Shown here: in pieces, positions 1-64,000 of the stretch
Layout of the letters: each line of letters starts with the position of its first letter
How positions within the stretch are numbered: the first letter of the stretch is position 1
Origin: Streptomyces sp. SCL15-4
GTDB lineage: Bacteria; Actinomycetota; Actinomycetes; Streptomycetales; Streptomycetaceae
Assembly (NCBI RefSeq): GCF_033366695.1
Contig: NZ_JAOBTQ010000001.1
Location: 4,030,001-4,094,000, forward strand
DNA length: 64,000 bases
Direction of reading: 5' to 3'
Program-made: the position numbers and the translations under genes
The notes under the pieces: generated by a model
The model's input: only the letters and a program-made list of their open reading frames with translations
Told to the model about the DNA's origin: nothing
Database searches by the model: none

Positions 1-262
1 GGGCGGGTCGAGGGGCCTTGCGCGGCAGTTGCGGGCCGCGCAACCCCGGATCGTCTCGGATCGCGAGATCGATTTCGCGTGATCCGCGCCATGGCCACGC
101 AGCACGACTGGGACCGCAGCCATGCCCCACCACCCGGATGCGTCCGCTACAGCGCGAACTGCTGAGCCCGCCAGGGGCACCTCCCGACCCTGTTGGACGC
201 ACTCCATCCAGCAGCTCAAGCTCGTCACGGCACCTTCAGACCAGTGCGGCGCGACTCTCCCT

Positions 263-1093
263 CTACCGAGCCGTCGGCATCGCTGCCCTACCCGCCCCTG
301 GACCTACCTGGTCAGCCAACAGACTCGCCAGCGCCCGAGGCCCCAGAGTGCTCAGAGCCCACAAGCTGCTGGCGTGCCGCGCCGTCTGCCAGAGGGGATC
401 ATCCGTGTCTACAGGGGTGCGGAACGGAACGACGGGGATGCCGTGGGCATCGAAGGGCGCGTGATCGAGGTAGCGCATGCCGCCGGTGCCGCACACGTAG
501 TGGGTGCTGCCGGTGGCGGCCGCGAGGTCGGCGAGGCGCTCGGAGCGGCCTTGGCGGCACGGTATCCCGCTGCTGACGAGTACTTCGCCGTTCCATTCGA
601 GGGCGGTCAATAGGGCGACCGTGGATACCTGGGCGATGCCGGCCACCCGGTCGGTCGTATCGATGCTGTCCAGTACCGCACCGAGGACATCACGCACGAC
701 AGGCCAGTGGCGGCTGCGGCGGTAGTACTGGCGCACAAGAAGTTCGATCGACCGGCGGGAACGGTGCCGATCCACGAGCCGGGCCTCGCTGATCAGCGTC
801 GGCCGCCCGCGGGGCAGGTGCGTCGGCAGCGAGAGCCACTGCTGCCGAGCGGGGTCGTCCAGGGCGGCGAGACGGGCGCGGTGCTGGTAGTCGCGGCGGG
901 CGAACTGTACGTCGTCGAGAACGATCCACCGGTCGGCGGCGAAGAGCTTCGCCAGCGTGGCCAGCCGGGGGAACAAGTTCGGCTGGTGGATCGCGCAGCG
1001 CCCGCCCGACGCGCCGACACCCAGCAGTTCAGGTACTGATGAGGCGGCTGTCGAAGCCGGCGCCGAGGAGGCGTTCGTAGGCGTCATACACAT
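263..1093 (-). CDS. WbqC-like family protein
   Basis: A 276-residue protein. From about residue 32 it shows the WbqC-like signature: CAIHQPNLFPRLATLAKLF, then WIVLDDVQFARRDYQHR and WLSLPTHLPRGRPT. The family is known from polysaccharide and natural-product loci, where members are thought to act near glycan or amino-sugar transfer, but no reaction is firmly established. It is the last gene of a three-gene operon. Its ATG overlaps the preceding YdcF-like gene by 65 bases, a longer overlap than usual. The first 30 residues are low complexity and not conserved-looking, so the true start may be a rarer codon nearer the HQPN motif. Family assignment is firm; function is not. Confidence 0.85.
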   Translation of the reverse strand: MCMTPTNASSAPASTAASSVPELLGVGASGGRCAIHQPNLFPRLATLAKLFAADRWIVLDDVQFARRDYQHRARLAALDDPARQQWLSLPTHLPRGRPTLISEARLVDRHRSRRSIELLVRQYYRRSRHWPVVRDVLGAVLDSIDTTDRVAGIAQVSTVALLTALEWNGEVLVSSGIPCRQGRSERLADLAAATGSTHYVCGTGGMRYLDHAPFDAHGIPVVPFRTPVDTDDPLWQTARHASSLWALSTLGPRALASLLADQVGPGAGRAAMPTAR

Positions 1094-1718
1094 CCCCCGG
1101 TACCTCCTGCTCGACGGCGAAGCCGAGCTTCGGGTACTCGATCACCCGTTGCAGATCGCCGACAAGCATGTCCACGACCAGCTTCTCGTCACCGATGGAC
1201 TTGATGTAGTCGTCCAGCTCCAGCGGCTCGGAAGCGCACACGACCTCCACCTCGGGCCAGAGCTTGCGGCAGGTGGCGTACGCACGCCGTTCCATGTACG
1301 GCTTGGAGATCAGCAGCAGCGACTCGACCGCAATGCCGGCCTCGGCCAGCAGCTCCCGCGAGAAGGTGATGTTCTGCCCGGTGTTCGCGGCCTTCGGCTC
1401 GACCAGGATCGCCTCGTCCGGCACGCCCAGGTTCAGCGCGTGCTCGCGGTAGTGGACGGCTTCGCCGCGTGGGAAGCGGGCACGGGTCGTGGGGCTGTTG
1501 CCACCGCTGAAGACCAGGACCGGGAACAGGCCGGCGCGGTAGAGATCGGCGGCCGTGGTCGCCACTCCGAGATCATGGCTTCCCAGGCCGATCGCCGCCG
1601 AGCAGGGCCGCTGTTCGTGGCCCATCTGGTGGTAGTCCCAGATCAGCGTCGCGTCGTGGAACTGCTCGTCGGTGATCTGGCGCTGCTCGTGCTGCGGCAC
1701 TGGCACTCCCTGGCTCAT
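1029..1718 (-). CDS. YdcF/ElyC-like DUF218 protein
   Basis: A 229-residue protein of the DUF218 (YdcF/SanA/ElyC) superfamily. Visible motifs are AIGLGSHDLGVATTAADLY near residue 43, VLVFSGGNSPTTRARFPRGE near 69, and the family's EPKAANTGQN segment near 107. Members are Rossmann-like proteins linked to envelope or peptidoglycan precursor metabolism; YdcF of E. coli has been reported to bind S-adenosylmethionine. This copy has no membrane segment, so it should be cytoplasmic. It overlaps the upstream regulator by 4 bases and the downstream WbqC gene by 65 bases, so the three are almost surely cotranscribed. Confidence 0.85.
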   Translation of the reverse strand: MSQGVPVPQHEQRQITDEQFHDATLIWDYHQMGHEQRPCSAAIGLGSHDLGVATTAADLYRAGLFPVLVFSGGNSPTTRARFPRGEAVHYREHALNLGVPDEAILVEPKAANTGQNITFSRELLAEAGIAVESLLLISKPYMERRAYATCRKLWPEVEVVCASEPLELDDYIKSIGDEKLVVDMLVGDLQRVIEYPKLGFAVEQEVPGDVYDAYERLLGAGFDSRLIST

Positions 1719-2758
1719 CCCTGCTGGCCCTTCCGGATGCCCTCGATGCTGCGCAACTGGTGGCTCAGCCCGTACTGCCGGGCCACCTGCGCCGCCTGAT
1801 CGAGGACGGACAGCCCATCATTCCGGGTCGCCGCGTCGGACAGAAGGATGTGCCCGTAGGCGGTGTCCAGCCGTACGCGCTGCATCGGGGAGTCGACCGT
1901 GCCGGTGGTGCGTGCGATGTCGATGTGGTGCAGGGCCTGGGTCAAGTCACCGGCTCCGCGGTGGGCCAAGGCCAGCTTCTGGTGGGCGACCGACCAGTCC
2001 TCCGGCTCGCCCAGGTCCTCGAAGGCGCGGGTCGCGGCCGTCATGACCCGGGTCGCGTACTCGTTGTCGCCGTCCTTGCTGAGGGCCGTACCCACCCAGA
2101 GCCGGGCCCTGGCCCGGTCGCGGAGGCTGAGACGCTCGTCATCGGCGAGGACTTCGTACTGGCGGGCGGAGGGCTGAAGCCGGCCCGACATCTCCTGGAC
2201 GACCGCGAGCGAAAGCTCGATCTGGGCGACGCGGCGCGGGATACCCAGCTCCGTGAACATTCCTCGGGCGGTCAGGTAGGAGTGCCGGGCGGACAGCGGG
2301 CCGAGGATCGCTCCCTGGTCGCGCTGCACATCACCCAGCAGCACGAGGGAACGGCCGTAGAAGTAGAGGCCCTTGTGATCGAGCTGGTGTGGGTCAAGGC
2401 GTCCCAGCCAACGGTTCAAGAGGGTCGTGGCGAAGGGGAAGTTCTGGCGGCTGATGCAGACGACGGCGCGCTCGATGTCCTCGGTCCACGTCTCGTAGTC
2501 CGCCGGCCGCGTGCTCTTGCGGTCGGGATAGAGGAAGTTCTCGAACCGGGCCTGGGCGGCGGCGTCCGCACGGGCGAGCGCGGTGTCCAGAATGGCCTGC
2601 GTGTCCGGTCGGGGCTGGGTCTCCGTTCCGAGGCTCTCCCACTTTGCGACCGTACGCAGCGCGACACCTAGATGCTCGGCGAAGGCGCGCGTGCTCATGC
2701 GCAGCGCGGCGCGCAGGGCACTCGCTTCCCGGCCGGTCCACTGCTGCACACTGACCAC
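1715..2758 (-). CDS. HTH/TPR-like transcriptional regulator
   Basis: A 347-residue protein with an N-terminal helix-turn-helix (ALRAALRMSTRAFAEHLG, then ALRTVAKWESLG) and a long helical tail of degenerate TPR-like repeats. This is a common Streptomyces regulator layout, in which the tail may sense a ligand or partner. I chose GTG at 2758 because GGAGG lies 6 bases upstream (2765-2769); the frame stays open to 2821 without a better site. It is the first gene of the operon with the YdcF-like and WbqC-like genes and probably controls it. The signal it senses is unknown. Confidence 0.75.
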   Translation of the reverse strand: MVSVQQWTGREASALRAALRMSTRAFAEHLGVALRTVAKWESLGTETQPRPDTQAILDTALARADAAAQARFENFLYPDRKSTRPADYETWTEDIERAVVCISRQNFPFATTLLNRWLGRLDPHQLDHKGLYFYGRSLVLLGDVQRDQGAILGPLSARHSYLTARGMFTELGIPRRVAQIELSLAVVQEMSGRLQPSARQYEVLADDERLSLRDRARARLWVGTALSKDGDNEYATRVMTAATRAFEDLGEPEDWSVAHQKLALAHRGAGDLTQALHHIDIARTTGTVDSPMQRVRLDTAYGHILLSDAATRNDGLSVLDQAAQVARQYGLSHQLRSIEGIRKGQQG

Positions 2759-2877
2759 GGATGACCTCCCTCCGTCATGTATGGAAGCACTCTCTGTGAC
2801 CGCAAGGGGCGCAAAGTGCAACGGAAGTGCAACAGCAGGTCATTTCGTGGCCGTTCGCGGAAGCCGACGCTGTAACC

Positions 2878-3290
2878 ATGGACGACGAAGTCATCACGGA
2901 ACAACGCCCCGTCGCCTTCCCAAAGGTCTTCGGCTACCTGCGCTACGCGGCGGCGGCCCGGCCCGCCACGCCGCTCTCGTCGACTGCCTCGCCGAATACT
3001 GCCGACAGCACGAACTGACACTGTGCGGCGTCTTCACAGACCGCCAAGCGGCAATGGCCGTCCACTCCCCCGCCTTCGTCGGCTTGCTGGACGCGCTCGA
3101 ACTGCCCGACACCTACAGCGCCGTGGTCCCGGCCCTCAGCCACCTCGGCCCGAAGCGGCTCGTCCCCGAACGGATGCGGCAGATAGCGGAGAAGGGCACC
3201 CGCCTGATCGTGATCCGCTCCACCGGGATGTCGGCGTTCCCGACGCGTTCCGGACACGCAAAGCCGCATCATCACCCAGGAGGCGCCTGA
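2878..3290 (+). CDS. Resolvase-N-terminal-like protein, frameshifted
   Basis: The frame from ATG 2878 gives a start ending in KVFGYLRY, matching the opening strand of the serine-recombinase N-terminal fold. The match then continues in the next frame (HAALVDCLAEYCRQHELTL, then YSAVVPALSHLGP). A one-base deletion near 2960, in a run of GGCCCGGCCCGCC, explains the break. The rejoined protein is about 137 residues and lacks a DNA-binding domain. Streptomyces genomes carry many such stand-alone domains of unknown function, so it should not be called an active recombinase. Its TGA overlaps the ATG of the next gene, implying translational coupling. Confidence 0.55.
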
Positions 3291-3706
3291 TGTCCGTACG
3301 CGACGCCCTGAGGCGCGCTCCCATGGTCGCCGACGTGCCCGCCCTGCGACTGCTGCGGGTCGGCGATGGCTGGGACGTGCTGCGTACCCCGGCAGACATC
3401 GGGCTGCCGGCCCTGGCACACCTGCGGACCAGCGGGGTGAAGATCGGACCGGTGCTGTACGACGGCCCCAACGATCGCCTCTACTACGCGATCGGAACCG
3501 GCACCGCCGACACCTGGGAGGGTCTGCCGGTACGGCATCTCTCCAGCGACACGTGGCTCGTCGCGCCCAGCCTGGAACAGATCGACGACTGGTTCGGCGG
3601 CTGGTACGAGCTGCCCTACGACGACACCCTCACCGATGCCGACGCCCTCCGGGCCGCGCTGCGGCACCCGTACGTCAGCGCGGCCGTGAGGAAGGTGTAC
3701 CGGTGA
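3290..3706 (+). CDS. Hypothetical protein (138 aa)
   Basis: A 138-residue soluble protein. The start is fixed by AGGAGG at 3278-3283 and by the TGATG overlap with the preceding gene. The sequence has a GDGWDVLRTP opening, a GPVLYDG segment and a WFGGWYELPYDD segment. The opening faintly recalls the N-terminal part of actinobacterial bifunctional primase/polymerase-like proteins, but I cannot support that assignment. It sits in a tight row of three small genes (2878-3938) typical of mobile-element cargo in Streptomyces. Confidence 0.6.
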   Translation: MSVRDALRRAPMVADVPALRLLRVGDGWDVLRTPADIGLPALAHLRTSGVKIGPVLYDGPNDRLYYAIGTGTADTWEGLPVRHLSSDTWLVAPSLEQIDDWFGGWYELPYDDTLTDADALRAALRHPYVSAAVRKVYR

Positions 3707-3719
3707 GTCCCCGAGCGTC

Positions 3720-3938
3720 GTGTGCCACAAGGAGTGGACCCTCCAGCCCGACCGGGAGCCGGACGCCGCGTCCATCACCTACGCGATGCAGTGCGGGGTC
3801 TGCGACGAGAGCTCTCCGACCAGTACCGACTTCGCCGAACCGCAGCGCTGGGTGTTCGAGCACGGTGGCCGTAATCCCTCACACCACACCTACCGGGAGA
3901 TCATCACTCGGCCGTGGCGGGCGTGGTGGAGGCCCTGA
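3720..3938 (+). CDS. DUF7848-like small protein
   Basis: A 72-residue protein starting at GTG 3720. It has an EWTLQPDREPDA opening, a QCGVCDESSPTST cysteine pair, and WVFEHGGRNPSHHTYREI near the end. This layout (W-x-L start, CxxC-like centre, final H-x-G-R-x-x-H-x-x-Y-R block) matches the small streptomycete DUF7848 proteins that recur in plasmids and integrated elements. Their role is unknown. A second GTG at 3703 overlaps the previous stop but lies in another frame, so a lost base here is possible. Confidence 0.55.
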   Translation: MCHKEWTLQPDREPDAASITYAMQCGVCDESSPTSTDFAEPQRWVFEHGGRNPSHHTYREIITRPWRAWWRP

Positions 3939-4145
3939 TAGCCGGACACTCGCACTGGCGCGCTTCGGCAGGCAAACCCAGCCGCACCTCCGAAGCACGC
4001 GCCGCCGACGGGTCGCTTCAGGGACTCCTTCGGCGGCCGAGGTATCTCGCTTCGTTCCGCGCCGCCGCGTCCATCGCGGCGTTACACCGACCGCTACCGC
4101 CCGCCCGGTAGCGTCACAATCCACCACCTGAGCAGGGAGAACACG

Positions 4146-5528
4146 TTGCAACCCATGCCTCTGAACAGGATCGCCAACGTCGTCGGTGGTCGCCTCGCCG
4201 ACGTCCTCGATCCCGAAGCCCAGGTCACCCAGCCCGCGGTGTTCGACTCACGTGAGGCCACCACCGGGTCACTGTTCCTCGCCCTTGAGGGAGAGCACAC
4301 CGACGGCCATGCCTACGCCGAGGCCGCCATCAACAAGGGGGCCACCGCCGCGCTCGTCACCCGGCCGGTCGGTGTCCCCGCGATCGTCGTGGACGACGTC
4401 CTGCGGGCGCTCGGCCGACTCGGGCACTTCCTGCTGCACGACGGGCTCGCCGCGGCAAAGGTGGTGGCCATCACCGGCTCGGCCGGCAAGACCAGCACGA
4501 AGGACCTGATCGCTCAAGTGCTGCCGGGCAACGTCGTATCCACTCCGCAGTCCTTCAACAACGAGATCGGCCTCCCGCTGACCATCACCATGGCCGACAG
4601 GCACACCGACTACCTCGTGCTGGAGATGGGCGCACGCCACATCGGCGACATCCGCGACCTCACCCGGATCGCACCGCCGGGCATCAGCGTCGTCACCAAC
4701 GTCGGTACCGCTCATGTCGGCGAGTTCGGGGGCCGCGAGAACATCGCGGAGGCCAAGGGGGAGATCGTGGAAGCGGTCCAGCCGGGCGGGCTCGCCGTTC
4801 TCAATGCCGACGACGACTTCGTGGACGTGATGCGCAACCGCACCCAGGCCCGCGTCGTCACCTACGGCCTCGCAGCGGAGGCGACCATCCGCGCCACCGG
4901 CATCAAGATCGACGGGCAGGGCCGCGCCTCCTACACCCTCGTCACCCCGGAAGGACGAGCCGGCGTACGGCTCCAGTTCGTCGGCGACGTCCAGGTCCAC
5001 AACAGCCTCGCTGCCGCCGCCGTCGCCCGGGAAGCCGGCCTCGACGTGGAGAGGATCGCCGCCCGCCTGTCCGAAGCCCTGCCCCGCTCCCGCTGGCGGA
5101 TGGAGACCACCACCAGGCCGGACGGCGTCACGATCATCAATGACGCCTACAACGCCAACCCGCACTCGATGCGCCACTCTCTGGACGCCCTGGCAGCCAT
5201 GACCCGCGGCCAGGACCAGCGTTCCGTCGCCGTACTCGGCCGGATGAACGAGCTGGGCGACGACGCCCGCAGCGCACACGAGGAGATCGGCCGGTACGCG
5301 GCCGGACTGGGGCTCGATCACATCATCCTGGTGGGAGGGGACGAAGCCGGATGGATGCAGCAGGGTGCCGGCGGGGTCGACGGAAGGGCCGTGCACCTGC
5401 CCGACCAGGACGCTGCCCTCGAACTGCTCCACAGGATCCTCCGCGCCGGGGACGTCGTCCTGGTCAAGGCGAGTCGCGGGGTCCAGCTGCAGCAGCTCGC
5501 CGACGCGCTGCTGCAACCGAACCCCTGA
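4146..5528 (+). CDS. murF: UDP-N-acetylmuramoyl-tripeptide--D-Ala-D-Ala ligase
   Basis: A full-length (460 residue) Mur ligase that adds D-Ala-D-Ala to the UDP-MurNAc-tripeptide, the last cytoplasmic step of peptidoglycan precursor synthesis. Domain order is normal: UDP-substrate domain (FDSREATTGSLFLALEGEHTDG), ATPase domain with the P-loop ITGSAGKTSTKDL near residue 112 and NNEIGLPLTI near 138, then the C-terminal domain with NDAYNANPHSMRHSLDALA. TTG 4146 is preferred as start because AGGGAG ends 6 bases upstream; ATG 4155 would be 15 bases away. It stands alone, convergent with a murC gene, rather than in a dcw cluster, so it is probably an auxiliary copy. Confidence 0.93.
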   Translation: MQPMPLNRIANVVGGRLADVLDPEAQVTQPAVFDSREATTGSLFLALEGEHTDGHAYAEAAINKGATAALVTRPVGVPAIVVDDVLRALGRLGHFLLHDGLAAAKVVAITGSAGKTSTKDLIAQVLPGNVVSTPQSFNNEIGLPLTITMADRHTDYLVLEMGARHIGDIRDLTRIAPPGISVVTNVGTAHVGEFGGRENIAEAKGEIVEAVQPGGLAVLNADDDFVDVMRNRTQARVVTYGLAAEATIRATGIKIDGQGRASYTLVTPEGRAGVRLQFVGDVQVHNSLAAAAVAREAGLDVERIAARLSEALPRSRWRMETTTRPDGVTIINDAYNANPHSMRHSLDALAAMTRGQDQRSVAVLGRMNELGDDARSAHEEIGRYAAGLGLDHIILVGGDEAGWMQQGAGGVDGRAVHLPDQDAALELLHRILRAGDVVLVKASRGVQLQQLADALLQPNP

Positions 5529-5539
5529 CCCCTGAGCGG

Positions 5540-6993
5540 TCAGACAGCCGTACCGACGGTGTCGCCAAGCACGGTCCGCAGTACTTGGCCCGCCTCGGCG
5601 ATGTCACCAGGCCCCATCAGCACCACCACGTCCCCGGGCCGGGCCAGCGACGCCGTGCGGACGGCGGCCTCGGCCCGGTCGGGCTCCACGTGCCGGCATG
5701 TGCCACCCGCGGCGTTGATGCGGGCGGACAGCGTCTCCAGCCCGGCCACGGCGAAGGGCTGGGCGCTGCCAGTGACCACCACCTCGTCACTGGCCGACAG
5801 GGCCTCCCCGAACCTCCGGCCGAAGACCGTCAGCCGGGTGGGGCCGGACGGCTGGAACACCGTGATCACCCGGCCCTGCTCCCCGGCCACCGAACGCGCG
5901 GCGGCGAGGTCCGCGCGCACCTCGTCGGGGTGATGGGCGTAGGAGTCGTACACCCGGACGCCTCCCGCCTCGAAGGCAGACGTCATGCGGCGCACCACAC
6001 CGTCGAAGTACCGCAGCTGCTCCACCGCCTGGCCGCAGTCCTGGCCCAGCACGTGCAGCGTGATGACGGTGGCAGCGGCGTTCAGCAGTTGGTGCCCGCC
6101 TACGGTGCGCAGGTCGAGCGCGTACCCCGCCCCTCCCGGTCCGACGAGCACCGCACTGTTGCCCCGGCCCTTGGTGGACACCTCGGTCAGCCGCCAGTCC
6201 GCAGACGTAGAGAAGCCGAACGTCACCACCCCCGGTCCGTTCTCGGCCGCGGTCAGGCGGGAGGCGAGTTCCAGACCGCCCGACGAATCGATGCCGACCA
6301 CAGCCGTGCCGCCTTCGCGCAGACCCAGCGCGAGGCCGCTCTCGAAGACGTCGACGACCTGCTCCTCGTCGTCGTAGACCTCGGGATGGTCGTAGCCGAT
6401 GTTGGTGATCACGGCCACGTCCATGTTCATACCGACGTGCGAGCGGTCCGACTCGTCGACCTCCGCGACGAAGAAAGAGCCCTGCCCGGCGTGACCGCCG
6501 CTGCCCGGCACGTCGAGGTCCGCTCCGACCGCGTACGACGGTTCCTGCCCGAGGCGCGCGAGGGCGAAGGCGAGCATGCCCGCGGTGCTCGACTTGCCGT
6601 GCGTCCCCATCACGGCGACCTTCTTAGGCTGTGCGGCCATCAACGCGTTCAGGACCGTCGACCGGTGCACGACCGGCACGCCGAGCGCTCGCGCCGCACG
6701 GATCTCCGGGTTGTCCGGTCCGATGGCGTGCGGAACACGACCGCAGTCGCGTCAGCCGGGACGTGCTCGGCCGCGTGACCCGTGTGCACCCGCACGTTGA
6801 GACGAGCCAGCGCCTTCAGGGCCTCCGTGACCCAGACATCGCTGCCCGACACGGTGAACCCCCGCTCGGCGCACACCCGCGCCACCGGGAGCATGCCGGT
6901 GCCTCCGACACCGACGAAGTGCACCCGGCTCAGGTCGATCGGCCCGCCGGCCGACAGATCCGGTGTGATCGTGGGGACTGCGGTTTCTGCCAT
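5540..6993 (-). CDS. murC: UDP-N-acetylmuramate--L-alanine ligase, frameshifted
   Basis: The rejoined product is about 484 residues, the usual MurC length. The first 90 residues hold the nucleotide-sugar site (VHFVGVGGTGMLPVARV). After the frame change come the P-loop VMGTHGKSSTAGM, EVDESDRSH, and HHPDEVRADL of the C-terminal domain. MurC adds L-Ala to UDP-MurNAc. The reading frame breaks at about 6727, where one base is missing; the two halves align without any other loss. CTCCGAGG-type ribosome-binding sequence precedes ATG 6993. The gene is convergent with murF, separated by 11 bases. Confidence 0.88.
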
Positions 6994-7172
6994 GAAACAG
7001 CCTCCTCCGAGGCGACGACCGCCGCCTCTGACAACCAGCGCGCCCGTGTTGCCGGGCGCACGGCAACAGTCCCGCCAGGCCCCTCGGACCGTCTACGACC
7101 TGCGGCGTTGCGGATGCGTTCGCAACACGACCCCCGGGCTCACGCAGGACCATGGTGTTCGGAGAGCACCAG

Positions 7173-7562
7173 ATGAGGGCCCCGAACTACGCGCTCGCGC
7201 TGGCCTTAGCTGAGGCGGGCTGGAACAACAGCGAGACCGCCCGACGGATCAACGCCTTGGCCCAGGAACGGGGCCACCACGGCGTCGCTGCTGATCGGTC
7301 ACGGGTCAGCCGATGGATACGGCGAGGCGAGAAGCCACGCCCACCTGTCCCGGAACTCCTCGCCGACTTACTCACTGGGCACCTGCACCGGCCCTATACG
7401 CCCGGACTCCTCGGGATCGGCCCGTCCCACAGCGTGTTGATCCACTTGGACCCGACCGAACACCGCGCCTTGGCCAGGAACGCGGCCGTCGCCAATATGT
7501 CCGCCGAACAGTACGCCCAAGTGCTTCTTCGGCTTGCCCTCACCCAACGTGACATTAGGTAG
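7173..7562 (+). CDS. Small HTH regulator
   Basis: A 129-residue protein with an N-terminal helix-turn-helix (LALALAEAGWNNSETARRIN, then ADRSRVSRWIRRGEKPRPPV) like the N-terminal domain of many streptomycete XRE-type regulators. The C-terminal 50 residues are helical. ATG 7173 is chosen because GGAGAG lies 7 bases upstream; an in-frame ATG at 7152 has no such site. It is divergent from murC, with about 180 bases between, and could control murC or the ABC three-component genes downstream. Confidence 0.6.
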   Translation: MRAPNYALALALAEAGWNNSETARRINALAQERGHHGVAADRSRVSRWIRRGEKPRPPVPELLADLLTGHLHRPYTPGLLGIGPSHSVLIHLDPTEHRALARNAAVANMSAEQYAQVLLRLALTQRDIR

Positions 7563-7837
7563 CCATTTGGGGGCATTGCTCCCGATCTGCATGGTGGTCT
7601 CGTGGCCATGACGTCATGCGAGTCCAAGTGCTGGGCAAGAAAGGTAGGGGACCCAAGTGCCCTGGCCCACGATAGGCGGCCGCGCGACAGCCAACCCGTC
7701 GATGCCTGATCTACGCAGTGAGGGACCATGACAGTGCGGGAGCGGAGTGCACAACGGGTGTTCAGTACTCCGGACCCCAGCTAATCTGATCAAGTGCCAT
7801 CGGGGAGGGTGGCCGGCGGTTCAAGGGGAGGGGGCCC

Positions 7838-8790
7838 GTGAACGGTGCCCAGCGCATGTACGCATATGTCAAGTTCATGGAGAAGCTGGCCGAGTTACAT
7901 GGCGAAGCTTTTGAGGGTTTCTTCCACGACGTGATGTGCGCCCGGTATCCAGACTTTCTCGATGTGCGAACGCACGGCAACCTCGGGGACCAGGGCTCCG
8001 ACGGCCTCAGTCTGCACGGCGGTAAGTTGTACGCCTGCTACGCGCCTGCAACCTTCGATGTCGCCAAGGTCCGCAAGAAGTTCCATGACGACCTGGACTC
8101 CGCGCGGCGACAGCGACCGGGCCAGTTCAGCACGTTCGTCTTCGTCCACAATGACCTCCGCGGGATCCATCCCGAGGTCGCCACCATGTTGGCCGAAGCG
8201 CGCACCGCGCACACCCCCTCCGGTTCGAACAGATGGGACGCAGGCGCCTGTGGACCGAGTTGCTGCCCCTACCTCGTGAGACAGTCGAGTACGTTCTTGG
8301 CTGCGAGATACCCATCGAGGAACAGATATACGGGGTAGGCATGGGCGACCTCGCCCCACTGCTCGGCCGGTTGAAGGAGCAGCGTCGGACCGCTGATCCG
8401 CTGATGAGCCTGGCCGAGGTCAGCGACAGAAAACTCGACTTCAACGGGATCACCGGAGAGGTACGGGATGACCTGGTAGATGGCATGCGGTACACGCATC
8501 TCGTAGCTCAGTACTACGCCGGCGTGTATGACCCGTTCGAGCACGACGAGGTGGCCGCTGCATTCACTCAGGAGTACTTGGTCGCACGTGAGCGCAACAG
8601 TGACCCCGACCTGATCCTTCTCGACCTCCAGCACTACATCCACGGCAACCGCCTCCAGAGCTCACGAGAACTGAGTGCAGGCTGGGTCGTTCTGGCCCAC
8701 TTCTTCGAGCACTGCCACATTTTCGAGAACGCCCCGGAGCGATGGTTCCAGCGGACTACCCAGTGGGCCGGGGAGCGGCTGACATGCTGA
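7838..8790 (+). CDS. ABC three-component system REase-like protein, frameshifted
   Basis: First gene of an ABC-3C-type operon. GTG 7838 follows AAGGGGAGGG. The first 130 residues are a restriction-endonuclease-like region: FHDVMCARYPDFLDVRTHG, then GDQGSDGLSLHGGKLYACYA, where the D and the later charged residues fit a PD-(D/E)xK-like core. After a one-base deletion near 8220 the chain continues through HPLRFEQMGRRRLWTELLPL into a helical C-terminal domain ending with an HIF-rich segment. The rejoined length is about 317 residues. In this system class the protein is thought to recognise or cut invading nucleic acid under control of the ATPase partner. It overlaps the next gene by 7 bases. Confidence 0.7.
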
Positions 8791-9029
8791 CCCCAACCAA
8801 GGGCATCGCCCCCGATCGGTCCCTGCTCGCTGTCGGCGCCCAAATTCTCCAGGAACTGGACAGTCCCCTGACTGTCAGCCAGGCGTGGGCGCGGCTCAAG
8901 ACGCGTCGCTCTGAACTCGGTCACGGTTCGCCCGTCTCCTTCGGCTGGTTCGTGCTCGCTTTGGATGTCCTGCACGCCCTCGGGGCGGTTGAGATGCGTG
9001 ACGAGCTGCTGATGCCCAGGAGGCCCTGA
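8784..9029 (+). CDS. ABC three-component system middle component
   Basis: An 81-residue protein, with GGGGAG upstream of ATG 8784. It begins LTPTKGIAPDRSLLAVGAQI, then VSQAWARLKTRR and FGWFVLALDVLHALGAVE. This resembles the small winged-helix-like middle component (type 6, as I recall the naming) that sits between the REase-like protein and the DUF2326 ATPase in ABC-3C loci. It overlaps the first gene by 7 bases and its TGA shares one base with the ATG of the ATPase gene, so the three are translationally coupled. Confidence 0.72.
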   Translation: MLTPTKGIAPDRSLLAVGAQILQELDSPLTVSQAWARLKTRRSELGHGSPVSFGWFVLALDVLHALGAVEMRDELLMPRRP

Positions 9030-10792
9030 TGCTCCGCCGACTGAGCGCCGATGACCCGAGGTTCCGCCGCATTGACTTCTCCGCTGGCCTCAATCTCCTT
9101 GTAGCGAGCACTGCCGATGGTTCTGGCGACAAGGACAGCCGAAACGGCACTGGCAAGTCCAGCATGATTGAGCTCCTGCATTTTCTCCTCGGCGCACGCG
9201 CCGACAAGCGGAGCCTGCCGACACGCAAGGCTCTCCGGAAAATCGCCTTCAGTCTCGAACTGGACTGGCCGAGTGCGGACGGTGGACTACTCACCGTCAC
9301 CCGGAGCGGAGCACACCCGGAAGTCGTGCGGCTGAGCCAGGACGTCGGTGCGAACGAGCCAGAACACGAGTCTCTCTTCGACGTCGATGACGCGGGTCCT
9401 GTGGATATCCCGGCATCTCGATGGACAAAATTGCTCGAAAAAGAACTTTTCAGGCTAAGTGGGACGCATACTGGGCTGAGTGGGCGCACAATGCTTTCCT
9501 TTTTGATCCGTCGAATCTCCTCTCACGCCTTCAATGCACCAACACGTACGAACAGCCAGCAATCGGAGGCTGACGCGGCCACCAACCTCGCGTATCTCCT
9601 CGGCCTCGACTGGAAGCTCGCTGGCGGTTACCGCGAGATCTCTGCGCGGGAAGCCACCCGTCGTCAACTGCGCCAGGCCGTCAACGACCCGGTGTGGGGA
9701 CGGATCGTGGGCAGCACAGCAGAGCTCCGGGGCCAGATCACCATCGCCGAGGAGGACGTACGACGACTTGAGGAGCAGATCAAGGCGTTCCGCGTAGTGC
9801 CGCAGTACGAAGAGCTGAAACAACGTGCCGACGAGATCGACCGTGAGATTCGAGCCCTCAACTCCCAGGACTCCATCGATCGACGGAACCTGTCAGACCT
9901 GCAAACGGCGGTGCGGGACATCACCGACAGCGACGTCAGATATCTGGAACCCGTCTACCGAGAGCTGGGCATCTTGCTGGGTGACCAGGTCAAACGACGC
10001 TTTGATGACGTGAAGGACTTCCACAGGTCGATCATCCGCAACCGACAGCGCTACCTCGCCGAAGAGGTCGAGTCCCTCGAGAACAGGCTCGCTGAACGCG
10101 CAATGCGGCGCGAGCGACTGGGCGTCGAACTCCAGCAGGTCCTGCGCACTCTCAACGACGGTGGCGCCTTGGAAGCCCTGACCGCGCTGCAACAAGCCCT
10201 GGCACAAAAGCAGGCATCGGTGGAAGCCCTGCGTCACCGCTACGAGGCAGCCCAGACACTGGAAGCCAGTGCCCTGGAGATCAAAGCCAAGCGCCTCGAC
10301 CTTCAGCGTGCTCTCAAGGACGATCTGGACGAACGAGCCACACAGACCAGCGAAGCTACGGTCCTCTTCTCCGAGTTCGCCCAACGGCTGTACGGCTCAG
10401 GACGTCAGGCGTATCTAGAATTCGACGCCGGCCCCAGCAGCTTGCGGATCGTCCCACACGTCGACAGTGACGACAGTCGCGGTATCGGCAACATGGTGAT
10501 CTTCTGCTTCGACCTCACCATGGCCGTCGTCGCACACAGGCACGGACGAGGTCCTGACTTCCTCGTCCACGACAGCCATCTCTTCGACGGTGTCGACGAC
10601 AGGCAGCTCCGTGACGCCCTGGAATTGGCAGCGGAAGTAGCGGAACGCGAAGGGATGCAGTACATCGCCACGCTCAATTCCGACGACTTGGAGAAGGCGC
10701 AGCGCAGAGGGTACGACGCGTCGGGCAAGACGCTGCCGGTGCGCTTGGACGACGAGTATGACGACGGAGGGCTGTTCGGGTTCCGCTTTTAA
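9029..10792 (+). CDS. DUF2326 (YydD-like) ABC ATPase of the three-component system
   Basis: A 587-residue SMC/RecN-like ATPase. The N-terminal lobe contains a Walker A (SRNGTGKSSMIELLHFLLG, near residue 35). The middle (about 200-430) is a long coiled coil rich in Glu, Gln, Arg and Leu. The C-terminal lobe has a Walker B-like FLVHDSHLFDGVDDRQL near 510, followed by IATLNSDDL. This is the layout of the DUF2326 family. Family members in ABC-3C loci are predicted nucleic-acid or ring-sensing ATPases of anti-phage systems. This frame is intact, unlike its upstream partner. Confidence 0.85.
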   Translation: MLRRLSADDPRFRRIDFSAGLNLLVASTADGSGDKDSRNGTGKSSMIELLHFLLGARADKRSLPTRKALRKIAFSLELDWPSADGGLLTVTRSGAHPEVVRLSQDVGANEPEHESLFDVDDAGPVDIPASRWTKLLEKELFRLSGTHTGLSGRTMLSFLIRRISSHAFNAPTRTNSQQSEADAATNLAYLLGLDWKLAGGYREISAREATRRQLRQAVNDPVWGRIVGSTAELRGQITIAEEDVRRLEEQIKAFRVVPQYEELKQRADEIDREIRALNSQDSIDRRNLSDLQTAVRDITDSDVRYLEPVYRELGILLGDQVKRRFDDVKDFHRSIIRNRQRYLAEEVESLENRLAERAMRRERLGVELQQVLRTLNDGGALEALTALQQALAQKQASVEALRHRYEAAQTLEASALEIKAKRLDLQRALKDDLDERATQTSEATVLFSEFAQRLYGSGRQAYLEFDAGPSSLRIVPHVDSDDSRGIGNMVIFCFDLTMAVVAHRHGRGPDFLVHDSHLFDGVDDRQLRDALELAAEVAEREGMQYIATLNSDDLEKAQRRGYDASGKTLPVRLDDEYDDGGLFGFRF

Positions 10793-10953
10793 AGTCAGCG
10801 GCGCCATGCGCGGCGCCCTTTCGCGAGGACTTGTGGGTGATGCGGCCGCATCTAAGCACCCACGACGATGCGGTCGAGCGCCCGTAGACGGCCTTCGGAC
10901 GGTACCTCCGACCCCCACCCGATCAGCAAACGAGAGGACGCACCGGTACCGCG

Positions 10954-11451
10954 ATGCGCGAGTTCACCAACCACAAGGCACAGCACACGGTCGACATTCT
11001 GCGCGCCTTCTACCTGGAGACCCTGAACTTCTCCGAAACCAATCCTGAGGCGACGCTGACCGACTTCGAGCAACACTTGCGTCAGCGGGTCGACGCCTTG
11101 GAGGCGGAAATGGAGGCGGGTAAGAAAGCAGCCCAGGCAGCCGTCGGGACCAAGCCCCTGTCCGGCCCCCTGGCCGACCCCGAGCGCCAGCGAGCGTTCC
11201 GTCAGCTACAAGACGCGGGGCCACCGGCGACAGAGCCCGAGAGGGAAGCCTGGTGGGAGAAACGCAGGGCGGTGATCGACGAGATCAGAGCGCAGGGGCT
11301 GGCGGAGGCCCTCGACTGGGTGTGCCGTGACTGCGGCGCCCCGGTTGGGGTCGCTTGCCGCACGGCCGGCGGCAGGCCCACGAAGAAGCCTCACTTCCTT
11401 CGGGCCACTGACGCCGAAGCGCCGTACAACCACGCGTACGGCTTGCGCTGA
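10954..11451 (+). CDS. Phage-type zinc-finger protein
   Basis: A 165-residue protein. The N-terminal two thirds are helical and charged, with a possible short coiled coil near residues 40-60. The C-terminus has a CRDCGAPVGVACRTAGGRPT segment followed by HFLRA, which fits the small zinc finger common in actinophage and streptomycete mobile-element proteins (C-x2-C, x7, C, then H). It probably binds DNA. It follows the ABC-3C ATPase by 160 bases and may be separate cargo. Confidence 0.6.
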   Translation: MREFTNHKAQHTVDILRAFYLETLNFSETNPEATLTDFEQHLRQRVDALEAEMEAGKKAAQAAVGTKPLSGPLADPERQRAFRQLQDAGPPATEPEREAWWEKRRAVIDEIRAQGLAEALDWVCRDCGAPVGVACRTAGGRPTKKPHFLRATDAEAPYNHAYGLR

Positions 11452-11498
11452 ACGCCGGATCATCGGCCTCGCCTGACCGAGCCACGTCCCCTCAGGAC

Positions 11499-11534
11499 GG
11501 CGGGGCGTGTGGCGTAGTGCCATACGCCCCCGCC
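11499..11534. terminator. Hairpin terminator
   Basis: GGCGGGGCGTGTGGC pairs with GCCATACGCCCCCGCC around a 5-base loop, with one bulge and one wobble. It lies between the convergent genes ending at 11451 (+) and 11608 (-), so it can serve both. Confidence 0.6.
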
Positions 11535-11607
11535 GGCCGTTTCAGGCTTCGCGCGCCTGCAGCTGATTAGCCGCCGCTTGTCGCTCTCCGTAGAAGCTTT
11601 CAGTGCG

Positions 11608-12243
11608 CTACGCCTTGGGTCTTTTCGTTGCCGCGCGAGCCGCCTTCGCGTTGGCAGCCCCGTTGAGTCGTGCCAGATGGGCGCGTTGCGATACTTTGCC
11701 ACCGAAGGAGGACCAGCCGTAAAGGGACGCAATCAGTTCGGCTGCGACGGCTGCCGCCGAGGCTGATGCGGCGGTGGCCCTGGACATTATTGCAGGGGGC
11801 CTGGCCGCCCACCGACCTCTGCTCTGTACGGCCGTGATGGCACATTGCTCAGACCAGATCTCGAAGACCTGGGTGAGCCGGGCAAAGAAGGCAGCCACAG
11901 CGGCCAAGCATCCGTAGAAGGCGATGAGCCCTCCACCAATGCGGGCCGGGACACCCGGAGTCGGTGCGTGGTCGGTCCAAGGCCAGCCCATGACTGAGTA
12001 CACGACGGCCAGGCCGGCCGTAGCGCCGAGCCATGCAGACCCGATCAGACACTCAGGAATGCCGTCGTAATCATCCGACTCATCATCGCCCTTGTCGGGC
12101 CGTCGTCCAGCGCGAGTCGGATTACTTGACGTCTTCTTCCCGTAGGGAGGGAGAATGACCTGCCACAGGCCGCCGTGAACGTCACCGCCCACAAACGTGC
12201 CGGATCCGTGGTTGTGCTGCTCCCGGTGCTCAGTGTCCGCCAT
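11608..12243 (-). CDS. Membrane protein with N-terminal amyloid-like motif
   Basis: A 211-residue protein from ATG 12243 (GGCGGGA 6 bases upstream); ATG 12258 is an alternative. The N-terminus carries HNHGSGTFVGGDVHGG. Then come a charged linker and two hydrophobic stretches (LIGSAWLGATAGLAVVYSVM and IGGGLIAFYGCLAAVAAFFA) that should span the membrane. An Ala-rich helical C-terminus ends in Lys/Arg. The N-terminal motif is nearly the same as the C-terminal end of the overlapping upstream protein. I infer that the two interact through this motif, with this one as the membrane partner. No enzymatic domain is seen. Confidence 0.65.
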   Translation of the reverse strand: MADTEHREQHNHGSGTFVGGDVHGGLWQVILPPYGKKTSSNPTRAGRRPDKGDDESDDYDGIPECLIGSAWLGATAGLAVVYSVMGWPWTDHAPTPGVPARIGGGLIAFYGCLAAVAAFFARLTQVFEIWSEQCAITAVQSRGRWAARPPAIMSRATAASASAAAVAAELIASLYGWSSFGGKVSQRAHLARLNGAANAKAARAATKRPKA

Positions 12244-12643
12244 CTGGAATCCCGCCATAGTGCACGGTCATGCCACCATGAACGTCACCGCCGATGAACG
12301 TTCCCGTTCCGGTGTTGTACTGGTTCCAGACCTTCGACGCCAGCGGAGTGACTACTCCGAGGTCGCCCACCTCGCCCATGGCGTCGCGATGCTCGTCAAG
12401 GTACCGAGCGATGAGCTGCATCCAGACGGTCGCCGCTAGTTCGTGGGCCTCTGGAGAGGACGAGGCGAGAGCCGCGGCAGTGTCATCGACTGCCTGAACG
12501 GCCGACCTCTGTTGGTCCGGATCGGCCCGGCGAAAGAAGTGCGCGACCTTCTGGCGTATCTGCTCGGCACCAGACGTGGCGATGGCCGCAACAAGCGTGG
12601 CGGCCGCACCCGTGGCCACTGCAGTTAATTCGGCGTCGTACAT
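12230..12643 (-). CDS. Bell-like small protein with C-terminal amyloid-like motif
   Basis: A 137-residue protein from ATG 12643. It opens with YDAELTAVATGAAATLVAAI and continues to a basic FFRR segment. This hydrophobic N-terminal helix followed by a helical bundle occurs in many short Streptomyces proteins and resembles what has been described as the Bell domain (bacterial analogue of fungal HET-S/MLKL pore formers). The C-terminus carries TGTGTFIGGDVHGG, then MTVHYGG. Its stop overlaps the start of the next gene by 14 bases. The pore-forming role is inference from architecture only. Confidence 0.6.
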   Translation of the reverse strand: MYDAELTAVATGAAATLVAAIATSGAEQIRQKVAHFFRRADPDQQRSAVQAVDDTAAALASSSPEAHELAATVWMQLIARYLDEHRDAMGEVGDLGVVTPLASKVWNQYNTGTGTFIGGDVHGGMTVHYGGIPDGGH

Positions 12644-12787
12644 GATCGAGTCGTCTCCCCGCGCGTGGTGATGCACTCCAGGAGAACTTACCGTGCAGGA
12701 CTGACACTTCGAGGGGACAATGCACGCACACCTCGCGGCCCTTGCCTACCCCTTCCCGGAGCGCTCGCCGCGACGGGTCGGTGGGCT

Positions 12788-13195
12788 TTAGCTCAGCCAG
12801 CCGGCAATGGCGTGGACGAGTGCTTCGCCACCTTGCTCGACCACGGTCCCCGCTACCAGCGCGGGCAGTGCCTGTACGACTCCTCGGAGCGCTTCGACGC
12901 GTGCCTCGGGATTGGGCTCGGCCAGCGAGGCATCGACTGTGTCGGTCATCGCGCGCAACGCCACCGCGTGCGCCAGATTGCCTTGGTTGCGGTCGACTTC
13001 GGTGCGAAAGGAGACGAGGAGCCCACGGACGGTGTCGATGTCGACGGCTCCCTGGACAGAAGCTGACTGGTGTACATGGGAGATGTTCTGACCCACCACG
13101 TTCTGGTTCGGAGCGTTGTTGTTGCCTCCGATGTGAATGCCCGAGCCGCGCATCGAGTGCTCGTCTTCTCGGCGACCGCGTCCCCTGATCATCAT
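12788..13195 (-). CDS. Small helical protein with N-terminal Asn/Gly-rich motif
   Basis: A 135-residue protein; GGAGGCAA lies just upstream of ATG 13195, and ATGA overlaps the previous stop. After a short basic start it has GSGIHIGGNNNAPNQNVVGQ, then NISHVHQS. The remaining 100 residues form a helical domain (DIDTVRGLLVSFRTEVDRNQ, then PNPEARVEALRGVVQALPAL). The N-terminal motif closely matches the C-terminal end of the 612-residue membrane protein encoded just upstream. The helical domain resembles streptomycete DUF5955-like proteins, but I cannot confirm that. Confidence 0.6.
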   Translation of the reverse strand: MMIRGRGRREDEHSMRGSGIHIGGNNNAPNQNVVGQNISHVHQSASVQGAVDIDTVRGLLVSFRTEVDRNQGNLAHAVALRAMTDTVDASLAEPNPEARVEALRGVVQALPALVAGTVVEQGGEALVHAIAGWLS

Positions 13196-14970
13196 TTGCC
13201 TCCCTGGCTTCCGTTGCTTTGGCCCACGTCGCGGATGTCACTGCCCGCGACGTTTTGGATGGGAGCGTGATTGTCGCCGTACACCTGGATGTTGGTAATA
13301 ACCGCGGCGACCTGACGCTCGTACGGTGCTGTGTCGACGCCCAGTTCCTCCAGGTACTCGGCGACGGACCGGAAAATGCATGTCTGCATCAACACCACGT
13401 GCCGTTTGGCGTCATCGCTCTGGTGCATGTCGGTGACTTCCTCGATGGAGTACCGGTCACGCAGGCTGACCGGGTCCTTCTCCTCTTCGCGGTCCTTTTC
13501 ACTCTGCTGACCCCGCCCGAGCCGGGTCACGGTTCGCCAGACAGCCAGCGGCCCCGCCGCGGCGTCAAGGAGCGCTTGTGTGGCAACCCAGCCGAGCAGG
13601 CGGATCCCGCGCTTGGAGACCGGAGTGGAAGTCCCCCGCAGTTCGTTGTACAGGGGCGTCATGACGTGCGGTCGGACGGTGAGTCGTAGTTCTCCCGCCT
13701 CCAGCGCAGCGTGCACGAAGACGCTCACTACGACCTGACCGCCCCAGCTGACACACTGTGCACGCAGATACAGCCGGTCTGGCACGCTCGACGGCGACCG
13801 GCGTCCCCTGCCACGCAGGTTCGGCAGCTCCCGCTTCGCCACACGGGTGCGCTGTAGCCACAGCGGGGCAGGCAGTCCCTGCACCTCTGTCACGGTCAGA
13901 CCTGGCAACGGATCAGTGATCTCACGCGCTCCGCGTCCGAGCTCTCTCAGAGCCGAGCCCATCCGCCGTAGCAGCTCCCACTCCCCGAACCGCCGGACCG
14001 ACTCCTCCGGATCCTTGGGTACGAGCGGAATGCCAAGATCGGCGGCGCCCCAGACGTCACGTCCGGCGCCGACGAAGCGCTCCGGATGGTCGTACGGCAA
14101 TTCCAGCCCCGTCTGCTCGCTCCCCAACTGGGACACGCGACGCGCGGCTTTCCAAGCCACCCACGGCAACCGGTCGGACGACACTCCCTCACGCATGATT
14201 CGCGCTAGGGCCGCCCGGGCCGCCAACCGGTCACCAGCATGCACCAGCGCCGTCGCCATCGGGAACGCGAAGGGCAGCAGGAGCAGCCCGAGCCGTAGAC
14301 CCACCACCTCGCTTCCGGTTGGCTCGTAAGGAACAACCGCGAGCGCCCACGGCACGCACAGGACGATGTACGCGGACCTGGGAGAAGGCGCCAAACGTGA
14401 CTTCTTCACCTTCCGCGCCGCCCTCAGCGCGGCCCACCGCATCAGCAGAGCGACCAGGACCGCACCGCCCCAGACAACGGCAGCCCGTGGCGTGAGACAC
14501 ACCAAAGCTGCGGCTACGAGCAGCACACCCAGCCACCGCATCCACCACCACTGCCTTCTCGCGCGGAGACTATGCGCCACCACCGGCACGAGGTCGAACC
14601 CGTACGACGGGACAGGCAGCGGCGGCCCGTGCAGGACGTGATCCATCACCCACCGTGCCATCGGCTCTCCCAGCGGCGGACAGTCGTCACTGCCCTCCAG
14701 GTAGATGCGCCGACGTGTACTGCGTCGTGGTTTGTCCGTCTTGCTGCCCTTGCCTCGAACTTTGCGCCACCACTCCTTGACCGCTCTGACGCGGTCAGGG
14801 CGCGCGTACACGGCCTGGCACAGCAACCTGGTCACTTCCGACGAGGTCGGATCCACCTGACCGTGAGTTTCCTCCGCAGCGGGAGGGCTGGCCTGAACCG
14901 GTACCTCTGGTCCGTCGACCTCCTGCTCCGCGCCCCGCTCCCGGACACGCGTCCCCCGTCCGAACCCCAT
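13192..14970 (-). CDS. Membrane protein with C-terminal Asn/Gly-rich motif
   Basis: A 592-residue protein from ATG 14970; the frame is open to 15030 but upstream sequence is poor. Residues 150-260 hold about four hydrophobic segments (for example MRWLGVLLVAAALVCLTP and LRLGLLLLPFAFPMATALVH). The large C-terminal half is soluble, ending in QVYGDNHAPIQNVAGSDIRD then VGQSNG. This end matches the N-terminal motif of the 4-bp-overlapping downstream protein (N-x-A-P-x-Q-N-V-x-G). No catalytic motif was recognised. It may be the membrane-anchored sensor or effector of the pair. Confidence 0.65.
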   Translation of the reverse strand: MGFGRGTRVRERGAEQEVDGPEVPVQASPPAAEETHGQVDPTSSEVTRLLCQAVYARPDRVRAVKEWWRKVRGKGSKTDKPRRSTRRRIYLEGSDDCPPLGEPMARWVMDHVLHGPPLPVPSYGFDLVPVVAHSLRARRQWWWMRWLGVLLVAAALVCLTPRAAVVWGGAVLVALLMRWAALRAARKVKKSRLAPSPRSAYIVLCVPWALAVVPYEPTGSEVVGLRLGLLLLPFAFPMATALVHAGDRLAARAALARIMREGVSSDRLPWVAWKAARRVSQLGSEQTGLELPYDHPERFVGAGRDVWGAADLGIPLVPKDPEESVRRFGEWELLRRMGSALRELGRGAREITDPLPGLTVTEVQGLPAPLWLQRTRVAKRELPNLRGRGRRSPSSVPDRLYLRAQCVSWGGQVVVSVFVHAALEAGELRLTVRPHVMTPLYNELRGTSTPVSKRGIRLLGWVATQALLDAAAGPLAVWRTVTRLGRGQQSEKDREEEKDPVSLRDRYSIEEVTDMHQSDDAKRHVVLMQTCIFRSVAEYLEELGVDTAPYERQVAAVITNIQVYGDNHAPIQNVAGSDIRDVGQSNGSQGGK

Positions 14971-15357
14971 TGCCCGCCCCCCGGTTCCTCCGTACGGCGG
15001 GCAATCCTCACGGCGCAGCTGGGACAGCACCAGATCACAAACGCGACAATCTACTCAAGCAGCCGGTCTAGGACGAGCTTTGGCCGATTTGCGTTCACCC
15101 CAAAGACGTAGAACGGTTCCGACTCGGCCACGTTCACTCCCGCAACGGCAGCCTCCAGGTAAACGCCCACTTCCAGATCTCGGCCGCTCGTCAGCCGCTA
15201 ACAGGGATGCTCTGCACCTCCATCCCGACGGCGTGCCCATAGCGTGCCCATAGGGCCGGTAAGCCACGGCCAACAAGGGCGCGATCCTGTGCTCCAGGGC
15301 CCCAGACCGGAGACCATATCCACAGGTCAGAAGCTATCCGGCTCTCCGAGCGCCGTC
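14971..15357. other. Gene-free element end next to the attachment site
   Basis: I see no gene in this stretch. It separates the membrane-protein gene from the tRNA-Gly fragment and contains the two 11-bp tandem repeats at 15231-15252. No integrase gene borders the site here, so if one exists it should be at the other end of the element, left of this window. Confidence 0.5.
15231..15252. repeat. Two tandem 11-bp repeats, possible integrase arm sites
   Basis: GCGTGCCCATA occurs twice in direct succession, about 105 bases from the tRNA-Gly fragment. Short repeats with a GTGCCC core next to the attachment site are a familiar feature of actinobacterial tyrosine-integrase elements, where they can act as arm-type binding sites. 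That role is inferred from position. Confidence 0.5.
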
Positions 15358-15403
15358 GCTTCCCAAGCTGAGAGCGCGAGTTCGATTCTCGTCACCCGCT
15401 CCA
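15358..15403 (+). other. Attachment site: 3' half of tRNA-Gly (CCC anticodon)
   Basis: These 46 bases match the 3' part of a streptomycete tRNA-Gly: anticodon loop TTCCCAA with the 3' stem GCTGA, T-arm GCGAG-TTCGATT-CTCGT, acceptor strand CACCCGC, then TCCA. The bases to the left do not complete the anticodon stem and no D-arm or 5' acceptor strand is present, so this is not a working tRNA. It is what remains at the distal end when an integrative element inserts into the 3' end of a tRNA gene. The intact gene should lie left of this window. Confidence 0.82.
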
Positions 15404-15407
15404 TGAG

Positions 15408-15436
15408 AAACCCCCAGGTCAGCGGCCTGGGGGTTT
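15408..15436 (+). terminator. Rho-independent terminator after the tRNA-Gly end
   Basis: AAACCCCCAGG and CCTGGGGGTTT form a perfect 11-bp stem around a 7-base loop, followed by GTTTGTT. Placed four bases after the CCA end, it is most likely the original terminator of the tRNA-Gly gene and marks the return to core chromosome. Confidence 0.85.
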
Positions 15437-15449
15437 GTTTGTTGTCTAG

Positions 15450-15850
15450 TCAATCCGGGGGCGGCGTGCCCCGAAAGATCCCTGTCGGCCCGTCGCGACA
15501 GACATGGTGCTGGAGCATCTCGAAGAGCGAGCTGCTCGTCGTCAATACGGGAGTGGATGATGCCGACCCGGCTCCTACCGCGGCGGTGAGCGTTGCGATG
15601 TCCTCCACGTCGGACGTCAGGATCGTGACCGGGCCCGAATGCTGGAGCGCGGTCGCGCACAGCATGGTGTCGATGGCGTACTTGTGGCCGTGTAGCCCGG
15701 CGGTCCGCAGCAGGTCGGCCTCGGACTGCGCGACCGGCAGGTGGCGTACGAACGCCGCAAGGGATGAGCTCCGGCATGGCCCTTGGCCGGAGCCTCATGC
15801 CAGACGACGACGGGGTCGCTACGCCTCGCCTGCCTGTCGCCGCCCCGCAC
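15450..15850 (-). pseudogene. Decayed PIN-domain (VapC-like) toxin gene
   Basis: The minus strand reads AFVRHLPVAQSEADLL, then HGHKYAIDTMLCATALQHSG and VTILTSDVEDIATL. This matches the middle and C-terminal part of a PIN-domain ribonuclease (helix with the conserved Asp, then the LTSDxED motif). The first half with the initial Asp is not readable in any frame and the last residues are not PIN-like. No antitoxin gene is seen. It lies just outside the island end and probably decayed there. Confidence 0.5.
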
Positions 15851-16098
15851 CGGGCCGCGGGCTTCGTCGTCGGCGACCGTATGGCCACCCGCCCGTGCTC
15901 AGGAGCCGCACACTCCGGCCCCGCGCCGGGCTGACTCCAAGCGGTCGTCCGGCGCCCGTCGGTCTGCTGCGATCGCAGTAGAGCCGAGTGTCTGCGTTCG
16001 GCCGACGACGAGAGACCGGGGCGATGCGAGCGTGAGGGGGGCCCGGGGGCTGCCGGCCCGGCCCGGCCCGTGTGGCGTACCCGTGGAAAGGCTTGTCG

Positions 16099-18298
16099 AT
16101 GTCCCTTCTTGCCCGTTGGTGCCATAGGCACCGGCTTGCCGTGGTCCTGGCCTGGGTGGGCCTGCTGGTCGCTCTCGGCGCCGCGGTCGGCGCGGCCGGC
16201 AGCGACTTCGGCAACAGCCCGACCGCGCAGAACACCGACTCCGCCAAGGCCACGGCGCTGTTGCGGAAAGGGCGCCGGCAGTGCGGCGGGCAAGAGCGGC
16301 CGGATCGTCTGGCGGGTCGAGGACGGCACGGTCACCGACTCCGCTGCCGGACAGCCGATGGCCGACGCCGTCAAGAAGATCGAGACCGCTCCGGGCGTCA
16401 CCTCCGTGAGCAGCCCGTTCACGGCGACCGGGGCCCGGCAGATCAGCAGGGACGGTACGACGGCCTACGCCACCGTCTCGTTCGAGGAGGACGTCAGCGA
16501 CGCCCAGGTCGCGCAGGTGAAGCAGCTCGCCACCGCCCGGGAGTCGGCGTCACTGCACATCGCGCTGAACGGGCAGGCGTTCACCGTCAACCCCGAGCCG
16601 AACCCGGTCGCCGACGCCATGGGCATAGCGCTCGCCTTCGTCGTGCTGCTCTTCGTCTTCCGGGCGCTGTGGGTGGCCGCGCTGCCCATCATGACGGCCA
16701 TCGTGGGCGTGGGCGGCTCCGCGATCGCGGTGATGCTGCTCAGCCACCTGGTCACCCTGTCCGACACCACTCTGACCCTCGGTTCGCTGATCGGCCTGGG
16801 CGTGGGCATCGACTACGCCCTGTTCATCGTCAACCGACACCGCACCAACCTCATGGCGGGCATGGGCGTCGGCGAGTCGATCGCCAAGTCCCTCGACACC
16901 TCGGGCCGGGCGGTGATCTTCGCCGGACTGACCGTCGTCGTCGCCCTGCTCGGCATGCTCACCCTGAACGTCGGCATCATCAACGGCATGGCTGTCGGCG
17001 CCGCCGTCACCGTGGTCCTGACCGTGCTGGCCGCCATCACCCTGCTGCCGGCGCTGCTCGGCCTGATCGGCCCGCGGATTCTCAGCCGCCGTCAGCGGCG
17101 CGCTCAGGCCGGCCCGCGTGCGCAGGACGCTTCCGGGGCGGGGACGGGTCTGTGGGGCCGGTGGGCCGGGCGGGTGCAGGCCCGGCCGAAGACGTTCGGT
17201 CTGGTGGCCCTCGTCGTCCTGGCGGCGCTCGCCCTGCCGACGCTCACCCTGCGCCTGGGCGCGGCCGACGACGGCAACCTGCCCGCGACCTCGACCAACC
17301 GCCAGGCGTACGACATGATCGCGAAGGGTTTCGGTCCCGGTTTCAACGGCCCGCTCGTCCTCGCCGTCGACGCGCCCACCGCCGCCGACAAGGCGGCCGC
17401 GGCCGCGCTGGCGCGCACGATCGAGCGGGTCGACGGCGTGGCCGGCGTCAGCACCGCTCCCATGGACGACGGGCAGAACGTCGGTGTGATCTCCGTCGTC
17501 CCGACGACCTCCCCGCAGTCGGCGGAAACGTCCCGCCTGATCGACCGCCTGCGCTCGGACGTCATCCCGCCGGCCGAACAGGGCACGTCCATGAAGGTGT
17601 ACGTCGGCGGCCCCACCGCCGGCAACGACGACTTCGCCTCGGTTCTGCTGGGCAAGCTGCCGCTGTTCGTGCTCGTGATCGCCGCGCTCGGCTTCCTGCT
17701 GCTGACCGTCGCCTTCCGCAGCCTGCTCATCCCCGCCGTCGGCGCCCTGCTGAACATCCTCAGCATCGGTGTGGCCTTCGGCGCGATCGTCGTCGTCTTC
17801 CAGTACGGCTTCGGCGCCTCACTCCTCGGCCTCGGCGCCGCCGGACCCATCGAGTCGTTCGTGCCCGTTCTCGTCGTCGGCATCATGTTCGGTCTGTCCA
17901 TGGACTACCAGGTGTTCCTGGTCAGCCGGATGCGCGAGGAGTGGGCCCGCACCGGGGACAACCAGCGCGCCGTCCGGGTCGGACAGGCCGAGACCGGCAA
18001 GGTGATCGCCGTCGCGGCCACCATCATGGTCTGCGTCTTCGGCTCGTTCGTGTTCGGCGGCATGCGGGTGATCTCGGAGTTCGGTGTGAGCCTGGCGGTG
18101 GCCGTCGCACTCGACGCACTGCTGGTCCGCATGATCGTCGTACCGGCGCTCATGCACCTGTGCGGACGCGCCAACTGGTGGCTGCCCCGCTCGCTGGACC
18201 GGGCGCTTCCCCGCGTGTCGGTGGAGGGCCCCGCGGAGGAGCCGGCGCGGTGGGCCGGTCCCGGCCACGAGCCGGAGACGGCCGGAATCGGCCGCTGA
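16099..18298 (+). CDS. MMPL/RND-family exporter, frameshifted
   Basis: A membrane transporter of about 733 residues. The start MSLLARWCHRHRLAVVLAWV is the usual MMPL opening (first transmembrane helix). After an apparent one-base insertion near 16272 (AAAGGG run) the frame continues through two halves. Each has an extracytoplasmic loop and a bundle of five or six helices; GLGVGIDYALFIVNRHR and FGLSMDYQVFLVSRMREE are the paired proton-relay motifs. Such proteins export lipids or small hydrophobic compounds. The gene is followed closely by a two-component system that probably controls it. Confidence 0.88.
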
Positions 18299-18386
18299 CG
18301 TCATCCACCGAGAGCACGGGCCGGGTCGAGGAAGGGCACACACCGCGCCCGGTCCGTGCCGCGCCGGTGTGGCGCATAGTGAAGGG

Positions 18387-19589
18387 ATGCAGGTGAGAGC
18401 CGTGTTCCGACGATGGTGGGCCCATCACGCGCGGCTGCGCGACGCGCTCCCCGGCGTGCTGACGGTCCTGGTGGCGGTGGCGGCCAGTGCCGTGGGAACG
18501 GGAGGCTCCGGGTGGCACGCCCCGAGGATGGACGGCGTCGCCTGGACCGCGCTGGCCTGCGCGCCCCTCGTCGTCCGCACCCGGTGGCCGCTGCCCGTCG
18601 TCCTCGTCACACTGGCCGTGGACCTCGCCCACATGGCCCGCACACCGGACTTCTCGCTGTCTCCGGCGGCGAGCCTGGTCGCTCTCTATACGCTCGCCAC
18701 CCGCGCCAGCCGGCGTACCGCGTGGGCCGCCGGCGTGACCGCCTCGCTCGTGATCACGGCGGTGTTCGCGGTCACGCACGCCCAGTCACCGTTCTCGGGC
18801 GAGAGCCTCCTCCGCTTCGACCTCGCGATCGCTGCCACGGCGCTGGGTGACGTCAGCCGCAGCCGGCGTCTCCGCCTGGCCCAGGTCGAGGCACGGGCGG
18901 AACGCGCCGAACGGACCCGCGAGGCGGAGGCCCTCCGCCGGGTCACCGAGGAGCGGGTCCGCATCGCCCGTGAACTCCACGACGTCGTCGCCCATCACAT
19001 GACCCTGGTCAACGCGCAGGCCGGCGTGGCCCACCACCTGCTGCGCACCGACCCGGATCTGGCCTACCAGGCACTCGCCCACATCAAGGACAACAGTCGC
19101 ACCGCGCTCGATGAACTCCGCGCCACCGTCGGTCTGCTGCGCCAGCCCGACGACGCGCCGGACTCCCCGGCGCCCATTCCGGGTCTGGCCGACCTCGACT
19201 CCCTGGTCGCCACTCTCCGGGCGAACGGCCTGCCCGTGAAGCTGGAGCGCACGGGCCTGGCCCGGCCCGCGGCACCCACCACCGAGCTGACGGCGTACCG
19301 CATCGTCCAGGAAGCCCTCACCAACACCCACAAACACGCCTCCGCCAAGCGGGTCGAGGTGACGCTTGACTACGGAGCCGACACCTTGCGGGTCACCGTC
19401 ACCGACGACGGCCTCCCCGGCACCGGCCATGACTCCGGCACCGGCCGTGGTCCCGGCACCGGTCATGGCCTGATCGGCATGCGCGAACGCGCCACCGCCA
19501 TCGGCGGGACGGTCACCGCCGGCCCGCGGCCGGAGGGCGGCTTCCGGGTCCACGCCGAACTGCCCCTCGCGCTCACCCCGCAGACCTGA
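18387..19589 (+). CDS. NarL-type sensor histidine kinase
   Basis: A 400-residue kinase from ATG 18387. The N-terminal 160 residues are a membrane domain with about five short hydrophobic helices and little external loop. A coiled segment (VEARAERAERTREAEALRR) follows, then the HisKA_3 motif VRIARELHDVVAHHMTLVN with its phospho-accepting His. The HATPase has EALTNTHKHASA (N box) and GHGLIGMRERA (G box). A Gly/Thr-rich repeat (GTGHDSGTGRGPGTGHG) enlarges the ATP lid. It pairs with the response regulator 23 bases downstream and probably senses envelope stress to control the MMPL exporter. Confidence 0.93.
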   Translation: MQVRAVFRRWWAHHARLRDALPGVLTVLVAVAASAVGTGGSGWHAPRMDGVAWTALACAPLVVRTRWPLPVVLVTLAVDLAHMARTPDFSLSPAASLVALYTLATRASRRTAWAAGVTASLVITAVFAVTHAQSPFSGESLLRFDLAIAATALGDVSRSRRLRLAQVEARAERAERTREAEALRRVTEERVRIARELHDVVAHHMTLVNAQAGVAHHLLRTDPDLAYQALAHIKDNSRTALDELRATVGLLRQPDDAPDSPAPIPGLADLDSLVATLRANGLPVKLERTGLARPAAPTTELTAYRIVQEALTNTHKHASAKRVEVTLDYGADTLRVTVTDDGLPGTGHDSGTGRGPGTGHGLIGMRERATAIGGTVTAGPRPEGGFRVHAELPLALTPQT

Positions 19590-19612
19590 ACCGCCCTTGT
19601 GAAAGGCTCCCG

Positions 19613-20290
19613 ATGACCATTCGCGTCCTGCTCGCCGACGACCAGGCCCTGCTGCGCGGCACCTTCCGGCTGCTCATCGACGCGCAGCCGGACATGGAGG
19701 TCGTCGCCGAGGCGTCCAACGGGCGCGAGGCCGTGGAGCTGGCCCGGTCCCGGCGGGCCGACGTGGTGGTGATGGACATCCGCGCACCCGAGGTCGACGG
19801 CATCGAGGCCACCCGGCTCATCGGCCGGGACGAGGACCTGGCCGGGGTGAAGGTGCTCGTCCTCACCACCTTCGAGATGGACGAGTTCGTCGTCCAGGCC
19901 CTGCGCGCAGGCGCGAGCGGTTTCCTCGGCAAGGGCGTCGAGCCGGGCCAGCTCCTCGAGGCCGTCCGCCTCGTCGCCGCCGACGAGGCCCTGCTCTCGC
20001 CCGCGGCGACCAAGGGACTGATCGCGCGCTTCCTCGCCCAGCCCTCCCCAGGCGGCCTCGCCGACCGCGAACGGCTCGCCTCCCTCACCCCACGGGAGCG
20101 GGAAGTGATGGCCCTGGTCGCCACCGGCTTGTCCAACGACGAGATCGCCGAACGCCTCTTCGTCACACCGGTCACCGTCAAGACACACGCGAACCGCGCC
20201 ATGGCCAAACTCGGCGCCCGCGACCGCGCCCAACTCGTCGTCATCGCTTACGAGACCGGCCTCGTCCGTGCCGGAGAGACACGGGCCTGA
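19613..20290 (+). CDS. NarL/FixJ-type response regulator
   Basis: A 225-residue regulator. The receiver domain has the acidic pair LLADDQALLR, the phospho-acceptor in VVVMDIRAPEVDGIEATRL, and the Lys in GFLGKGVEPGQ. The C-terminal LuxR-type HTH reads LTPREREVMALVATGLSNDE, then TVKTHANRAMAKLGARDRAQ. The more usual MDxxMP around the phosphorylated Asp is MDIRAPEVDG here, a mild variant. It is the cognate partner of the preceding kinase, and the three genes from 16099 likely form one regulatory unit. Confidence 0.94.
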   Translation: MTIRVLLADDQALLRGTFRLLIDAQPDMEVVAEASNGREAVELARSRRADVVVMDIRAPEVDGIEATRLIGRDEDLAGVKVLVLTTFEMDEFVVQALRAGASGFLGKGVEPGQLLEAVRLVAADEALLSPAATKGLIARFLAQPSPGGLADRERLASLTPREREVMALVATGLSNDEIAERLFVTPVTVKTHANRAMAKLGARDRAQLVVIAYETGLVRAGETRA

Positions 20291-20416
20291 GCCCGGTGGG
20301 ACGTGCCGGAGCACCCGTGGCTCCCGCATACGCCGGGGCGCCTTCCGTTGCACTCCATGGGGTGAGTTTGAGCATATTGCCCCGAGCTGTCTCGTTGTGG
20401 TCGCGATGGTCGTCCC

Positions 20417-21685
20417 ATGAGTGAGACGCGAGTACTGCGTGATGGGGCTCCGGCGGAGGTCCGGGGCGGCGTGCGCCGATTGCCGGGGGAAGGCCGGGAC
20501 AGCCCACGCCCGCGCTTCCGGCTCCCCTCACCGGCCCTGTGGGTCCTCGCGGTTCTGCTCGCCCTGGTCACGACCGCCGTCCCCGCCCAGCGCGCCGGCG
20601 CCGTCAACGGGAGCACCTCGCCGTGTGCGCTGCAGGGGCAGGGGACCACGGTCAACGAGGGCCAGAACACCGACTACACCCAGTTCCTGAATCCGCTCGG
20701 GATCAAGAACATCGGCGTGGTCTACGTGGACTTCCCCGACGCGGCCGGCGCCGGCGAGGTCGCGGACTACTACAACCTGCTGTCGCCGGCCGCCGACTGG
20801 GTGTGGAACGCCTCGTACGGCAGGACCGGGCTGAGCATGCGGCCGGTCGTGAACCGGTGGATCCGGATGCCGTCGGCCTCCGACGCCTACGGCACCTCCG
20901 GTCCCACCTACCAGCAGCACACCCGGTACGTGACCGACGCGCTGCGCACAGCAGCCGGCGCGGCGCCGATCTGGCCAGGTACGACCTGTTCTACATCGTC
21001 TCCACCGCCCGCTCCCGGGTCAGCGGCTCCCACACGTGGTACTGGACGCCCACCCGGCCGATCGTCATCAAGGGCACGACGATTCGCTGGGCGGTGACGT
21101 TCGGCACCGACATGTGGCACTGGGGTCACAAGGTGGCCGCCCACGAGACCGCTCACGTCTTCGGAGCACCGGACCTGTACGCCTTCGGCGGTGAACAGCA
21201 CCGGTACGTCGGCGGCTGGGACATCATGGGCCACGTGGCCGGAGCCGCACCGCAGTACTTCGGCTGGCTCTCCTGGAAGTTCGGCTGGACCGGCGACGAC
21301 CAGGTCGTGTGCGTGTGGCAGAACAGGACCCAGAACACCGCCGCCTTGAACGGTGTGGAGTACGTCGGCGGCACCAAGTTGCTGGTGGTCAGGACCGGCA
21401 CCACCACCGCCTACGTCGCCGAGGCCCGCAGGAAGGCCCACAACGATGCGGGAGCCTGCTCCTCCGGCGTCGTCATCTACAAGGTCGACACCTCCGTCGC
21501 GAACGGCCAGGGACCGATCCGGGTGGTGCCCAACCCCGGCGCCCGCGGCGCCGGCGGGCTGCGGCACGCTGGACATGGCCACCTGGCAGCCCGGCCAGAC
21601 CTTCTACGACCGAGCCGCCAACGTCCAGTTCACCGTCCGGTCCGCCGACGCCCACAACAGCACGGTGAACGCCATCAAGTGGTGA
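20417..21685 (+). CDS. Secreted M6-like metalloprotease, two frameshifts
   Basis: The N-terminus has a signal peptide (WVLAVLLALVTTAVPAQRAG). The mature part begins with a Cys-containing segment and IKNIGVVYVDFPDA. After one frame break near 20970 the zinc site KVAAHETAHVFGAPDLYAF is reached; HETAH supplies the two His and Glu of an HExxH metalloprotease, and GGWDIMGHV follows as in M6 peptidases. A second break near 21560 leads to a C-terminal region rich in beta strands, ending VNAIKW. Both breaks need one base each. It should be an exported protease of about 420 residues. Confidence 0.75.
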
Positions 21686-21812
21686 CCACCGGGCGTCGCC
21701 CGGCCGGCCGGCGGTCCGCACGGGCCCGGCCGCCCACGACGACCGCGTTGGTGGGCGGCTCGGAGCCGGTGGCGTCGGACGGCGTGTGCGGCACGCCGGC
21801 CGACGCGCGTCA

Positions 21813-21860
21813 CCTCGTCGTCCCGTCGCCTCGTCGTCCCGTCGCCTCGTCGTCCCGTCA
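21813..21860. repeat. 16-bp tandem repeat, three copies
   Basis: CCTCGTCGTCCCGTCG is repeated three times, the last copy differing in its final base. The last copy runs into the stop codon of the minus-strand gene that ends at 21858. It may be a slippage tract; no function is evident. Confidence 0.85.
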
Positions 21861-22574
21861 GCCGAGAACCGAGGACGAGTCGCAGCCGAGACTGGCGCGG
21901 CCGGCGACGGCGAAGGAGATGCTTCCGGTGTTCTCCCACAGGTTGTTGATATTGGCGAACAGCCACCTCGTGGTCAGGCTGTGGTCGGCCGAGGAGAGGG
22001 TGGCCGTCCGGCCCTCCGTGCCCGGCCTGATCCGGAACCTCACCACGGTGTCCCCCAGCTTGTGCGGCGGCGTCTCCTGGGCGCTCAGCGTCGTGCCGGA
22101 GAAGGTGCCCGGCCCCGTCACCGATTGCACGTCGGCCACCGCCATGACCGAGGCCAGGTTGACCCGGTGGACGTGGTACTGCGATCCCACGGGATTCCGT
22201 GTGGTGTCCGGACGCCACCTGAAGGTGAACGTCGAGCCCGGTGCGATCCGGCCGCCGAACGGGTTCGGCCACGCCGATTCGTTGATCACGCCCTCGCCCA
22301 GCCGGGTGCCGAACGCGTTCCGCCAGTAGAAGCGCGGGTTGAGCCGCGCGTTCCCCGGCTGGATGCACTCCGGGTCACGCGCTGCCGCGACCTGCGGCGG
22401 CGCGGCCGGCCGTGGCTGTGCCGTGGCGGCGTTCGCGGGCAGTGACGACGCCAGCAGCATCGCTGCGGCCAGCGTGCCCAAGGCCCACGTGCCCCGCTCG
22501 CCGCGCCGCAGCCGCGGCACTGCCGAGGCGACGCGCCTGATACGGCCCGGCAGACCGCTTTCTGCTCCGTGCAT
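21858..22574 (-). CDS. Secreted hypothetical protein
   Basis: A 238-residue protein with a twin-Arg-free but clearly basic N-terminus and a hydrophobic export segment (GTLAAAMLLASSLPANAATA). The mature part has two Cys (CIQPGN near residue 70 and GCDSSS at the end), which may form a disulfide, and alternating beta-strand-like stretches such as STFTFRWRPDTTRNPVGSQY and HRVNLASVMAVADVQ. I recognise no family. It belongs to a group of exported or beta-rich proteins in this region and is separated from the next minus-strand gene upstream by a terminator. Confidence 0.65.
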   Translation of the reverse strand: MHGAESGLPGRIRRVASAVPRLRRGERGTWALGTLAAAMLLASSLPANAATAQPRPAAPPQVAAARDPECIQPGNARLNPRFYWRNAFGTRLGEGVINESAWPNPFGGRIAPGSTFTFRWRPDTTRNPVGSQYHVHRVNLASVMAVADVQSVTGPGTFSGTTLSAQETPPHKLGDTVVRFRIRPGTEGRTATLSSADHSLTTRWLFANINNLWENTGSISFAVAGRASLGCDSSSVLG

Positions 22575-22599
22575 TCTCCAGCCTTTCTCTTCCGCGTGA

Positions 22600-22642
22600 C
22601 CCGTCGGTGGCTCCGGGTCGAGCCGGCGGAGCCACCGACGGG
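22600..22642 (-). terminator. Terminator after the 22660-26653 operon
   Basis: CCCGTCGGTGGCTCC and GGAGCCACCGACGGG form a perfect 15-bp stem around a 13-base loop, just downstream of the minus-strand gene ending at 22660. Confidence 0.75.
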
Positions 22643-22659
22643 CTGGTTCGTCGGGAGGG

Positions 22660-23130
22660 TCAGTCCTCGTCGGGGTCGAGGACGCGGCCCTTGAGCTTGA
22701 TCGGACTGGCGGCGCCCACCTTGAGCTGGCCGTCGGTGTAGCGGCCCGGCGTCGCGCCGTCGACGGCGGTCACCTGGGCGCCGTAGCCGATGCACTCCTG
22801 GTTGGTGGACAGGTACGGGTTGTGGGTGAAGGTCAGGGTGCGGCCTCCGTCGCCGAGGGTGCCCTGGGTGGTTTCCAGGTTGCCTTTCGCCTGGAGCGTG
22901 TTGACGTCGTGGTAGGCCCAGGACAGCCAGCCGGTGAAGACGAATCCGGTGGGTGCCTTCAGGGTGAAGGTGATGTCTCCGGGGTTCACCGGGTCGGGAA
23001 CGGTGCTGAGGATGCCGAAGCTGAGGTGGGCGGGGACTCCGCCCGGCGCGTCCTCGACGATGCCCTGCTGGAGGATGTAGAGCTTGTTCTCGGAACCCGG
23101 CTGGACGGGGGTCTGGGTCTGCGTGGCCAT
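22660..23130 (-). CDS. Stand-alone copy of an uncharacterised APTGF domain
   Basis: A 156-residue protein with no signal peptide. Motifs in order: GIVEDAPGG (residue 23), LKAPTGFVFTGWLSWAYHD (58), GDGGRTLTFTHNPYLSTNQE (94), AVDGATPGRYTDGQLKVG (122), and the acidic end LKGRVLDPDED. The same series is found at 29215-29824 and at the C-terminus of the NHL-repeat protein (26885-28562), which defines a shared domain of about 130 residues. Predicted character is an all-beta sandwich. I know no named family for it. It is the last gene before a strong terminator. Confidence 0.7.
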   Translation of the reverse strand: MATQTQTPVQPGSENKLYILQQGIVEDAPGGVPAHLSFGILSTVPDPVNPGDITFTLKAPTGFVFTGWLSWAYHDVNTLQAKGNLETTQGTLGDGGRTLTFTHNPYLSTNQECIGYGAQVTAVDGATPGRYTDGQLKVGAASPIKLKGRVLDPDED

Positions 23131-23239
23131 CGTTTTCCCTTCTGTGGATGGGTGTGTCCGCGTGAGCGGATCCGCCGGTGGCGGGCTTGGGGACCGGGCC
23201 CGCTCATGGACCGTCGAAGGCGGGGACGGCTGCCGTGGG

Positions 23240-23926
23240 CTAGGCGGACGGCGCGGGTTCGGTCGGTGCGTGGTCGGCCAGGAGCGGGCCGAGGACGGAC
23301 AGGACGCCGAGGGCGATGTCCTCGTAGAGGTAGAAGCCCGCTTCCAGCGGCGGCAGTTCGGTGGCGGTGTCGTCGGCGACGGGTTCCGGGTCGGTGGCGT
23401 GACCCGCGTCGTCGTCGGGGGCGGGGTCGGGTCGCGGTCCGAGCAGGTCGGTGAGGTCCTGCGCGGCGTTCAGGAGGGCGCCGCGGGCGCTGGTGGCCAG
23501 CAGGCGCAGGGGGAGGTCGAGGGCGGCGGTCATGCGCTGGCCGGGAACCAGCTTCGTCACCACCGGTGTCTCCTCGGCGGCCGCGGCGATCAGCCGCACG
23601 GGGAGCGTGCAGGCGGCGACGATCCGCTCGGTGGACATCACGGGCGGAGGATCGCCGTCGACCATGAGGTCTTCCCACTCCATCAGGTCGAAGAGGAACT
23701 GGCCGCCCTTGTACAGCGGCCAGGGCCGGACGGTGTCGAGCAGGATGCGGGCGCGTTCGGGCGCGTCGCGGCGCAGCGCCACGCCGTGCCTGGCCAGGGT
23801 GCACAGGCACTGGCGCAGGCCGTTGTTGACGTGGCCGAGGAAGGCGAAGGCGCGGTGGTCGGTGGAGGTCAGCGGGCCGGGCTCGGTGGTGCCGGCCGGC
23901 GGGGGCGGGGGCGGGGTGGTGGTCAC
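23240..23926 (-). CDS. Hypothetical protein coupled to the polyprenyl synthase
   Basis: A 228-residue, mostly helical protein. GTG 23926 overlaps the synthase stop by 4 bases (GTGA). After a Pro-rich start it has AFAFLGHVNNGLRQCLCTLA, PWPLYKGGQFLFDLMEWEDL and VRLIAAAAEETPVVTKL. The last 60 residues are acidic and Pro-rich, then YEDIALGVLSVLGPLLADH. It matches no family I recognise. Translational coupling suggests it acts with the prenyl synthase, perhaps as a partner enzyme or subunit. The helical content would also fit a terpene-binding role, but there is no DDxxD motif. Confidence 0.65.
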   Translation of the reverse strand: MTTTPPPPPPAGTTEPGPLTSTDHRAFAFLGHVNNGLRQCLCTLARHGVALRRDAPERARILLDTVRPWPLYKGGQFLFDLMEWEDLMVDGDPPPVMSTERIVAACTLPVRLIAAAAEETPVVTKLVPGQRMTAALDLPLRLLATSARGALLNAAQDLTDLLGPRPDPAPDDDAGHATDPEPVADDTATELPPLEAGFYLYEDIALGVLSVLGPLLADHAPTEPAPSA

Positions 23927-25581
23927 AGTGGCCTTGAGGTGACGTAGTGGGCGATCTGGCGCAGGACGGCTTTGCCTTCGTTCTCGGGGATGAACCGGAG
24001 GTCTTCCTCGAAACGGGTGATGCCTTCGGCGGCGAGCCGGTCGGCGAGGTCGGTGGCGTACTCGATGGAGCCGTGCCGGCGCATGGCGGCGAGGAGTTCC
24101 TCGGCGTGCTGCTGGGTCTTGTCGGTACGGCGCTGTCGCAGGACGTCGAAGAGGCGGGGCCGCTCGTGGGCGTACGCGCTGCGGAAGAGGTGGATCAGCA
24201 TCACCGTGCGCTTGCCTTCGAGCAGGTCGCCGAGAGGCTCCTTGCCGTAGAGGGCCTCCTCGCCGACCAGGTTCAGGATGTCGTCCTGGATCTGGAAGGC
24301 GATGCCGATCAGGCGGAACGCCTCGTCGAACCGGTTCAGCACGGCGGGGTCCGTGACGCCGGCGCAGACGGCGCCGATGCGGCACGGGCTGATGCAGGTG
24401 TACCAGCCGGTCTTCTTGGTGCTCATGGTGAAGTAGGCGTCGTCGGTCCCGGGGACGACCTCGTGGCGGATCCAGCCCAGTTCCATGGCCTGTCCCTCGA
24501 TGGACTCCCGGCACATGTGCACCGCCTCGTGGATGAGGCCGAGGGTGCGGACGAGGCCCAGGGTCTCGAGGTTGGACAGGACGGCGTCGACGGCGAGCAG
24601 GTTGAGTCCGTCGCCGACGTTGACGGCCAGGCCCAGGCCGTGTTCCTCGTGCATGGTGGGCAGGCCGCGCCGGTGGGTGGACTCGTCGGCGATGTCGTCG
24701 TGGACGAGGAAGCCGTTGTGGAACAGTTCCAGTGCGGCGGCGGCGCGTACGGCGTCGTCGGGTCGCCCGCCGAAAGCGGCGCAGGCCGCGATGGTCAGGG
24801 TGGGCCGCAGGCCCTTGCCCTGGCGGGCCGGGTAGGAGCGCATGAGGTCGTACAGCTCGGCCCGCGGTTCGCGGTCCGGCAGCAGCCGTTCGATCTCCTC
24901 GTTGGTGCGGGCCCGGCACCGGAGCATGGTCTCCAACAGGTCCGCGTCCTGGACGGCGTCCTCCAGCGACCAGTCGGTGCTGGTGCGGCCGTCCCACAGC
25001 GGGCGCGGCGCGGTGATGGTGGTGTCGCCGATCAGCGCGGGCGGTGCGGGCGCGTCCTCCGGGGAGCGCCGGGCGAGGAAGTCCAGGGCCGTCCAGTCGA
25101 CCGGGTCGGCGGCCGGTTCCCGGGCGGCGGGTGTCGCGCCGCCCCACAGCTGGGGCGCCTGTTCGCGGTAGGCCCCCCACAGTTCCTGCATGCTGCGCAG
25201 GCCCGCCGCGCGCTGGGACAGCAGGGTGAAGGCCCGCCAGACGGCGAGGGCGTCGTCGCGGGAGCCGCGGACGTCGAGGCTGTCGGGCAGGACCTGGTCG
25301 ACGGGCGGGCGCTGGAGGTCGAACAGCAGGTTCATGGCCCGGTTGTCGAAGGCGACCTCGACGTCGGGGTCCGGGCAGTGGTCCCGGTCCACCACGATGC
25401 GGCTGTGCCGTGCGGTGAGTGTGGCGTGGCTGCCGTCGTTGAAGTGCAGGCCGAGCCGGATGCCGCGCAGGTGGTCGGCCGCGGCGGCGAGGATCGCCGG
25501 CGCGCGCTCGGACAGGGCGGTGACGGTCTCGTCCAGCAGCCGGGCCCCGGTGAACGCGGGGACGGTCTCAGTCACGGGCAC
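23923..25581 (-). CDS. SCP2-like/polyprenyl diphosphate synthase fusion
   Basis: A 552-residue protein. Residues 1-125 resemble a sterol-carrier (SCP2-like) fold: GIRLGLHFNDGSHATLTARH, then VEVAFDNRAMNLLFDL and DSLDVRGSRDDALAVWRAF. After a linker, residues 215-550 are a trans-isoprenyl diphosphate synthase with GKGLRPTLTIAACAAFGG, the first Asp motif FLVHDDIADES, HRRGLPT, and the second Asp motif FQIQDDILNLVGEE. The first motif is DDIAD, the normal DDxxD spacing. It should make a C15-C20 prenyl diphosphate; the lipid-binding N-domain may hold substrate or product. GTG 25581 overlaps the preceding gene by 14 bases. Confidence 0.88.
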   Translation of the reverse strand: MPVTETVPAFTGARLLDETVTALSERAPAILAAAADHLRGIRLGLHFNDGSHATLTARHSRIVVDRDHCPDPDVEVAFDNRAMNLLFDLQRPPVDQVLPDSLDVRGSRDDALAVWRAFTLLSQRAAGLRSMQELWGAYREQAPQLWGGATPAAREPAADPVDWTALDFLARRSPEDAPAPPALIGDTTITAPRPLWDGRTSTDWSLEDAVQDADLLETMLRCRARTNEEIERLLPDREPRAELYDLMRSYPARQGKGLRPTLTIAACAAFGGRPDDAVRAAAALELFHNGFLVHDDIADESTHRRGLPTMHEEHGLGLAVNVGDGLNLLAVDAVLSNLETLGLVRTLGLIHEAVHMCRESIEGQAMELGWIRHEVVPGTDDAYFTMSTKKTGWYTCISPCRIGAVCAGVTDPAVLNRFDEAFRLIGIAFQIQDDILNLVGEEALYGKEPLGDLLEGKRTVMLIHLFRSAYAHERPRLFDVLRQRRTDKTQQHAEELLAAMRRHGSIEYATDLADRLAAEGITRFEEDLRFIPENEGKAVLRQIAHYVTSRPL

Positions 25582-26653
25582 CCCCGGCGAACTCCACGAT
25601 GCCCTCGGTGCGGAAGCCGATGCGGCGTCCGCCGACCCGGCCCTCCACGGTGCACGGACCGAGGGTCTCGTGCACGCTGAACGGGTGGAGGCTGGTCTCG
25701 GACGGGTTGGCGATGCGGCCCGCCGTGTGCGAGCGGAAGTCGAGGACGAGACGGTCGTCGCCGAGTCGTGCGGTGATCAGCAGCCGGCCGGGTACCGCGG
25801 CCATCGGCGGAGTGCCCAGCAGGCCCGCCAGCGGCGGCACGATCGCCACCCGGTCGCGGTCCAGGCTGCCGCTCACCGCGACCCGGAGGTTGCGCCGCGG
25901 GAAGTGACGGATCATGCGCCCGTCGCGCCACAGCATCACCGACCCGTTGGCCGCGTCCGCGGGGTAGGCGGGCTGGATCAGGGTGAAGACGACGGCCGAG
26001 GGCGGGGCCTGGTCGGCCGGACCCGAGGGGTCGTTGACGAACCCGAACACCCAGCCGCCGAGTGTGGGCCAGGACCACCGGCCGCGGACCCGCTCGTGGT
26101 AGCCGAGCAGGTCCGTCTCCGTCGCCGTACCGTCGCCGTGCCGCAGGGTTCCGGTGCCCAGGACGCCGGGCTCCGACTGCCACCGCAGATGCTCGTCGTC
26201 GCCGAACGGCGCGCACTGCGAGGTGCACGGCCTGCTGGTCCGGCTCAGCCGTACGTCCGCCGCGGGCGCCGCCGAGCGGGCCGCCACCCGGAACGCGCCG
26301 GGCTCTCCGTGCGGGTGCGGCAACCGGAAGGCCGACCACGGCAGTTGTGGCTGCTCGGCGTTGAACTGCGTCGCACTCCAGCCGTGCCCCTCGCCGTAGA
26401 GGAGCAGGATCGCCATGTGCTGTCCCTCGGCCGCCGTGCCGGTGCCGCTGCGCCGGCCGGTGGCGGGGGCGCCGGGGTCCGCGAAGACCGAGCCGGTGGA
26501 GGAGCCCAGGACGGAGAGGTTCGCGATGAGTGCCTGTCGCCCGCACCGCGACAGGAACGCGTAGTGCAGCCACTTGCGGTCGAGCGGGTGGGCGAGCGGG
26601 GCATGCGGGAAGGGGCCCTGCGGACCGAACCTCGGGAGGGCGGGCGTGAACAC
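25568..26653 (-). CDS. CrtC/AttH-like lipocalin protein
   Basis: A 361-residue protein without a signal peptide. DRKWLHYAFLSRCGRQALIA and AILLLYGEGHGWSATQF open the chain. GGWVFGFVNDP lies in the middle and the end reads FSVHETLGPCTVEGRVGG, then EGIVEFAGG. The tandem beta-barrel feel and the closing (H-E-x-x-G-x-x-x-V-E-G ... E-F) pattern recall hydroxyneurosporene synthase (CrtC)/AttH/tocopherol cyclase proteins, which hydrate or cyclise isoprenoids. Being first in an operon with a prenyl synthase supports an isoprenoid role. The assignment is by pattern only and needs a profile search. Confidence 0.5.
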   Translation of the reverse strand: MFTPALPRFGPQGPFPHAPLAHPLDRKWLHYAFLSRCGRQALIANLSVLGSSTGSVFADPGAPATGRRSGTGTAAEGQHMAILLLYGEGHGWSATQFNAEQPQLPWSAFRLPHPHGEPGAFRVAARSAAPAADVRLSRTSRPCTSQCAPFGDDEHLRWQSEPGVLGTGTLRHGDGTATETDLLGYHERVRGRWSWPTLGGWVFGFVNDPSGPADQAPPSAVVFTLIQPAYPADAANGSVMLWRDGRMIRHFPRRNLRVAVSGSLDRDRVAIVPPLAGLLGTPPMAAVPGRLLITARLGDDRLVLDFRSHTAGRIANPSETSLHPFSVHETLGPCTVEGRVGGRRIGFRTEGIVEFAGGARD

Positions 26654-26764
26654 GTTTCGAACGCTAACTCAAGGTAGCCGATCATCTGCAACTCGTGATG
26701 ATCGTGAGGGTGACCTGGGAGCACAAAAACGATTACCTCCGCATTCAAGGTTTGAGAACGCAAA

Positions 26765-26802
26765 GAGCCGCCCGTGGCGGGTGGGCCCGCCACGGACGGC
26801 TC
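26765..26802 (-). terminator. Terminator after the NHL-repeat gene
   Basis: GAGCCG-CCCGTGGCGGG pairs with CCCGCCACGG-A-CGGCTC around a short loop. It lies 80 bases beyond the minus-strand stop at 26885 and before the 25568-26653 gene start region. Confidence 0.65.
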
Positions 26803-26884
26803 CGGACTTCGGGCTTGCCCCCCGTGAGTCGTCGTCAGGCCCCTCGTCCGTCCTCGTCGTCAGGCCCTTTGTCCGTCCTCGTCG

Positions 26885-28562
26885 TCATTCCTCGTCGTCT
26901 CCGAGAACGCTCGCCTTCAGGCGGACTTCCGGCTGGCCCGCGATCACGGCGCGCCCATCGGTGTACCGGCCCGGCCCGGCGTCGGCCAGGGCGCGGACGC
27001 CGAGCGTGTAGACCAGGGCCGCCGCCGGATGACCCGCGGTGTTCAGGCGGGGCTCGTCCGTGACGACCAGTGACCGGCCGTCGTCCCCGACCGCCCCGGT
27101 CGGGCTCCCGCCGGGGATGACCGTGCGATCCGCGCGGTAGTACGCGCAGGTCACCCGGCCGTCGAAGACGAAACCCGTCGGAGCCGTGAAGCGGTGCTCC
27201 ACCCGTCCCGGGGCCCAGGGGTCGGTGGAGGAGACCCGTACGTGGATCAACTCGCTCTGTCCGCGCCGGATCTCCAGGCCGACCTCCTGCCGGACCAGCA
27301 GCCGGGCGGGCCCCGCGGACGGGGCGCCGCCGTCGCCGTACGGCGGGCCGGCGGCTCCTCGGTCCGGCTCCGGTTCCGGCCGCGGCTTCCGCTCCGGCTC
27401 CGGCTCCGGCTCCGGTTCCGGCTCGGGTTCGCGGTCCGGCTCCGGCTCCGGCTCCGGTTTCTGGTCCCGTACCGGCCCGGTGTCCTCGGAGGGAGCGGTG
27501 GTGAGGGGCACGGCCGCGATCCGGTGGTGGAAGTTGTCCACCACGAGCAGGCGTCCCGCCGGATCCACGGCGAGACCGCACGGGTAAGCCAGCTCGGCGT
27601 GTACGACGGCACCGGCGGCTCGCCGGACGCGCTGGTCTCCCGGGCAGCCGGGTCCGGCCGGCCCGCGACGATACGGGCCGCTCCGCCGGCCAGCCGCCAC
27701 ACGCGGTGTCCGGTCTGGTCGGCGACGTAGAGCACGCCCTCGCCGTCGACCGCCACCGCGCACGGCGCGCCCCAGTCGACCGCCGTGCCCCCGGCGCTCC
27801 CGTCCGGCGGTCCCGCCAACGCCCGAAGCGCCCCGTCCGCCGGCCGAGCAGCAGTACCCGCCGGCCCTCCGGGTCGGCGATGTACAGCCGGCCGTCCCCG
27901 TCGACCGCCAGCCCGGCGGGCAGGAAGGCCTCGCCCGCGTCGGCCGCTCCGGAGCCACCGGCGCGCCCGGATGCCGCGACGACCGTGCTGATGACACCGT
28001 CGCCGTCGATCCTGCGCACGCGGAGAGCGCCCGCCTCCCCGACGTACAACCGGCCCGCCGCGTCGACGGCCACGGCGCACGGGGAGTCCAGCCGGGCGCG
28101 GCCGGCCGGCCCGCCGTCGCCGTCACCGTCGCCTTCACCGCGCGAGCCGTCTCCCACGACGGTGCCGATGACACCCGAGGAGTCGATCCGGCGGATGCGG
28201 TGGTTCATCTCGTCGGCGACGTACACGGCCCCGTCCGGGGCGACCGCGAGCGCGGACGGGAAGCCGAGGCGGGCGCGCACCGCGTCGGCGCCGTCCCCGG
28301 AGAAACCCCGCAGTCCGTCCCCGGCGATCGTCGTCAGGGTGCCGGTGCCGTCAATCCGACGGATGCGGTGGTTGGCGTGGTCGGCGACGAGGACCGCGCC
28401 GTCTGCCACGGCCACGTCCGCGGGGAAGGCCAGCTGTCCGTCCGGCGCGGGCCCGCCGTCCCCGGAGAACCCGGCCATGCCGTTGCCCGCCACGGTGCCC
28501 GGCAGGCCGCCTCCGTCCGGCGCCTCCGGCGGACGGCGCGGCGCGGTGTCCCTGGCCGTCAC
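26885..28562 (-). CDS. NHL-repeat protein with C-terminal APTGF domain, two frameshifts
   Basis: From GTG 28562 the protein starts with at least five NHL repeats (for example FPADVAVADGAVLVADHANH, then RIRRID; and GLAVDGDGRLYIADPEGRR). These continue in two other frames after single-base losses near 27830 and 27600, ending CGLAVDPAGRLLVVDNFHHR. A low-complexity (Pro-Glu)n linker of about 45 residues follows (27350-27480). The C-terminal 130 residues are the APTGF domain ending LKASVLGDDEE. The rejoined length is about 560 residues, with no signal peptide. NHL propellers usually bind ligands or partners, and this one looks like a propeller fused to the orphan domain. Confidence 0.7.
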
Positions 28563-28642
28563 GCCGCCACCACCCGGCTCCGGCGCGGCCGGACCGTGAC
28601 GACGCCCGCCACCTCACCCGTCCACAGTTTCGTTTCCCGCAT
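28559..28642 (-). CDS. 27-residue ORF upstream of and overlapping the NHL gene
   Basis: GGAAGGAG stands 6 bases before ATG 28642. The peptide reads MRETKLWTGEVAGVVTVRPR then RSRVVAA, and its TGA overlaps GTG 28562 by 4 bases. The strong ribosome-binding site belongs to this small ORF and not to the NHL gene, which has none of its own, so it probably drives translation of the NHL gene by coupling. It could also be a short precursor or regulatory peptide; there is no evidence for modification enzymes nearby. Confidence 0.45.
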   Translation of the reverse strand: MRETKLWTGEVAGVVTVRPRRSRVVAA

Positions 28643-29214
28643 CCACGTCTCCTTCCGCACCGTCGTCGGCATTTCTCCTGCATACCGGTCGGAGGTGCCT
28701 CGCAGGAGCAGCCACCGCGCCGGCCACTCGCACGAGGGAGGAACCGGGAGGGACGGACGGCGAGGCGATCCGTACGGGAGGAAGGGAGGAAGGAAGGGAG
28801 GAAGGGAGGAAGGACCGGCGGACGCCGACGGCTTCGGCAGGACGCGGATGGATGCGCTCCGGTGCGCCTCCATCCGCCGTTTCACGCCGCGGCTGCACTC
28901 GAACAAGTGACACAGAATCGATTCGGCATCCCAAACGGGGGAACGGCGGCATACCACCGGCGGGTCCGGGCTAACGATGGACCCGGATGAAAGTCCGGTG
29001 CGTGCCGCGATGCCCGCGCGAACGCCCCGCTCGAAGCCACGGGCGGCGTGCCGCGTTCCGTCTTCCGGCCGCGGCCTTCATGACGACCGCGTCCGGTGAA
29101 CCGCGCGGCGTGCGGTGCCGCGCTCCGGCCGCCTCCCGCGGGCCCGGCGACCCGCACCAGGACGTCTCCCTTTTCCGTCGCACGCTTCGACCACAGCCCC
29201 AGGAGGACCCGGAG
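28643..29214. other. Gene-free divergent region with a purine tract
   Basis: No gene is supported here. The stretch should hold the divergent promoters of the NHL gene (minus) and the 29215 gene (plus). It includes the GGAAGGGA-type purine repeat at 28776-28813. Confidence 0.5.
28776..28813. repeat. Purine-only repeat tract (GGGAGGAA units)
   Basis: About 38 bases made only of A and G in imperfect GGGAGGAA/GGAAGGAA units. It lies about 135-170 bases upstream of the 27-residue ORF. Mirror-repeat purine tracts of this kind can form triplex or slip during replication; a regulatory role is speculative. Confidence 0.75.
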
Positions 29215-29824
29215 ATGAGCACCGACGTGCAGACCAAGAAGGAAGCCTACAAGCGGGGGAGGAACAGGGACGCGCCGATGCGCTCGCCGGAAAGCCGTAC
29301 GCGGATCCGCCGCGCGACGGCGCACGCGGGGAGCGGGACCAGTACGCGAACGGCTATGACTGGGGTTACGAGCAGGGCCGGGCCCAGAAACTCGACCTCG
29401 TGGTGTGGCAGGAGGGCGGGGTCGAGGACGCTCCCGGCGGGCTCGGCACCACCATCAACGTCTGCGTCCGCACGCCGAACTGGAGCGAGACGGTCGACGC
29501 CGGCGAACGCGAGCACGTCTTCACCGCCCCCACCGGATTCCGCTGGAACGGCACGGTGGGCGCCCAGTACAAGCGCATCAACCAGACCACCGGCGGCAGC
29601 CTGCCCCCGTGCGGGCCACCGTCAGCGACGACGGGCGCACCCTGACCTTCACCTATCACGTGCACCTGAACACGAGCGACCAGGACAAGGACTGCATCGT
29701 CTACACCTGCGGCCTCGAAGCCGTCGACGGAGCCGGGGCCGGCCGCCACACCGACGGCGTCGCCCGGATCGGCACCGCACCGCCGGCCAAGCTCAAGGCC
29801 GAGGTCATCGAGGACGAGGACTGA
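29215..29824 (+). CDS. APTGF-domain protein, two frameshifts
   Basis: ATG 29215 is preceded by AGGAGG and GGAG. The first 15 residues (MSTDVQTKKEAYKRG) run into the next frame near 29260 as EEQGRADALAGKPYAD, then YANGYDWGYEQGRAQ, a Gly/Tyr/Arg repeat segment. The APTGF domain follows: VWQEGGVEDAPGG, FTAPTGFRWNGTVGAQY, a break near 29608, then VSDDGRTLTFTYHVHLNT, EAVDGAGAGRHTDG and the end KLKAEVIEDED. The rejoined length is about 203 residues. It is the closest relative of the 22660-23130 protein and is followed after 20 bases by a probable partner gene. Confidence 0.65.
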
Positions 29825-29844
29825 GAGAGCGGGATCCAGACACC

Positions 29845-30710
29845 ATGACCACCGTCGTCACCCCGGCGTGTTCTCGTCCACCAGCCCCGCCATCTCACCG
29901 GTCAACGGCGTGGGCACCGACTACATCCAGTGGGGCAGCGCGGGCAGCCAGAGCGGGTACCAGTTCCGCGGTGAGGCCGCGGACGTCCAGCTCGGCGGCA
30001 CCGAGTTCGTCGTCGGCACCTTCGTGCACCGCAACAAGCCCACGAACGTCAGCCCCAGCCAGTTCGTCGTCCAGCTGACCATCAACGTCATGTTCGAGGA
30101 CGGCACCACGACCGACCTCACCTTCGGCTTCCGCCACAACGAGACGCCGAACAACACCGGCACCAGTCCCGCGGACGACGACCTGGTCGACCTGGAGACC
30201 TTCGTCCACCCCCAGCCCGTCACGGTCGACGGCAAGCAGTACCGGGCGGTACTGAGCGGGTTCGAGCGCAACGGCCAGATCGTCCGGCAGTTCCGCAGCC
30301 CGGAAGGCGGCATCAACTTCGCCGACGTGGTGTGCATGTTCACGCTCGACGAGCCCGACGTGATCATCTCCGGCCTGCGCTACCAGGGCACGAGCGCCGG
30401 CCAGGCGGACGAATACGTCGAGATCCTCAACAAGGGCGGCGGACCGCAGGACCTGACCGGCTGGAAGGTGGAGGCCAAGCCCACCGGCCACGCGTTCCCC
30501 TTCCCTCCGGGAACGGTCATCCAGCCCGGCCAGCGCTACCGCGTCTACACCAACGAAAGCCACCCGGAGTACGGCGGCTTCTCCTTCGGTTCCTCCACCG
30601 AGGTCTGGCGGGACCAGGGCGGCATCGCCCGCCTGGTCGCGGACGACGGTTTCGTCGCCGACCAGTCCCCGTACCTGGACAAGGGGTTCAACAAGACCGG
30701 CACTCCCTGA
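29845..30710 (+). CDS. Choice-of-anchor K and lamin-tail domain protein, frameshifted
   Basis: The start is ATG 29845 (MTTVVTP), then a one-base loss near 29866 leads into GVFSSTSPAISPVNGVGTDY. Residues 10-160 look like a choice-of-anchor K domain (GYQFRGEA, then FVVGTFVHRNKP, then FVVQLTINVMFEDG). Residues 170-270 are a lamin-tail (LTD) domain: GQADEYVEILNKGGGPQDL, TGWKVEA, GTVIQPGQRYRVYTNE. No signal peptide is visible, odd for domains usually found on exported proteins. It lies 20 bases after the APTGF gene and likely forms an operon with it. Confidence 0.72.
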
Positions 30711-30733
30711 GCCGGACCCGTCGGCCCTTCGAT

Positions 30734-30765
30734 GACAGGTGAGGAGGCGGTACGCCTCACCTGTC
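30734..30765. terminator. Bidirectional terminator
   Basis: GACAGGTGAGG and CCTCACCTGTC form a perfect 11-bp stem around a 10-base loop, between the plus-strand gene ending at 30710 and the minus-strand STAS gene. Confidence 0.75.
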
Positions 30766-30788
30766 GTCGTCGGCGCGGCACCGGACGG

Positions 30789-31252
30789 TCAGCCCCGTTC
30801 GGTGCGGGCGGGGCCCGACGAGGCGATCGCCCGGGAACGGCCCGGCTCCGGAGCAGGAGACGGGTGGTGGTGCGGGGAAGGGGGCTGGGCGGGAGGAACA
30901 GTTCGCCGGCGTCGAGGAGGACGAGCAGCCTGGCGACCGGTGGGCCGACCGTGTCGATGGTGATGGTCTTGCTCTGGCTCACCGCCCGTCTGCGCAGGTC
31001 CAGGAGGAGGTTGAAGCCGGCGCAGTCGCAGAAGCCGACGCCGGTGAGATCCAGGTCCAGGCCGGTGGCCGAGTCGGCGAGCGCCTGGAAGAGGTCGGGC
31101 CACAGGGAGCGGGCGGAGTCGAGGTCGAGTTCGCCGAGGACCGTCACCCGGGTCCGGCTTCCGCGCGGAGCGTACACGGCGGTCGCCGCGCCGTGGGGGC
31201 CCGTGGAGCCGGGCGCCGCGGCGGGCGGGCCGCCGTGGACAGGGCCGTGCAT
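30789..31252 (-). CDS. STAS-domain anti-sigma factor antagonist
   Basis: Residues 33-120 form a STAS domain: RVTVLGELDLDSARSLWPDL, then LDLDLTGVGFCDCAGFNLLL. The segment CDCAG stands where the phosphorylated Ser (usually DSSG/DSAG) of RsbV/SpoIIAA proteins lies, so the canonical Ser is replaced by Cys and the usual phospho-switch may be absent. The frame as written runs to 30545, antisense to the neighbouring gene and through a terminator. A one-base shift near 30900 would instead stop at 30789, before the terminator, which I prefer. Confidence 0.72.
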
Positions 31253-31383
31253 GGTTCACTCCCGCGTCTGGTCGCCGACGTCTACGGCAACGCTTCCCCA
31301 CCCGCTCGAGACACGTCCACCGATACATGAACGGTAATACGTGTTTATGGATGCGTGAAAGTCGGGTTGGGTAAACTCGGGGC

Positions 31384-31731
31384 ATGGACGGAGTGCCCGA
31401 GTCACACACTGGTTGGACCTTCCTGACGAACCACGCCCGCGTACTCGCCGCCATCGCGGACAACCAGAACGCGCGCATCCGCGACATCGCCGCGCACTGC
31501 CGGCTCACCGAGCGTGCCGTGCAGAAGATCATCGCCGACCTGGAACGGGACGGTTACCTCTCGCACAGGCGAGAGGGCCGCGGGAACACCTACCGGATCG
31601 ACCCCACGAAGGTCCTCCGTCATCCCACCGAGGCGAACCAGGGCCTGACCGTGGCCGCGCTCCTCTCCCTGCTCGCCCAGGACGAGGCCGACCGCAGCGA
31701 CCAGCCCGGCCGGCAGCACGCGACGGCCTGA
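31384..31731 (+). CDS. Winged-helix (MarR-like) regulator
   Basis: A 115-residue protein with one winged-helix domain: FLTNHARVLAAIADNQNARI, then RDIAAHCRLTERAVQKIIAD and YLSHRREGRGNTYRID (wing). Short single-domain helix-turn-helix proteins of this kind are common in streptomycetes and often act near anti-sigma/STAS genes. It is divergent from the STAS gene with about 130 bases between, so it may control it. Confidence 0.8.
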   Translation: MDGVPESHTGWTFLTNHARVLAAIADNQNARIRDIAAHCRLTERAVQKIIADLERDGYLSHRREGRGNTYRIDPTKVLRHPTEANQGLTVAALLSLLAQDEADRSDQPGRQHATA

Positions 31732-32348
31732 CCCTGCGGCGGAGCCCCCGCGGCCGAACACGGCCGGCGACGCGTAAGGTCCGTCCTCAGGTCCGTACTC
31801 CGCGCAGCCGATCCGGTGACCGGCTGCGGCCTCCACCGCCCGCGGCCACCGGAAGCCCCACCGCGCGGCGTCTTCGGCGCCGACCGGCTCGCGACCCTGT
31901 CCGCCACCGCCTTCCCGCGCTCCGTCGGCTTTCCTGAACAGTGAGCCCCCAGGGCGGCGACAGGACCGGGGCGGTGGTGTGGGCTGTGTCTCCTTATGGG
32001 GATTCGGCGGGTTTGTGCGGAGGCTGTCCGGAGAGGACGGCAGCGAGGGCGTGCGGGGCATCGTACGAGGTCAGAGCGCTGCGGGCGGGTCGATCGGCGG
32101 TAATGCGCCAGGCCCGCGAGGCAATATCTGTGGTGGCAACATGAGAAATCGGATCGGCGCGCGATACATATTCCTCAGGCCATCGACAGGGGTGGAATTG
32201 TGGACCGTACAGGGTCCGCTTCGGCGTGCTAGTGTCGTCATCAGTTGCAGGTGTGGTTGCCAGAAGGTTTTTCCGACGGCTGATCATCACGGCGACACGG
32301 AATGCGCACAGGGCGCGTTCCTGGCACCGTCTCCGAAGGAGAAACAAA
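31732..32348. promoter_or_regulatory. Long region upstream of the cold-shock gene
   Basis: No convincing gene lies in these 617 bases. An extended -10-like TGCTAGTGT at 32227-32235 could start a leader of about 115 bases ahead of the cold-shock gene, a length in keeping with the long, structured leaders of csp genes. No clear -35 was found. AAGGAGA (32336-32342) is the ribosome-binding site. Confidence 0.35.
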
Positions 32349-32555
32349 ATGGCTACGACCGGTACCGTCAAGTGGTTCAACGCGGAAAAGGGCTTCGGCT
32401 TCATCGAGCAGGACGGCGGCGGCCCCGACGTCTTCGCCCACTACTCGAACATCGCCACCCAGGGCTTCCGTGAGCTGCTGGAAGGCCAGAAGGTGTCGTT
32501 CGACATCGCGCAGGGCCAGAAGGGCCCGACGGCCGAGAACATCGTCCCCGCCTAA
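32349..32555 (+). CDS. Cold-shock protein (CspA family)
   Basis: A 68-residue single-stranded nucleic-acid-binding protein. It carries both RNA-binding motifs, KGFGFIEQD (RNP1) and DVFAHYS (RNP2), after the standard [11 protein letters not shown] start. It acts as an RNA chaperone in the cytoplasm. It is followed by a very strong terminator and then a DEAD-box helicase gene, a pairing long noted in streptomycetes and probably for cold or RNA-structure stress. Confidence 0.96.
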
Positions 32556-32584
32556 TCCGCGGAAGCGACACGTCTTTCGCAGCT

Positions 32585-32612
32585 GGGGCCCGCACCTTGG
32601 GGTGCGGGCCCC
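32585..32612 (+). terminator. Terminator after csp
   Basis: GGGGCCCGCACC and GGTGCGGGCCCC form a perfect 12-bp stem around TTGG, followed by a T-rich stretch (TTTATTT). Confidence 0.9.
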
Positions 32613-32734
32613 GGCTCGCTTTATTTCCAGGGCAATTCGACCCTGACATTTTCGGCCCGTTCTCGCGATTCTCTGCGCTGCTCCTCCTGCCGCGGAAACT
32701 CCTTGATACGCGCCCGCATCGAGGAAGGTTCCGC

Positions 32735-34219
32735 ATGAACCGCACACCCACCACTCGCGCACGCACTTCCCGCACATACGACCGCTTCGGCGGAAGCGGC
32801 TCCGGCCGCTCCGGCGCTCCGCGCCGCTCCGGCGGTTCCGGAAGCCGGCAGCCCCTGCGGGGCGAGTTCGCGCTGCCGAAGACTGTCACGCCCGCGCTGC
32901 CCGCCGTCGAGGCGTTCGCCGATCTCGGCATGCCGGCGCCCCTGCTGGACACGCTCCGCCAGGAAGGCGTGACCGTGCCGTTCCCGATCCAGGCGGCGAC
33001 CCTGCCGAACTCCCTGGCCGGCCGGGACGTCCTCGGCCGCGGCCGTACCGGGTCGGGCAAGACCCTCGCCTTCGGCCTCGCGGCACTGGCCCGTACGGCG
33101 GGCCGGCGCGCCGAGCCGCGCCGTCCGCTGGCCCTGATCCTCGTCCCCACCCGTGAGCTGGCCCAGCAGGTCACCGACGCGCTCGCGCCCTACGCCCGCT
33201 CCGTGCGCCTGCGACTGGCGACCGTCGTCGGCGGGATGTCCATCGGCAGGCAGGCCGGCGCGCTGCGCACCGGCGCCGAGGTGGTCGTCGCCACGCCCGG
33301 CCGGCTCAAGGACCTCATCGAGCGTGGGGACTGCCAGCTCGCCGACGTCGGCATCACGGTGCTCGACGAGGCCGACCAGATGACCGACATGGGCTTCATG
33401 CCCCAGGTCACCGCCCTGCTCGACCAGGTCCGCCCCGAGGGCCAGCGCATGCTGTTCTCGGCCACCCTGGACCGCAACGTCGATCTGCTGGTGCGCCGCT
33501 ATCTGACCGACCCGGTGGTCCACTCCGTCGACCCGTCGGCCGGTGCCGTCAGCACGATGGAGCACCACGTGCTCCACGTGCACGACGCGGACAAGCACCG
33601 CACGACCACCGAGATCGCGGCCCGGGACGGCCGGGTCATCATGTTCCTGGACACCAAGCACGCGGTGGACCGGCTGACCAAGCACCTGCTGAACAGCGGC
33701 GTCCGCGCCGCGGCCCTGCACGGCGGCCGCTCCCAGCCGCAGCGCACCCGGACCCTCGCGCAGTTCAAGGACGGTCACGTCACCGTCCTGGTGGCCACGA
33801 ACGTCGCCGCGCGCGGCATCCACGTCGACAGCCTCGACCTGGTCGTCAACGTGGACCCGCCGAGCGACCACAAGGACTACCTGCACCGTGGCGGCCGTAC
33901 GGCCCGCGCCGGCGAGTCCGGCAGCGTCGTCACCCTCGTGACCCCCGCCCAGCGCCGCGGCATGACCCGGCTGATGGCCTCGGCCGGCATCACCCCGCAC
34001 GTGACCCCGGTCCGCTCGGGCGAGGCGGAGCTGAGCCGCATCACCGGTGCCCAGGCGCCCTCCGGGGTCCCGGTGGTCATCACCGCGCCCGTCGTGGAAC
34101 GCCCCCGCCGCGCGTCCGCGCCGTCCCGGAGCCGTCGGGGCCGTGGCGGCCAGGGCCGGTCCGGACAGGGCCGACCCGTCGGCGCCGGCATGCGGCGCGG
34201 GGCCCAGCCGGCCGCCTGA
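32735..34219 (+). CDS. DEAD-box ATP-dependent RNA helicase
   Basis: A 494-residue helicase. After a Gly/Ser/Arg-rich N-tail the Q motif (PFPIQAATLP), motif I (GRTGSGKT), motif II (VLDEADQ), motif III (SAT in LFSATLD) and motif VI (HRGGRTARAGESG) are all present. The walker-B Asp-Glu-Ala-Asp is intact. The C-terminal 50 residues are Arg/Gly-rich (RRGRGGQGRSGQGRP), which likely bind RNA. GAGGAAGG precedes ATG 32735. It probably remodels structured RNA, in line with the cold-shock gene upstream. Confidence 0.95.
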   Translation: MNRTPTTRARTSRTYDRFGGSGSGRSGAPRRSGGSGSRQPLRGEFALPKTVTPALPAVEAFADLGMPAPLLDTLRQEGVTVPFPIQAATLPNSLAGRDVLGRGRTGSGKTLAFGLAALARTAGRRAEPRRPLALILVPTRELAQQVTDALAPYARSVRLRLATVVGGMSIGRQAGALRTGAEVVVATPGRLKDLIERGDCQLADVGITVLDEADQMTDMGFMPQVTALLDQVRPEGQRMLFSATLDRNVDLLVRRYLTDPVVHSVDPSAGAVSTMEHHVLHVHDADKHRTTTEIAARDGRVIMFLDTKHAVDRLTKHLLNSGVRAAALHGGRSQPQRTRTLAQFKDGHVTVLVATNVAARGIHVDSLDLVVNVDPPSDHKDYLHRGGRTARAGESGSVVTLVTPAQRRGMTRLMASAGITPHVTPVRSGEAELSRITGAQAPSGVPVVITAPVVERPRRASAPSRSRRGRGGQGRSGQGRPVGAGMRRGAQPAA

Positions 34220-34306
34220 GTCCGCGGCAGCCCCCGCCCGGAGGCCCGTGGTCTCCCGGGGGGCGCGAAGGCCCCATGTCGTCCAGCCCCCATCGAAGGA
34301 GACACC

Positions 34307-34654
34307 TTGACGCCAGCACGGACGCAGCACCGCATGCCTAACCCCGCTCCCGTGGCGGCGGGCGAGGACGTCGAAGGGCACGGCCCCCGGGTCTGGGACG
34401 ACATGACCGTCGAGGTGGCACTGGCCGTCATGGCGGGTGCCCGGGTCGAGTACCTGACCGTGTGCGACGGCGACGACCGGAGCACGGGTCTGATCACCCG
34501 GGTCCGGCTCGCCGGCCTCCGCGACAGCTCCACGTACACGGACCGGATCCGGCTGCGGGACGTCCTCGACGGATCGCTGTGCACGGCCGGCGCCCGCCCC
34601 GGTGACATCGGCGCGTACGGCCGGTCTCCGGGCGCGCTCGCCCTGTCGCGCTGA
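34307..34654 (+). CDS. Single CBS-like domain protein
   Basis: A 115-residue protein starting at TTG 34307 (GAAGGAGA upstream). Residues 30-100 resemble one CBS repeat: DDMTVEVALAVMAGARVEYL, then TGLITRVRLAGLRD. CBS domains usually sense adenine nucleotides in pairs, so this single copy would dimerise. It lies between the helicase gene and the 34718 gene in a conserved-looking string, and probably belongs to the same cold-shock locus. Confidence 0.6.
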   Translation: MTPARTQHRMPNPAPVAAGEDVEGHGPRVWDDMTVEVALAVMAGARVEYLTVCDGDDRSTGLITRVRLAGLRDSSTYTDRIRLRDVLDGSLCTAGARPGDIGAYGRSPGALALSR

Positions 34655-34717
34655 TCCGGCCGTCCCCGGGCGCCCCGCTCGCCCCCTCCCCCTCGTCTTT
34701 CTCCCCTGTGAGGCATC

Positions 34718-35035
34718 ATGCGCTGTGTCATCGCCCGGTACCCGTTCGACCTGACCCGGACCGGGGTGCTGGAATCGATGAAGGGCGTCAAGCCCGAGCT
34801 GGTCACGGGTGCGTCCGTGACCATCGGCCGCCGCCGCTACCCCGTCAAGCAGGTGGGCCGGGTACTCACCCGGCAGGACCCGCGTGACTTCAGCGCCGGC
34901 GAGGTCACCCGGGCCATGGCGCGCCTCGGCTTCACCTGCCACGACGGCCCTCAGGCCGCGGCCGTGAGCGGTCCCACTCCGCTCGAGGCCGCGTCGGCAC
35001 TGCTCGGTGGCGAAACCGGCCCCGTGGCCGTGTGA
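34718..35035 (+). CDS. Conserved protein of the csp/DEAD-box locus
   Basis: A 105-residue protein beginning MRCVIARYPFDLTRTGVLES, then TGASVTIGRRRYPVKQVGRV and SAGEVTRAMARLGFTCHDG. I recall near-identical small proteins next to csp-helicase genes in S. coelicolor (SCO5918 region), function unknown. It ends 32 bases before a perfect 16-bp hairpin that closes the unit. Confidence 0.75.
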   Translation: MRCVIARYPFDLTRTGVLESMKGVKPELVTGASVTIGRRRYPVKQVGRVLTRQDPRDFSAGEVTRAMARLGFTCHDGPQAAAVSGPTPLEAASALLGGETGPVAV

Positions 35036-35066
35036 GGACGGGCGGGAAACCGCTCTAGGGATGATG

Positions 35067-35102
35067 AAGGGGCCCTGCCGGCGTATGCCGGCAGGGCCCC
35101 TT
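35067..35102 (+). terminator. Terminator closing the csp-helicase unit
   Basis: AAGGGGCCCTGCCGGC and GCCGGCAGGGCCCCTT form a perfect 16-bp stem around GTAT, followed by TTCTGC. Confidence 0.9.
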
Positions 35103-35206
35103 CTGCTGTGTCGCCGTCCGCTTGCGAACCGCCGGCCGGGCGGCCGGGCCGGGCCGGGGCGGCGGCTCGGGGCGGGAGCGGACGGCTCAGGGGATCGGCG
35201 GGCGGG

Positions 35207-35580
35207 TCACTGGTCGGAGTAGCTGATGTCGCCCACGGTCCATGCGCTGACGTCCTTGATCGCGACTCGGTACATTCCTCCCGTCTCCGGGATGCCGAGG
35301 CTGCCTTGCAGGATCCGGGCGAGATGGAAGTGCAGATGTGTGGGAGCCTCGCCGCGATCGGCCCGGGGCCCGCGCGGGCCCCGGTGAAGACGTTCGAGAA
35401 CGGGCCGAGACGGTCCGAGTCCTTCAGGACCTCCGCCACCCGCTCCCTCCATACCGCCTCCGGCGCCAGCCGGCCGGTGATGACGGCACCGCCGACGACC
35501 ACGGTCAGCGACATCTGATTGCTTCGCTCGGACTCCACCGCGGCGGAAATGGCGACGAGCAGCTCATCAGGGTTCGACAT
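35207..35580 (-). CDS. GvpU-like accessory gas-vesicle protein, frameshifted
   Basis: ATG 35580 gives NPDELLVAISAAVESERSNQ, then LTVVVGGAVITGRLAPEAVW. One base is missing near 35340, after which HLHFHLARILQGSLGIPETG, then MYRVAIKDVSAWTVGDISY follows. The sequence HLHFHLA...RVxxxxVxAWTxG matches streptomycete proteins annotated GvpU, which in Bacillus affect gas-vesicle clustering. Streptomycetes carry these genes without evident flotation, and no other gvp gene is seen in this window. The rejoined length is about 125 residues. Confidence 0.6.
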
Positions 35581-36141
35581 GACACCAGAGCTTATTCGGC
35601 CCGCCCGCCTCTGAACCTCCCGCGGGGCATGAAGTGACCGCGCGGACGGCCGGACGCGGCCCCCTCCGCCCGCCGTCCGACCGGGCCGGGACAGGCCCCT
35701 CCTCCGCCAGAAGAGTGAAATCTCTTCTTGTCGCAGTAGATTTTTGTCGCTGGTGTGGGTACGCTTTCTCTCGTAGACGAGGTCGAGGAGACCCGCCAGA
35801 CACGAACTGGCGGGTGGCGGCCACAGCGTCCCCGGACGCACGCAGAGGGGCCGCCGACAGCAGTACCAGTTCATTCAGTGGTTGGTCCGGAAAGGAACGG
35901 AGGAGCAGACGCCATCAGGATCGCCCGGCCCGAGAGCACTCGGCCCGGGTACCGCAAGACCCCGGAATGGATGGTGGTCCCCGGTCAAGCAGCTGCGATC
36001 CCCCGCTCCGCCCTGCCGGGCCGGGTAGCGGAAACAGAAGGTCGGCACAGCAGTAGGGCCGACAGATGGTGTTGAATTTCCTTCGGGGCCCTGGTGCCGT
36101 ACGGCACCAGGGCCCCTCGACGCGTTGCACAGCGAGGTGAC
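35581..36141. other. Upstream region of the MerR gene
   Basis: No gene is well supported. An open stretch at 35755-36075 could encode 106 residues (GTLSLVDEVEETRQTRTGGW start) but has no recognised family and poor start context. A TACGCT hexamer at about 35760, preceded by TTGTCGC, is a possible promoter reading toward the MerR gene. The long palindrome at 36085-36116 sits just before that gene. Confidence 0.3.
36085..36116. terminator. Perfect 32-base palindrome before the MerR gene
   Basis: GGGGCCCTGGTGCCGT is followed directly by ACGGCACCAGGGCCCC, a perfect 16-bp inverted repeat with no spacer, 25 bases before ATG 36142. It may end a leader transcript, act as an attenuator, or be an operator for the MerR protein. 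Confidence 0.6.
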
Positions 36142-36486
36142 ATGACATCGGACAACCCTCTGAATGATCGTCTGGACGACGACGACTACCCCGCGTACAC
36201 CATGGGCAGGGCAGCCGAGATGCTCGGCACCACCCCGGCCTTCCTCCGGGCCATCGGTGAGGCCCGGCTGATCACTCCGCTCCGCTCGGAGGGAGGACAT
36301 CGCCGGTACTCCCGCTACCAACTGCGGATCGCCGCTCGCGCTCGCGAGCTCGTCGACAGAGGGACCCCGATCGAGGCCGCGTGCCGCATCGTCATCCTCG
36401 AGGACCAGCTGGAGGAGGCACAGCGCATCAACGCCGAGTACCGCCGTGCCGCCAGCGGATCGGCGGGCGGCCCCGGCGCCGGCTGA
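36142..36486 (+). CDS. MerR-family regulator
   Basis: A 114-residue protein with the MerR HTH: YTMGRAAEMLGTTPAFLRAI, then GEARLITPLRSEGGHRRYSR and LRIAARARELVDRGTPIEAA. A coiled tail of about 25 residues follows (IVILEDQLEEAQRINAEYRR). It lacks a ligand-binding extension, like HspR and the small regulators of that group. GAGGTGAC precedes ATG 36142. It probably binds the palindrome or promoter upstream of itself. Confidence 0.88.
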   Translation: MTSDNPLNDRLDDDDYPAYTMGRAAEMLGTTPAFLRAIGEARLITPLRSEGGHRRYSRYQLRIAARARELVDRGTPIEAACRIVILEDQLEEAQRINAEYRRAASGSAGGPGAG

Positions 36487-36621
36487 CCACGCGGGCACGG
36501 GCCCGTCCGAGGACCGCGCGCGGACAGCAGGGGAACGCCCGCCTGTCCTGTGCGGGCCGGCCGTGCTCCGCGGCGACCGCGGACCGGACCGGGCAGGCGG
36601 CCACGGCGGGACCGGCTCCCG

Positions 36622-37562
36622 TCACGCGGAGGAAGGACCGTAGGCCGCCGTGAGGAGGGACGGCAGGGCGGCGGGGTCGGGTTCGTAGGTCTGGGGACCC
36701 ACCGCGGCCAGGGCCAGGGACGCCAGGACCGAGCCCGTGCGGGCGGCGTCGGATGCGGGCCGGCCGGCCGCCAGGGCGGCGAGGTAGCCCGCGCGGAACG
36801 CGTCGCCGACGCCCGTCGGATCGGTGACCTCGGTCACCGGGGCCGCGGCCACCTCCACCGGGGGCTCCCCGGCGCGGTCGATACGGCTGCCCTTCGCGCC
36901 GAGCGTGGTCACCACGTGCCGACCCGGTCCAGGACCTCCTCCCGGGTCCAGCCGGTCTTCCGCAGCAGCAGTCCGTGTTCGTACTCGTTGGTGAACAGGT
37001 GGTCGGCGCCGTCGACCAGTGCGCGGATGCCGTGGCCGTCCAGCCGGGCCAGCTGCTGGGACGGGTCGGCCATGAAACGGACGCCCATCGTCCGGCAGGC
37101 GCGGGTGTGGCGCAGCATGGCCGCCGGGTCGTCCGCGCCGATCAGTACGAGGTCCGCGTCTGCGGCGACCTGGGTGAGGTCGATGCGCGACGCCTCCGTC
37201 ATCGCGCCCGGGTAGAAGGACGCGATCTGGTTGCCGTCCGGGTCCGTGGTGCACAGGAAGCGGGCCGTGTGACGGGTGGCGGAGACGAGGACGGCGCCGG
37301 TGTCCACGCCCAGCGCCGACAGCCGGGCGCCGTACTCCGCGAAGTCGGCGCCGACCGCCCCCACCAGCAGCGGGCGGTGTCCCAGCCGGGCCAGCCCGTA
37401 GCCGATGTTGGCGGCGACCCCGCCCTGGCGGATCTCCAGCGTGTCCACCAGGAACGACAGCGACACCCGGTCCAGCCGGTCGGCCAGCAGCTGGTCGGTG
37501 ATGCGGGCCGGGAACGTCATCAGGTGGTCGGTGGCGATGGAGCCGGTGACGGCGATGCGCAT
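36622..37562 (-). CDS. PfkB-family (adenosine/ribokinase-type) kinase, frameshifted
   Basis: ATG 37562 opens with RIAVTGSIATDHLMTFPARI. Sugar-kinase motifs include GGVAANIGYGLARLG and LFTNEYEHGLLLRKTGW. One base is lost near 36918; the frame then reads HVVTTLGAKGSRID and VTEVTDPTGVGDAFRAGYLA, whose DPTGVGDAF holds the catalytic Asp and anion hole. The rejoined length is about 313 residues. Following a SAM synthetase gene by one base, it is best explained as an adenosine kinase that removes adenosine from S-adenosylhomocysteine turnover, driving methyl transfer. Confidence 0.82.
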
Positions 37563-37563
37563 C

Positions 37564-38726
<1,163 letters not shown>

Positions 38727-38769
38727 GGTTCGGGCGTCTCCTTACCCGGGGAAGGGGCGGCGGGGCACC

Positions 38770-38808
38770 GGCCCCGCACCGCCGCGCGAGCGGCGGCGGT
38801 GCGGGGCC
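38770..38808 (-). terminator. Terminator between the ABM gene and metK
   Basis: GGCCCCGCACCGCCGC pairs perfectly with GCGGCGGTGCGGGGCC (16 bp, 7-base loop). It suggests the metK-kinase pair can be transcribed from its own promoter as well as by read-through. Confidence 0.75.
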
Positions 38809-38825
38809 GACGAGCGGTGCGGAGA

Positions 38826-39158
38826 TCAGCTCTCCGGGTGGTGGACGGCGAACACCGTGTACGCGTGCGGGTCGGGCTGGGCCAGCGCGGCGGCCCGGTC
38901 CCGGTACACCTGCACGTCCGGGTCGCCCATGGTGGCCTTGATGTCGGCCTTGCTGCGCCACTGCGCGTAGTAGACCAGGCGCTTGCCGTCCAGGCTGGTC
39001 AGGATGTTCACGGAGATGCAGCCGGGCCGGTGCCGGATGAACTTCTCGGCGCCCTCGCCGAGCACCTCGGCCAGCTCCTGCTGCTTCTCCGGTTCCACAT
39101 GGAAGACGTTGATCATGGCGTAGGTGCCGTCGTTCTCACGGATCACGGTCTCTGACAC
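38826..39158 (-). CDS. Antibiotic-biosynthesis-monooxygenase (ABM) domain protein
   Basis: A 110-residue dimeric-barrel protein: [20 protein letters not shown], then [20 protein letters not shown] and [13 protein letters not shown]. These are the standard ABM strands, with W-x-S at the end of the third. Members are cofactor-free oxygenases or folded cyclase-like helpers of aromatic polyketide paths, or heme-degrading relatives. GTG 39158 has AAAGGAA 8 bases upstream; the upstream ATG codons at 39185 and 39176 do not. It lies in the aromatic biosynthetic cluster. Confidence 0.82.
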
Positions 39159-39201
39159 GACAGGGGTTCCTTTCATCGTCGGCATGGCGGTGGTACGTGG
39201 A

Positions 39202-40455
39202 TCAGGCGGCCGGGGCCGCCCAGGCGCGGGCCACCTCCAGCGCCTGCTCGGGGTTGAGCCGGGGGTCGCACAGGGTGGCGGGCGCGTCCCCGGCCGGTCG
39301 GGCGCCGAGTTCGGCCGGATCCGTCCGGACGCACTCGGCGACGTCGTACGGAGTGGTCTCCAGGTGCAGGCCCGCGGGCGTGCCGCCGGCCTCGGCGACC
39401 ACCTCCAGGAAGGCGCGGACCTCCTCCACCACCGTCCGCACCACCCGGACCTTGGCCCCGGACGGCGCCTTGACGGTGTTGCCGTGCATCGGGTCGCACA
39501 GCCACGCCACCCGGTGCCCGGCCTCGCGGACGGCGCCGACCAGCGGCGGCAGCGCGGTGCGCAGCGCCGGCGCGCCCATCCGGGAGATCAGGGTCAGCCG
39601 GCCCGGCTCGCGGTCCGGGTCCAGCCGGGCGCACAGGGCGAGCAGGTCCGCCGGGCGGGTCGCCGGGCCGACCTTGCACGCGACCGGGTTGGTGACCTGC
39701 GCCAGCATCCGGGCGTGCGGGCCGTCCGGGTGCCGGGTGCGTTCGCCGATCCACGGCAGATGGGTGGAGGCCAGCAGGACGTGGCCGGCCGTGGTGCGCC
39801 GCAGCAGCGGCAGCTCGTAGTCGAGGACGAGCGCCTCGTGGCTGGTCCACACCGGGGCGCCGGTGGGCAGCGCCCAGTCACTGGTGCGCTGGCGCAGATA
39901 CGTCACGGCGCGATGGGCGGCGTAGTAGCAGTCCAGCATGCGGCGCGGGTCCGCGCGGCGGGCCGCCGGTGTCGGTTCCGGCGCGTTGACCAAGTGGCCG
40001 CGGTAGACCGGCAGTTCGCGCCCGTCGACCATTTCGGTGGGCGCGCTGCGCGGCTTGGCGAACTGCCCGGCGATCCGGCCGATGCGCACCACCGGCCGGC
40101 CGGTGCCCGCCAGCATCACCCCGGCCAGCGCGTCCAGCAGGCCCGCCTTGCGCAGGACCGCCGACGGGGTGCACTCGGCGGGGTCCTCCGCGCAGTCGCC
40201 GGCCTGGATCACCAGGTAGTGTCCGGCCGCCGCCTCGGCCAGCAGGGTCCGCAGCAGGCGCACCTCCTCCCCGGTCACCAGGCCCGGCAGCTGGGCGAGT
40301 TCGGCGCGGGCCGCCGCGGCCTGGACGGGGTCGTGCCAGGCGGGCTGCTGCGGGGCCGCGCCGAGGTCGCGGGGGAAGTCCTCGTCGAGATCGTCCAGGG
40401 GCACCTCGACGGCGAGCGGATGCAGCGGATATCCGGGGCGCGTGAGCCCGGTCAC
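39202..40455 (-). CDS. Class II DAHP synthase
   Basis: A 417-residue class II (plant/PhzC-type) 3-deoxy-D-arabino-heptulosonate 7-phosphate synthase, the entry step of the shikimate pathway. Landmarks are LVIQAGDCAEDPAEC (metal and substrate Cys), RIGRIAGQFAKPRS, HEALVLDYELPL, and WLCDPMHGNTVKAPSG with the metal-binding His and PEP-binding residues. GTG 40455 has AGGAGG 7 bases upstream. A copy next to secondary-metabolite genes usually serves to raise flux to chorismate-derived precursors. Confidence 0.93.
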   Translation of the reverse strand: MTGLTRPGYPLHPLAVEVPLDDLDEDFPRDLGAAPQQPAWHDPVQAAAARAELAQLPGLVTGEEVRLLRTLLAEAAAGHYLVIQAGDCAEDPAECTPSAVLRKAGLLDALAGVMLAGTGRPVVRIGRIAGQFAKPRSAPTEMVDGRELPVYRGHLVNAPEPTPAARRADPRRMLDCYYAAHRAVTYLRQRTSDWALPTGAPVWTSHEALVLDYELPLLRRTTAGHVLLASTHLPWIGERTRHPDGPHARMLAQVTNPVACKVGPATRPADLLALCARLDPDREPGRLTLISRMGAPALRTALPPLVGAVREAGHRVAWLCDPMHGNTVKAPSGAKVRVVRTVVEEVRAFLEVVAEAGGTPAGLHLETTPYDVAECVRTDPAELGARPAGDAPATLCDPRLNPEQALEVARAWAAPAA

Positions 40456-40507
40456 GGTCGTCCTCCTGGGGTCGGCGCGATCGCGTACGGCGCGGTGGCG
40501 GGTGCCA

Positions 40508-41200
40508 TCAGAACGGCGACTCGTCGGCGGGCAGCCGGCGCGCAAGCGTCAGTCCGTCGGCGACCGGCAGCAGGACCAGTTCGACGCGCTCGTCCTTGCG
40601 GGCGTGCTCGTTGAAGGCGTGGACGGCGGCGGCCTTGACCCCGGGGAACTCGTCGATCACCTGGCCGCTGAACAGGGTGTTGTCGACGAGGATCAGGCCG
40701 CCCGGCCGCATCCGGGGGACCAGCTCCTCCCAGTAGTCGATGTAGCCGGGCTTGTCGGCGTCGATGAAGGCGAGGTCCAGGTGCGGCTCGGCGGGCAGGG
40801 CGCGCAGGGTCGACACGGCCGGGCCGAGGCGCAGCTCGATGCGGTCGGCGACACCGGCCCGGGTCCAGAACTCGCGGGCCAGCTCGGTCCATTCGGCGGA
40901 GACGTCACAGGTGATCAGGGAGCCGCCGGGGGCCAGGCCGCGGGCCAGGCAGAGCGAGGACGAGCCGGTGAAGGTCCCGACCTCGACGACGGTGCGGGCG
41001 CCGAGCAGCCGCACCAGGAAGGTCAGCAGGGCGGCCTCCTCCGGGGCGACCACCATGTGCGCCTGGTCCGGGATCGCCTCCCGGGTCCGCTCCGCCAGCT
41101 CCGCCAGCAGCGGGTCGGGAATCATCCTGCCCTGGGTCAGCAGGTAGTCGTGGAGTTCGGGCGTGAGCGCGATGTTCCTGAGCGTTTCGTTCCGCAGCAC
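40508..41200 (-). CDS. SAM-dependent O-methyltransferase (CCoAOMT type)
   Basis: A 230-residue class I methyltransferase of the caffeoyl-CoA/catechol type: VVEVGTFTGSSSLCLARGL (SAM site), LAFIDADKPGYIDYWE (metal-binding Asp), then LILVDNTLFSGQV (second metal Asp-Asn). It should methylate a vicinal diol of an aromatic compound using Mg2+. The next gene starts 53 bases downstream (DAHP synthase), and metK and the kinase follow in the same direction, so SAM supply and by-product removal are encoded alongside. Confidence 0.92.
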   Translation of the reverse strand: MLRNETLRNIALTPELHDYLLTQGRMIPDPLLAELAERTREAIPDQAHMVVAPEEAALLTFLVRLLGARTVVEVGTFTGSSSLCLARGLAPGGSLITCDVSAEWTELAREFWTRAGVADRIELRLGPAVSTLRALPAEPHLDLAFIDADKPGYIDYWEELVPRMRPGGLILVDNTLFSGQVIDEFPGVKAAAVHAFNEHARKDERVELVLLPVADGLTLARRLPADESPF

Positions 41201-41282
41201 GGGTACTCCCGGTGGTCTAGGGGATGGGTGCGCAGGGTGGGGCGACAGGGCACGCGGGGCCGGCGGCCCCGTGGGTCCCGGC

Positions 41283-42095
41283 TCAGGCGTCCGGGTGGTC
41301 CGGGGCGGCCGGCCACGCCTCGTAGGCGCGGCGGACCGCCTCGGCCGGGCGGGGCAGGCCGGCGACGGCGGCGCGCAGGTCGCCGGCGCAGTGCAGCTCG
41401 AAGCGGCGCCGGCGGGCGGGACGCCGGTGGTCGCGCACGAAGTACGTCACGGTCGATCCCTGCGGGCCGCCCTCGTGCGGGTTGTGGCCGCCGCCCTCCC
41501 ACAGCAGTCCCGCCTCGGTGTGCCAGGCGGTGACGACGAGCCGGCCCAGCAGGGGCGCGGAGGGACGGTCGACGACGAACGCGGTGTGGTTCTCGAAGCC
41601 GTACGCCGACTCCGCCGCCGCCACGCGCTCGTCGAACCCCTCGCTGTCGCGCGGGAAGAGGAAGACCTCGACGGCCGCGTGGCGCCGCCCGTCCGGCAGC
41701 CGGAGCCGCAGGCGGGTGATGTGGACCTCGCAGCGCGCCGGGTCCAGCCGGTGGCGCGTGCTGAGCCGGGCCCGCACCACGGTGCTGGGCACGGTGGGAA
41801 GCGGCGCCAGTCCCCTCTCCTCGAGGTGGCGCAGGCCCGCCTCGAGGGTCACGGGAAACAACAGGACGGCGCAGTGGTCGAACGTGCACTCCCGTTCGGT
41901 CAGCGCGGCCGCCGTGCCGTCCGGCCGCAGCGGTGCGAGAAGTTCGGACGCCGGCGCGGTACTGGCGTGCCGGGCGTCTCGGATCGCCTCGTCCAGGCGG
42001 CGCAGGTCTGCCGCGCGGAACGCGCCGTCGGCGGCCGGGTCGGCGGCCTGCCGGAATGGCGAATGGGTGGTGCCGGAGGATTGAACGAAGGCCAT
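41283..42095 (-). CDS. Hypothetical protein of the aromatic cluster
   Basis: A 270-residue protein with AGGAGG before ATG 42095. It has FDHCAVLLFPVTLEAGLRHL, then VHITRLRLRLPDGRRHAAVE and AVEVFLFPRDSEGFDERVAA, and GHNPHEGGPQGSTVTYFVRD with three His in the C-terminal half. It is likely cytoplasmic and may bind metal, but I recognise no family. First gene of the minus-strand operon with the O-methyltransferase, it is a good candidate for a new enzyme of this pathway. Confidence 0.6.
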   Translation of the reverse strand: MAFVQSSGTTHSPFRQAADPAADGAFRAADLRRLDEAIRDARHASTAPASELLAPLRPDGTAAALTERECTFDHCAVLLFPVTLEAGLRHLEERGLAPLPTVPSTVVRARLSTRHRLDPARCEVHITRLRLRLPDGRRHAAVEVFLFPRDSEGFDERVAAAESAYGFENHTAFVVDRPSAPLLGRLVVTAWHTEAGLLWEGGGHNPHEGGPQGSTVTYFVRDHRRPARRRRFELHCAGDLRAAVAGLPRPAEAVRRAYEAWPAAPDHPDA

Positions 42096-42605
42096 TGATA
42101 CCTCCTGCCTCAGGGCCGCCGGAATTCTGTGCAGCTCTTCGGTTTCCGGGCAAGAGCGATCTGACGGCGCGGAGTTCGGAGAAGGGGCCCAACGCGGGTT
42201 ACCGGCGCGTAGCAACGCCGCGACCAGCGAAAACGCGATGATTCGGTCTTATAGATGACCCATATCGGGGGTGGCGATCGATCCGGGTGAGGCTTTTTCC
42301 GGACTCTCCTGAAAGCGGAACACGTGCATTCCTTATTGATGTTTCCTATCGTCGGGGAAACCCGGGTTCGCCGCTCCCGATGGAAGCCATCGGCGGTGCC
42401 GAACCACACCGCTGGGCCTACGACGGCACACCCTGGGCGACCGCGGAGGTCTTCGCTCTTCATTGGGCTTTCTTATCGAGTCCGCACGCCCGTACGAGAT
42501 CGGAATTCCTTATCGGGCGAAGCTGGACGAGGCGATCGGGCGCCCCGCAGAATCCCCTCTCGCAAGGCAGCACCTGTTTCGTTCTGCCGCAACGGAGGTT
42601 TCCTC

Positions 42606-44261
42606 GTGAACGCTCCACCCACGGATTTCCCTGCTCCGCCCGGCACCTTCACCGACGCCCTGGTCCGCGCGGCCGAACGCCGCTCCGCCCCCGCCGTGTG
42701 GGACGGCGACCGCCGGTGGACCTGGCGGGACCTGCTGCACCAGTCCGAACGCACCGCGGCGGCCCTGCACCGGCACGGGCTCGCGGCCGGCGAGGTGCTG
42801 GCGGCCCAACTGCCCAACTCCTGGGAGCTGGTGGTGCTGCACGCGGCCACCGCCCGGCTCGGCGTGCTGTTGCTGCCCCTGCACTCCGCCTACGGCACCC
42901 GCGAGACCCGGGCGCTGATCGAGCAGTCCGGCGCGGTCGCGCTGGTGGCCGCCACCGGCCGGCGCGGGCACGACCGCCTCCACGAGATCCGCGCCCTGCG
43001 CGAGGACTGCTCCGGGCTGCGGCACGTCTGGGTGTCCGCCGCCACCGGCACCGGCGACACCGGCGGGCTGCCGGACCTGGCCCGCCTGCTCGACCCGGCA
43101 CCGGACCCGGCCGCCGTCCGGCTGCCTCCCCCGCCCGCCGATCCCGCGGCCCCCCTGGTGCTGCTGGCGTCCTCCGGGACGACCTCCCAGCGGCCGAAGC
43201 TGTGCGTCCACAGCCACGGCGGACTCCTCGGCAACGCCGCGGCCGTGGCGGCGGACGGCGGATTCGGCGCGCGGGACACCGTCGTCTCCGCGAGCCCGCT
43301 CAGCCACGCCTTCGGGCTGCTCTCGGTGCACCTCGCCCTGGTCACCGGCGCATCGGTGGGCCTGTTCGGCGCCTGGGAACCCCGCGCCTTCGCCGCCGCC
43401 CTGCGCGGCTGCGGCGCCACCGCCGCCTTCGCCGTGCCCGCCCAGCTGCGCGACCTGCTCGCGCTGCCGGCCGACGGCTCGCCGGCCGCCCCGCCCACGC
43501 TGCGCGAGGTGCGCACCGGCGGCGCCCCCGTGCCCCGCGAACTGGCCGACGCCGTACGGCGCGTGCTCGGCGCCCGGCTCATCGTGCAGTGGGGGATGAC
43601 GGAGATCGGCGCCGGTACGTACACCCGGCCCGGCGACCCGCCCGAGGCGACCGGCACCATCGGCCGGCCCGCCCTCGGCGCGGCGGTACGCGTCCGCCGC
43701 GACGACCGTCCGGCCGCGCCCGGCGAGACCGGTGAGCTGCAGTACCGCAGCCCCTGGATGTTCTCCGGCTACCACCGCGCCCCCGAGCCGACCCGGGCCG
43801 CGTTCACCCCGGACGGCTGGCTGCGCACCGGCGACCTGGCCGAGCTGCGGCCGGACGGCTCGGTCGTCTACCGCGGCCGCGCCGACGAGCTGATCAACAG
43901 AGGCGGGCTGAAGTTCAGCGCGCTGGAGGTGGAGGAACTCCTCGACGACCTGCCGCAGCTGGCCCAGCACGCCGTCGTCGCCCGCCCCGACCCCCGCCTC
44001 GGCCAGCGTTCCTGCCTGGTCGTCGCGTTGCGCGAGGGCACCCGCCTCACCCTGGAGGACGTCACCGGGCACCTGGCCGGCAAGGGCCTGGCCACCTACA
44101 AACTCCCCGAACAGCTGGTCGTCGTGGACCGGCTGCCCACCACCGTGACCGGCAAGATCGCCCGCGCCCGGCTGCGCACCATCGCGCTGCCCCCGCTGCC
44201 CCCGCGGCGGCCCCGGCGCACCCCGGTGGCGCCCGCGAGCCGTACGGAGGCGGGAACGTGA
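42606..44261 (+). CDS. Acyl-AMP ligase (ANL superfamily)
   Basis: A 551-residue adenylate-forming enzyme. Core motifs: LLASSGTTSQRPKLCVHSHG (A3), VQWGMTEIGAGTY (A5), DGWLRTGDLAELRPDG (A7), RADELINRGGLKFSALEVEE (A8) and TVTGKIARARL (A10 Lys). The overall layout is closest to 2,3-dihydroxybenzoate- or cinnamate-type ligases that activate aromatic acids. GTG 42606 has GGAGG 8 bases upstream. No carrier-protein gene lies nearby, so the adenylate may be passed to CoA, an amine, or an unseen carrier. Confidence 0.88.
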   Translation: MNAPPTDFPAPPGTFTDALVRAAERRSAPAVWDGDRRWTWRDLLHQSERTAAALHRHGLAAGEVLAAQLPNSWELVVLHAATARLGVLLLPLHSAYGTRETRALIEQSGAVALVAATGRRGHDRLHEIRALREDCSGLRHVWVSAATGTGDTGGLPDLARLLDPAPDPAAVRLPPPPADPAAPLVLLASSGTTSQRPKLCVHSHGGLLGNAAAVAADGGFGARDTVVSASPLSHAFGLLSVHLALVTGASVGLFGAWEPRAFAAALRGCGATAAFAVPAQLRDLLALPADGSPAAPPTLREVRTGGAPVPRELADAVRRVLGARLIVQWGMTEIGAGTYTRPGDPPEATGTIGRPALGAAVRVRRDDRPAAPGETGELQYRSPWMFSGYHRAPEPTRAAFTPDGWLRTGDLAELRPDGSVVYRGRADELINRGGLKFSALEVEELLDDLPQLAQHAVVARPDPRLGQRSCLVVALREGTRLTLEDVTGHLAGKGLATYKLPEQLVVVDRLPTTVTGKIARARLRTIALPPLPPRRPRRTPVAPASRTEAGT

Positions 44262-44281
44262 CCGGCGGCGCGCGGCCCGCG

Positions 44282-45156
44282 TCAGCCGGCCAGCTGCCCG
44301 CGCAGCACCGTCTGGAGACCGACCAGGTTGGGGTTGGCCGAGTTGCGGTCCAGCCACGTCATCGTGACCGCCGTACGCAACCGGGCGTCCTCCACCTCGA
44401 TCACCGCGACCTCGCGCCGGTCCGCCTGGGCCCGCACCGCGACGTGCGGCAGCAGGGCGCACCCCATTCCCGCGGCCACGCACGCGCCGAGGGTGCCGAT
44501 GCTCGACACCTCGGCGACCGGTTCCTTGGCGGCCGCGCCGGAGAACGCGCCGTCGTACATCTCCCGGAAGCCGCAGCCCCGTTCGGTGGCCAGAAACGGT
44601 TCCTTGACAAGCTCGGCGAGCGGTGCCCGCCCGCGCTCGGCCAGTGGATGGTCCGGCGGGGCGATCACCACGAGCGGCTCCTCGGCCAGTGTCTCGGCCA
44701 GCAGCCCCGCCTCCGGCGGCGGAGCGCCGAAGGTCAGGCAGACGTCCACGTCGCCGCGGCGCACCGCTTTGTACAGCTCCCCCGGTTGCCCTGCGTCACC
44801 CGGACCCGCGCCTCCGGATACAGCGCGCGGTACCGCGAGAGCACCGCCGGCAGCAGATGCAGGCCCACCGTCTCCAGCGCGCCCACCGCCACCTCCGCGC
44901 CGGGCCGGGACACCGCCCAGCGTGCCTCCTCCAGCAGCTTGAGGATCCGCTCGGTGTACTCCGACAGCGCCACGCCCTGCGGGGTCAGCCGCACGCGCCG
45001 CTGGGAACGGTCGAGCAGGTCCACGCCCAGCTCGCGTTCCAGTGCCTGGATCTGATCACTGACGCTTGACTGCGCGTAATGCAGTTCCCTGGCCGCCTGG
45101 GTGACGCTGAGCGTCCGGGCGACCGTCTCGAACGTCCGAAGATGCCGTAGCTCCAC
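44282..45156 (-). CDS. LysR-family regulator, frameshifted
   Basis: GTG 45156 (GGGGGAA upstream) opens ELRHLRTFETVARTLSVTQA, then a LysR HTH (ARELHYAQSSVSDQIQALER). After GALETVGLHLLPAVLSRYRA, one G is missing near 44785, and the frame continues VRRGDVDVCLTFGAPPPEAG with the substrate domain. The rejoined length is about 291 residues. It is divergent from the MFS exporter gene and most likely controls it, the divergent layout being the rule for LysR regulators. Confidence 0.86.
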
Positions 45157-45326
45157 GTCGTGGTTCCCCCTAGATCGACCCATCGGCTCAACCGATGTTA
45201 CCCATAGGGCATTCCCGTCGTCACCAGCGGCAATTCGCCTTTCCAGTCCGCTTGAATGGTTTGTGCCGCCCCCGCAACTTCCTCTTCTATGGCGGTAATT
45301 CACGCAATCGAACGAAGGAGAATTAC

Positions 45327-46736
45327 ATGTCGACGCAGGCGGAACCGCAGCGGGCTTCCGTCGCACCGGCACGAACCGACAAGCCCTCGCGGACCCTGCT
45401 GGTCGGGCTCTCGCTCGGCTACTTCATGGTCCTGCTGGACATGACGATCGTCTCGGTGGCACTGCCCGCCATCTCCACCAGCCTCCACGTCGGGCTGAGC
45501 GGTCTGCAGTGGGTCACCAACGGCTACACCATCACCTTCGCCGCCCTGCTGCTGACGGCCGGCTGGCTGTCCGACCGGCTCGGCGGCCGGCGGGTGTTCC
45601 TCTGGGGTCTGGCGGCCTTCGGTGTGCTCTCCGGTGTGTCCGCCGCCGCGAACACCCTCGGTGCGCTGGTCGCCCTGCGCCTCGCGCTCGGTGTGGCGGG
45701 GGCGCTGCTGCTGCCCGCCTCCCTGGCGGTGATCACCAACGCCTACAGCAACCCCGCCGACCGCGCCCGCGCCGTCGGCAACTGGGCGGCCATCACCGGA
45801 CTGGCGCTGGCCGCCGGTCCCCTGGTGGGCGGCGCGCTCACCGACACCGTCGGCTGGCGCGCGATCTTCCTCATCAACGTGCCGCTGGCCCTGGTCAGCT
45901 TCGTGATCACCCTGCGGCTGGCCCCGGAGACCGCGATCAAGCAGCGCAGCGGCCTCGACGTCACCGGCCAGGCCGGCGCGGTCGTCGCCCTGGGCGCCCT
46001 GTCGTACGCGCTGATCGAGGGCCCGGCCAAGGGCTGGGGTGACGCGTGGGTCGTCGGCTCCCTCGTGCTGGCCGCCGTGGCCGCCGCGGTGTTCCTCGCC
46101 GCGGAGTCGCGGGCCGGGGACGCGGCGATGCTGCCGCTGCGCATGTTCCGCAGCCGCGGTTTCTCCGCCGCGCTCGGTTCGGGTCTGCTCGCCAACTTCG
46201 GCCTGTCCGGGCTGCTGTTCGTGCTGTCGCTGTTCTTCCAGGAGAGCCGGGGCTACTCCTCCTTCAGCGCCGGCCTGGCCTTCCTGCCGCTGACCCTGCC
46301 CACCGCCTTCAACCCGATCTACACCGGGCGCCTCGTCGGCCGTATCGGCCCGCGCCGCCCCGCCACCATCGGGTTCGTCCTGATGGGTGTCGGCGCGCTG
46401 CTCCAGGCGCCGTTCACCGGCGACTCCGCCCTGGCGCTGACCGCCACCGTGATCGGTCTGCTCGCCTTCGGCTTCGGTGTCTCCTTCGCCCTGCCCGCGC
46501 TGGTCGCCGGCATGGCGAGCTCCGTACCGCCCGAGCTGGCCGGCATCGGGGCCGGCGCGCTCAACTCCGCACGCCAGGTCGGCGCCTCCCTCGGTGTCGC
46601 CGTCCTCGGTGTGGTGCTCAACCTGTCCTCGACCAACGCCGGCGGCACCAAGTGGGCGCTCGTCGTCGGCGGGCTGGCCCTGCTGTTCGGGGCGGTCGTC
46701 ACCGGGACGGGCCTGCGGGGGCGTCCCGCGAACTGA
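45327..46736 (+). CDS. DHA2-type MFS drug exporter
   Basis: A 469-residue, 14-helix transporter. LLDMTIVSVALPAISTSL is the DHA2 motif (D1), and GWLSDRLGGRRVFLWGLAAF is motif A. RLALGVAGALLLPASLAVIT with motif C-like GPLVGGALTD lies further on. AAGGAG precedes ATG 45327. It probably exports the product of this cluster and confers self-resistance. Confidence 0.92.
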   Translation: MSTQAEPQRASVAPARTDKPSRTLLVGLSLGYFMVLLDMTIVSVALPAISTSLHVGLSGLQWVTNGYTITFAALLLTAGWLSDRLGGRRVFLWGLAAFGVLSGVSAAANTLGALVALRLALGVAGALLLPASLAVITNAYSNPADRARAVGNWAAITGLALAAGPLVGGALTDTVGWRAIFLINVPLALVSFVITLRLAPETAIKQRSGLDVTGQAGAVVALGALSYALIEGPAKGWGDAWVVGSLVLAAVAAAVFLAAESRAGDAAMLPLRMFRSRGFSAALGSGLLANFGLSGLLFVLSLFFQESRGYSSFSAGLAFLPLTLPTAFNPIYTGRLVGRIGPRRPATIGFVLMGVGALLQAPFTGDSALALTATVIGLLAFGFGVSFALPALVAGMASSVPPELAGIGAGALNSARQVGASLGVAVLGVVLNLSSTNAGGTKWALVVGGLALLFGAVVTGTGLRGRPAN

Positions 46737-46787
46737 ACCGGTCCCGGCCCCACGTGCAGCGCCCCTGCCCCAACCACTGGAGGAGCA

Positions 46788-47396
46788 TTGGCAACCGCAT
46801 CACCGCCCGTCCGTCCCCCGGCCGGTTCACCGGTCCTGCACGTGGACGGGGTCGACCACCTCGCCTTCGTCACCTGGAAGCCCCGCGCCACCGTCGAGTT
46901 CTACACCCAGGCCCTCGGCCTGCCGCTGGTGCACGCCATCACCGCCACCGGCTGGGTCACCGAGGACTACCCGGACTTCGTGCACTTCTTCTTCGACATG
47001 GGCGCGGGCAACCGCATCGCCTTCTTCTACTACTTCGGCCTGCCGCAGGAGGACGCCCCGAGCGACCTGATGCACCGCTCGCGGCACCTGGCCTTCCACG
47101 TCGACACCGAGGAGGAACTCCACGCCTGGCGCGAGCGCCTGAAGAGCCACGGAATCCGGGTCACCCGGCCGCTCGCCCACGAACTGATCGAGTCCATCTA
47201 CTTCGACGACCCCAACGGCATCCAGCTGGAGATCACCCGTCCGCTGCGGCCCATGACGGAGATCGACGCCCGGGACGCCGAGCTGACGGTCCGGGCGCTC
47301 GCCGACGTCGCCGAGTCCCCGCGCCCGTCGGTGGAGGCGCTGTGGCGGCGCAAGGCGGAACTGATCCGCAAGGAGACGGAAGGAGCCGGCCGGTGA
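46788..47396 (+). CDS. VOC-family (glyoxalase/dioxygenase-like) protein
   Basis: A 202-residue protein from TTG 46788 (GGAGGAG upstream). It has paired vicinal-oxygen-chelate modules: HVDGVDHLAFVTWKPRATVE, then HFFFDMGAGNRIAFFYYF and RHLAFHVDTEEELHAWRERL, ending YFDDPNGIQLEITRPL. Metal ligands expected are His (VDHLAF), His (RHLAFHV) and Glu (LEIT), the extradiol-dioxygenase set. It may cleave or rearrange an aromatic ring. It overlaps the next gene by 4 bases. Confidence 0.85.
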   Translation: MATASPPVRPPAGSPVLHVDGVDHLAFVTWKPRATVEFYTQALGLPLVHAITATGWVTEDYPDFVHFFFDMGAGNRIAFFYYFGLPQEDAPSDLMHRSRHLAFHVDTEEELHAWRERLKSHGIRVTRPLAHELIESIYFDDPNGIQLEITRPLRPMTEIDARDAELTVRALADVAESPRPSVEALWRRKAELIRKETEGAGR

Positions 47397-47647
47397 GTCT
47401 CGCCCTGTACGTGCTGGACGTGCCCGAGTTCCAGCCCGTGGCCCGCGCCGCCGAGGACGCCGGGCTGACCGCCCGGCGGGCCGGCGACTACCTCGAACTG
47501 AGCACCGACGCCGACGAGGCCGTGCTGCGCCGGGACGAGTCCGCGATCCGCACCGCGGTGTGGCACGCGGCCCTGACCGGCGGCCTCGACGGCCGCATCG
47601 TCCGCTTCACTTCCGGCATCCTCCACCTCGCCAAGGAGGCGGCATGA
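47393..47647 (+). CDS. Small hypothetical protein
   Basis: An 84-residue protein starting at GTG 47393, overlapping the VOC stop (GTGA) and followed by an ATGA overlap into the FAD monooxygenase. It has LALYVLDVPEFQPVARAAED, then RRAGDYLELSTDADEAVLRR and RFTSGILHLAKEA. No family is recognised. Being locked between two oxygenase genes it is probably a required helper, perhaps a substrate-handling subunit. Confidence 0.65.
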   Translation: MSLALYVLDVPEFQPVARAAEDAGLTARRAGDYLELSTDADEAVLRRDESAIRTAVWHAALTGGLDGRIVRFTSGILHLAKEAA

Positions 47648-48885
47648 GCACGAGCACCGGTCCCACCCCTGCCACCCGGTCCTCGTCGTGGGCGGCGGAC
47701 CGGCCGGCCTCAGCGCGGCCCTGGCGCTGCGCGCCGCCGGGCTGCCCGCGGTCGTCCTGGAACGCCGTACGGAGAGCACCGTACGGCCCGGCAGCCGCGC
47801 CGCCTATCTGCACGGCGCCTCGCTGCGCGAGCTGGAGCGGCTGAGCCCCGGTCTCGGACACGAGATAGCGGGCCGCGGCGTGATGTGGGCGACGAAACGC
47901 TCCTTCTGGGCCGGCAAGGAGGTCTACACCCGCACCTATCCGCCGGTCACCCGCGAGGGTCTGCCGCACTTCACCAGCCTGCCGCAGGTGATCACCGAGG
48001 ACCTGATGGCGGCGGCCTGCCGCAAGCAGGGCGTGGAGTTCCACTGGGGAGTGGAGATCACCTCGGCGCTGAGCACTCCCGAGGGCGTCCTGCTCAAGGA
48101 CTCCGCCGGCCGCGAGTGGCAGGCCGAATACGTGGTCGCGGCCGACGGCTCCCGTTCCGCGCTGCGCTCGGCGATCGGCAGTCCCCTGGAGGGACCGCGG
48201 TCCCGGAACACCTTCGTGGTCGTCGACCTCGACGACGACCCGGAGCACCATCCGCTGCCGATGGAGCGCGTCTTCCACTACCGCCATCCGAACGTCGGCG
48301 GCCGCAACGTCCTGACCGTGCCGTTCGCGGGCGGCTGGCGGGTCGACCTCAACCTGCTGGTGAACGACGACCCCGAGCGGTTCGTCTCGCCGGAGGGCCT
48401 GCGCCGCTGGATCCCGCGGATCCTGCCCGAGGCGTACGGCGACCGGGTCCGCTGGGTGTCGACGTACCGCTTCGCCCAGCAGGTCGCGGAGCGCTTCACC
48501 GACGCCCACCGCCGGGTCCTGCTGACCGGCGAGGCGGCCCATCTGTTCGCGCCGTTCGGCGCGCGGGGCATGAACTCCAGCGTCCCGGACGCCGTGCGGG
48601 CGGTGGAGGCGGTCACCGAGGCCCTGGAGAAGGAGGGCGACCGGGCCGCCGCCGGCGCGGCGATCGCGCGGTTCGCCCAGGAGCGCAAGGAGGCGGCCAC
48701 CTACAACCGCGCCTGCGCCAGCGCCGCGCTGGAGCACATGCTGGCCCACCGTCCCTCCCTCTGGCTGCGCCAGCGCGCCGCCGCCGCGGTGGCCGAGGGC
48801 CGGCCGCAGGGCGGGCGAGTGGCTGGACTCCGCGCCGTACGGCCCGAAGCTGACGGCGCGGGGAGCGGGCCGCGGCTCGTACTGA
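47644..48885 (+). CDS. FAD-dependent aromatic hydroxylase, two frameshifts
   Basis: The start is ATG 47644; a missing base near 47684 breaks the frame before VVGGGPAGLSAALALRAAGL, the dinucleotide (GxGxxG) fold. The DG motif is VVAADGSRSALRSAIG and the FAD-ribityl motif RVLLTGEAAHLFAPFGARGM, in which GDAAH is GEAAH, a conservative variant. A second break near 48815 restores EWLDSAPYGPKLTARGAG at the end. The rejoined length is about 413 residues. Related enzymes (phenol/PHBH type) hydroxylate aromatic rings with NAD(P)H and O2. Confidence 0.87.
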
Positions 48886-49021
48886 GCGGCCGCCCCCGTC
48901 CCCTCCGACGGCGGCCCGTGCCCGGGCGGCGAATCCCCCGGGCCGGTCCCGCGGCACGGGCCGCCGCCGGAGGTTCCGCACCACCCGCCGCTCCGCGTTG
49001 GGAAAACGTCTCTGCACTCGG

Positions 49022-49888
49022 TCAGGGCGGGTCGACCGGCGTACCGGCCAGGATCATCCGTGCCACCGCCCGCACGGCGTCCACGACGGAGTCGCGCAGG
49101 GCGGGCGAGAAGGCCAGATAGACGGGGAAGGGCGAGGGGGCGGGGCCCAGGACACCGGGCGGGGTCGGGCGGATCCCGGGGTGCTTCTGGTGGGAGTTCT
49201 CGCACAGCGCCGTACAGGCGAGACCGGCCTGGACGGAGGCCCGCACGGTGTGCGGATCGCTGCACCAGGGGATGGCGTACCACGTGACGCCGTTGCGGTC
49301 GAGCGTCTCGGCGATGTGCAGGCTCAGCGCGGAACTGCCGCCGAGCTGGGCGATGGGCACCCCGCGGCCGGCCGTGGGCGGCGGGCTGCCGAACCAGTCC
49401 AGCCGCACCCGCCCCAGCATCTCCGCGCGGGCCGTCCTGGTGCCGAGCAGCAGGGCCGCGTCGATGTCGCCCTCGGTGACCCGGTCGGCGAGCGGGGCGC
49501 TGAGGTCGGTGACCATCGCGCACCGCAGGTGGGGCATCTCGGCGTCCAGCCGGGAGAACATCCGGCCCAGCCCGTCCGCGAAGTGGATCGAGCAGCCCAT
49601 GCTCAGCGTCTCCTGGCTGCACAGGGCCGACACCCGGTCGAGCACATCGCCGTTGAGCCTGATCACATGCCGGGCGTGGATCACCAGCTCCCGCCCGGCC
49701 GGTGTCAGCCGCAGCGGGCGCTTGGTGCGGTGGAACACCGGTGTCTGGACGATCGATTCGAGCCGCTGCACCTGCTGGCTGACGGTCGGCTGGGTGACGT
49801 GCAGCGACTGGGCGGCCCGGGCGAAACCGCCCTCCTCCACCACGGCCAGCAGGGTGCGCAGGAGTTTCACTTCGATGTCACGCTGCAT
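49022..49888 (-). CDS. LysR-family regulator
   Basis: An intact 288-residue LysR protein. The HTH reads LLRTLLAVVEEGGFARAAQS, then LHVTQPTVSQQVQRLESIVQ. The substrate domain begins SMGCSIHFADGLGRMFSRLD. It is convergent with the FAD monooxygenase gene and may be a second regulator of the cluster or belong to a neighbouring function; it lacks a clear divergent target gene. Confidence 0.92.
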   Translation of the reverse strand: MQRDIEVKLLRTLLAVVEEGGFARAAQSLHVTQPTVSQQVQRLESIVQTPVFHRTKRPLRLTPAGRELVIHARHVIRLNGDVLDRVSALCSQETLSMGCSIHFADGLGRMFSRLDAEMPHLRCAMVTDLSAPLADRVTEGDIDAALLLGTRTARAEMLGRVRLDWFGSPPPTAGRGVPIAQLGGSSALSLHIAETLDRNGVTWYAIPWCSDPHTVRASVQAGLACTALCENSHQKHPGIRPTPPGVLGPAPSPFPVYLAFSPALRDSVVDAVRAVARMILAGTPVDPP

Positions 49889-50275
49889 GGCTGTGTCCCA
49901 CCCGTTCCGTTGAGACCGACCGTGGGGGGCGTCAGACCGACGGCCGAGGCCGGACGGGTGGAAGCACGTTTCCGGACATGTCTGGACGACAGAACACAGG
50001 ACCCCCCGAACACCCGCGCTCCCGGACCGAGATAGGGCTCATTGTTACCTCATTGGCCGGATCCATCCAATAAGGAGAGAAGGAAAGGAAAGTTAAACGA
50101 ACAAGGGAGCGTCCTGTGAACGTGTCGTGGAAGCCGCACGGCCGCCGGTGTCACCGCGGACGCGCCGGGAAGCAACTTGTTCCGAAGACGGGCGCATGAT
50201 GTTTCGCGCCCCGGGTAGGCGGCGCCCTGAGAGCCCGCTCGTCGGAGTGGGCGTGAACGGCAGGGAGGGCCTGGG
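49889..50275. other. Gene-free region between LysR and the sigma-factor gene
   Basis: No gene is seen. The stretch should carry the LysR promoter and, at 50194-50218, a possible SigB-type promoter for the sigma-factor gene. A purine-rich segment (GGAGAGAAGGAAAGGAAAG) lies at about 50072. Confidence 0.5.
50194..50218 (+). promoter_or_regulatory. Possible SigB-type promoter of the sigma gene
   Basis: GCAT, 15 bases, then GGGTAG fits the GNNT-N14-16-GGGTA pattern of streptomycete SigB promoters, 58 bases before the ATG. SigB-type genes are commonly autoregulated. Confidence 0.35.
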
Positions 50276-51121
50276 ATGACGACGGGACTCGTCGGTATGA
50301 CGACCGGCGCCGGCACGGAGCTGCCGGACATCGCGGATCCGCAGAAGATCGCACCCCAGGACGCCCGGGAGCTGACCAAGACGTTCCTGGACCGGCTCGC
50401 CGTGCTGGAGGAAGGCACGCACGAGTACCAGTACGCGCGCAACACGCTCATCGAGATGAACATGTCCCTGGTGCGCTTCGCCGCGCGCCGGTTCCGCAAC
50501 AGCGGCCAGGACATGGAGGACGTCGTCCAGGTCGGCACGATCGGCCTGATCAAGGCGATCGACCGGTTCGAGATCTCCCGTGACGTGCAGTTCACCAGCT
50601 TCGCGGTGCCGTACATCGTCGGCGAGATCAAGCGGTTCTTCCGGGACACCTCCTGGTCCGTGCACGTGCCGCGGCGGTTGCAGGAGGCGCGGACCGAACT
50701 CGCCAAGGCCAGCGAGGAACTGCGCAGCCGGCTGGGACGCGCGCCCCGGGTCTCGGAGCTGGCCGCCCTGATGAACCTCACGGAAGAGCAGGTCGTCGAG
50801 GTCCAGATAGCGGCGAACGGCTACACCTCCGCCTCCCTCGACGCCGCGATCACCGGTGACGCCGAGGAGGGCGAGGCGGCCCTCTCCGAGTTCATCGGCG
50901 AGGAGGACAGCGCCCTGGAGCTGGTGGAGGACTTCCACGCCCTCGCCCCGCTCGTCGCGTCCCTGGACGAGCGTGAGCGGCGGATCCTGCACCTGCGCTT
51001 CGTCGAGGAGCGGACCCAGGCGGAGATCGGCCAGGAGCTGGGCGTCTCGCAGATGCACGTCTCCCGGCTCATCTCCCGCATCGTGGCGCGACTGCGCGCG
51101 GGGATGCTCGCCACCGGGTGA
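50276..51121 (+). CDS. SigB/SigF-type alternative sigma factor
   Basis: A 281-residue group 3 sigma factor. Region 2 reads MSLVRFAARRFRNSGQDMED, then VQVGTIGLIKAIDRFEISR and FTSFAVPYIVGEIKRFFRDT (2.3/2.4). Region 3 is WSVHVPRRLQEARTELAKAS, and region 4 is LDERERRILHLRFVEERTQA, then ELGVSQMHVSRLISRIVARL. It belongs to the stress/differentiation group controlled by partner-switching with anti-sigma kinases and STAS antagonists. The nearby PP2C phosphatases and the RsbT-like kinase gene fit this control scheme. Confidence 0.95.
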   Translation: MTTGLVGMTTGAGTELPDIADPQKIAPQDARELTKTFLDRLAVLEEGTHEYQYARNTLIEMNMSLVRFAARRFRNSGQDMEDVVQVGTIGLIKAIDRFEISRDVQFTSFAVPYIVGEIKRFFRDTSWSVHVPRRLQEARTELAKASEELRSRLGRAPRVSELAALMNLTEEQVVEVQIAANGYTSASLDAAITGDAEEGEAALSEFIGEEDSALELVEDFHALAPLVASLDERERRILHLRFVEERTQAEIGQELGVSQMHVSRLISRIVARLRAGMLATG

Positions 51122-51148
51122 CCCGGCCCGCCCCGCGCCCTGCCCCGG

Positions 51149-51600
51149 CTACGACATGTTCGGCCGGGGCAGGCGCACGACCGTCACGAAGAACTCGTCG
51201 ATCTGCCGGACCGCCGCGATGAACTGGTCGAGGTCGACGGGCTTGGTGACGTAGGCGTTGGCGTGGAGCTTGTAGCTGCGCAGGATGTCCTCCTCGGCGG
51301 AGGACGTCGTCAGGACCACCACGGGGATGTGGGCGAGGTCCGGGTCGGACTTGATGCGTTCGAGGACCTGCCGGCCGTCGTACTTGGGCAGGTTGAGGTC
51401 GAGCAGGATCAGGTCCGGGGTCGGGGCCCCGGCGTAGTCCCCGCGGCGGTAGAGGAAGTCGAGGGCCTCCTCGCCGTCGCGGACGACGTGCAGCGTGTTG
51501 CCGATCTTGTTGTCCTCGAACGCCTCCCGGGTCATCAGCTCGTCGCCGGGGTCGTCCTCGACGAGGAGCACCTCGATGGGCTCTGCGGGGGCGTGGTCAT
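51149..51600 (-). CDS. Rcp1-type response regulator, frameshifted start
   Basis: A single receiver domain of about 150 residues: [20 protein letters not shown], then [20 protein letters not shown] (phospho-Asp) and [19 protein letters not shown] (Lys). The ATG at 51600 overlaps the kinase stop (ATGA), but one C is missing in the run near 51587, so the open frame seems to start only at GTG 51571. It should receive phosphate from the adjacent phytochrome-like kinase and act by protein contacts, as no output domain is present. Confidence 0.88.
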
Positions 51601-53257
51601 GCGGGTCGTCCTTCCGGGGTGGTGCGGGCGGGCGCCGTCGCGTCGGGTGACGCGGGGCGGCCGGCCGCGGTGGCGGGCAGCGTGAGGCTGAAGCGGGTGC
51701 CGCCGGTGTGGGCGGTGTCGATCCAGATCCGGCCGCCGTGGAACTCCACGATCTTCTTGCAGAGGGCCAGGCCGATGCCCGTGCCGCTGTAGGCGTCCCG
51801 GCCGTGCAGGCGCTGGAAGATCACGAAAACCTTTTCGGCGAACTCCTCGGGTATGCCGATCCCGTTGTCCGTCACGCTCAGCCGCCAGGCCGCGCCGTCC
51901 TCGCCGGCGCCGGGATCGGGCTCGCAGGTGACGACGACGCGGGGCGCGCGTTCGGGGTGGCGGAACTTGACGGCGTTGCCGAGCAGGTTCTGCCACAGCA
52001 TGACCAGCAGCGTCGGGTCGCCCGTCACCTCGGGCAGTTCGTCCGGGCGCTCGATCACCGCGCCGGACTCCTCCGCCGCCGCCGCGAGGTTGGCCACCGC
52101 CTTGTCCAGGGTCTTGTCCAGGGCCACCGGGACATGCGCGTCGTTGACCCGGCCGACCCGGGAGAAGGTGAGCAGGTCGTTGATGAGGATCTGCATGCGC
52201 TTGGCGCCGTCCACGGCGAACGCGATGTACTGCGTGCCGCGTTCGTCGAGTTTGTCGCCGTAGCGCTTCTCGAGCAGCTGGCAGAAGGAGGCGACCTTGC
52301 GCAGCGGCTCCTGGAGGTCGTGGGAGGCGACGTAGGCGAACTGCTCCAGCTCGGCGTTGGAGCGGCGCAGCTCCACCGCCTGTGCGTCCAGGTCGGCGGC
52401 CTGCCGGGTGAGGTGCTCCTGCTGGACGCGGGAGGCGTCGAGTTCCGTCACCAGGCGCCGGCGCATGGCCTCGACGTCACCGGACACGGCCCGGATGTCG
52501 GCGGGTCCCGCGGGGACGATGCGGTGCTGGAACTCACCTTGGGCGACCCGGCGCGACGCGGTGCGCAGGGCGGCCAGGGGCCGGGCGACCAGGGTGTGCA
52601 CCAGGACGGCCAGGACCACGGCGGTGAGCAGGAAGGCGGCGACCATGCCGCCGAGCACCCAGTTGCGCACGGTGCGGATGCGGGACAGCTCGCCGCGGCT
52701 GTGCTCCCGGGCCTGCGACAGGTGCCGGTTCTGTGTGTCGAACAGCGCGCGGATGTGGTCGAAGGCGGCCTTGCCGCCTTCGGTGGTGGCCCGGTCGGCG
52801 GGCCGGGCGGCACCCGGGGTGACGCCCGCGATCAGGGGATCGGCGTACCTGCGGCGCCAGTCGGCCGCCGCGCGCTCGATGGTGTTCACGTCGTCCCGCA
52901 GCACCGGCCGGTCGCCGACCAGCCCGCGCAGCCTGCTCGCGGCGTCGCGTTCGGCCTCCCGTCCCTCGGTGTACGGGGCGAGGAACTGCCGGTCCGTGCC
53001 GAGCACGTAGCCCCGGACGCCGGTCTCCTGGTCCAGCAGGGCGTTCTGGAGGCGCAGTGCCTCGGCGCGGGCCGGCTGGATGCTCTCGGTCAGCCGGTCG
53101 GAGACGCGCGAGGTGCGCGCCAGCAGTTCCGCGCCGACCACCGAGCCGGTCAGCACCAGCGCGATCATCACGGCGAGGGCGAGCCGGAACCAGCCCTGCA
53201 CGGTGAGCCGGCCGCGTCGGCGGGGACTGGGTGTTGCGGGGGTGTCGTCACCGTCAC
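51597..53257 (-). CDS. CHASE3/HAMP sensor histidine kinase, frameshifted start
   Basis: The first helix ([20 protein letters not shown]) is followed by a CHASE3-like external domain ([20 protein letters not shown]), a second membrane helix ([20 protein letters not shown]) and HAMP. The HisKA motif is [20 protein letters not shown], typical of phytochrome-related kinases. The HATPase has [15 protein letters not shown] and [15 protein letters not shown]. The GTG at 53257 (GAGGAA upstream) is preferred; a missing C near 53238 separates it from the frame that is open from 53201. It overlaps the response-regulator gene. Confidence 0.9.
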
Positions 53258-53267
53258 ATTTCCTCGT

Positions 53268-54509
53268 TCACTCGGGCTGCCGGTGCCACCGCAGGTGCAG
53301 CACGGCCACGTCGTCGGCGAGACCGCCGTGGTCCTCCGCCAGTGTCTCGGCACGGCCGATCAGTTCGTCCACGAACGCCTCCGCGGGCAGGGTCGCGATC
53401 GAGCGGGCCACCTCCAGCAGGCCCTGCTCGCCGAGGCGCTGGTGTCCGGGGCCGGTCCGTCCCTCGAACAGGCCGTCGGTGAACAGGACGACTCCCGCGC
53501 CGGGCGGCAGGGCGAGGTCGGCGACGGGCCAGCGGGCCAGGCCGTCCGGCAGCAGCCCGAGCGCCGGTCCCCCGGGCACCTCGATCCAGTCCACGCGGTC
53601 GCCGGAGCGCAGCAGCATCCCGGGATGGCCGGCCCGCGTCACCCGCGCCGAACGGCCGTCCGGCGGCAGCTCGATGCTGGTCAGCGTGGCGAAGATGTGC
53701 TCGCCGGTGCGCTCGGCGACGAGGATCTCCTCCAGTGTGCTCAGGCGCCGGGCGCCGGGGGCACCGCTGACCACGAGCGTGCGCCAGGCGATGCGCAGCC
53801 CCACGCCGAGCGCCGCCTCGTCGGGTCCGTGTCCCGAGACGTCGCCGACCAGGACGTGCACGCAGCCGTCAGGGGTCTGCACGACGTCGTAGAAGTCGCC
53901 GCCCAGCAGCGCCTGTTCGCGGCCCGGCAGATAGCGGGCGACGATGTCCAGGCCCGTCGCGTCGCGGAGCAGCGGGGTGGGCAGCAGCCCGCGTTCCAGC
54001 CGTCGGTTCTCCTCGGCCCGCAGCTGGCCCGCCTGCAGGGCCGCGGCCGCCTGTTCCGCCAGCTTGCGCTGGATGGCGTACCGGACCGCGCGGCCGAACA
54101 GTTCCGCGTCGACGCGGCCCTTGACCAGGTAGTCCTGCGCGCCGGCGGCGACCGCGGCCAGTCTGCGTTCCTCGGCGAGGCCCGTGAGCACCACGACCGC
54201 CACGTCCGCGTACCGCCGCACCCGGGCCACGCCCTCCAGGCCGTGGGAGTCGGGCAGGTGCAGGTCCAGCAGGACGCAGTCCGGTGCCTCCGCCGCCAGC
54301 GCGGCGCGCGCCTCGGCCAGGGAGCGGACCCACGTCAGCCGCATTCCCGGAGAACAGTCGGCGACCAGTTCCTCCACGAGGAGGGCGTCCGCCTCGTCGT
54401 CCTCGATCAGGAGCACCGACGGCTCGTGCCAGGCCCCGGCCGCGTCCGCCACGGTGGTGGGGTCACGGGGAACCGGTACGCCGGCAAGCCCATGCTGTGT
54501 TGGGAGCAT
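53268..54509 (-). CDS. Receiver-PP2C (RsbU-type) phosphatase
   Basis: A 413-residue protein. Residues 15-125 are a receiver (SVLLIEDDEADALLVEELVA; LLDLHLPDSHGLEGVARVRR with the phospho-Asp; YLVKGRVDAELF with the Lys). After a coiled linker, residues 175-405 are a SpoIIE-type phosphatase with LGGDFYDVVQTPDG and VLVGDVSGHGPDEAALGV (metal Asp residues), and FTDGLFEGR near the end. It should dephosphorylate a STAS antagonist on receipt of a signal. The ATG at 54509 is chosen over the upstream TTG 54530. Confidence 0.93.
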   Translation of the reverse strand: MLPTQHGLAGVPVPRDPTTVADAAGAWHEPSVLLIEDDEADALLVEELVADCSPGMRLTWVRSLAEARAALAAEAPDCVLLDLHLPDSHGLEGVARVRRYADVAVVVLTGLAEERRLAAVAAGAQDYLVKGRVDAELFGRAVRYAIQRKLAEQAAAALQAGQLRAEENRRLERGLLPTPLLRDATGLDIVARYLPGREQALLGGDFYDVVQTPDGCVHVLVGDVSGHGPDEAALGVGLRIAWRTLVVSGAPGARRLSTLEEILVAERTGEHIFATLTSIELPPDGRSARVTRAGHPGMLLRSGDRVDWIEVPGGPALGLLPDGLARWPVADLALPPGAGVVLFTDGLFEGRTGPGHQRLGEQGLLEVARSIATLPAEAFVDELIGRAETLAEDHGGLADDVAVLHLRWHRQPE

Positions 54510-54821
54510 CCGTCCCTGCTTCCCCTCCAACGCCTTGGCCGAGCCTCTCGGAGCCGCTTATTGCCATGCGGCAATGAATGAAGCCTACTTGCCGCGATCG
54601 GCCCGGTCCCAGGCGGAGGGGACCGGACGGCAGGGACGGGCCGGTTTCGGCCATTATGCGGAAATCCGGACAGACGCACGGGCCGGACCGGGCGTCCCGT
54701 GACGGCGGGGAAGTCCCTACGATGGCCCGGCCGGTGGTGGTTGTGCGGCGGCTCGTCGGGTACCGCGTTTGAATGAGGGTGGTATCGGTTTGGGCAGGCC
54801 ATTACTGAAAGTGACGTATTC

Positions 54822-55313
54822 GTGACTCGTCTCAGCGGCTCCGGGGACGACCAGCCGAACGGACCGGGTGACGATCCCCTGTCCGTCGCGCGGGAGGTCG
54901 CCGATGCCGTGGACGGTCTGGCGAATCTGTGGTCGGTGGCCGCCCAGGGCGCGAGTCTCAGGCTGTCGCCGCATCAGCTGCGGGCCCTGCGCATCCTGGA
55001 GGCCGAGCCGGGGCTCAATCTCACGGCGCTGGCCGAGGGCATGGAGATAGGCCCGCCGACCGCCAGCCGGCTGTGCGACCGGCTGGAGGCGGCCGGTCTG
55101 CTGGAGCGGCTGCTGCATCCGCACAAGCGGCGCGAGGTGCAGCTGGTTCTCACCGGGCGCGGCCGGCAGGTGCTGAACGAGGTGGCCGAACTGAGGTCCC
55201 AGGCGCTCGCCGCGGTCCTGGCCGGCATGCGGCCCGCCGACCGGGAGGCGCTGAGCCGGGGCATGCGGGGCTTCCTGACCGCCCGCGACGGCACCGGCCG
55301 GCCGCACCTCTGA
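54822..55313 (+). CDS. MarR-family regulator A
   Basis: A 163-residue winged-helix protein starting at GTG 54822. LSPHQLRALRILEAEPGLNL, then TALAEGMEIGPPTASRLCDR and LEAAGLLERLLHPHKRREVQ (wing, DxR-like HPHKRR) are clear. It is divergent from the receiver-PP2C gene and convergent with the SpoIIE-type gene. The MarR protein at 59454-59939 is a close paralogue, so each phosphatase block appears to have its own copy. Confidence 0.92.
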   Translation: MTRLSGSGDDQPNGPGDDPLSVAREVADAVDGLANLWSVAAQGASLRLSPHQLRALRILEAEPGLNLTALAEGMEIGPPTASRLCDRLEAAGLLERLLHPHKRREVQLVLTGRGRQVLNEVAELRSQALAAVLAGMRPADREALSRGMRGFLTARDGTGRPHL

Positions 55314-55369
55314 CCGGCGGGGCGGGCCGCCGGCCGTGCGTCAGGCCGTCCCGCGCCCGGGCCGCCCGG

Positions 55370-57147
55370 TCACGCCAGGGTGTGGCACAGCAGCAGGCAG
55401 ACGTCGTCGTCCCGGGCGCAGTCGCGCAGGAGCGGCTTGAGCAGGGCGTCGGCGGCGGCCTGCGGGTCCTGCTCCAGCTCCGGGGCGCTCAGCCCGGCCA
55501 GGGCCCGGCCGAGGCGCTCGATGCCCGGATCGATGCCCAGTGCCCGGCGTTCGACCAGGCCGTCGGTGTACAGCACCAGGGACGAGCCGGGAGCCAGGCC
55601 GGCCCGGTGGTCCGTGTGGACGTACGGCACCGGCATGCCCAGCATCACGCCCGGTCTGGCGTCCAGCACCCGCACGGTGCCGTCGGCTCCGCGCACGACG
55701 GCGGGCGGATGGCCGGCCGAGGCCCAGACCACCTCCGGCTCGCCGGGTCGGAAGCGGGCGATCAACGCGGTGGCGTACAGCTCGGGTTGCAGGTGCCGGA
55801 GCATGCGGTGCAGCCGCGTGAGGATCTCCGCGGGGCTGTCGCTCTCGACGGCGTAGGCGCGCAGGGCGGTGCGCAGCCGGCCCATGACGACCGCGGCGTG
55901 CAGGCCGTGCCCGGTGACGTCCCCGATGACGGCGAGCACACCGCCGTCGGGCTGGAGGAAGGCGTCGTACCAGTCGCCGCCGATGTTCAGGCCCCGGGTG
56001 GCGGGCAGGTACCGCGCGGCCAGCAGCAGTCCGGGCGGGGCGGGCAGTTCGGTCAGCTGGGCGCGTTGCAGGGTCTCGGCCGTGTCGCGGTGCCGTTCGT
56101 AGCGGCGGGCGTTGTCCAGGGCGATGGCGGCGCGGCGGGCCAGTTCGACCAGCATCACCGAGGTGTCCGGGTCGAAACGGGGACCCGGCGCGGAGAGCGT
56201 GAGGACGCCCAGCGGGCGGCGGGCCGTCAGGGGGATGGCCAGCTGCGGCCGGCGCGGGTACGGCGCGCGGAGCGGAAGGTCGTCCACGCCGGGCAGCTCC
56301 CCGGGGTGCGCGGCGGCGTGCTGGGGACGGCCGGTACGGGCGGCGGCCACCGTGGCGGCGGAGCGTTCCGGGACGCCCGCGCGGTTGCCGCCGTCGTCCT
56401 CGGCGCGGAGCGGGACGTCCTCCTCGTCGAAGAGCCAGACGTCGAGGTGCCCGGCGTACCGCGGCACCAGGAGCCCGGACAGGCGGCGCAGGACGGCCGA
56501 GGGGCTGAGGGAGGACGTGACGGTGGCGCTGGCGTCGCCGAGGAAGGCCAGCAGGTGCCGGGCCCGCTCGGTCTCGGTGCGGGCGGCCCGCTCGGCGTCC
56601 AGCAGGCCGCGCTGCACCAGGGCCGCTGCCTCCAGGTCGGAGTGCAGGGCCAGGACACCCTGGTCGGTCCGGTGCAGTTCCTCCCGGTGCAGCCGGACGA
56701 GGCGCTCCTGCTCGTCCAGGCGGCGCAGGACGGCCGCGGTGTCCTCGTCGGCGCGCAGCAGGGCCTCGGCGAGCGGCGGCCGGCGGGCGCCGGCCGCCCT
56801 GCGGGGCCGTGGGGCAGGGGGCAGCTGAGGTCGGGGTCGTCGCCCGGGTCCGGCGCGGGCGAGCCGGCCGGGCGCAACGACACGTCGAGCCGGGCGTCGT
56901 GCCCGGCGGTGGCCCGCCGGACGCGCAGCAGCAGTTCCCATCCGCCGCCCGCGCCGAGGCAGCGGCGCAGCCGTGCCGTCAGCGAGCTGAGGAAGCGGGC
57001 CCGGTCCAGCGCCGGCGCCTCCGTGGTGGCGCGGGCGGCGGCGGCCCGGGCCAGGGCCGCGTCGGTGACCGACGCGATGGTCCACAGGGCAGGGGTTCCC
57101 ATCATGCATCCGTCCGGTGGGTAGGAGGTGTCCCGGGCCGCGTTCAT
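55370..57147 (-). CDS. GAF-PP2C (SpoIIE-type) phosphatase, frameshifted
   Basis: ATG 57147 (overlapping the previous TGA) opens with a degenerate ATPase-like segment (WTIASVTDAALARAAAARAT). One base shift near 56790 leads to LRADEDTAAVLRRLDEQERL, a coiled stretch (EELHRTDQGVLALHSDLEAA) and a GAF domain (VLRRLSGLLVPRYAGHLDVW, then PLGVLTLSAPGPRFDPDTSV). The PP2C part has LNIGGDWYDAFLQPDGGVLA and AVIGDVTGHGLHAAVVMGR. The rejoined length is about 592 residues. It should reset a STAS antagonist. Confidence 0.86.
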
Positions 57148-57586
57148 GGCGTGGCCGCGCGGGGCGGGGGAGGCCGCAGACCCAGTCGGTGATGGTGACG
57201 GTGGTGCCCCGGCCGGGACGGCTGTCGAGGACGAACTCCTGGACGAGCCGCCGGACGCCGCTCAGGCCCAGCCCGGGGCCGTCGCCGGAGGTGTAGCCGT
57301 CGGTCATGGCCAGGCCGACATCGCGGATGCCGGGGCCGGCGTCGACGAAGGACAGCCGCAGACCGCGCCGGGTGCCCTCGCCGAGCCGGGTGATCTCCAT
57401 GTGGCCGCCGCCGCCGTGGACGAGGGTGTTGCGGGCCAGTTCGCTGACGGCGGTCACCAGCTTGGTCTGCTGCACCAGACGGAACCCGAGGTCGGCGGCG
57501 ACGAGGCGCACATGCCGGCGCACCTGGGCCAGGTCCGCGTCCGAGCCGATGGGCAGACGGGTGGCCGGGGCGGGCGGGGCATGCAT
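57144..57586 (-). CDS. RsbT-like anti-sigma regulatory kinase, frameshifted end
   Basis: A GHKL (HATPase) protein of about 147 residues: RRHVRLVAADLGFRLVQQTK, then LVTAVSELARNTLVHGGGGH (N box), FVDAGPGIRDVGLAMTDGYT and GLGLSGVRRLVQEFVLDSRP (G boxes). It lacks a sensor domain, as RsbT does, and is thought to switch the phosphatase encoded next. A missing C near 57155 hides the natural end; rejoined, its TGA overlaps the phosphatase ATG (ATGA). Confidence 0.88.
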
Positions 57587-58126
57587 CACGCACCCTCTTC
57601 CGGGTGGTCGGGCGGGGTCACCGGAGGGCCGCGGCGCGGCAGGGTCCCCGCCGTTCCGGCGTCCGGACGGCGGCGCGGGCGAGTCCCGGACCGGACGGGG
57701 CGGCGACCACGGCGCGGCGTACCGCCTCCGGCACGGCACGGCACGGCGGCGGCAGACGCGCACCCGCGACGATCCCGGCCGGAACGATGCGAGCGAGCGG
57801 CCGGGCGCGCACCCGCGACGACCCGGGCCCGGACGGTAAGGACGTCCGACCGCCGTACGCCGCTTCCGGCGCTCTCGGCCCGGACGGGAACGGCGTCGCG
57901 TCCGCCCGGCGCCGCGCGAGCCGCTCCCGGTACCGTTGTGTGCACGCGCCCGGCCGCTCGGCCGTCCGGGATGTCGATTCGTGCTCCGGCACCTGCATCG
58001 TCTCCCTGCTGCGCGTGTCCGGCCGACCTCGCGCTGAGCCATCACAATCATTGCCACATGACAAGCGTCAACGCGAGGGCATGGGCCGGCCAACACGCGA
58101 TCGTCACAATCGGGCGGTCCCGCCGC
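57587..58126. other. Gene-free stretch with a 15-bp direct repeat
   Basis: No gene is supported between the RsbT-like start and the next phosphatase end. GCGCACCCGCGACGA occurs at 57759-57773 and again at 57808-57822, exactly 49 bases apart. The promoter of the RsbT-phosphatase pair should lie near its right end. Confidence 0.5.
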
Positions 58127-59303
58127 TCACCCGCCGGCCGGCTTCCCGTGCCAGTCCAGGCACAGGACGAGCGCGTCGTCGTCGGGTACGGGCTTGCCGC
58201 GATGACCGGACAGTTCCCGCAGGATCGCGCGCGGTACGTCGGCGGCGGGCAGCAGCCGGGTGGACTGGATCGCCCGGGCCAGGGCCGCGTCCCCGTACGT
58301 CTCGCCCTTCGGGGAGGCCACCGCGTGCACCCCGTCGCTGACGAAGACCAGGCGGTCACCGGGCTCCACCCGGAAGTCCTGGGCGACGTAGTCGGTCTCC
58401 TCGAACATGCCCAGCGGGAGCTGCGCGTCGAAGTTGACGTGCTCCACGGAGCCGTCGCGCAGCCGCAGCAGCCGGGGGAGCCCGCGTCCACGACACTGGC
58501 CCGGCCGGTGGCCAGGTCGAAGTCGAACATCAGGACCGACAGATAGCAGCGGCCCCGGTAGTGGGCGTAGACGGCCTGGTCGGCGAGGGCCGCCTGGTCG
58601 GCGATGGAGATGCCGGCGCGCCGGGCGTTGCGCAGCGCGTTGATGGCCAGGTTCGTCAGCAGCGACGCCTCTATGCCCTCGCCCATGCCGTTGGTGACGT
58701 ACAGCATGAGGTGGTCGGCGGTGGCGGACCAGTCGAAGTTGTCGCCGAAGATGGCGTACGCCGGTTCCAGCTGCGCTCCCAGCTCGTACTCCGGGCGGGA
58801 GCAGGAGCGGCCGGGCAGCAACTGCCACTGCATCTCGGCGGCCAGGGTGAGCCGCTCCTTGCGGCGCGCCTGGAGATACAGGTCGGTGTCGCGTTCGGCC
58901 ACGATCACCTCGTGTCCGAGCACGTCGGCGATGTCGGCCAGTTCCGGTTCCCAGTGGCGCACGGCCTCGCCGCCGGGCAGGGTCACGCTCAGCACGCCGA
59001 GCCGGTCGCCGCGCACACTGACCGGGAGGTGCAGGCGGATCCGTCCGTCGCGGCCGTCCTCGCAGTACGGCCGCTGCGAGCCGAAGGCGCGGCGCGGCCG
59101 GCCGGGCTGTTGTGCACCGGGACCGGCTCCAGGGTGTGCGGCAGGACCGACACCGGTTGCAGGACGCTCAGGCCGTAGTCGGCCATGTACAGCTCGACGT
59201 CCTCCGCGCCGTACTGCTCCGTCAGTACGGCACGGGTGGCGTCGAGCAACGCGTCGGGAGCCGCTGTTCGCAGTGCGCGTTCAGCGGCCACGAATCTGTT
59301 CAT
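58127..59303 (-). CDS. SpoIIE-type PP2C phosphatase, two frameshifts
   Basis: ATG 59303 gives NRFVAAERALRTAAPDALLD, then GAEDVELYMADYGLSVLQPV. After one shift near 59095 it reads GDRLGVLSVTLPGGEAVRHW and LTLAAEMQWQLLPGRSCSRP (PP2C start). A second shift near 58490 leads to LPLGMFEETDYVAQDFRVEP and LVFVSDGVHAVASPKGETYG, then PDDDALVLCLDW. The usual catalytic GD(V)-x-GHG is GDNFDWSATADHLMLYVTNG-like here, without the His, so the site is atypical. The rejoined length is about 392 residues. Confidence 0.84.
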
Positions 59304-59453
59304 AAGGGATTGATCACCTATCCTTTGCCGGACTATGTACATGCCTCGTCCACGAGGCCGGTCTGCCGAGCGAGCCGCGTCGGTCCCCTTGGGCCGCCTG
59401 GGGCCGGAGCGCGTGCCTAGTACGCTGACAGGCGCCCCAGTGCCTGCGAGAGT

Positions 59454-59939
59454 GTGACCGTGACTGCCTTCCGCCGCCGCCCAGAGCCCGACGAGGTCGC
59501 GCGTGTGACCACCACGGCCGTCGAGCTGCTGGAAGTCGTGTGGGGCCGCGCTTCGACGGCGCCCACCTCCGCGTCCCAGCTGCGCGTGCTGCACATCCTG
59601 GAGCACCACGACGGCATCAACCTGCGCACGCTCGCCGAGACCCTGGCGTCCACCCCGCCGTCCACCAGCAGGCTGTGCGACCGGCTGCAGGCCGCCGGTT
59701 TCGTCGAGCGGGTGGCGAGCCCGGAGGACCGGCGGGAGGTGCGCCTGCACCTCAGCGGCCGGGGCCGCGCCTTCCTCGCCGACCTGCGGGCGCGCAGGGA
59801 GCGGGAGTTGCGCAAGGTGCTGGCGGATATGCCGGCCGCCAAGCGGATCGCGCTGCTGGAGGGACTGGAAGCGTTCTGCGCCACCGCGGCGACGCAGATA
59901 CTCGACGACGCCTCGGACCCGGGCAGCCAGACCGCCTGA
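59454..59939 (+). CDS. MarR-family regulator B
   Basis: A 161-residue protein from GTG 59454. SQLRVLHILEHHDGINLRTL, then ASTPPSTSRLCDRLQAAGFV and ASPEDRREVRLHLSGRGRAF (wing). It is divergent from the phosphatase at 58127-59303, as paralogue A is from the receiver-PP2C gene. The two MarR proteins align over their whole DNA-binding domain, and the repeated SRLCDRL-x-AAG pattern shows recent common origin. Confidence 0.93.
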   Translation: MTVTAFRRRPEPDEVARVTTTAVELLEVVWGRASTAPTSASQLRVLHILEHHDGINLRTLAETLASTPPSTSRLCDRLQAAGFVERVASPEDRREVRLHLSGRGRAFLADLRARRERELRKVLADMPAAKRIALLEGLEAFCATAATQILDDASDPGSQTA

Positions 59940-60054
59940 GCCACCGTTCGCGGCACCGGTGCCACCGTTGCCTCTCGGCGATGGTGGCCGGCACACGGAG
60001 CGACCTCCGTCCACCGGAGCATTCCAGGTCCTTCCCCGTGCACGTCCGACACGG

Positions 60055-60456
60055 TTACTTTGTTGCCTCGCGGCTATTGTTGTCAAACAGCAACAGTACG
60101 TCTGACAGCCCTCGGTGGAATCCGGATACCCCGTGGCGGGCCGTTCTGCCGGGGGGTGTGCGCCATGTCTCCGATGGAGGGGAATGACGCATGCACGGGG
60201 CCGATGCGGGAATCAGCGCTGCTCGCGGGAGGGAGCGGCGGGGCCCGGCGGTCAGGCGGTCAGGCGGCGTCGGCGGATCGCCGGCCGTCACGTGCCGGGG
60301 TGCGGCCTTGCGTCCGCCGCCCCGGATCACCCGCAGGCGGCCGGCGGCGGCGTGCCGGGCCCGACGCGGCGAGCGCGTCAGCCAGTCCTCGACACGGTCC
60401 ATGCCGTAGAGCAGCAGTCCCGCGATCGGCAGCAGAAGGCAAGCGACGACGACCAC
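60055..60456 (-). CDS. Small membrane protein
   Basis: GGAGGGAG precedes GTG 60456. The N-terminus has one membrane helix (VVVVACLLLPIAGLLLYGMD), then a basic segment RVEDWLTRSPRRARHAAAGR. Short proteins with this start are widespread in streptomycetes. The C-terminal half as written is Pro/Arg-rich, runs over the probable natural end and may follow a lost base near 60250; only the first 60 residues look real. Confidence 0.45.
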   Translation of the reverse strand: MVVVACLLLPIAGLLLYGMDRVEDWLTRSPRRARHAAAGRLRVIRGGGRKAAPRHVTAGDPPTPPDRLTAGPRRSLPRAALIPASAPCMRHSPPSETWRTPPGRTARHGVSGFHRGLSDVLLLFDNNSREATK

Positions 60457-60560
60457 GTCCGGACTCCCTCCGGCAGGCGGACAGTTGTGTCCGGGTGCCC
60501 AGCCGGCGGGCGGCTGCACACACGCGTCCGCCGCGCTACGCGACGCACGCGGCAAGCACG

Positions 60561-60974
60561 TCAGCGAGTATCGCCCGGGCCGGGGGCGTTGAAGGTGATC
60601 GCGGAGAAGTCACGGCCCTGGAGGACCGGGCCGTTCTGCGTCCCGCCGCTGATCGTGTTGCTCGTGTCCCCCTGGCCGGTGTCCAGCCGCTGCGCCTGCC
60701 GGTGCCATTGGGCCAGTTCGGCCAGGAACCAGGGCTCCTGCTGCGCGCGCCGCCCGAGGGCCTCGCTCAGCGCCCGCGCTCGTGCGGCGTCATGAGGAGC
60801 CTCGGACAGCGCGGCCAGCTCGATCTCGCCGGTGGCCTGAACGGGCGTTCCCGCGGCTTCCGCCGCCGGCCCTCTCCTCACCAGGCCGCTCAGCGCCGTC
60901 CACAGCTGCCGGCCCGCCTCGCCGGCCGCTCCGGTCGCCATCGTCATCAGGAGGCTCGCCGAGATCGAGTCCAT
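60561..60974 (-). CDS. Bell-like protein with C-terminal amyloid-like tail
   Basis: A 137-residue protein from ATG 60974 (GGGAG upstream). The N-terminus SISASLLMTMATGAAGEAGR resembles that of the 12230-12643 protein. A helical middle (EPWFLAELAQWHRQAQRL) follows, and the end is NTISGGTQNGPVLQGRDFSA then ITFNAPG. N-T-I-x-G-G-x-x-x-G-P-V-x-Q-G-R-D-x-x-x-x-x-F tails are common on short streptomycete proteins next to STAND regulators and look like amyloid-signalling motifs. The STAND gene at 61495 lies in the same direction upstream. Confidence 0.6.
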   Translation of the reverse strand: MDSISASLLMTMATGAAGEAGRQLWTALSGLVRRGPAAEAAGTPVQATGEIELAALSEAPHDAARARALSEALGRRAQQEPWFLAELAQWHRQAQRLDTGQGDTSNTISGGTQNGPVLQGRDFSAITFNAPGPGDTR

Positions 60975-61160
60975 GCCTGCACTCCCGCCGCTCGACGAAG
61001 CAGAACCGGTCGGAGCGCCATGGTGCCAGACCTCCGGCCCACCGGGGAGAGCGCGAACGGCCTCTCCCTGCATGGGGAGAGGCCGCTTCCGGGATGCGCC
61101 TGGGTCCGTTGTCCCGCACCGGGCCGCGGGACTACGGCCTGATAACGGAAATTGCGTCTG

Positions 61161-61250
61161 TCATATGCCAGTGCCTGACGAGTAGGCACCGTTCGCCATC
61201 ACAAAATAAGCTATACAGGTTAGGGTGGTGATGACGAATATTGCTCTCAC
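61161..61250 (-). CDS. 29-residue AT-rich membrane-peptide ORF
   Basis: GTG 61250 gives VRAIFVITTLTCIAYFVMAN then GAYSSGTGI. One hydrophobic span is followed by a small polar tail. Codons such as ATA, CTA, TTT and TAT are rare in the rest of this window, and the stretch around it is markedly AT-richer. GAAAGG stands about 12-17 bases upstream. Too short to judge by statistics, but its place between a STAND regulator and a Bell-like gene makes it worth listing. Confidence 0.3.
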   Translation of the reverse strand: MRAIFVITTLTCIAYFVMANGAYSSGTGI

Positions 61251-61494
61251 TCTGACGATGTACCTTTCACGTCGCAAAAAGGGCGAATCGAAGAAGGAAC
61301 GCGGGCATGCGCGACTCGGCCATGAGGCCATGGGGTCGGTGCCATCGCTGAAACTATCGTAGCCGGTCACAGGACTGATCCCGCACGCCAACAGGGCCGA
61401 ATGCAAAGGCGGTTCGCCAACGCTTTCCGCCCGCGGCGGTCGGCCCGCACCGCTTCGCGGCGACACATCTCAATGCCGAGTGCGGGCGCGACTC

Positions 61495-64000
61495 CTACTG
61501 CACAGGCTCATTCAGCGTTCCGCGCAACTCCGCCAAGGCGCGGGCGGCACGGGCCTCCTCGGCCGGGGCCCCGATGCGCCGGCTGACCGAGAGGCTCTCC
61601 TCCAAGTGCGTCACGGCCTGGTCCGTGCGTCCGGTGTCGCGCTCGGTCAGGGCCAGGTCGTAGAGGACGTCGGCCTCTTCACCTGCGGCGTGGATACGGC
61701 GGATCACCTCCAGGGCGGCGAGGTGCCGGGGCAGGGCCTGCTCGCCGCGGCCGGCCGCGCGGTGGGCCCGGCCGATCCCGTTCAGCGCGATGGCCTCGCC
61801 GCGCCGGTCGCCCACGGCTCGCAGCACCGGCAGGACCTGTCCGTACAGGACGAGGGCCTCCTCGGCTTTCCCGAGCGCGTCCAGCACGCTCGCCAAATTC
61901 ATCTGAAGAGTGGCCCTGTCCCTTTTGTTTCCCATTCCCTCAGCCACGCCTATCGCCTCGCGATAGGCGCTTTCGGCCGCCCGCAGATCACCCATCCTCT
62001 GGCACAGTTGCGCAATGTTGTTCAGCGTGCTGTATCTGCCTCGCCCGTCCGCTATTTCCGTGAAACCGGCCAGCGCCGACGTGAAGCATTCCAATGCCTC
62101 ACTGTTCTCGGCGAGGTGGAGATGGGTGATCCCGAGCAGGTTCCGGCTCCGCGCGATCTGCCGCTTGTTGTCCGTTCGCAGCAGGAAATTGAGAGACCTT
62201 TTCTGGAGTTCCTGGGCCTGGGCGTACTGGCCCGTCTGCCAGAGGGGGATCGACAGCTGGTGGACACATTCGCTCTGCAGCTCCCATTCCCCGAGGGAAC
62301 GTGCGACGTCCAGCGCCTCACTCGCGGCCGAGATCGCCTCCGCGTACCGGGAACTGTGGGTGTGGACGGCGCCGAGGTCGAGCAGGGCGCGCGCCCTGGC
62401 AGCGCTGTCACCTGCGGCGTCCCAGTGGGCGACGGCTCGTCGCAGCAACGGCTCGGCCGTGACGGCGTGCCCCTCCATGTCCAGGAATCCGGCCAGCACA
62501 TGGACGGAGAAAGCCAGTTGCCGTTCCGATCCGTGGTGTACAAGCCAGTCCAGTGTGTCCAACAGATTGGCGCCTTCGCTGATCAGCCATTGCTCGGCCG
62601 CCTGGGCGTCGGCGAGTTCGGGACATGACAGACCGGGGTCGGCCGCCTGGTGATCTATGCGCGAGCGAAAGGGATAGGCCAGCCGGTCCGCCCGGTCCGC
62701 GGTCCGAACGTAGTGCTCCACCAGGGCGCGTTCGGCCCGCCGGCAATCATCCTCGGACTCGGTGTCACCGGATTCGATCAACGATCGCGCGTAGTCGCGC
62801 AGGAGATCATGCATGGTGAACCGGTACGGAGACTTCTCGGAAACCAGGTGGTGGGCCAGGAGTTCCTCCAGCACGCGCCCGGCCACCGGGGCGGACAGGC
62901 CGGTGAGTGCCGCCACCGCGTGCGGGGTGAATTCCGTGCCGACATGCAGCCCGATGCGCCGGAAGACCAGTTGCTGCTCCGCGCTGAGCGCACGGTACGA
63001 CAGCTCGAAGACATGGGTCATCGACCGTTCCCCGTCGCGCAGCTGGGTCAGATGCGCGCCGCCGGTGCGCAGCTGGCGCAGCAGGTCGGACGTGCCCCAC
63101 GAGGGCCGGGCGAGCAGCCGACTCGCGACGATCTCGATGGCCAGGGGCAGGTGGCCGCACATCCGGACGATCTCGGCGATGTCCGTTTCGTCGGCACCGG
63201 ACCGCACCCCCAGCCGCCGCGCGAAGAGCGCCATCGCGTCCGCGCGCGGCAGCACGTCGAGGGAGACCGGCCGCACTCCGGGAAGTCCGGGAAGCCGCGG
63301 CGGCGGCTGGTCACGATCACGGCCGTCGGCGAGGCGCCGGGCAGCAGCGGACGGACCTGCTCGGACCCGGCCGCGTCGTCCAGGATCACCAGCATGCGGC
63401 GGTCCCGGGTGGCCGTACGCCACAGCGCGGCCAGCGCGTCGGTGTCGTGGGACAGTTCCTTTGCTTCCATGCCGAGCAGCCGCAGCAGTTCGGTGAGGGC
63501 CCGGGCCGCGGTGGTGGCCGTCCGGCCGGGATGGCCCCCGCCCAGGTGCAGGAAGAGGCGCCCGTCGGGGAAGCGGTCCCGTAATCGGTGTGCCAGGTGG
63601 ACGGCCAGCGCGGTCTTGCCGACGCCTCCCATCCCGTCGATCGCCTCCACCGTGACGACCACGGCCGAGCCGTCCTGGCCCTCGCAGAGCGCCGAGGTGA
63701 GCCGTCGCAGTTCGTCGCGCCGTCCGACCCACGGGACGTCCCGCGGGAGATTGTCCGGGACGCCGGGGGCCGGCCGGGCCGGCTTCTTCCCGCCGCCACC
63801 GGTGCTCCCGAGCAGGGCCGCGGCCGGCGTGCCGGCCAGGATGCCCTGGTGGACGCGGTGCAGGCCGCGGCCGGCGTCGAGGCCGATGTCGCGGACCACG
63901 CGCTGCCGCGTCCGCTGGAGCAGTCTGGTGGCCTCGGCCGTGCGGTTGCTCCCGTACAGCGCGACGGCCAGCCGCTCGGCCAGCGCCTCGTCCACGGGAT
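61495..64000 (-). CDS. AfsR-type SARP-STAND regulator, 5' end outside the window, frameshifted
   Basis: The window edge cuts the N-terminal DNA-binding domain. What is present begins in the BTAD domain (DEALAERLAVALYGSNRTAE; QRVVRDIGLDAGRGLHRVHQ). The STAND ATPase follows: P-loop AIDGMGGVGKTALAVHLAH, LVILDDAAGSEQVRPLLPG (Walker B), then GHLPLAIEIVASRLLARP (sensor). A one-base shift near 63295 joins the two halves. The C-terminal 350 residues are about eight TPR-like repeats (for example RALLDLGAVHTHSSRYAEAI). Proteins of this type activate secondary metabolism under phosphorylation or ligand control. Confidence 0.92.
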   Translation of the reverse strand, partial: SRGRGAGRAAGRRAVREQPHGRGHQTAPADAAARGPRHRPRRRPRPAPRPPGHPGRHAGRGPAREHRWRREEAGPAGPRRPGQSPAGRPVGRTARRTATAHLGALRGPGRLGRGRHGGGDRRDGRRRQDRAGRPPGTPITGPLPRRAPLPAPGRGPSRPDGHHRGPGPHRTAAAARHGSKGTVPRHRRAGRAVAYGHPGPPHAGDPGRRGRVRAGPSAAARRLADGRDRDQPPPRLPGLPGVRPVSLDVLPRADAMALFARRLGVRSGADETDIAEIVRMCGHLPLAIEIVASRLLARPSWGTSDLLRQLRTGGAHLTQLRDGERSMTHVFELSYRALSAEQQLVFRRIGLHVGTEFTPHAVAALTGLSAPVAGRVLEELLAHHLVSEKSPYRFTMHDLLRDYARSLIESGDTESEDDCRRAERALVEHYVRTADRADRLAYPFRSRIDHQAADPGLSCPELADAQAAEQWLISEGANLLDTLDWLVHHGSERQLAFSVHVLAGFLDMEGHAVTAEPLLRRAVAHWDAAGDSAARARALLDLGAVHTHSSRYAEAISAASEALDVARSLGEWELQSECVHQLSIPLWQTGQYAQAQELQKRSLNFLLRTDNKRQIARSRNLLGITHLHLAENSEALECFTSALAGFTEIADGRGRYSTLNNIAQLCQRMGDLRAAESAYREAIGVAEGMGNKRDRATLQMNLASVLDALGKAEEALVLYGQVLPVLRAVGDRRGEAIALNGIGRAHRAAGRGEQALPRHLAALEVIRRIHAAGEEADVLYDLALTERDTGRTDQAVTHLEESLSVSRRIGAPAEEARAARALAELRGTLNEPVQ

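Follow-up and report, generated by a model that had tools for sequence, protein, structure and literature searches.

Co-variation of matched terminal motifs suggests membrane-linked, immune-type switches without an NLR receptor in Streptomyces

Introduction

Bacterial amyloid signalosomes of the BASS/BELL-NLR type were reportedly described by Dyrka et al. in 2020. According to the available text of two papers, the genes of these systems lie next to each other or overlap and encode short motifs that match at the facing ends; the systems occur in filamentous actinobacteria and have TIR as one of the less frequent associated domains (PMC7889193, PMC8086366). In the fungal NWD2/HET-S system, as set out in the accessible portion of its source, adjacent genes encode a NACHT-WD NLR receptor with an N-terminal motif and a HeLo effector with a C-terminal motif (PMC5485727). 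EACC1, as described, pairs a small single-TM protein with a partner that often begins with a caspase-like domain (Kaur et al. 2020, PMC7159879).

Here we analyse a 64,000-nt stretch of the genome of Streptomyces sp. SCL15-4 (NZ_JAOBTQ010000001.1, GCF_033366695.1, forward-strand positions 4,030,001-4,094,000), referred to as the window, which contains two neighbouring gene pairs, P0001/P0002 (pair 1) and P0003/P0004 (pair 2). Like BASS/BELL-NLR systems, as far as the available text describes them, both pairs have adjacent or overlapping genes and C-terminal/N-terminal matched motifs, and P0003 may be a comparable small helical effector, with a borderline hydrophobic helix and a C-terminal motif. 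In contrast to them, neither P0002 nor P0004 has a NACHT or NB-ARC match above cut-off and no NLR lies beside the pairs; a 211-aa membrane protein, P0004, stands in the place of the NLR in pair 2, and pair 1 is reversed, with the C-terminal motif on a membrane protein that is not BELL-like (P0001) and the N-terminal motif on a putative effector. NWD2/HET-S, in the portion cited, shares the two-component receptor-effector layout, the common motif and the adjacent genes, but in the present pairs the NLR gives way to a membrane protein, pair 1 is inverted and any amyloid nature is putative (PMC5485727). The pair-1 motif (type A, APxQNVxG) resembles RHIM, PP and BASS3 motifs, as these appear in the available text, in being about 20 residues long and in having Q and G close to the centre; unlike RHIM and PP, neither it nor the pair-2 motif has, by eye, a GxQxG segment (PMC5485727, PMC7889193). 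EACC1 is likewise a membrane-associated system of two genes from actinobacteria whose effector domains vary, but P0001 contains at least two TM stretches, P0001 and P0002 match no Pfam family above cut-off, and the accessible part of the EACC1 description mentions no matched motif (PMC7159879). Finally, the TIR family of CAP12/Pycsar (PF10137) recurs in the partner of eight loci homologous to pair 1, where, unlike in CAP12/Pycsar, it is fused behind a matched motif at the N-terminus and has a membrane protein opposite.

Results

All four open reading frames lie on the minus strand, with the translations that an earlier note on this DNA had claimed, and the matched motifs at facing ends and gene overlaps of 4 nt (ATGA, pair 1) and 14 nt (pair 2) that it described are exact. 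Each pair also has the membrane member that it reported, by hydropathy P0001 in pair 1 and P0004 in pair 2 (Table 1). None of the four proteins has a family above cut-off in Pfam or NCBIfam searches. The motifs of P0001 (GDNHAPIQNVAGSDIRDVGQS) and P0002 (GNNNAPNQNVVGQNISHVHQS) align with a BLOSUM62 local score of 69 and those of P0003 (TGTGTFIGGDVHGG) and P0004 (HGSGTFVGGDVHGG) with a score of 82, values reached by none of 2000 composition shuffles per pair (mean 26.3 and maximum 49 for pair 1; 24.4 and 54 for pair 2). Scores between the two pairs are just 23 and 28, a low cross-match that is in line with the earlier proposal of pairs that do not cross-talk. The genome contains three modules of the pair-1 type, pair 1 included, along with pair 2, and in the four-by-four matrix of their motifs the diagonal reads 69, 90, 67 and 82, with an off-diagonal maximum of 48. 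A private motif in each pair would keep the pairs within one cell insulated.

Table 1. Features of the two gene pairs, in window coordinates
Feature	Position	Strand	Evidence
P0001 of pair 1, 592 aa, putative membrane sensor	13192..14970	-	TM stretches
P0001 first hydrophobic (TM hairpin) region, residues 142-182	14425..14547	-	hydropathy; helices in low-confidence model
P0001 second hydrophobic region, residues 222-245	14236..14307	-	hydropathy
P0001 C-terminal motif GDNHAPIQNVAGSDIRDVGQS	13216..13278	-	sequence match to P0002 N-terminus
P0002 of pair 1, 135 aa, putative effector with N-terminal motif and four-helix bundle	12788..13195	-	translation, AlphaFold2
P0002 N-terminal motif GNNNAPNQNVVGQNISHVHQS	13064..13126	-	sequence match to P0001 C-terminus
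P0002 helical domain, residues 50-135	12791..13048	-	AlphaFold2, pLDDT about 88
P0003 of pair 2, 137 aa, BELL-like putative effector	12230..12643	-	family comparison; homologue with NACHT partner
P0003 N-terminal hydrophobic helix, residues 4-24	12572..12634	-	hydropathy 1.63, borderline
P0003 C-terminal motif TGTGTFIGGDVHGG	12272..12313	-	sequence match to P0004 N-terminus
P0004 of pair 2, 211 aa, small membrane partner in NLR position	11608..12243	-	translation, hydropathy
P0004 N-terminal motif HGSGTFVGGDVHGG	12169..12210	-	sequence match to P0003 C-terminus
P0004 TM segment, residues 102-120	11884..11940	-	hydropathy 1.99

The pair-1 family consists of two-gene modules in Streptomyces and its relatives, and the co-variation of paired motifs that the earlier note had proposed to look for is present across homologous loci. 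Motifs are very different from cluster to cluster yet matched inside each locus, with a mean score of 73 within a locus against 30 across clusters. Summed over 31 clusters (74 positional pairs; clusters were made at 60% identity and some relatedness remains), the within-locus score is 2268, as against 980 after permutation (sd 71, maximum 1432; 0 of 100,000 permutations reached it). The first set alone, in which motif-bearing and bare C-termini were sorted by eye, gives 1129 against 545 (16 clusters, sd 61, 0 of 100,000). The 15 clusters of second-set loci only give 1139 against 487 (sd 60, 0 of 100,000), where two of the 15 contain own-genome loci examined beforehand and the set itself is the top of a match list, not a random draw, with six loci from genomes already searched. 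The cognate partner ranks first among the partners of other clusters in only 25 of 34 first-set and 25 of 40 second-set cases. The positional rule picked the wrong ORF in L165 and L225 and none in L222; L203 has no family ORF, and for the broken or partial sensor genes of L108, L115 and L204 only the open piece was used. The match is still present across clusters below 60% body identity. Codons agree at 702 of 1119 identical residues (0.63, leaving out L165 and L225) against 0.60 expected from codon usage, and this near-expected agreement implies that the match is in general kept at the protein level; some copies look recently copied at the DNA level, with 23 of 24 codons identical in L221. 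Outside the order, motifs are matched too (L286, score 74, and L287, score 76; 0 of 2000 shuffles each). A weaker case is L005, where the partner of an FHA-TM protein is DUF5955-like; its score of 52 is reached by 5 of 2000 shuffles, and in a natural sensor-partner fusion (L260) the two motifs match weakly (score 36, reached by 61 of 2000).

Whether the partners stay together was another point on which the earlier note's reading hinged, and for pair 1 they mostly do: a positional neighbour is present for 34/34 first-set and 40/41 second-set sensors, and eight motif-less P0001-family paralogues, examined by eye, have no matching neighbour. Of the 74 pairs, 71 have an upstream protein with a TM stretch, and a P0001-family match occurs in 270 of 295 genus genomes, motif-free paralogues counted in. 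The P0003 family is less clean, since 8 of its 42 ORFs are without a positional neighbour, six of these eight with motif-like ends. Its motifs co-vary as well (19 clusters, 846 against 583 permuted, sd 56, 0 of 100,000); at family loci with large partners, motif scores are mostly not above background.

TIR domains are of a type activated by oligomerisation and form an effector class. A TIR domain (PF10137) follows the N-terminal motif in the partner at eight homologous loci (8/8 tested, E 7e-21 to 8e-28), with an invariant glutamate in an RPNVL[IV]ELG stretch; relatives in the P0002 position are either DUF5955-like or TIR proteins, and there are conserved DUF5955 proteins without the motif (12 of 15 resolved). 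PF10137 is absent from the window's own P0002 in a Pfam search, and P0002 has no TM segment by hydropathy. Its AlphaFold2 model is a four-helix bundle with no specific fold match, and residues 1-49 fall below pLDDT 50. P0001 matches nothing in Pfam at E<=1; its AlphaFold model is weak (pLDDT 55.5, too low to interpret). Both pair-1 motifs fall below pLDDT 50 in these models, which fits amyloid motifs and equally any disordered linker. Because TIR occupies the partner position in the eight loci, P0002 is likely an effector; the membrane protein of pair 1 would then probably be the sensor, and the polarity of the pair is probably inverted relative to HET-S/NWD2, with no NLR. The earlier assignment of the C-terminal motif to a BELL-type effector and the N-terminal motif to its partner may hold for pair 2, with its BELL-like P0003, and probably does not for pair 1. 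Membrane attack, which had also been suggested, is at most a conjecture for pair 1, where P0002 is modelled as a four-helix bundle lacking a TM segment.

P0003 may belong to a BELL-like family, being a small protein with a C-terminal motif and a borderline hydrophobic N-terminal helix, in a comparison that drew on hydropathy and the family's loci. In one tested case a P0003 homologue elsewhere faces a NACHT partner with the same motif type, and in pair 2 the position of the relatives' NACHT protein is taken by the small membrane protein P0004. Three P0003 homologues (L142, L146 and L159) have C-terminal ends that look RHIM-like by eye (G-x-V-I-Q).

In P0002 and P0004, Pfam yields no family above cut-off, NACHT and NB-ARC included. 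NACHT is found nowhere in the genome over cut-off, with one sub-threshold instance 169 kb from the locus. NB-ARC occurs at 11 places (10 over cut-off), the nearest 48 kb away, and the pair-1 and pair-2 motifs are absent from the regions of all of them. The proposal that the pairs are without an NLR is upheld in that none lies beside either. Since NB-ARC proteins exist elsewhere in the genome, an unrelated NLR may act in trans.

Discussion

We lean towards the view that both pairs are two-gene, NLR-free modules in which short matching motifs let a membrane-anchored sensor switch on the effector encoded beside it. The co-change of these tags within pairs across relatives suggests membrane-linked, immune-type switches in which tag-to-tag assembly triggers the effector without an NLR receptor. 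In pair 1, P0001, with its TM region, conserved soluble-type domain and C-terminal motif, would cluster upon a stimulus; its motif would nucleate an ordered beta assembly (amyloid or beta-solenoid-like) that templates the matching motif of P0002, clustering and activating the C-terminal domain of the latter, a four-helix bundle here and TIR in relatives, with a possible immune or cell-death outcome. In pair 2, P0004 would take the part of the NLR and template the C-terminal motif of P0003, a putative helical, BELL-like effector whose N-terminal helix is borderline hydrophobic.

It is possible, though in our view unlikely, that the motifs are docking tags (beta-strand or beta-solenoid addition) of a constitutive heterodimer, with no prion-like templating. 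The co-variation data require specific recognition only, the tight operon overlap suits co-translational assembly, and the L260 fusion, unless an assembly error, makes one protein of two with poorly matched motifs, as suits a stable complex. Nevertheless, many motifs are rich in G, N and Q and repeat-like, as amyloid signalling motifs are, TIR partner domains are generally known to be activated by oligomerisation, and the P0003 family has the BELL/BASS motif position together with, in the one tested case, a NACHT partner. That the motif similarity is a functionless by-product of low-complexity composition, or of a recent, local duplication of DNA spanning the gene junction, seems to us most improbable: neither shuffles nor pairings across loci of similar composition attain the observed sums, the permutations already contradict it, codon identity is overall near the expectation from codon usage, and the match persists between clusters of under 60% body identity, even if G, N, Q and A abound in the motifs and a few loci, such as L221, have near-identical codons.

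The TM segments of pair 1 are on P0001, and its downstream gene overlaps as in some toxin-antitoxin pairs, so that P0002 might be the sensor or an antitoxin-like inhibitor and P0001 the killing component. We regard this reversal as very unlikely, given that the downstream position holds TIR, an effector class, in eight loci, and that an antidote-dependent toxin would not tolerate the eight motif-free P0001-family paralogues without a matched neighbour.

We found no NLR-free matched-motif pairs in the literature searched, and the supplement of the primary BASS paper may contain some of these loci. On our reading, NLR-independent, motif-templated sensor-effector pairs would be a new form of bacterial amyloid signalosome. 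Such pairs bear on a question posed as open in the available text of PMC7889193, for which the P0001 family provides a concrete and abundant candidate. There is, in our estimate, about an even chance that Actinomycetota hold a large NLR-independent superfamily of amyloid signalling, in which private pairs of N-terminal and C-terminal motifs let membrane sensors of the P0001 family, and perhaps FHA-TM proteins too, set off TIR or four-helix effectors, with 15 or more motif types, counted by eye, that diverged yet stayed matched, and in which several insulated pairs can coexist in a cell. Natural swaps of effector (helical bundle or TIR) and of sensor (membrane protein or NACHT) are available for study, and the dozens of matched, mutually different motif pairs offer a set from which a specificity code of templated assembly, and insulated synthetic switches, might be developed.

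Results

Within the window, both pairs of genes overlap (by 4 nt in pair 1, P0001 and P0002, and by 14 nt in pair 2, P0003 and P0004), and both show what the earlier note had described, a motif common to the C-terminus of the first protein and the N-terminus of the second. None of the four proteins matches a family above the cut-off in Pfam or NCBIfam. Hydropathy agrees with the note's statement that each pair has one membrane member: we find two hydrophobic regions in P0001 and one in P0004, one that is borderline and N-terminal in P0003, and none in P0002. In a model of P0002, residues 1-49 are disordered and residues 50-135 form a confident four-helix bundle without a specific fold match.

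Genes and modules of the window and its genome (window coordinates unless a contig is named)
Feature	Coordinates	Strand	Description
P0001	13192-14970	minus	592 aa, upstream gene of pair 1
P0002	12788-13195	minus	135 aa, second gene of pair 1
P0003	12230-12643	minus	137 aa, upstream gene of pair 2
P0004	11608-12243	minus	211 aa, second gene of pair 2
ABC-three-component-type (ABC-3C) locus	8233-10792	plus	CTD10, MC6, DUF2326; PADLOC PDC-M68A/B
Small protein with phage-type zinc-binding domain	10954-11451	plus	PF24623, E 1.7e-7
L165	G000:C1 233923-236981		sensor-partner module, P0001 family
L166	G000:C1 5937389-5939462		sensor-partner module, P0001 family

Matches to P0001 (E<=1e-3) occur in 270 of 295 genus genomes. 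Ten of these matches, the own copy among them, are close relatives (63-100% identity); the others form a middle tier and a distant one, and the latter includes motif-less paralogues. For a first set of 40 loci from this match list we collected family ORFs with an iterated profile and picked each neighbour by position only (start codon between 20 nt upstream and 60 nt downstream of the stop). By our reading, 34 of the 41 ORFs, window included, carry a C-terminal motif; the other seven end in ...VQ[DA]PxPxKAD[VL]YDA, and two of them have a neighbour at the required position, each motif-less by eye. The window's genome holds an eighth ORF of this motif-free kind, L290. These paralogues (L290, L124, L127, L128 and L131-L134) are about 25% identical to P0001, and matches of their kind are common in the genus. 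A second set, made up of 40 loci unread before and two from the window's genome read earlier, yielded 41 family ORFs. Separate occurrence of the partners, which had been named as evidence against pairing, is not the pattern in pair 1, since a positional neighbour is present for 34/34 motif-bearing ORFs of the first set and 40/41 ORFs of the second.

We find that the facing motifs of the pair-1 family co-vary across homologous loci, a check that the note had proposed. The last 75 residues of each sensor (the upstream protein) were scored against the first 100 of every neighbour, and pairings were permuted with one representative per cluster (60% body identity). In the 16 clusters of the first set the true pairings sum to 1129, where permutation gives 545 on average (sd 61); the sums are 2268 vs 980 (sd 71, max 1432) for both sets (74 pairs in 31 clusters), and 1139 vs 487 (sd 60) in 15 clusters of second-set loci only, including two that hold the own-genome loci read earlier; in each case 0/100,000 permutations reach the true sum. 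We distinguish at least 15 motif types by eye, among them GDNNQVNTGNMGGGMQQ/GSGNQVNTGRVGGDMRQ (sensor/partner, L112), NSGVINYGEMGSVQNQPGA/SSGVVNYGAMGNVQNQPGA (L113), ASGAFAFGEHSVANNQEA/AKGAFAFGAHSVANNYEA (L121) and NNSFVHGDNNTTNSGTQ/NNSFVTGNNNTTNSGTQ (L218). Mean scores are 73 within a locus vs 30 across clusters, and the true partner outranks all other-cluster partners in 25/34 (first set) and 25/40 (second set), most failures being losses to partners from clusters whose motif is of the same type or a similar one. The positional rule chose the wrong ORF at L165, which scores 90 once corrected, and at L225. With these two left aside, the same codon is used at 702 of 1119 identical aligned residues (0.63 vs 0.60 predicted from codon usage); the motif match is in general maintained at the protein level. 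Codons are alike at 6/15 positions in the window's pair 1 and at 23/24 in L221, and some loci, such as the latter, look recently copied. We also note by eye that partners at L122, L125, L135 and L139 carry two motif copies in tandem, e.g. GGISIGRMTGGAAASG ... GGIAIGEMAGGAAAAG, which recall two-rung HET-s.

Two further P0001-type modules in the window's genome, L165 and L166, each have their own matched motif. When the upstream and downstream ends of all four modules are compared, the diagonal scores are 69, 90, 67 and 82 and all others <=48, in keeping with the suggestion that neighbouring pairs cross-match little. The order P0001-P0002-P0003 is found again in one genome (G207, L098/L246) and, with P0001-P0002 decayed, in another (G001, L141). 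Close relatives of pair 1 occupy 27 loci in named records. Almost all of these records carry Streptomyces in their titles; the others are Actinacidiphila soli and one titled Streptosporangium nondiastaticum. A phylum draw gave matches in 12/246 genomes, three of them outside the order; two of these have matched motifs (L286, score 74; L287, score 76; 0/2000 shuffles each); contigs of the third end before a match can be read.

Pair-1 partners of the second set combine the motif with PF10137 (CAP12/Pycsar TIR) at eight loci (8/8 tested, E 7e-21 to 8e-28), with an invariant glutamate in an RPNVL[IV]ELG stretch. First-set partners are often DUF5955-like (8 of the 22 scanned hit PF19380 with E<=0.1, the lowest value being 4.3e-6), and P0002 itself has no such match at that threshold. 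Hydropathy places a transmembrane stretch in the upstream protein in 71/74 pairs and in the partner in 29/74, where it is a C-terminal helix in the non-TIR representatives listed. Given these partner domains and the mostly upstream membrane stretches, the upstream protein of pair 1 is likely a membrane sensor, with its N-motif partner likely acting as effector; this polarity is opposite to that of HET-S/NWD2, a fungal effector and its NLR receptor. At L005 (1459-2807) a DUF5955-like partner (E 0.044) faces not a P0001 homologue but an FHA protein (E 1.2e-19) that looks membrane-bound, with a modest motif match (score 52, reached by 5/2000 shuffles). One ORF in a Streptomyces lycii draft contig (L260, 4022-5899) joins sensor and partner, their motifs matching weakly (score 36, 61/2000 shuffles); this arrangement may be a draft-assembly error. 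Strong DUF5955 matches, one each, occur in 15/16 genus genomes (L292-L306) and 0/9 outside the genus; 12 of the 15 read lack a motif, with no call for L302, L304 and L305. The name DUF5955 was not met in the literature searched.

P0004 matches are found in 13/295 genus genomes (E<=1e-3), and by coordinates the eight at E<=3e-30 (own included) all adjoin a P0003 homologue, decayed in G082 and G281. The P0003 family is wide (88/295), and its partners are P0004, a protein of 225-248 aa with a hydrophobic tail (by eye), or large proteins, of which those tested are NACHT (L096, E 1e-8) and TPR with weak STAND matches (L149). Here the expectation of co-varying, inseparable partners held in part. Motifs co-vary in 19 clusters (846 vs 583, sd 56; 0/100,000), the signal stemming from FIGGD-type and L114 loci, and most loci with large L149-kind partners score no higher than background; a positional neighbour is present for 34 of 42 ORFs, and the remaining eight, six with motif-like ends, count against strict pairing in the wider family. 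At L114 (2084-2737) a P0003 homologue ends in GRGRVYQAGRDQQITE and the downstream 695-aa ORF starts with SGSGRVYQAQRDQYVTE, a further matched type, adjoining a P0001-type module. Homologues at L142, L146 and L159 have, by eye, RHIM-like ends such as GGTYYGQVIQAHDI and stand without a positional neighbour. From these partner classes and pairing results, we favour reading pair 2 as BELL/BASS-like, with a membrane protein in place of the NLR.

The absence of an NLR beside the pairs, as the note suggested, is borne out: no NACHT exceeds the cut-off in the window's genome, and of 11 NB-ARC places (10 over cut-off) the nearest, at window 63285-63716 (-), is 48 kb away. When the four motifs are scored against ten regions that span all 11 places, and against the remainder of the window, no score exceeds 45; the true partners reach 68 and 82. 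A second NB-ARC match lies just past the window's end (G000:C1:4095518-4095943), and a frame in that region, L319, holds QARDIHGGLHFH, which by eye looks like another actinobacterial amyloid-type motif. An ABC-3C-type locus adjoins the pairs, which therefore sit next to a candidate defence system, with the PF24623 protein between it and pair 2; the tested neighbours on the other flank are an MMPL protein and a histidine kinase.

Discussion

No account of these pairs turned up in the literature searched, which excludes the primary BASS paper; section 10 of one review poses the existence of NLR-independent signalling amyloids as a question (PMC7889193). Amyloid formation, the direction of signalling and the biological role of the pairs are matters that we infer. 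On this reading, the pairs would follow the same logic as the BASS/BELL-NLR signalosomes, but no NLR lies beside either of them and, in pair 1, the polarity would be inverted.
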